From a bacterium (GTDB lineage: Bacteria; CSSED10-310; JAJRTK01), in assembly GCA_024278345.1 (NCBI GenBank), contig JAJRTK010000343.1, forward strand, positions 1 to 12,198: a stretch of 12,198 nucleotides of DNA. The letters run 5' to 3'. The notes under the pieces are model-generated. The model saw nothing but the letters and a program-made list of their open reading frames with translations. It had not been told where the DNA came from and searched no databases. Made by a program: the position numbers and the translations under genes. Of the stretch, positions 1 to 12,198 are shown piece by piece. Within the stretch, counting starts at the first letter, position 1, and each line of letters begins with the position of its first letter.

Positions 1-31
1 AACGCGAAGCGTACAAAAATGTGGGCTGGGA

Positions 32-57
32 TCCCGTTGCCATTTGTTGCAACGGGA
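32..57. repeat. Hairpin, 9-bp stem, in repeat unit 1
   Basis: CCCGTTGC (33-40) pairs exactly with GCAACGGG (49-56) across an 8-base loop, and T32-A57 adds a ninth pair. A related hairpin with a 6-bp core stem and the same loop length lies at 245-264 in unit 2. Its inner stem CGTTGC/GCAACG is conserved while the loop differs. Confidence 0.6.
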
Positions 58-81
58 AGTTGAGCTGGCTCCCTGGTGGGT

Positions 82-122
82 GCAGGGCAAAGCCCTGCCA
101 GGGGGCGGGGGACGGAGTCCCC
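82..122. repeat. Two consecutive GC-rich perfect hairpins
   Basis: GCAGGGC (82-88), loop AAA, GCCCTGC (92-98) is a perfect 7-bp stem. Nine bases later GGGGAC (108-113), loop GGA, GTCCCC (117-122) is a perfect 6-bp stem. CCCTGG at 71-76 can also pair with the CCAGGG just after the first stem. This arrangement resembles REP-like extragenic palindromes seen in many GC-rich proteobacterial genomes. No T-tract follows in either direction, so it is not a standard intrinsic terminator. Confidence 0.6.
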
Positions 123-244
123 AGACGACCGCCGAGCGGAGCGCGGCGTTGTCCGAGGCCAAGTTTTTTCCCCGGCGACCATTCATTGTCCCGCTTTGCG
201 TGGATACCCGCGAGGCCCACCGTACAGAATGCGGGTAGGGCACT

Positions 245-264
245 CGTTGCTTTTCATTGCAACG
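245..264. repeat. Hairpin, 6-bp stem, in repeat unit 2
   Basis: CGTTGC (245-250) pairs with GCAACG (259-264) over an 8-base loop. It is the counterpart of the hairpin at 32-57 and is followed by a similar GAGCT...CC(A/T)GG stretch, which supports descent of both from one repeat unit. Confidence 0.5.
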
Positions 265-523
265 GGTCCTTGCGAGCTCCCAGGCGGAGGCCCTGAACCG
301 GAGCGAGCCGGAGCGAAGCAGAGACAATGGCCGCAGGCAGCCTCGCCCATCCTTTCGGCCACCCTCTCGAAAAACGCGTAGCGTACAAAGATGTGGGTCC
401 AGGGAGCTAGCTTCCTGGCGAGGTCCTGAACCGGGGCCTAGCGGAGATAATGGCCGCGGGCCATAACCAGCGCTCCTGGCGGAGGTCCGGAGGCGGATCC
501 TCCACCGGGTGGCCGATCCGAGC

Positions 524-661
524 CTAGCGATAGCTGCCGGAGACACCACCGATGACCACCTCTCCCATCAGCTTCATGACAGAAGCTCTTCCATTGAAAA
601 TCGCGGATCCCGTGACCGCGCCATTTGCGCCCTCGCGGACCACAAGGCCCACGTCGATCAC
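524..661 (-). CDS. Possible 45-codon small ORF or gene remnant
   Basis: A GTG at 659-661 with GGAG seven bases upstream opens a 45-codon frame ending in TAG at 524-526. The frame is actually open back to a TGA at 698-700. The translation is rich in Gly and Val (for example ...EGANGAVTGSAIFNG...), the alternating pattern of a beta-strand repeat or the C-terminal strand region of a secreted protein. I recognise no family. It lies 72 bp downstream of the hflC stop on the same strand, so it could be a short last gene of the operon, a degraded remnant or chance. The rest of 491-732 shows nothing I can support. Confidence 0.15.
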   Translation of the reverse strand: MIDVGLVVREGANGAVTGSAIFNGRASVMKLMGEVVIGGVSGSYR

Positions 662-732
662 TTTGAGGCTCCAGTTGCGCCAGCGAAGGGCGTGCGTTCA
701 GGCCGCCGCCGGAACTGAAAGGAGTTCCCGGC

Positions 733-1827
733 TCATGGCGCTTCCAAGGCAGGGGGCCCTTCGTTGGCCTGGCTGGCGACGATCCGAAGGAGATCTGGAT
801 CGCGCATAAGTTCCAGCAGTGGATTCTCTGACGACATGACAAAGCTCGTGCGCGTCGTAAAAGATTTTTCGTAGAGCTCCAGTATTTTTAGAAACCGGAA
901 GAAGCGAGGACTTGAGCTAAAAGCCGCAGCCTTGATGGTGATGGCCTTCGCCACCGCCTCGCCCCGGAGCTCACGCACCCGGCGGTCCTGTTCTCCCACA
1001 ATGGCGCCGAGGCGCTGCTCCTTAACCTGTTGGATGGTGCCGGCGCACGCGTCGCCGAGCTTGTTGTAACGGGCAATGTCCCGCCCCCGATCCTTGGTGA
1101 TCTTGCTCGTGATCTCTTCATGCACCTGGTAAGCATAATTGAGGTATTTGAAGTGTAGATCCAAGAGCTTGATCCCGAACTGTTGTTGCAACACTTCGTT
1201 GGACGTCTCCAAGATGCTTTTCACGATTTCGGAGCGTAGCGCCTTGGACTCCTCCGTGCCGGTGGCGCCGATCAACTGTTTAGCGATTTTGTCGTACTCA
1301 TCCAGCATCTTGGCGATCTCTTTGTTGGCCCGTGGCTGACACTCGGGGTAATCGACGAACAGAAACTTGAGGTCGGAGGCTGCTCGAGCCGCGAAGCTGC
1401 GCCCCTTGTCCCGAACGATGGTGGCCAACCGGTGCTCGCGAACCGCCGCCTGGATGCGCTTGGTGACCACGGAGTCCATGCTCCGGTGAGCTTGGGTGTC
1501 GGTGCCTACGGCCGTATAGAATCGCGTAGGCCCACCGGGAACCGGATCGATTTGCCAGCGGGCGAAGGCAGTAAAATCAATGGGTTTGAGCTCGGACGTG
1601 TTGGTATTGCGAGAGATGCTCTCCCAGCCTCGGACCCTGCTGTCGAGATAGCGGGGGTCTTGCAGGAAAGGCACCAAGAAATAGAGGCCTGGCTCCCGGC
1701 TTTCGTCGATAGGGTCACCGAACTGAGTGAGCACCACGACCTGGTCTGGTCGCACTGTGTAGAACGAGGCCCAGCCGGAGACGAAAATCACCAGGACAAG
1801 CACTATGATTACGATTCGACTTATCAT
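733..1827 (-). CDS. hflC: HflC, SPFH/prohibitin-type membrane protease modulator
   Basis: HflC and HflK form a large inner-membrane complex that surrounds and modulates the FtsH protease (family knowledge). The 364-residue product has one N-terminal membrane anchor (about residues 3-21) with the bulk on the periplasmic side. An SPFH domain follows, opening with the typical 'V..DQ..V.TQFG.P......PGLYF..PF.Q' pattern at about 28-56. After it come a helical stretch (about 225-295) and the usual HflC end: FFRFLKILELYEKSF followed by a segment resembling the family's '.....S....F.L'. The length is slightly above the usual ~300-340. The ATG overlaps the hflK stop (ATGA), with GGAGG at 1834-1838 as a ribosome binding site, so the two are translationally coupled. 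The coiled-coil portion has fewer Glu/Ala repeats than most HflC. The identification is firm. Confidence 0.93.
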   Translation of the reverse strand: MISRIVIIVLVLVIFVSGWASFYTVRPDQVVVLTQFGDPIDESREPGLYFLVPFLQDPRYLDSRVRGWESISRNTNTSELKPIDFTAFARWQIDPVPGGPTRFYTAVGTDTQAHRSMDSVVTKRIQAAVREHRLATIVRDKGRSFAARAASDLKFLFVDYPECQPRANKEIAKMLDEYDKIAKQLIGATGTEESKALRSEIVKSILETSNEVLQQQFGIKLLDLHFKYLNYAYQVHEEITSKITKDRGRDIARYNKLGDACAGTIQQVKEQRLGAIVGEQDRRVRELRGEAVAKAITIKAAAFSSSPRFFRFLKILELYEKSFTTRTSFVMSSENPLLELMRDPDLLRIVASQANEGPPALEAP

Positions 1828-3473
1828 GGTGAACCTCCGGATCCCAAGCTGACAAAGTCCTTGAGGGGCAGGTGCTTATAGATGCCGCTCCCCTTCTCGT
1901 CTTCGATAATCAGTTTCTCGTCGAGCTTCTGCAGCACGGTAGTCATGGTTTTGAGATACATCCATTGGCGCGTGATTTCAGGTGCCCGCTCGTACTCCAC
2001 CGCCTTTGCCAGGAACGAGGAGGCTTCACCTTCCGCGTTCTCGATGACTTTGAATCGATCATTTTCCGCCTGGCCAATGGTCTCATTCTTGAGCCTTCGA
2101 GCCCGGCCAATGGCGTTGTCCTGTTCGGCTTTTGCATCGGCCAGCTCACCCTGGACCTTGGCCAGGGTCCGGGTCAGGTCGTCGAATGCTTCTCGAGCAG
2201 CCTCGGGCACGGCGGCGTTCTTGATGGCCACCTCGGTGATGATCACGCCGGTGGGGACCTTGTCACGTAGAGCTGCTTGGGTAGTTTCGTGGGCCAGTGT
2301 TGCGATCTCGAGTTGTTTGGTCGTCAGCACCTCGTCCAGAGAGTAGTCACCGACGATCTGGCGCATGACCGCCATGGAGATATCGCGGATCGTGGACTCC
2401 CGGCCCTTGATTTTGAACAGCCAAGCGTGGAGATCCTCGATCTTGTAGACCAGTGACCAGCGCACGTGGACCAGCATCAGGTCGCCAGTGAGCATCAGTG
2501 ATTCGTAGGCTTGATACCTCTTGGAGAGCTCCGAATCGGTGCGGAACCCGAACTCCAGCCTCTGCTGCCTGTGGACTGGAGCCCTATAGACTTGGTCAAT
2601 GATGGGAATCTTGGCGTGGAGGCCAGCCGGAAAGGTCTTCTGCAGAGGCTTGCCAAGCCGAAGAACGATCGCCTCTTCCTCCGGCTCAAGCTGAAAAAAT
2701 ATCTGGGTTACGGTGAACAACATGGCCACCGCGATGAGCCCGACCAACAGGGGAATTCGGTTTTGGTTCAGCATCTCCAGCAACGATTCGAGGTCTTCGG
2801 GAAACTTAGAGTTTGGCATTTTGCCCATGCTCCATTCGTTGCGGGCCAACAGCTTCTCCTTTGGGTGCGTTTTGCCTTCCGGATCCTGAGCCAGGGATTT
2901 GTCCGACAGGTGTTGGTTTGTCGGTTCTTCATCCGCCATCTCTCCAGCGCGAGGGCCGGTGGCCCGTTTCTTCCGTTCATTGGCCAGTGCGAGGATTTGA
3001 TATAACAACTCCTCATAATCAGACAGTTCGCTGAGGAGATGCTCCACGTCCTCTTGTTGCTCATCAGCGAGCTCTTCTTTCGACAACACATCGAGGCGGC
3101 GCCTTGTTTTTGCAACCTCTTCGAGTGCCTCGAAGTGATGCTGGATCACTTCCTCCGTGGCCGCGTCGTCAAAGACGTCGGATCCATCGGGTGGGTCGAG
3201 CAGCTCTTGGCACTGCTTTCGCGCTGCCTCAAGCTGCCTCTCCACCGTGGAAGCGATTTTGGGTAACGGTTTGGTGGACGGAGAAAGATTGGGTTGCGGT
3301 TGTGGATTTTGCGTCTGCGGTCGTGGACGCTTCCCTCGCTTCGTGCGTTTTGGGCTCAAGTGTCGCGTCCTCCGTTCAACGAGCTCTGCCAACCGAACAG
3401 GGCCAGCGTGCGGGTCGATGCAAATCTGAAGCTCTGCCGATCCAGATGTTGGGCCACGATCATACAGAGCCAA
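1824..3473 (-). CDS. hflK: HflK, SPFH/prohibitin-type protein with ~178-residue N-terminal extension
   Basis: Partner of HflC in the FtsH-modulating complex. Counting from the TTG at 3471-3473, the single membrane helix is at about residues 238-260. The SPFH domain then starts with 'EEEAIVLRLGKPLQKTFPAG' and contains the HflK signature ESLMLTGD near 324. A long charged helix (about 430-490) ends the protein. From Met179 (ATG at 2937-2939) onward the protein has a normal HflK length of 371 residues. The 178 residues before it are open in the same frame: a basic, Pro/Gln-rich stretch (about 40-70), then an acidic, probably helical region (about 75-170) that I cannot assign. An in-frame TGA lies just upstream of the TTG. 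Neither start has a convincing Shine-Dalgarno (GGAG is only 2 bases from Met179), so the true 5' end is uncertain. The stop overlaps the hflC start. The HflK core is certain; the extension is less so. Confidence 0.88.
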   Translation of the reverse strand: MALYDRGPTSGSAELQICIDPHAGPVRLAELVERRTRHLSPKRTKRGKRPRPQTQNPQPQPNLSPSTKPLPKIASTVERQLEAARKQCQELLDPPDGSDVFDDAATEEVIQHHFEALEEVAKTRRRLDVLSKEELADEQQEDVEHLLSELSDYEELLYQILALANERKKRATGPRAGEMADEEPTNQHLSDKSLAQDPEGKTHPKEKLLARNEWSMGKMPNSKFPEDLESLLEMLNQNRIPLLVGLIAVAMLFTVTQIFFQLEPEEEAIVLRLGKPLQKTFPAGLHAKIPIIDQVYRAPVHRQQRLEFGFRTDSELSKRYQAYESLMLTGDLMLVHVRWSLVYKIEDLHAWLFKIKGRESTIRDISMAVMRQIVGDYSLDEVLTTKQLEIATLAHETTQAALRDKVPTGVIITEVAIKNAAVPEAAREAFDDLTRTLAKVQGELADAKAEQDNAIGRARRLKNETIGQAENDRFKVIENAEGEASSFLAKAVEYERAPEITRQWMYLKTMTTVLQKLDEKLIIEDEKGSGIYKHLPLKDFVSLGSGGSP

Positions 3474-3528
3474 CCCAGATCAGGCAAAGGTCAGCCATGA
3501 GTAGGTACTTTTGGGGGAGAAATCCGGG

Positions 3529-4206
3529 TTAGGCGCCTGACATCTTGTTGAGAAGGGCTCGGCAGCTCATGGTGGGATCGCTTCCCTTGAAGACAGCCGA
3601 GCCGGCGACGACAATATCGACGCCTTCCCGGACGACGAGATCCACGTTTTTTTCGTTCAGACCGCCGTCCATTTGGATCAGGGTTGGCAGCCCCTGAGCC
3701 CCAATGCAATTTCGGAGCTTCTTGAGTTTTGGCAGGATCTCTGGAATGAAGCTCTGCCCTCCAAAACCGGGATTGACGGACATGAGTAGAACAAGATCCG
3801 CGAAGGGAAGTGCGTCGTCAAGAAGACCGAGCGGGGAGAATGGGTTCAATGCGATGCCCGCCGTAATAGGGCGGCCAAGCTTCTTTCCCTGTTCGCGGAT
3901 GAGCGACAAGGTTCGGTGAAGGTGGCGACAGACCTCTGCATGGACGGTGATGTGATTCGCGCCCGCGTCGGCGAAGGCCGGGATGTAGTCATCGGGGTCC
4001 TCGATCATCAAATGGACGTCGAGCTTGAGTCGGCAGCGGGGGCGAACTGCCCGCACAATGAGCGGGCCGATGGTGATGTTGGGAACAAAATGACCGTCCA
4101 TCACGTCTAGATGGAGCCAAGTTGCCCCGCCTTTTACAATGGCGGATACCTGCTCTCCAAGACACCAAAAATCCGCCGACAGTATCGAGGGCGCAAGGGC
4201 TACCAT
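3529..4206 (-). CDS. rpe: Ribulose-phosphate 3-epimerase
   Basis: Interconverts D-ribulose 5-phosphate and D-xylulose 5-phosphate in the pentose phosphate/Calvin pathways; cytoplasmic TIM barrel. The family landmarks are present in order: APSILSADF at the N terminus, HLDVMDGHFVPN (metal-binding His and catalytic Asp), DVHLM (second metal His), NPGFGGQ (phosphate loop) and MDGG (second catalytic Asp), then AGSAVFKG. The length of 225 residues is normal. I chose ATG 4204-4206 over the GTG at 4210-4212 because GGAGGAG lies about 7 bases before the ATG but only one base before the GTG. Two bases separate it from the preceding PASTA gene. A 55-bp gap precedes the TTG of the hflK frame. Confidence 0.96.
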   Translation of the reverse strand: MVALAPSILSADFWCLGEQVSAIVKGGATWLHLDVMDGHFVPNITIGPLIVRAVRPRCRLKLDVHLMIEDPDDYIPAFADAGANHITVHAEVCRHLHRTLSLIREQGKKLGRPITAGIALNPFSPLGLLDDALPFADLVLLMSVNPGFGGQSFIPEILPKLKKLRNCIGAQGLPTLIQMDGGLNEKNVDLVVREGVDIVVAGSAVFKGSDPTMSCRALLNKMSGA

Positions 4207-4208
4207 GG

Positions 4209-5276
4209 TCACTCTCCTCCGGACGCCGGCGGGAAAGCCGGAGTCGGGTCAGAACTTGGCGAAGGCGCCTCCGTCGGGGCGGCACCCAGGGTCAGAAGGA
4301 CTCGCTGCCCGTCCAGCAACTGAGCCTGCGTGCCTCCGGGAATCTCAGGCAACGGCGCGAAACAGCTCGCGCCGGCTTCGCAGCGAACGGGTTGCTCCAG
4401 GGTTTTCCCAGACAGTCCGACGATCCGGAGGACCGGCCGCTGGACTCCTTGGGGAAGTTGGTACTTTACCACGCGATACAAAACAAGATCGGGCCCCTTT
4501 CCCACGATGAGCTTGAGACCGGTCCCACTCAAGGGATGCCCGGCGGGGGGGACCTGCTCGATGATTTTTCCCCGATTGTCCAGGCTACCTTTCCGGTACT
4601 CGATTGCGCTGATCCGGCCCAGCTCCCAACCCCATTTTTCCATCACCCGATCCTGATCCCGCCCCACGAGATCAGGAGTCACGTAGAGAAGAGGGGGCGG
4701 AGGCTTCGACAGGATGACCTCGATGAAACGGGTGGGAATCAAAGTCCCGGGAGGCGGTTCTTGAGCAAGAATCCGTGGGGGTCCGGTGCTCTGAACCTGG
4801 AGCACGGAGCCCAGTTGGAACGTCGTTGGGCGCAACTTGTTCCGCGCTTCTTCCAGGGGCAGCCCCAGGAGGTCCGGAACTCTACTTTCGGCCGGATCGC
4901 GCTCCAGGACAAGAACCACGGCGGAACCTTTCCAAACGCCAGTGCCTGCCCGTGGGATTGTGTGAGAAACCTCCAGATCCGGTGGCAACGAGGAAATCTC
5001 CGCGCCCGCCACCTCGGGCCGAAGCCGGGCTTTCGTCAGGGTCTCCAGGGCGGCGGCCAATTCCTGGTGGGCGACGTTCGGGATTTGCGCCACCAGGGCT
5101 CCGTGGAGCGAGATCAGGCCGTAGGCCGCCATGGAACCAAGGAGAAGGACCGGGAGAAAGCAGCCGCGGATTCCGGGAAACAGGGAGAGTCTCCTCCGCG
5201 AGCCCATTCCAGGCCACACGGTAGAACCCGGCGGGTCGGCAGGAAACAGGGAAAGACTCTCTTTCGGGCTACTCAT
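4209..5276 (-). CDS. Membrane-anchored protein with three PASTA domains, no kinase domain
   Basis: 355 residues. A short N-terminal segment of about 35 residues is followed by one membrane helix (about 36-57) and then an extracytoplasmic part with three PASTA repeats. These are at about 62-126 (IPNVAHQELAAALETL...IPRAGTGVWKGS), 131-191 (VPDLLGLPLEEARNKL...QEPPPGTLIPT) and 199-260 (PDLVGRD...EQVPPAGHPLSGTG). A beta-rich tail with two cysteines (299 and 305) and a Pro/Ser-rich end follow. PASTA domains bind peptidoglycan fragments or beta-lactams in PknB/PrkC-type kinases and PBPs (family knowledge). Here there is no room for a kinase before the membrane helix, so the protein may be a cell-wall sensor or scaffold. 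The ATG overlaps the end of rsmB by 8 bases. Free-standing PASTA proteins in this rsmB-rpe position are, from memory, seen in other Gram-negative lineages, but the function is unknown. Confidence 0.85.
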   Translation of the reverse strand: MSSPKESLSLFPADPPGSTVWPGMGSRRRLSLFPGIRGCFLPVLLLGSMAAYGLISLHGALVAQIPNVAHQELAAALETLTKARLRPEVAGAEISSLPPDLEVSHTIPRAGTGVWKGSAVVLVLERDPAESRVPDLLGLPLEEARNKLRPTTFQLGSVLQVQSTGPPRILAQEPPPGTLIPTRFIEVILSKPPPPLLYVTPDLVGRDQDRVMEKWGWELGRISAIEYRKGSLDNRGKIIEQVPPAGHPLSGTGLKLIVGKGPDLVLYRVVKYQLPQGVQRPVLRIVGLSGKTLEQPVRCEAGASCFAPLPEIPGGTQAQLLDGQRVLLTLGAAPTEAPSPSSDPTPAFPPASGGE

Positions 5277-6831
5277 GGGCTACCCGGGTCAGTGCGGTGA
5301 TGTAGTAACCGTCTTCTCCGCCCGGTCCCCCGAATGATGCCCAGCCCGTGGGGGTTCGAGTCAGATCGATTCGGTCTTCGGTGGAGCGATGGCTTCGGGG
5401 CGGCACCCTGTCTGGAGGGGACTGAAGGGCGACTGGCGCGCAGCGGACGTGAGCGCCGGGAGCGGAAGCCAACCCAGAGAGAAAAGACGGGTCTTGATCC
5501 CTTGCATTCCTGGTGTTTGATGCAGCCCAGTTCCGGGCGCCGGGAAGCTCGGCCACGGTCCACGGGGAGCTGGCGGTGAAATCGGTGATGACGGAGTCAG
5601 TTTCCTCTTTTTCGAAGCTACACACGGAGTAGAGGAGCACCCCTTCCGGTCGGACCCAGCGGGTGGCCTGGTGGAGAAGAGCGAGTTGGATCTCGGCCAT
5701 TCTTGCGGGATCCTCCGGCTTCCTTCTCCAACGGATTTCCGGGTGACGGCGGATCGTGCCAAGGGAGGTGCATGGGGCATCCACGAGGACCATCGAGCAT
5801 TGGGCCTCCAGTGTCTCAAGGGATTCAATGCTTTCGGGAATCTCGATCGGGTCCAGGCCAAGATTCCGGAGGTTGCCCCGAAGGCGGTGGCGGCGCTTTT
5901 GGTTCCGGTCCCAGGCGATGATACGGCGGGTTTTGCCCAGGCATTGGGAGAGGACGATGCTTTTCCCCCCCGGGGCGGCGCAGAGATCGAGAATCGCTTG
6001 TTTTCCTCTCTTTTCCGGTTCCCGGGACCAGGCCGGGATCGCGGAGGCAGCGAGCTCACCCATCAGTTGGGACATTCGGCTTTGGACGTAGAAGCCCTGG
6101 TGGTATTTTAGGGCCGCGAGGAGATCCGAGGCCCGTGTGAGTTGAATTCCCGCCAATCCCGTGAGTGGGATAGCAGAAAGTTTCTTGGAATGCAGCCAGT
6201 GGAGGGCTTCGGCCACGCTCCAACGGTCCAGGTTGACCCGGAGGTCGATAGGGGGTTCCCGGTTGTTACCGATGCACCAGCGCCGCGTCTGTTCCAGGCC
6301 CATTCGTTCGATCCAACGCTCCACCAACCAGACGGAATGGGAAGTCTCAAAACTGATTTTCTCGGCTTCGCTCTTGCAGCGTCCCATCGCCAGCGCCGAT
6401 AGTTCTTCCCAGCGCCGCGAGAGGTTTCGGAGGATCCCGTTGACGAAGTTGGCTATCCCTTTGTGACTCACCCGCCGGGCCAGGCGAACCGATTCGTTCA
6501 CCGCTGCGTGTGCGGGAATGCGGCTGTGGCAGGAAAGCTGGAATGCCCCGAGCCGCAGGAGATTCAAGACCCGGGGGCGTAGAGATTCCAGGGGGCGCTG
6601 GCTCAGCATGCGGAGCAGCTCATCCAGATGGAGCCGATGGCGGAGAGTTCCCAACACCAGATGGCGTAGAAGCCCCACTTCGTGGGCTTGATGGCAAGCT
6701 TCCAGATCAAGGCTCCGAAGCCCCAGTAGCTCGCTCATGGGATGGCGTGGATCATCCGCCAAGCAGAGCAGATCCAGGGCGAGGCGCCTTACGTTCAACG
6801 GTTTCATCGCGTTATGCGAGTCCGGGGCCAT
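5269..6831 (-). CDS. rsmB: 16S rRNA (cytosine-967-C5)-methyltransferase
   Basis: SAM-dependent m5C methyltransferase of 16S rRNA. The product has 520 residues. The N-terminal NusB-like RNA-binding helical domain covers about 10-150 (AAVNESVRLARR...FVNGILRNL is typical). The catalytic domain carries motif I LDLCAAPGGKS (281-291), motif IV DAPCTSLG (351-358, Cys354) and motif VI YSVCS (401-405, Cys404 as the likely nucleophile). The C terminus EDGYYITALTR matches the usual 'GTDGFFIA.L.'. The region between about 430 and 505 is longer than in E. coli RsmB, and the usual VQD..SQL motif reads VQSRMSQL. The start is uncertain: ATG 6829-6831 overlaps the upstream gene by 20 bases, whereas ATG 6805-6807 sits 4 bases after its stop and directly before the conserved NVRRLALDLL. 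Neither has a clear Shine-Dalgarno. The stop overlaps the PASTA gene. Confidence 0.94.
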   Translation of the reverse strand: MAPDSHNAMKPLNVRRLALDLLCLADDPRHPMSELLGLRSLDLEACHQAHEVGLLRHLVLGTLRHRLHLDELLRMLSQRPLESLRPRVLNLLRLGAFQLSCHSRIPAHAAVNESVRLARRVSHKGIANFVNGILRNLSRRWEELSALAMGRCKSEAEKISFETSHSVWLVERWIERMGLEQTRRWCIGNNREPPIDLRVNLDRWSVAEALHWLHSKKLSAIPLTGLAGIQLTRASDLLAALKYHQGFYVQSRMSQLMGELAASAIPAWSREPEKRGKQAILDLCAAPGGKSIVLSQCLGKTRRIIAWDRNQKRRHRLRGNLRNLGLDPIEIPESIESLETLEAQCSMVLVDAPCTSLGTIRRHPEIRWRRKPEDPARMAEIQLALLHQATRWVRPEGVLLYSVCSFEKEETDSVITDFTASSPWTVAELPGARNWAASNTRNARDQDPSFLSGLASAPGAHVRCAPVALQSPPDRVPPRSHRSTEDRIDLTRTPTGWASFGGPGGEDGYYITALTRVAHE

Positions 6832-8449
6832 ACTGGAGAATCAGCATCGTTACGTCATCGTGTTGGCTGGCACCACGGGAAAAATCGTCGATGGCCTGTT
6901 CCAGGGCGTCTTGGATTTCTGGAGCTGATCGGTGGAAGTTCTGGCCGACGACTTCGATGATCCGGCCGAGCCCGAACTCCTCGCCAGCGCTGTTGCGGCT
7001 TTCGCTCACTCCGTCGGTAAAGAGGAGCAGCGTGTCCCCCGCGGCAAGCTGAATCGTCTCCGATTCATACTCCAAGCCGGGAAATGCTCCCAGAAGCAGG
7101 CCTCCCCGCTCAAGCCTTCTGTGAGTGCCATCTCGCGAAAAGAGGAAGGGGGGATCGTGGCCCGCGTTGGTATAGGTGAGTAGGCCATCGGAAGTGAGGG
7201 TCCCGTAAAAGAGGGTCACGAACTTTTCCGCCGCCGACTTCTTGTGAAGGTAATTGTTGACCCTGGCAACCGTCTTGTTCACTGGGCCCGCGAATTCCGC
7301 TTGGGCAGAGAAAATGCCGTCCACGAGGCACATGAGAAGCGCCGCCGGGATTCCCTTGCCGCTCACATCTCCCACGACGAATCCGAACAGCCCCTCTTCC
7401 ATGGGGTAATAGTTGTAGTAGTCGCCTCCGACACTCCGAGACGGCCGGCTGACGGCGGCCACCGACAGGTAAGGCGTGCTGGGCGGATTGACGGGAAGGA
7501 GCCGCTCTTGGATGATCCGAGCCACGTTGAGCTCTTCTTCCATCCGCTTTTTTTCCAGCTCTTCCTCGTGAAGACGTGCGTTTTCAATGGCGATGGCGGC
7601 GTGAGACGCAAGGGACTCCAAGAGCCGAAGCCCCTTCTTGGTGAAGTCCTGGGACTGCGTCTTGTTATCGACGTAGATGATCCCTAGAAGGCGAGGCTCC
7701 TCGGCCTCGTGGCCGAAATAGGACACGATGAGTGGCACGCACATGATGGTCTTCAGCTCCAGAGCCAAAATGCTCTGCTGGTTCCGAAAACGCTCATTGT
7801 CATCGACGTTCACAAGGATTTCCGGCTCCCCTGTCTCCACCACTCGCTCGACGACGCTCCGGGAGATGGCGTGGGCTTCCGTTGCAAGCGGCTCGCCATT
7901 GAAGTTTCGGGCCACGGAGAAGTTCAGATCTCCCTTATCGCTTCGGAGCATCAGAAAACCCCGCTCCGCGCCCGTGACCCGAAGAACCGCGTCCATGACC
8001 ATACTGAGGACGTCTCCCAACACAAGAGAGGAGCTCAGGGCCTTGGTGACCTCCAAAAGGAGCATCAAAGCCTGGTAATCCTCCTTCGTCGTGTCCCGCA
8101 AGTCGCCGAGGCGGAGGTTGACCGAGTCTTCCTGCGATCCCTCCAAATAGAGGAGCCGGTAGGCATGATTCCTCCCCAAAGTCATGAGATCACCATCCCG
8201 GAGACGGTGATCGGTGACGCGGCGGCCATTGACGAAGGTCCCCTCCTTGGAGCCTAGATCCCGCAGCCGCCAGTTTCCGTCTTGCAGGATGACTTCCGCG
8301 TGGTATCTGGAAATGTGCGGGTCACTGACCTGGACATCGTTGTCGGAACGCCTCCCGATGGTCAACGTCCGGTTTTCCAGTTGGAAAGTCGTTTCTTCAC
8401 CGTGGCTTTGCACCACCTTGATTCGAGGGCGCTTGAGGGCGTTCGGCAT
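6812..8449 (-). CDS. FHA-GAF-PPM (SpoIIE/RsbU-type) serine/threonine phosphatase
   Basis: 545 residues, soluble, with no membrane segment. The FHA domain at about 10-100 has the phosphothreonine-pocket residues GR (32-33), S47-x-x-H50 and TFVNG (71-75). A GAF sensor domain covers about 135-290, and a charged coiled-coil linker (about 292-318, ending in RIIQERLLP) leads to the PPM phosphatase domain at about 325-540. Metal-binding Asp residues are visible in VGGDYY (Asp343), GDVSGKG (Asp361), FTDG (Asp479) and HDDVT (Asp531/532). Such proteins read phosphorylated partners and dephosphorylate Ser/Thr targets, often anti-sigma-factor antagonists (family knowledge). No STAS or anti-sigma gene is in the window, so the target is unknown. 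ATG 8447-8449 is preceded by AAGGAAGG about 4 bases upstream. It is the first gene of the minus-strand block. Confidence 0.93.
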   Translation of the reverse strand: MPNALKRPRIKVVQSHGEETTFQLENRTLTIGRRSDNDVQVSDPHISRYHAEVILQDGNWRLRDLGSKEGTFVNGRRVTDHRLRDGDLMTLGRNHAYRLLYLEGSQEDSVNLRLGDLRDTTKEDYQALMLLLEVTKALSSSLVLGDVLSMVMDAVLRVTGAERGFLMLRSDKGDLNFSVARNFNGEPLATEAHAISRSVVERVVETGEPEILVNVDDNERFRNQQSILALELKTIMCVPLIVSYFGHEAEEPRLLGIIYVDNKTQSQDFTKKGLRLLESLASHAAIAIENARLHEEELEKKRMEEELNVARIIQERLLPVNPPSTPYLSVAAVSRPSRSVGGDYYNYYPMEEGLFGFVVGDVSGKGIPAALLMCLVDGIFSAQAEFAGPVNKTVARVNNYLHKKSAAEKFVTLFYGTLTSDGLLTYTNAGHDPPFLFSRDGTHRRLERGGLLLGAFPGLEYESETIQLAAGDTLLLFTDGVSESRNSAGEEFGLGRIIEVVGQNFHRSAPEIQDALEQAIDDFSRGASQHDDVTMLILQYGPGLA

Positions 8450-8504
8450 CGGCCCTTCCTTAGGGGAATAGAGGGATTCTCAAGTGGGAGATGGGGCAAG
8501 GATG

Positions 8505-8533
8505 ATCATGGCGGTAACAACCGGTTCCGTCAA
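8505..8533 (-). promoter_or_regulatory. Candidate sigma70-type promoter for the six-gene block
   Basis: On the minus strand TTGACG (8528-8533) is followed after exactly 17 bases by CATGAT (8505-8510). That is 5 of 6 and 4 of 6 matches to the consensus hexamers. Transcription would begin near 8498, giving a leader of about 48 bases before the phosphatase ATG. It is the best promoter-like pair I found in the window, but it is unproven for an unknown host. Confidence 0.4.
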
Positions 8534-8545
8534 GAGTTTCCTCAA

Positions 8546-8568
8546 GAAAAAAAACGAGTCAACGCTCT
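8546..8568 (-). terminator. Weak terminator-like T-tract at the GH172 gene stop
   Basis: Read on the minus strand, the stop codon of the lipoprotein gene lies in GAGCGTTGACTC, directly followed by G and a run of eight T. The stem is at best 3-4 pairs (GAG/CTC), so it is not a strong intrinsic terminator. The T-run may still weaken read-through into the promoter and phosphatase gene downstream. Confidence 0.2.
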
Positions 8569-10160
8569 AGGTAGTAGAAGCTCACCGCCCGGAACTGGTC
8601 CCGACGGCCCAGCAGGTTGCCATTTTCCTGTTGTACTACCAGTTGAGCGGCGAAAGGAATGGCATCGGAAACGAAAAAGCGGTACGCTTCCAGGTCGGGC
8701 TGGAATGGGTCCTGGACCGACGTGACACCGGTGAGGGCAGCGCTGCCGATGCCGCCTTCGAAGCGCCAGTGAGCGTTGAACAGATCGGCGATTCCCGTAC
8801 CCCCATGGGTCTCCACGCCATCAATGTTGAAGAACTCGTCTCCTTCCAGGCCATAGGGTTTGCTGAAGGAATCCAGGACCAGGTGGAGTCCCACAAAATG
8901 GCCCCGACCGGGCACCTCCAACACGGAAAACCGGCGCTTGGCATCCACGATAGCGGAGTTGAAGGTCCCGTACAGATAAAGGGCGTCGTCTCGGACAGGC
9001 TCGGCATCATAGTAGATTTCGCAGGTAACATTGTGGGATCGACCACCGTTGACAAGCTCCACTCGGGCAGAAGCCCGGAAGGGCATGGGCAAAGCCAGGT
9101 AGAGAGTCCCATCGGCCAGGCTGCCCTGGTGGAGGCTCTGGAAGTCACCTCGCCGGTAAAAGCTCCCAAAACCCGTTCCCAAGGGAACCTCCACCGACGG
9201 CTGAGCCTCTCCATCCCAGGAGATGCGAAGATCAATACTCTCCAGATCAGCAGACGTCACCAGGGGGGCATAAATCCGCAAACCCCGAATCCTACCGGGT
9301 CCTTGAAGCTCCCCCAGCAGGTTCGTCCCCCGTTCCAGGGGACCGTCGAAGGCCACTCGTTGGGCGGCGAGCTCCATCCGGTTGGCGAATTGCAAAGGAG
9401 TTCGCCAGTCCGACAAGATCTCTTCCAAAGCACCTGCATCGGCCTCGCTCAGACCAAGAGACCCGTCCGCCCGGCGTATCGGAGACGGTTCCACGATCTG
9501 GCCACTCAGGTCCAGAAGATTGATCTGGTAAAGAAAACGGTTCGCCGGAGCCGGCGCGTTCGGCGGCGCCGGATTCGTCACCGTCACCTTCACGGAGGAG
9601 GCAAACGAGATGGGCACATAGCAGTAGAATCCCCGGCCATTGACGCCGTCGGGGTTCTTGTGGCGGTTGACCAGAGGATGCAGGAACGGCGATGTTCCAC
9701 CGGCAAAAAACAGGTTCAAGGGAAGGGAAAAAAGCAACCTCCCATCAGTTTCGACATTCAGAATGGCTCGCGGGTCAAACCCGGGAACCGTCGTTTCACC
9801 CGATTGAACGCGGCTTGTCATCCAGATCCGAGTGATCACTCCCGGCCCGTTGTGCCGGGCAAGAAGATAAGTATTGCCCCCTTCGTCTCCCAAGTAGTGG
9901 TTGTAGTCCTCGTTGGAAGCCGGCTCGGGATCACGAGAAGAAAAGAGCTGGCTGACGCCCAATCTGGGAGAATCCAGGTGGGCGGCGCCACCAAGGAGTA
10001 AATAACCTACGGACGACGACAACGAGGCCCCGAAGGGCGTAGGCGTCGGTTCTGGACCCGGGGAAGGATCTTCCCTGGCCGAACCACATCCACTCAGCAG
10101 AATGGACGCGAAGGCGAGTTTTAGGAAAAGGGGGCTTGCTCCGTGGGATCTGCCATCCAC
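8559..10160 (-). CDS. DUF2961 (GH172-like) lipoprotein
   Basis: DUF2961 proteins include glycoside hydrolase family 172, which acts on fructofuranosyl or arabinofuranosyl linkages (family knowledge). From the GTG at 10158-10160 the product has 533 residues. A signal peptide ends in lipobox LSGC (Cys25), then a Pro-rich linker follows. The fold's two jelly-roll halves show their usual marks: NEDYNHYLGDEGG and GPGVITRIW early; GFYCYVPISF; later GPGRIRGL, VEVPLGTGFGSF and LPMPFRASARVELVNGG; then GRGHFVGL and GLEGDEFFNIDG. The family motif usually read as HGTGTEDYF is here HGGTGIADLF, lacking the Glu, so it may be inactive or altered in specificity. A longer GTG start (10206-10208) exists. I prefer 10160 because GGGAG (10168-10172) lies about 7 bases upstream and the signal peptide is then of normal length. 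The substrate is unknown. Confidence 0.82.
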   Translation of the reverse strand: MDGRSHGASPLFLKLAFASILLSGCGSAREDPSPGPEPTPTPFGASLSSSVGYLLLGGAAHLDSPRLGVSQLFSSRDPEPASNEDYNHYLGDEGGNTYLLARHNGPGVITRIWMTSRVQSGETTVPGFDPRAILNVETDGRLLFSLPLNLFFAGGTSPFLHPLVNRHKNPDGVNGRGFYCYVPISFASSVKVTVTNPAPPNAPAPANRFLYQINLLDLSGQIVEPSPIRRADGSLGLSEADAGALEEILSDWRTPLQFANRMELAAQRVAFDGPLERGTNLLGELQGPGRIRGLRIYAPLVTSADLESIDLRISWDGEAQPSVEVPLGTGFGSFYRRGDFQSLHQGSLADGTLYLALPMPFRASARVELVNGGRSHNVTCEIYYDAEPVRDDALYLYGTFNSAIVDAKRRFSVLEVPGRGHFVGLHLVLDSFSKPYGLEGDEFFNIDGVETHGGTGIADLFNAHWRFEGGIGSAALTGVTSVQDPFQPDLEAYRFFVSDAIPFAAQLVVQQENGNLLGRRDQFRAVSFYYLER

Positions 10161-10208
10161 CAGTCTTCTCCCGGGTCGAGGAAATCCGTTCTTGCCACTG
10201 GACCTCAC

Positions 10209-10218
10209 ATGATATCAT
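10209..10218 (-). promoter_or_regulatory. Candidate -10 element / 10-bp palindrome upstream of the GH172-like gene
   Basis: ATGATATCAT (10209-10218) is a perfect palindrome. On the minus strand it contains TATCAT, 5 of 6 to the -10 consensus, but no good -35 hexamer is visible 16-18 bases upstream. If used, transcription would start near 10202, which would leave little or no leader for the GTG at 10208 and favours the GTG at 10160. It could equally be an operator half of the divergent region. Confidence 0.25.
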
Positions 10219-10231
10219 CAATGAGAAGGTT

Positions 10232-10259
10232 CCCAGAAAAGGCCGGGCTTTTTCTTGGG
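10232..10259. other. Long hairpin between the divergent genes
   Basis: The two ends (CCCAG... and ...TTGGG) pair almost completely: about 12 pairs including two G-T wobbles and one bulged C, with a CGG loop. The arms are A-rich on the left and T-rich on the right. It lies between the two divergently transcribed exported-protein genes, where it could be transcribed in the leader of one of them or act at the DNA level. Confidence 0.4.
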
Positions 10260-10382
10260 TTGCGTTCCGCTCCCGTCGCTTGCAGCCGCGCGCGCCACTC
10301 GCAATTGGTGCGTGGCCTGATCTTCGACATAGACCGAACTCGGCCGCCATCAATTTCCTTCCGTTTGGCCAAAAGGTGACCC

Positions 10383-11993
10383 ATGCCATCCTTCACTTCA
10401 TTCTTGTCTCGGGCCGGTTTTCACGGTGTCCGCCCCTCTTTTCCCCTGGTGCCTCGCTCCAGGTTCTTAGGAGTTATCATCCTTGGCGGTCTCGCCTTTG
10501 TCAGTAGAGCCGCCGACGCTTCAGCCTCTCCTCTCACCCTGTACTTCAGCGATCCCATCGGCCAGACTGGGCCTCGTGACGACTGCTCCGCCCCCATCTG
10601 CCAGGCCCTCTTGCGGCGAATCCAGGCCGCCCATCAATCCATCGACTTCGCCATCTACGGCCTCCGCAACCAGTCGGCCATCCTCCGGGCCCTCGTGAAG
10701 GCGCAGGCCCGGGGAGTGCGGGTCCGAGGGATCGTGGATCAAGATATCCATGGCCAGAGCTACTACAGCTCGACTCCTCAGCTCATGAAGGCCCTCGGCA
10801 CGGTCCGATCAGACTACTCCCACGACATCCGGGAAGCCCGAAACCGCCGACCGTATGTTGGTGGTCGTGGCCGCTGCCCCCGTCCGGCCGGGTTCCTCGG
10901 TCCCCTCCAATGCCTTTCTTACGACATCGGAGACGCCTGTCTCCAGGTCGCCCATGCCAGCCGCGAGCCCATCGACTACAAGGGCGATCTCATGCACGAC
11001 AAGTTCTTTGTCTTCGACGGGCGGAGCGTTTGGACCGGCTCCGCCAACGTCAGTGACTCGGGGACCGGGGGCTACAACGCGAACCTGGTGGCTCTTTTGG
11101 ACTCGGCCCAGGTCGCCCGGTGGTACACCGAAGAATTCGAGCAGATGTGGAGCGAAGGTCGGTTCCATCGCTTCAAGTCCAGGCATGGCAAGATGTTCGC
11201 GAAGCTCTCCGATGGCACCGACGTTCGAGTCTACTTCTCCCCCAAAAGCCGTACAATTCCGCGGGCGGTTCGTCCTCTGATCCAGGGCGCTCGGCGCTCC
11301 ATCGACATCGCGGTATTCTTTCTTACCCACAAGGATATCACCCGCGACTTGATCCATGCCCACCAGCGCGGAGTCCGTGTGCGAGTCATCCTTGACGCCA
11401 CCGCGGCCAAGAACGGGTACACAAAACACGAGATCCTTCGAGCTGCCGGGATCCCTGTCAAAATCGAAAACTGGGGCGGCAAGATGCACGCAAAAAGCGC
11501 CGTTATCGACGGAAATATCGTGATTGCCGGGTCCATGAACTGGACCAGCGCCGGCACGGGGACCAACGACGAGAACACCCTTCTCATCGAGAGTCGAGTT
11601 TATGCCGCCCAGTACCAGAGATGGTTTGACCGCTTATGGGACTCCATTCCCCTCCGGTGGCTAACCCACCGGCCCGACCCCGAATCCCGGGACTCCGGCT
11701 TTTCATGCACCGATGGCGTGGACAACGATTTCGACGACCTGGCCGACAATTCCGACCCCGGTTGTAGTCCCACTCCGCCACTTCTGCCCGCTCTTCCTCC
11801 CCAGAAGATAGTTCCCAAGTCCGAGGCCATGCGCCTCATCAAGGCCGTGGTCACCCGTGGCGGCCTCAAGCTCTATTATCTTCCGGGGACCAGGCAGTAC
11901 AGCTCTGTGAAGATTGATCCCACTCGCGGCGGCCGCCTGTTTTGCAGTGTGAAGGATGCCAAAGTGGCGGGCTGGACTCAAGCTGGTCACTGA
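10383..11993 (+). CDS. Secreted phospholipase D-like protein (two HKD motifs) with C-terminal sunset-like domain
   Basis: 536 residues. An N-terminal export signal has its hydrophobic core at about 28-42 and a plausible cleavage after ADASA. Two PLD half-domains each carry an HKD motif: HDKFFVFDG (His205, Lys207, Asp212) followed by GSANVS, and HAKSAVIDG (His369, Lys371, Asp376) followed by GSMNWTS. This pair forms one active site in PLD-family phosphodiesterases and nucleases. Residues 442-461 form a Cys-bounded, Asp-rich motif (C-DGxDND...D..DPGC) like calcium-binding repeats in myxobacterial surface proteins. After a Pro-rich linker the last ~45 residues (YYLPG..QY, KIDPT.GGR.FCS..DA..AGW) resemble the small sunset domain found at the end of some secreted nucleases. 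ATG 10383 has AAAAGGTGA just upstream. The substrate (phospholipid or nucleic acid) cannot be read from the sequence. Confidence 0.88.
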   Translation: MPSFTSFLSRAGFHGVRPSFPLVPRSRFLGVIILGGLAFVSRAADASASPLTLYFSDPIGQTGPRDDCSAPICQALLRRIQAAHQSIDFAIYGLRNQSAILRALVKAQARGVRVRGIVDQDIHGQSYYSSTPQLMKALGTVRSDYSHDIREARNRRPYVGGRGRCPRPAGFLGPLQCLSYDIGDACLQVAHASREPIDYKGDLMHDKFFVFDGRSVWTGSANVSDSGTGGYNANLVALLDSAQVARWYTEEFEQMWSEGRFHRFKSRHGKMFAKLSDGTDVRVYFSPKSRTIPRAVRPLIQGARRSIDIAVFFLTHKDITRDLIHAHQRGVRVRVILDATAAKNGYTKHEILRAAGIPVKIENWGGKMHAKSAVIDGNIVIAGSMNWTSAGTGTNDENTLLIESRVYAAQYQRWFDRLWDSIPLRWLTHRPDPESRDSGFSCTDGVDNDFDDLADNSDPGCSPTPPLLPALPPQKIVPKSEAMRLIKAVVTRGGLKLYYLPGTRQYSSVKIDPTRGGRLFCSVKDAKVAGWTQAGH

Positions 11994-12020
11994 CACCGGT
12001 CGCCGGTCATCGCCTGGGTT

Positions 12021-12066
12021 CACCACCGATGGACGAGGTCCCCTGGACCAAAAAAAGCGGGTGGTG
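12021..12066. repeat. Nested inverted repeat 3' of the PLD-like gene
   Basis: CACCACC (12021-12027) pairs with GGTGGTG (12060-12066). Between them GGTCC (12037-12041), loop CCT, GGACC (12045-12049) is a second perfect stem, followed by seven A. For the plus-strand gene there is no T-tract after the stem, so it is not a standard intrinsic terminator. It may still be an RNA 3'-end structure. Confidence 0.4.
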
Positions 12067-12197
12067 CTCTATGGTTAGGGCATTCACGCCCGGGCCGCTT
12101 CACTGAGGCCCTGCCCGCTTCCATGGCTGAAAGTAGTCAGGCCTCAGCCCAGAGACCAACGGTAGGTCGCTCACAGGCGTGAAAACCAACTGCTCTA
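12065..12197. repeat. Nested inverted repeats flanked by a 7-bp direct repeat
   Basis: TTCACGCC (12083-12090) pairs with GGCGTGAA (12176-12183). Inside it CTGAGGCC (12103-12110) pairs with GGCCTCAG (12140-12147). Outside the outer stem the ends read TGGTT and, inverted, TGGTT again (12072-12076 / 12184-12188). The whole is bracketed by TGCTCTA at 12065-12071 and 12191-12197. This could be a small MITE-like element with a target duplication, or a structured 3' region. The window ends one base later, so the flank cannot be inspected. Confidence 0.35.
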
Positions 12198-12198
12198 C
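12100..12198 (-). CDS. Possible C-terminal end of a minus-strand gene running off the window
   Basis: From the right edge the minus strand is open for 32 codons (VEQLVFTPVSDLPLV...YFQPWKRAGPQ) and ends in TGA at 12100-12102. The residue composition is protein-like, and a gene convergent to the PLD-like gene about 106 bp away would fit the spacing. The inverted repeats at 12103-12147 lie within this frame, so the frame and the repeat-element reading compete. No family is recognised. Confidence 0.25.
   Translation of the reverse strand, partial: VEQLVFTPVSDLPLVSGLRPDYFQPWKRAGPQ

Follow-up and report, generated by a model that had tools for sequence, protein, structure and literature searches.

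A kinase-less PrkC-type PASTA protein encoded in the slot between rsmB and rpe

The PASTA protein studied here is best explained as a kinase-less homologue of the PrkC ectodomain that occupies a conserved gene slot and has a function independent of a kinase, a reading to which we assign a probability of about 0.72. Its gene lies between rsmB and rpe, as prkC does in Firmicutes, in a window of 12,198 nucleotides. The window is the complete contig C273 of a genome of 6.06 Mb whose completeness is 88%. The identification of the protein as a PrkC/Stk1-type ectodomain (three PASTA domains plus an Ig-like domain) on a membrane anchor is well supported.

Gene layout and surroundings

On the minus strand the order of transcription is FHA-GAF-SpoIIE phosphatase, rsmB, PASTA gene, rpe, hflK and hflC (Table 1). 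The first four genes overlap, by 4 nt between rpe and the PASTA gene (rsgA/cpgA is absent there), by 8 nt between the PASTA gene and rsmB, and by up to 20 nt between rsmB and the phosphatase gene; the last overlap disappears when the second methionine of RsmB is taken as the start. Coordinates and Pfam matches together confirm the original prediction of an overlapping four-gene block with a PASTA protein devoid of a kinase. A kinase hidden by a frame error upstream of the PASTA gene is ruled out, as rsmB directly adjoins the gene on that side and leaves no space for a kinase domain.

Several other features surround the block. The hflK and hflC genes are on the same strand as rpe, and HflK carries an N-terminal extension of ~230 residues ahead of its SPFH domain; hflK, which lies downstream of rpe, possibly belongs to the same transcription unit. 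Upstream of the block a DUF2961 protein is encoded (8559-10208) and, on the other strand, a two-domain PLD-like protein with the calcium-repeat-like tail DGVDNDFDDLADNSDPGC (10383-11993). Near the window start there are two copies (35-56 and 245-266) of a dispersed repeat with the palindrome CGTTGCNNTTNNTTGCAACGGG. This repeat has 116 exact copies in the genome (reversed control: 0), and several other contigs also have copies near an end.

Table 1. Coordinates of genes and protein domains in the window, with the supporting evidence
Feature	Position	Strand	Evidence and remarks
hflC	733-1827	-	TIGR01932 130.9 bits (cut-off 134.4); Band_7
hflK	1824-3473	-	TIGR01933, score over its cut-off
rpe, ribulose-phosphate 3-epimerase	3529-4212	-	Pfam Ribul_P_3_epim 6e-74; downstream partner of conserved pair
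Kinase-less PASTA protein, 355 aa	4209-5276	-	Pfam PASTA 1.8e-19, no kinase family
Ig-like domain, residues about 263-336	4269-4490	-	3py9 alignment; counterpart of PrkC ectodomain domain 4
PASTA domain 3 (weaker), residues about 193-260	4497-4700	-	PF03793 16.3 bits at 4500-4679; aligns to StkP PASTA 4
PASTA domain 2, residues about 128-192	4701-4895	-	PF03793 at 4704-4883; structure
PASTA domain 1, residues about 62-127	4896-5093	-	PF03793 at 4905-5087; structure
Predicted transmembrane helix, residues 34-61	5094-5177	-	AlphaFold2 secondary structure; hydrophobic stretch aligned across relatives
rsmB, 16S rRNA m5C methyltransferase	5269-6831	-	Pfam RsmB/NusB; upstream partner
FHA-GAF-SpoIIE phosphatase	6812-8449	-	Pfam SpoIIE (PF07228) 2.3e-45, FHA 4e-22, GAF

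Identity of the ectodomain and conservation of its slot

About 35 residues had been predicted to precede the membrane helix of the PASTA protein, which agrees with a predicted helix beginning at residue 34. A methionine at residue 24 would leave ~10 residues, as in relatives, so that the cytoplasmic tail comprises only about 10-34 residues. Behind this single helix the protein has tandem extracytoplasmic PASTA domains, and its C-terminus forms a beta-sandwich in the AlphaFold2 model (mean pLDDT 79). Searches with Pfam and NCBIfam gave no match to PF00069 or any other kinase family in the protein. Against the NCBIfam PASTA-kinase model NF033483 it scores 49.7 bits (cut-off 450), covering positions 345-552 only, which are the ectodomain part; a Paenibacillus PrkC passes with 642.6 bits.

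Profile and structure comparisons point to the ectodomains of PASTA kinases. We built a profile (A2, 318 positions) from 18 kinase-less PASTA proteins, and in the PDB it matched PASTA-kinase chains, among them the PrkC ectodomain of S. aureus (3PY9, E 1.9e-44, positions 39-316) and PknB of M. tuberculosis (2kui, E 8e-46). The best Foldseek match of the window model is likewise 3py9 (E 4e-15), which VIA-align places on residues 64-335 with a Z of 9.7 and an rmsd of 17, the latter attributed to hinging between domains. PrkC has an Ig-like fourth domain (PMC3601408), and HHalign relates the Ig-like C-termini of 45 kinase-less proteins to those of 22 kinases with a probability of 97.8% and to those of pseudokinases with 99.1%. 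The window protein itself is divergent (best identity 28%, with a long branch in the ectodomain tree), and its PASTA ligand may therefore differ.

With Firmicutes PrkC/Stk1 (3PY9; NF033483) the protein shares the ectodomain of three PASTA domains and an Ig-like domain, the one transmembrane helix and the rsmB-rpe slot; unlike PrkC/Stk1 it has no kinase or juxtamembrane domain, and rlmN, prpC and rsgA are missing nearby. The M. tuberculosis PknB also has a repeated PASTA ectodomain, but with four PASTA domains and a kinase.

A comparison of 80 named rsmB loci gives fmt-rsmB-rlmN-prpC-prkC-rsgA-rpe as the typical order in Firmicutes. Among the same loci, rsmB-PASTA-rpe without a kinase is found in Hydrogenedentota (L093), Zixibacteria (L096), Tectomicrobia (L098) and Neomarinimicrobiota (L119, L120), and the PASTA gene of Acidobacteriaceae lies near rsmB but on the opposite strand. 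The predicted resemblance to the Firmicutes cluster thus holds for rsmB-PASTA-rpe, which is homologous by ectodomain, Ig-like domain and position, and the slot recurs without a kinase in several phyla.

The A2 profile detected a PASTA protein in 119 of 193 genomes, which almost all belong to different families; most of the frames are 220-370 aa long. Of 80 PASTA loci, 77 are without a kinase domain, two have degenerate kinases and one has an intact kinase; these loci were picked by similarity to kinase-less proteins, and 77/80 is not an unbiased frequency. The suggestion that the genome oddly lacks its kinase is not supported, since the kinase-less protein is the common form in this sample. 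For 78 of the loci, those below the kinase threshold (L190, a degenerate kinase, is counted among them), the gene that follows downstream, within 200 nt and on the same strand, is rpe in 55, and rsmB or fmt is directly upstream in 41 (rsmB alone in 29); 33 are flanked on both sides in this way. Recurrence in 55/78 loci from diverse bacterial families shows that the PASTA-rpe adjacency is not due to chance. One locus (L200) contains two kinase-less PASTA genes in tandem (4664-5509 and 5513-6250) between rsmB and rpe.

Within the phylum of the window, exactly one PASTA protein is present in seven of eight genomes (the eighth is 60% complete) and never in a kinase-length frame. Four phylum sisters (L043, L050, L053 and L058) have the order def-fmt-PASTA-rpe-purH-purD, and in five of the eight genomes rsmB has no match at the threshold used.

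Degenerate kinases in the slot and the question of a partner kinase

In two other candidate phyla the slot holds a degenerate kinase. The phylum of G126 has kinase-TM-PASTA-Ig proteins of 674-697 aa (L208, at 4610-6679, L229, L230 and L231), which precede rpe in all four loci and lie between rsmB and rpe in three; here HRD is replaced by HGQ or HGL, and DFG by DFF, DFY or DFQ. In the phylum of G116 similar pseudokinase-PASTA proteins are encoded after fmt (L190 with HNC/DCG, L232 with HGF/EDY), and a third member (L233) has a short PASTA frame only, adjoining fmt and rpe. All intact Firmicutes PrkC of the sample keep both HRD and DFG. The six pseudokinase proteins resemble the window protein in TM-PASTA-Ig anatomy and in their slot before rpe or after fmt; they differ by a degenerate kinase domain that is kept, with the HRD Asp lost. 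Even with filters off, the kinase-less proteins of the sample gave no kinase signal except for the degenerate L190.

Such pseudokinase-PASTA proteins are what one would expect midway through the loss of a kinase, and their motifs indicate that the kinase probably decayed in at least these two phyla. In the ectodomain tree the forms with a kinase, a pseudokinase or neither are intermingled, with labels grouped far better than chance, but the tree is unrooted and weakly supported and gives no direction of change; the direction therefore rests on the pseudokinases and not on the tree. The reverse course, with a kinase-less PASTA protein as the ancestral form and a kinase gained by fusion at this locus in Firmicutes, would fit the kinase-less forms in many phyla and the restriction of intact slot kinases to Firmicutes among the sampled loci. 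We regard it as rather unlikely, given that the pseudokinases imply a kinase once fused in the slot outside Firmicutes and that the tree, though without firm support, intermingles the forms.

Kinases are encoded elsewhere in the window genome, one of the possibilities that had been suggested. The search returned 129 PF00069 match rows, which come from 112 candidate places in the 6-Mb genome, a very large Hanks kinase complement, though none of these kinases carries PASTA. A PASTA kinase elsewhere was not found in the 88%-complete assembly, where the other PASTA match is weak and spans 24 residues. A partner kinase may be present in this genome, and it might be argued that the PASTA protein senses wall fragments and acts in trans with a soluble or membrane Hanks kinase, the neighbouring FHA-PPM phosphatase reversing the reaction. 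The size of the kinase complement, the many FHA and SpoIIE proteins and possible co-transcription of the four overlapping genes would suit such a division of labour. Still, it seems improbable: the phosphatase is not conserved at this position, the Asn of SxNGT is missing from its FHA domain, and the short tail of the PASTA protein leaves little for cytoplasmic signalling. As a general role it is further opposed by the 8 of 36 PASTA-carrying genomes in which PF00069 finds nothing at E 1e-6, among them the near-complete single-contig genomes G148 and G043, which excludes, within detection limits, a general need for a Hanks kinase.

The phosphatase upstream of rsmB does not adjoin the PASTA gene. 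By its Pfam match it is a SpoIIE/RsbU-type PPM with the metal-binding Asp motifs in place: GDYY, GDVSGKG, FTDGVSE and DDVT look intact, and the Asp motifs align with Rv1364c, which together with a Pseudomonas response regulator is its closest solved chain. RsbU/SpoIIE phosphatases (Rv1364c, Pseudomonas RssB, SiaA) share this type of catalytic domain, whereas the window protein has FHA-GAF input domains. A PrpC-like identity was rejected, as predicted: PF07228 (SpoIIE) is matched instead, and comparison with the PrpC profile gives 7 bits, no homology at useful significance. The FHA domain keeps GR, SRxH and VNG, but SxNGT reads SKEGT, and with this Asn missing phosphothreonine binding is uncertain.

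No FHA-PPM phosphatase adjoins rsmB in any of the 80 named rsmB loci or in either of the two phylum relatives that have rsmB, and none adjoins the PASTA gene in the 80 PASTA loci; the best homologue in the phylum (41%, G001:C107) is away from rsmB, which lies on another contig (C168). The phosphatase thus drops out of the proposed match to the Firmicutes cluster, by the very refuting condition that was set out with that proposal. It looks like a lineage-specific neighbour, a local addition outside the conserved cluster, and coincidence best accounts for its resemblance to PrpC. That it is functionally part of the block, as a convergent substitute for PrpC, is quite improbable given these neighbourhoods and the many SpoIIE/FHA paralogues in the genome, even though the genes overlap on one strand and the metal-site motifs look intact; a local functional link with the PASTA protein through co-transcription may exist.

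It is most improbable that the PASTA gene is a passenger of little function, kept by its position between essential housekeeping genes: this would suit its high sequence divergence and the rsmB-rpe pairs without PASTA in Geomonas and Nitrospirota (among the 80 named rsmB loci), yet over very large divergence the frames stay open and the TM-PASTA anatomy is constant, in most cases including the Ig-like domain, and in 15 of the 78 sampled loci the gene is kept away from rsmB, fmt and rpe.

A proposed wall-binding role without phosphorylation

According to the preferred reading, a kinase-less PrkC-ectodomain homologue with a kinase-independent function, the protein is encoded in the ancestral prkC slot with the kinase absent, and would be a bitopic inner-membrane protein. 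Its periplasmic PASTA and Ig-like domains would bind uncross-linked peptidoglycan or muropeptides, and in this way it may hold or space proteins of wall synthesis or division, with no signalling by phosphorylation. The FHA-GAF-SpoIIE phosphatase would be a regulator in its own right, placed in the same transcription unit here by coincidence. We know of no kinase-less member with an established ligand, partner or phenotype. We propose a membrane-anchored, periplasmic peptidoglycan-binding scaffold or spacer, with roughly even odds for this specific role, because muropeptides or lipid II are ligands of the PASTA domains in PrkC and PknB (PMC3601408, PMC6428115) and because the external PASTA domain of PknB, expressed alone, alters mycobacterial growth and beta-lactam sensitivity (PMC4632501).

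PASTA-only proteins are already known to databases. The kinase-less PASTA locus, its spread and the pseudokinase intermediates are undescribed in the open-access literature searched, although absence there is no proof of novelty. PASTA kinases have usually been presented as a Gram-positive hallmark whose ectodomain serves kinase switching (PMC1262709, PMC3601408). A review of pseudokinases names PASTA in its reference list only (PMC12599244); the MviN and EssB/YukC proteins that it covers are likewise non-catalytic derivatives of kinase-linked membrane proteins, MviN being tied to wall synthesis, but unlike the window protein they keep the kinase fold.

The outer half of the kinase probably has a job of its own, since the slot holds the ectodomain alone in this bacterium and in many unrelated groups, and a decayed kinase in two. 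We tentatively extend this to the family as a whole, an extension that we hold possible rather than probable: the PrkC ectodomain of the rsmB-rpe slot may be an ancient and widespread wall factor, present in diderms and other bacteria, that never depended on phosphorylation for its core function, and in several lineages the kinase would have become a pseudokinase and then been deleted, with the wall-binding half kept. The ectodomain alone is common in the prkC slot of other phyla, also in genomes without a detectable Hanks kinase, and a role of PASTA domains without a kinase is thus directly testable in species where no kinase confuses the answer.
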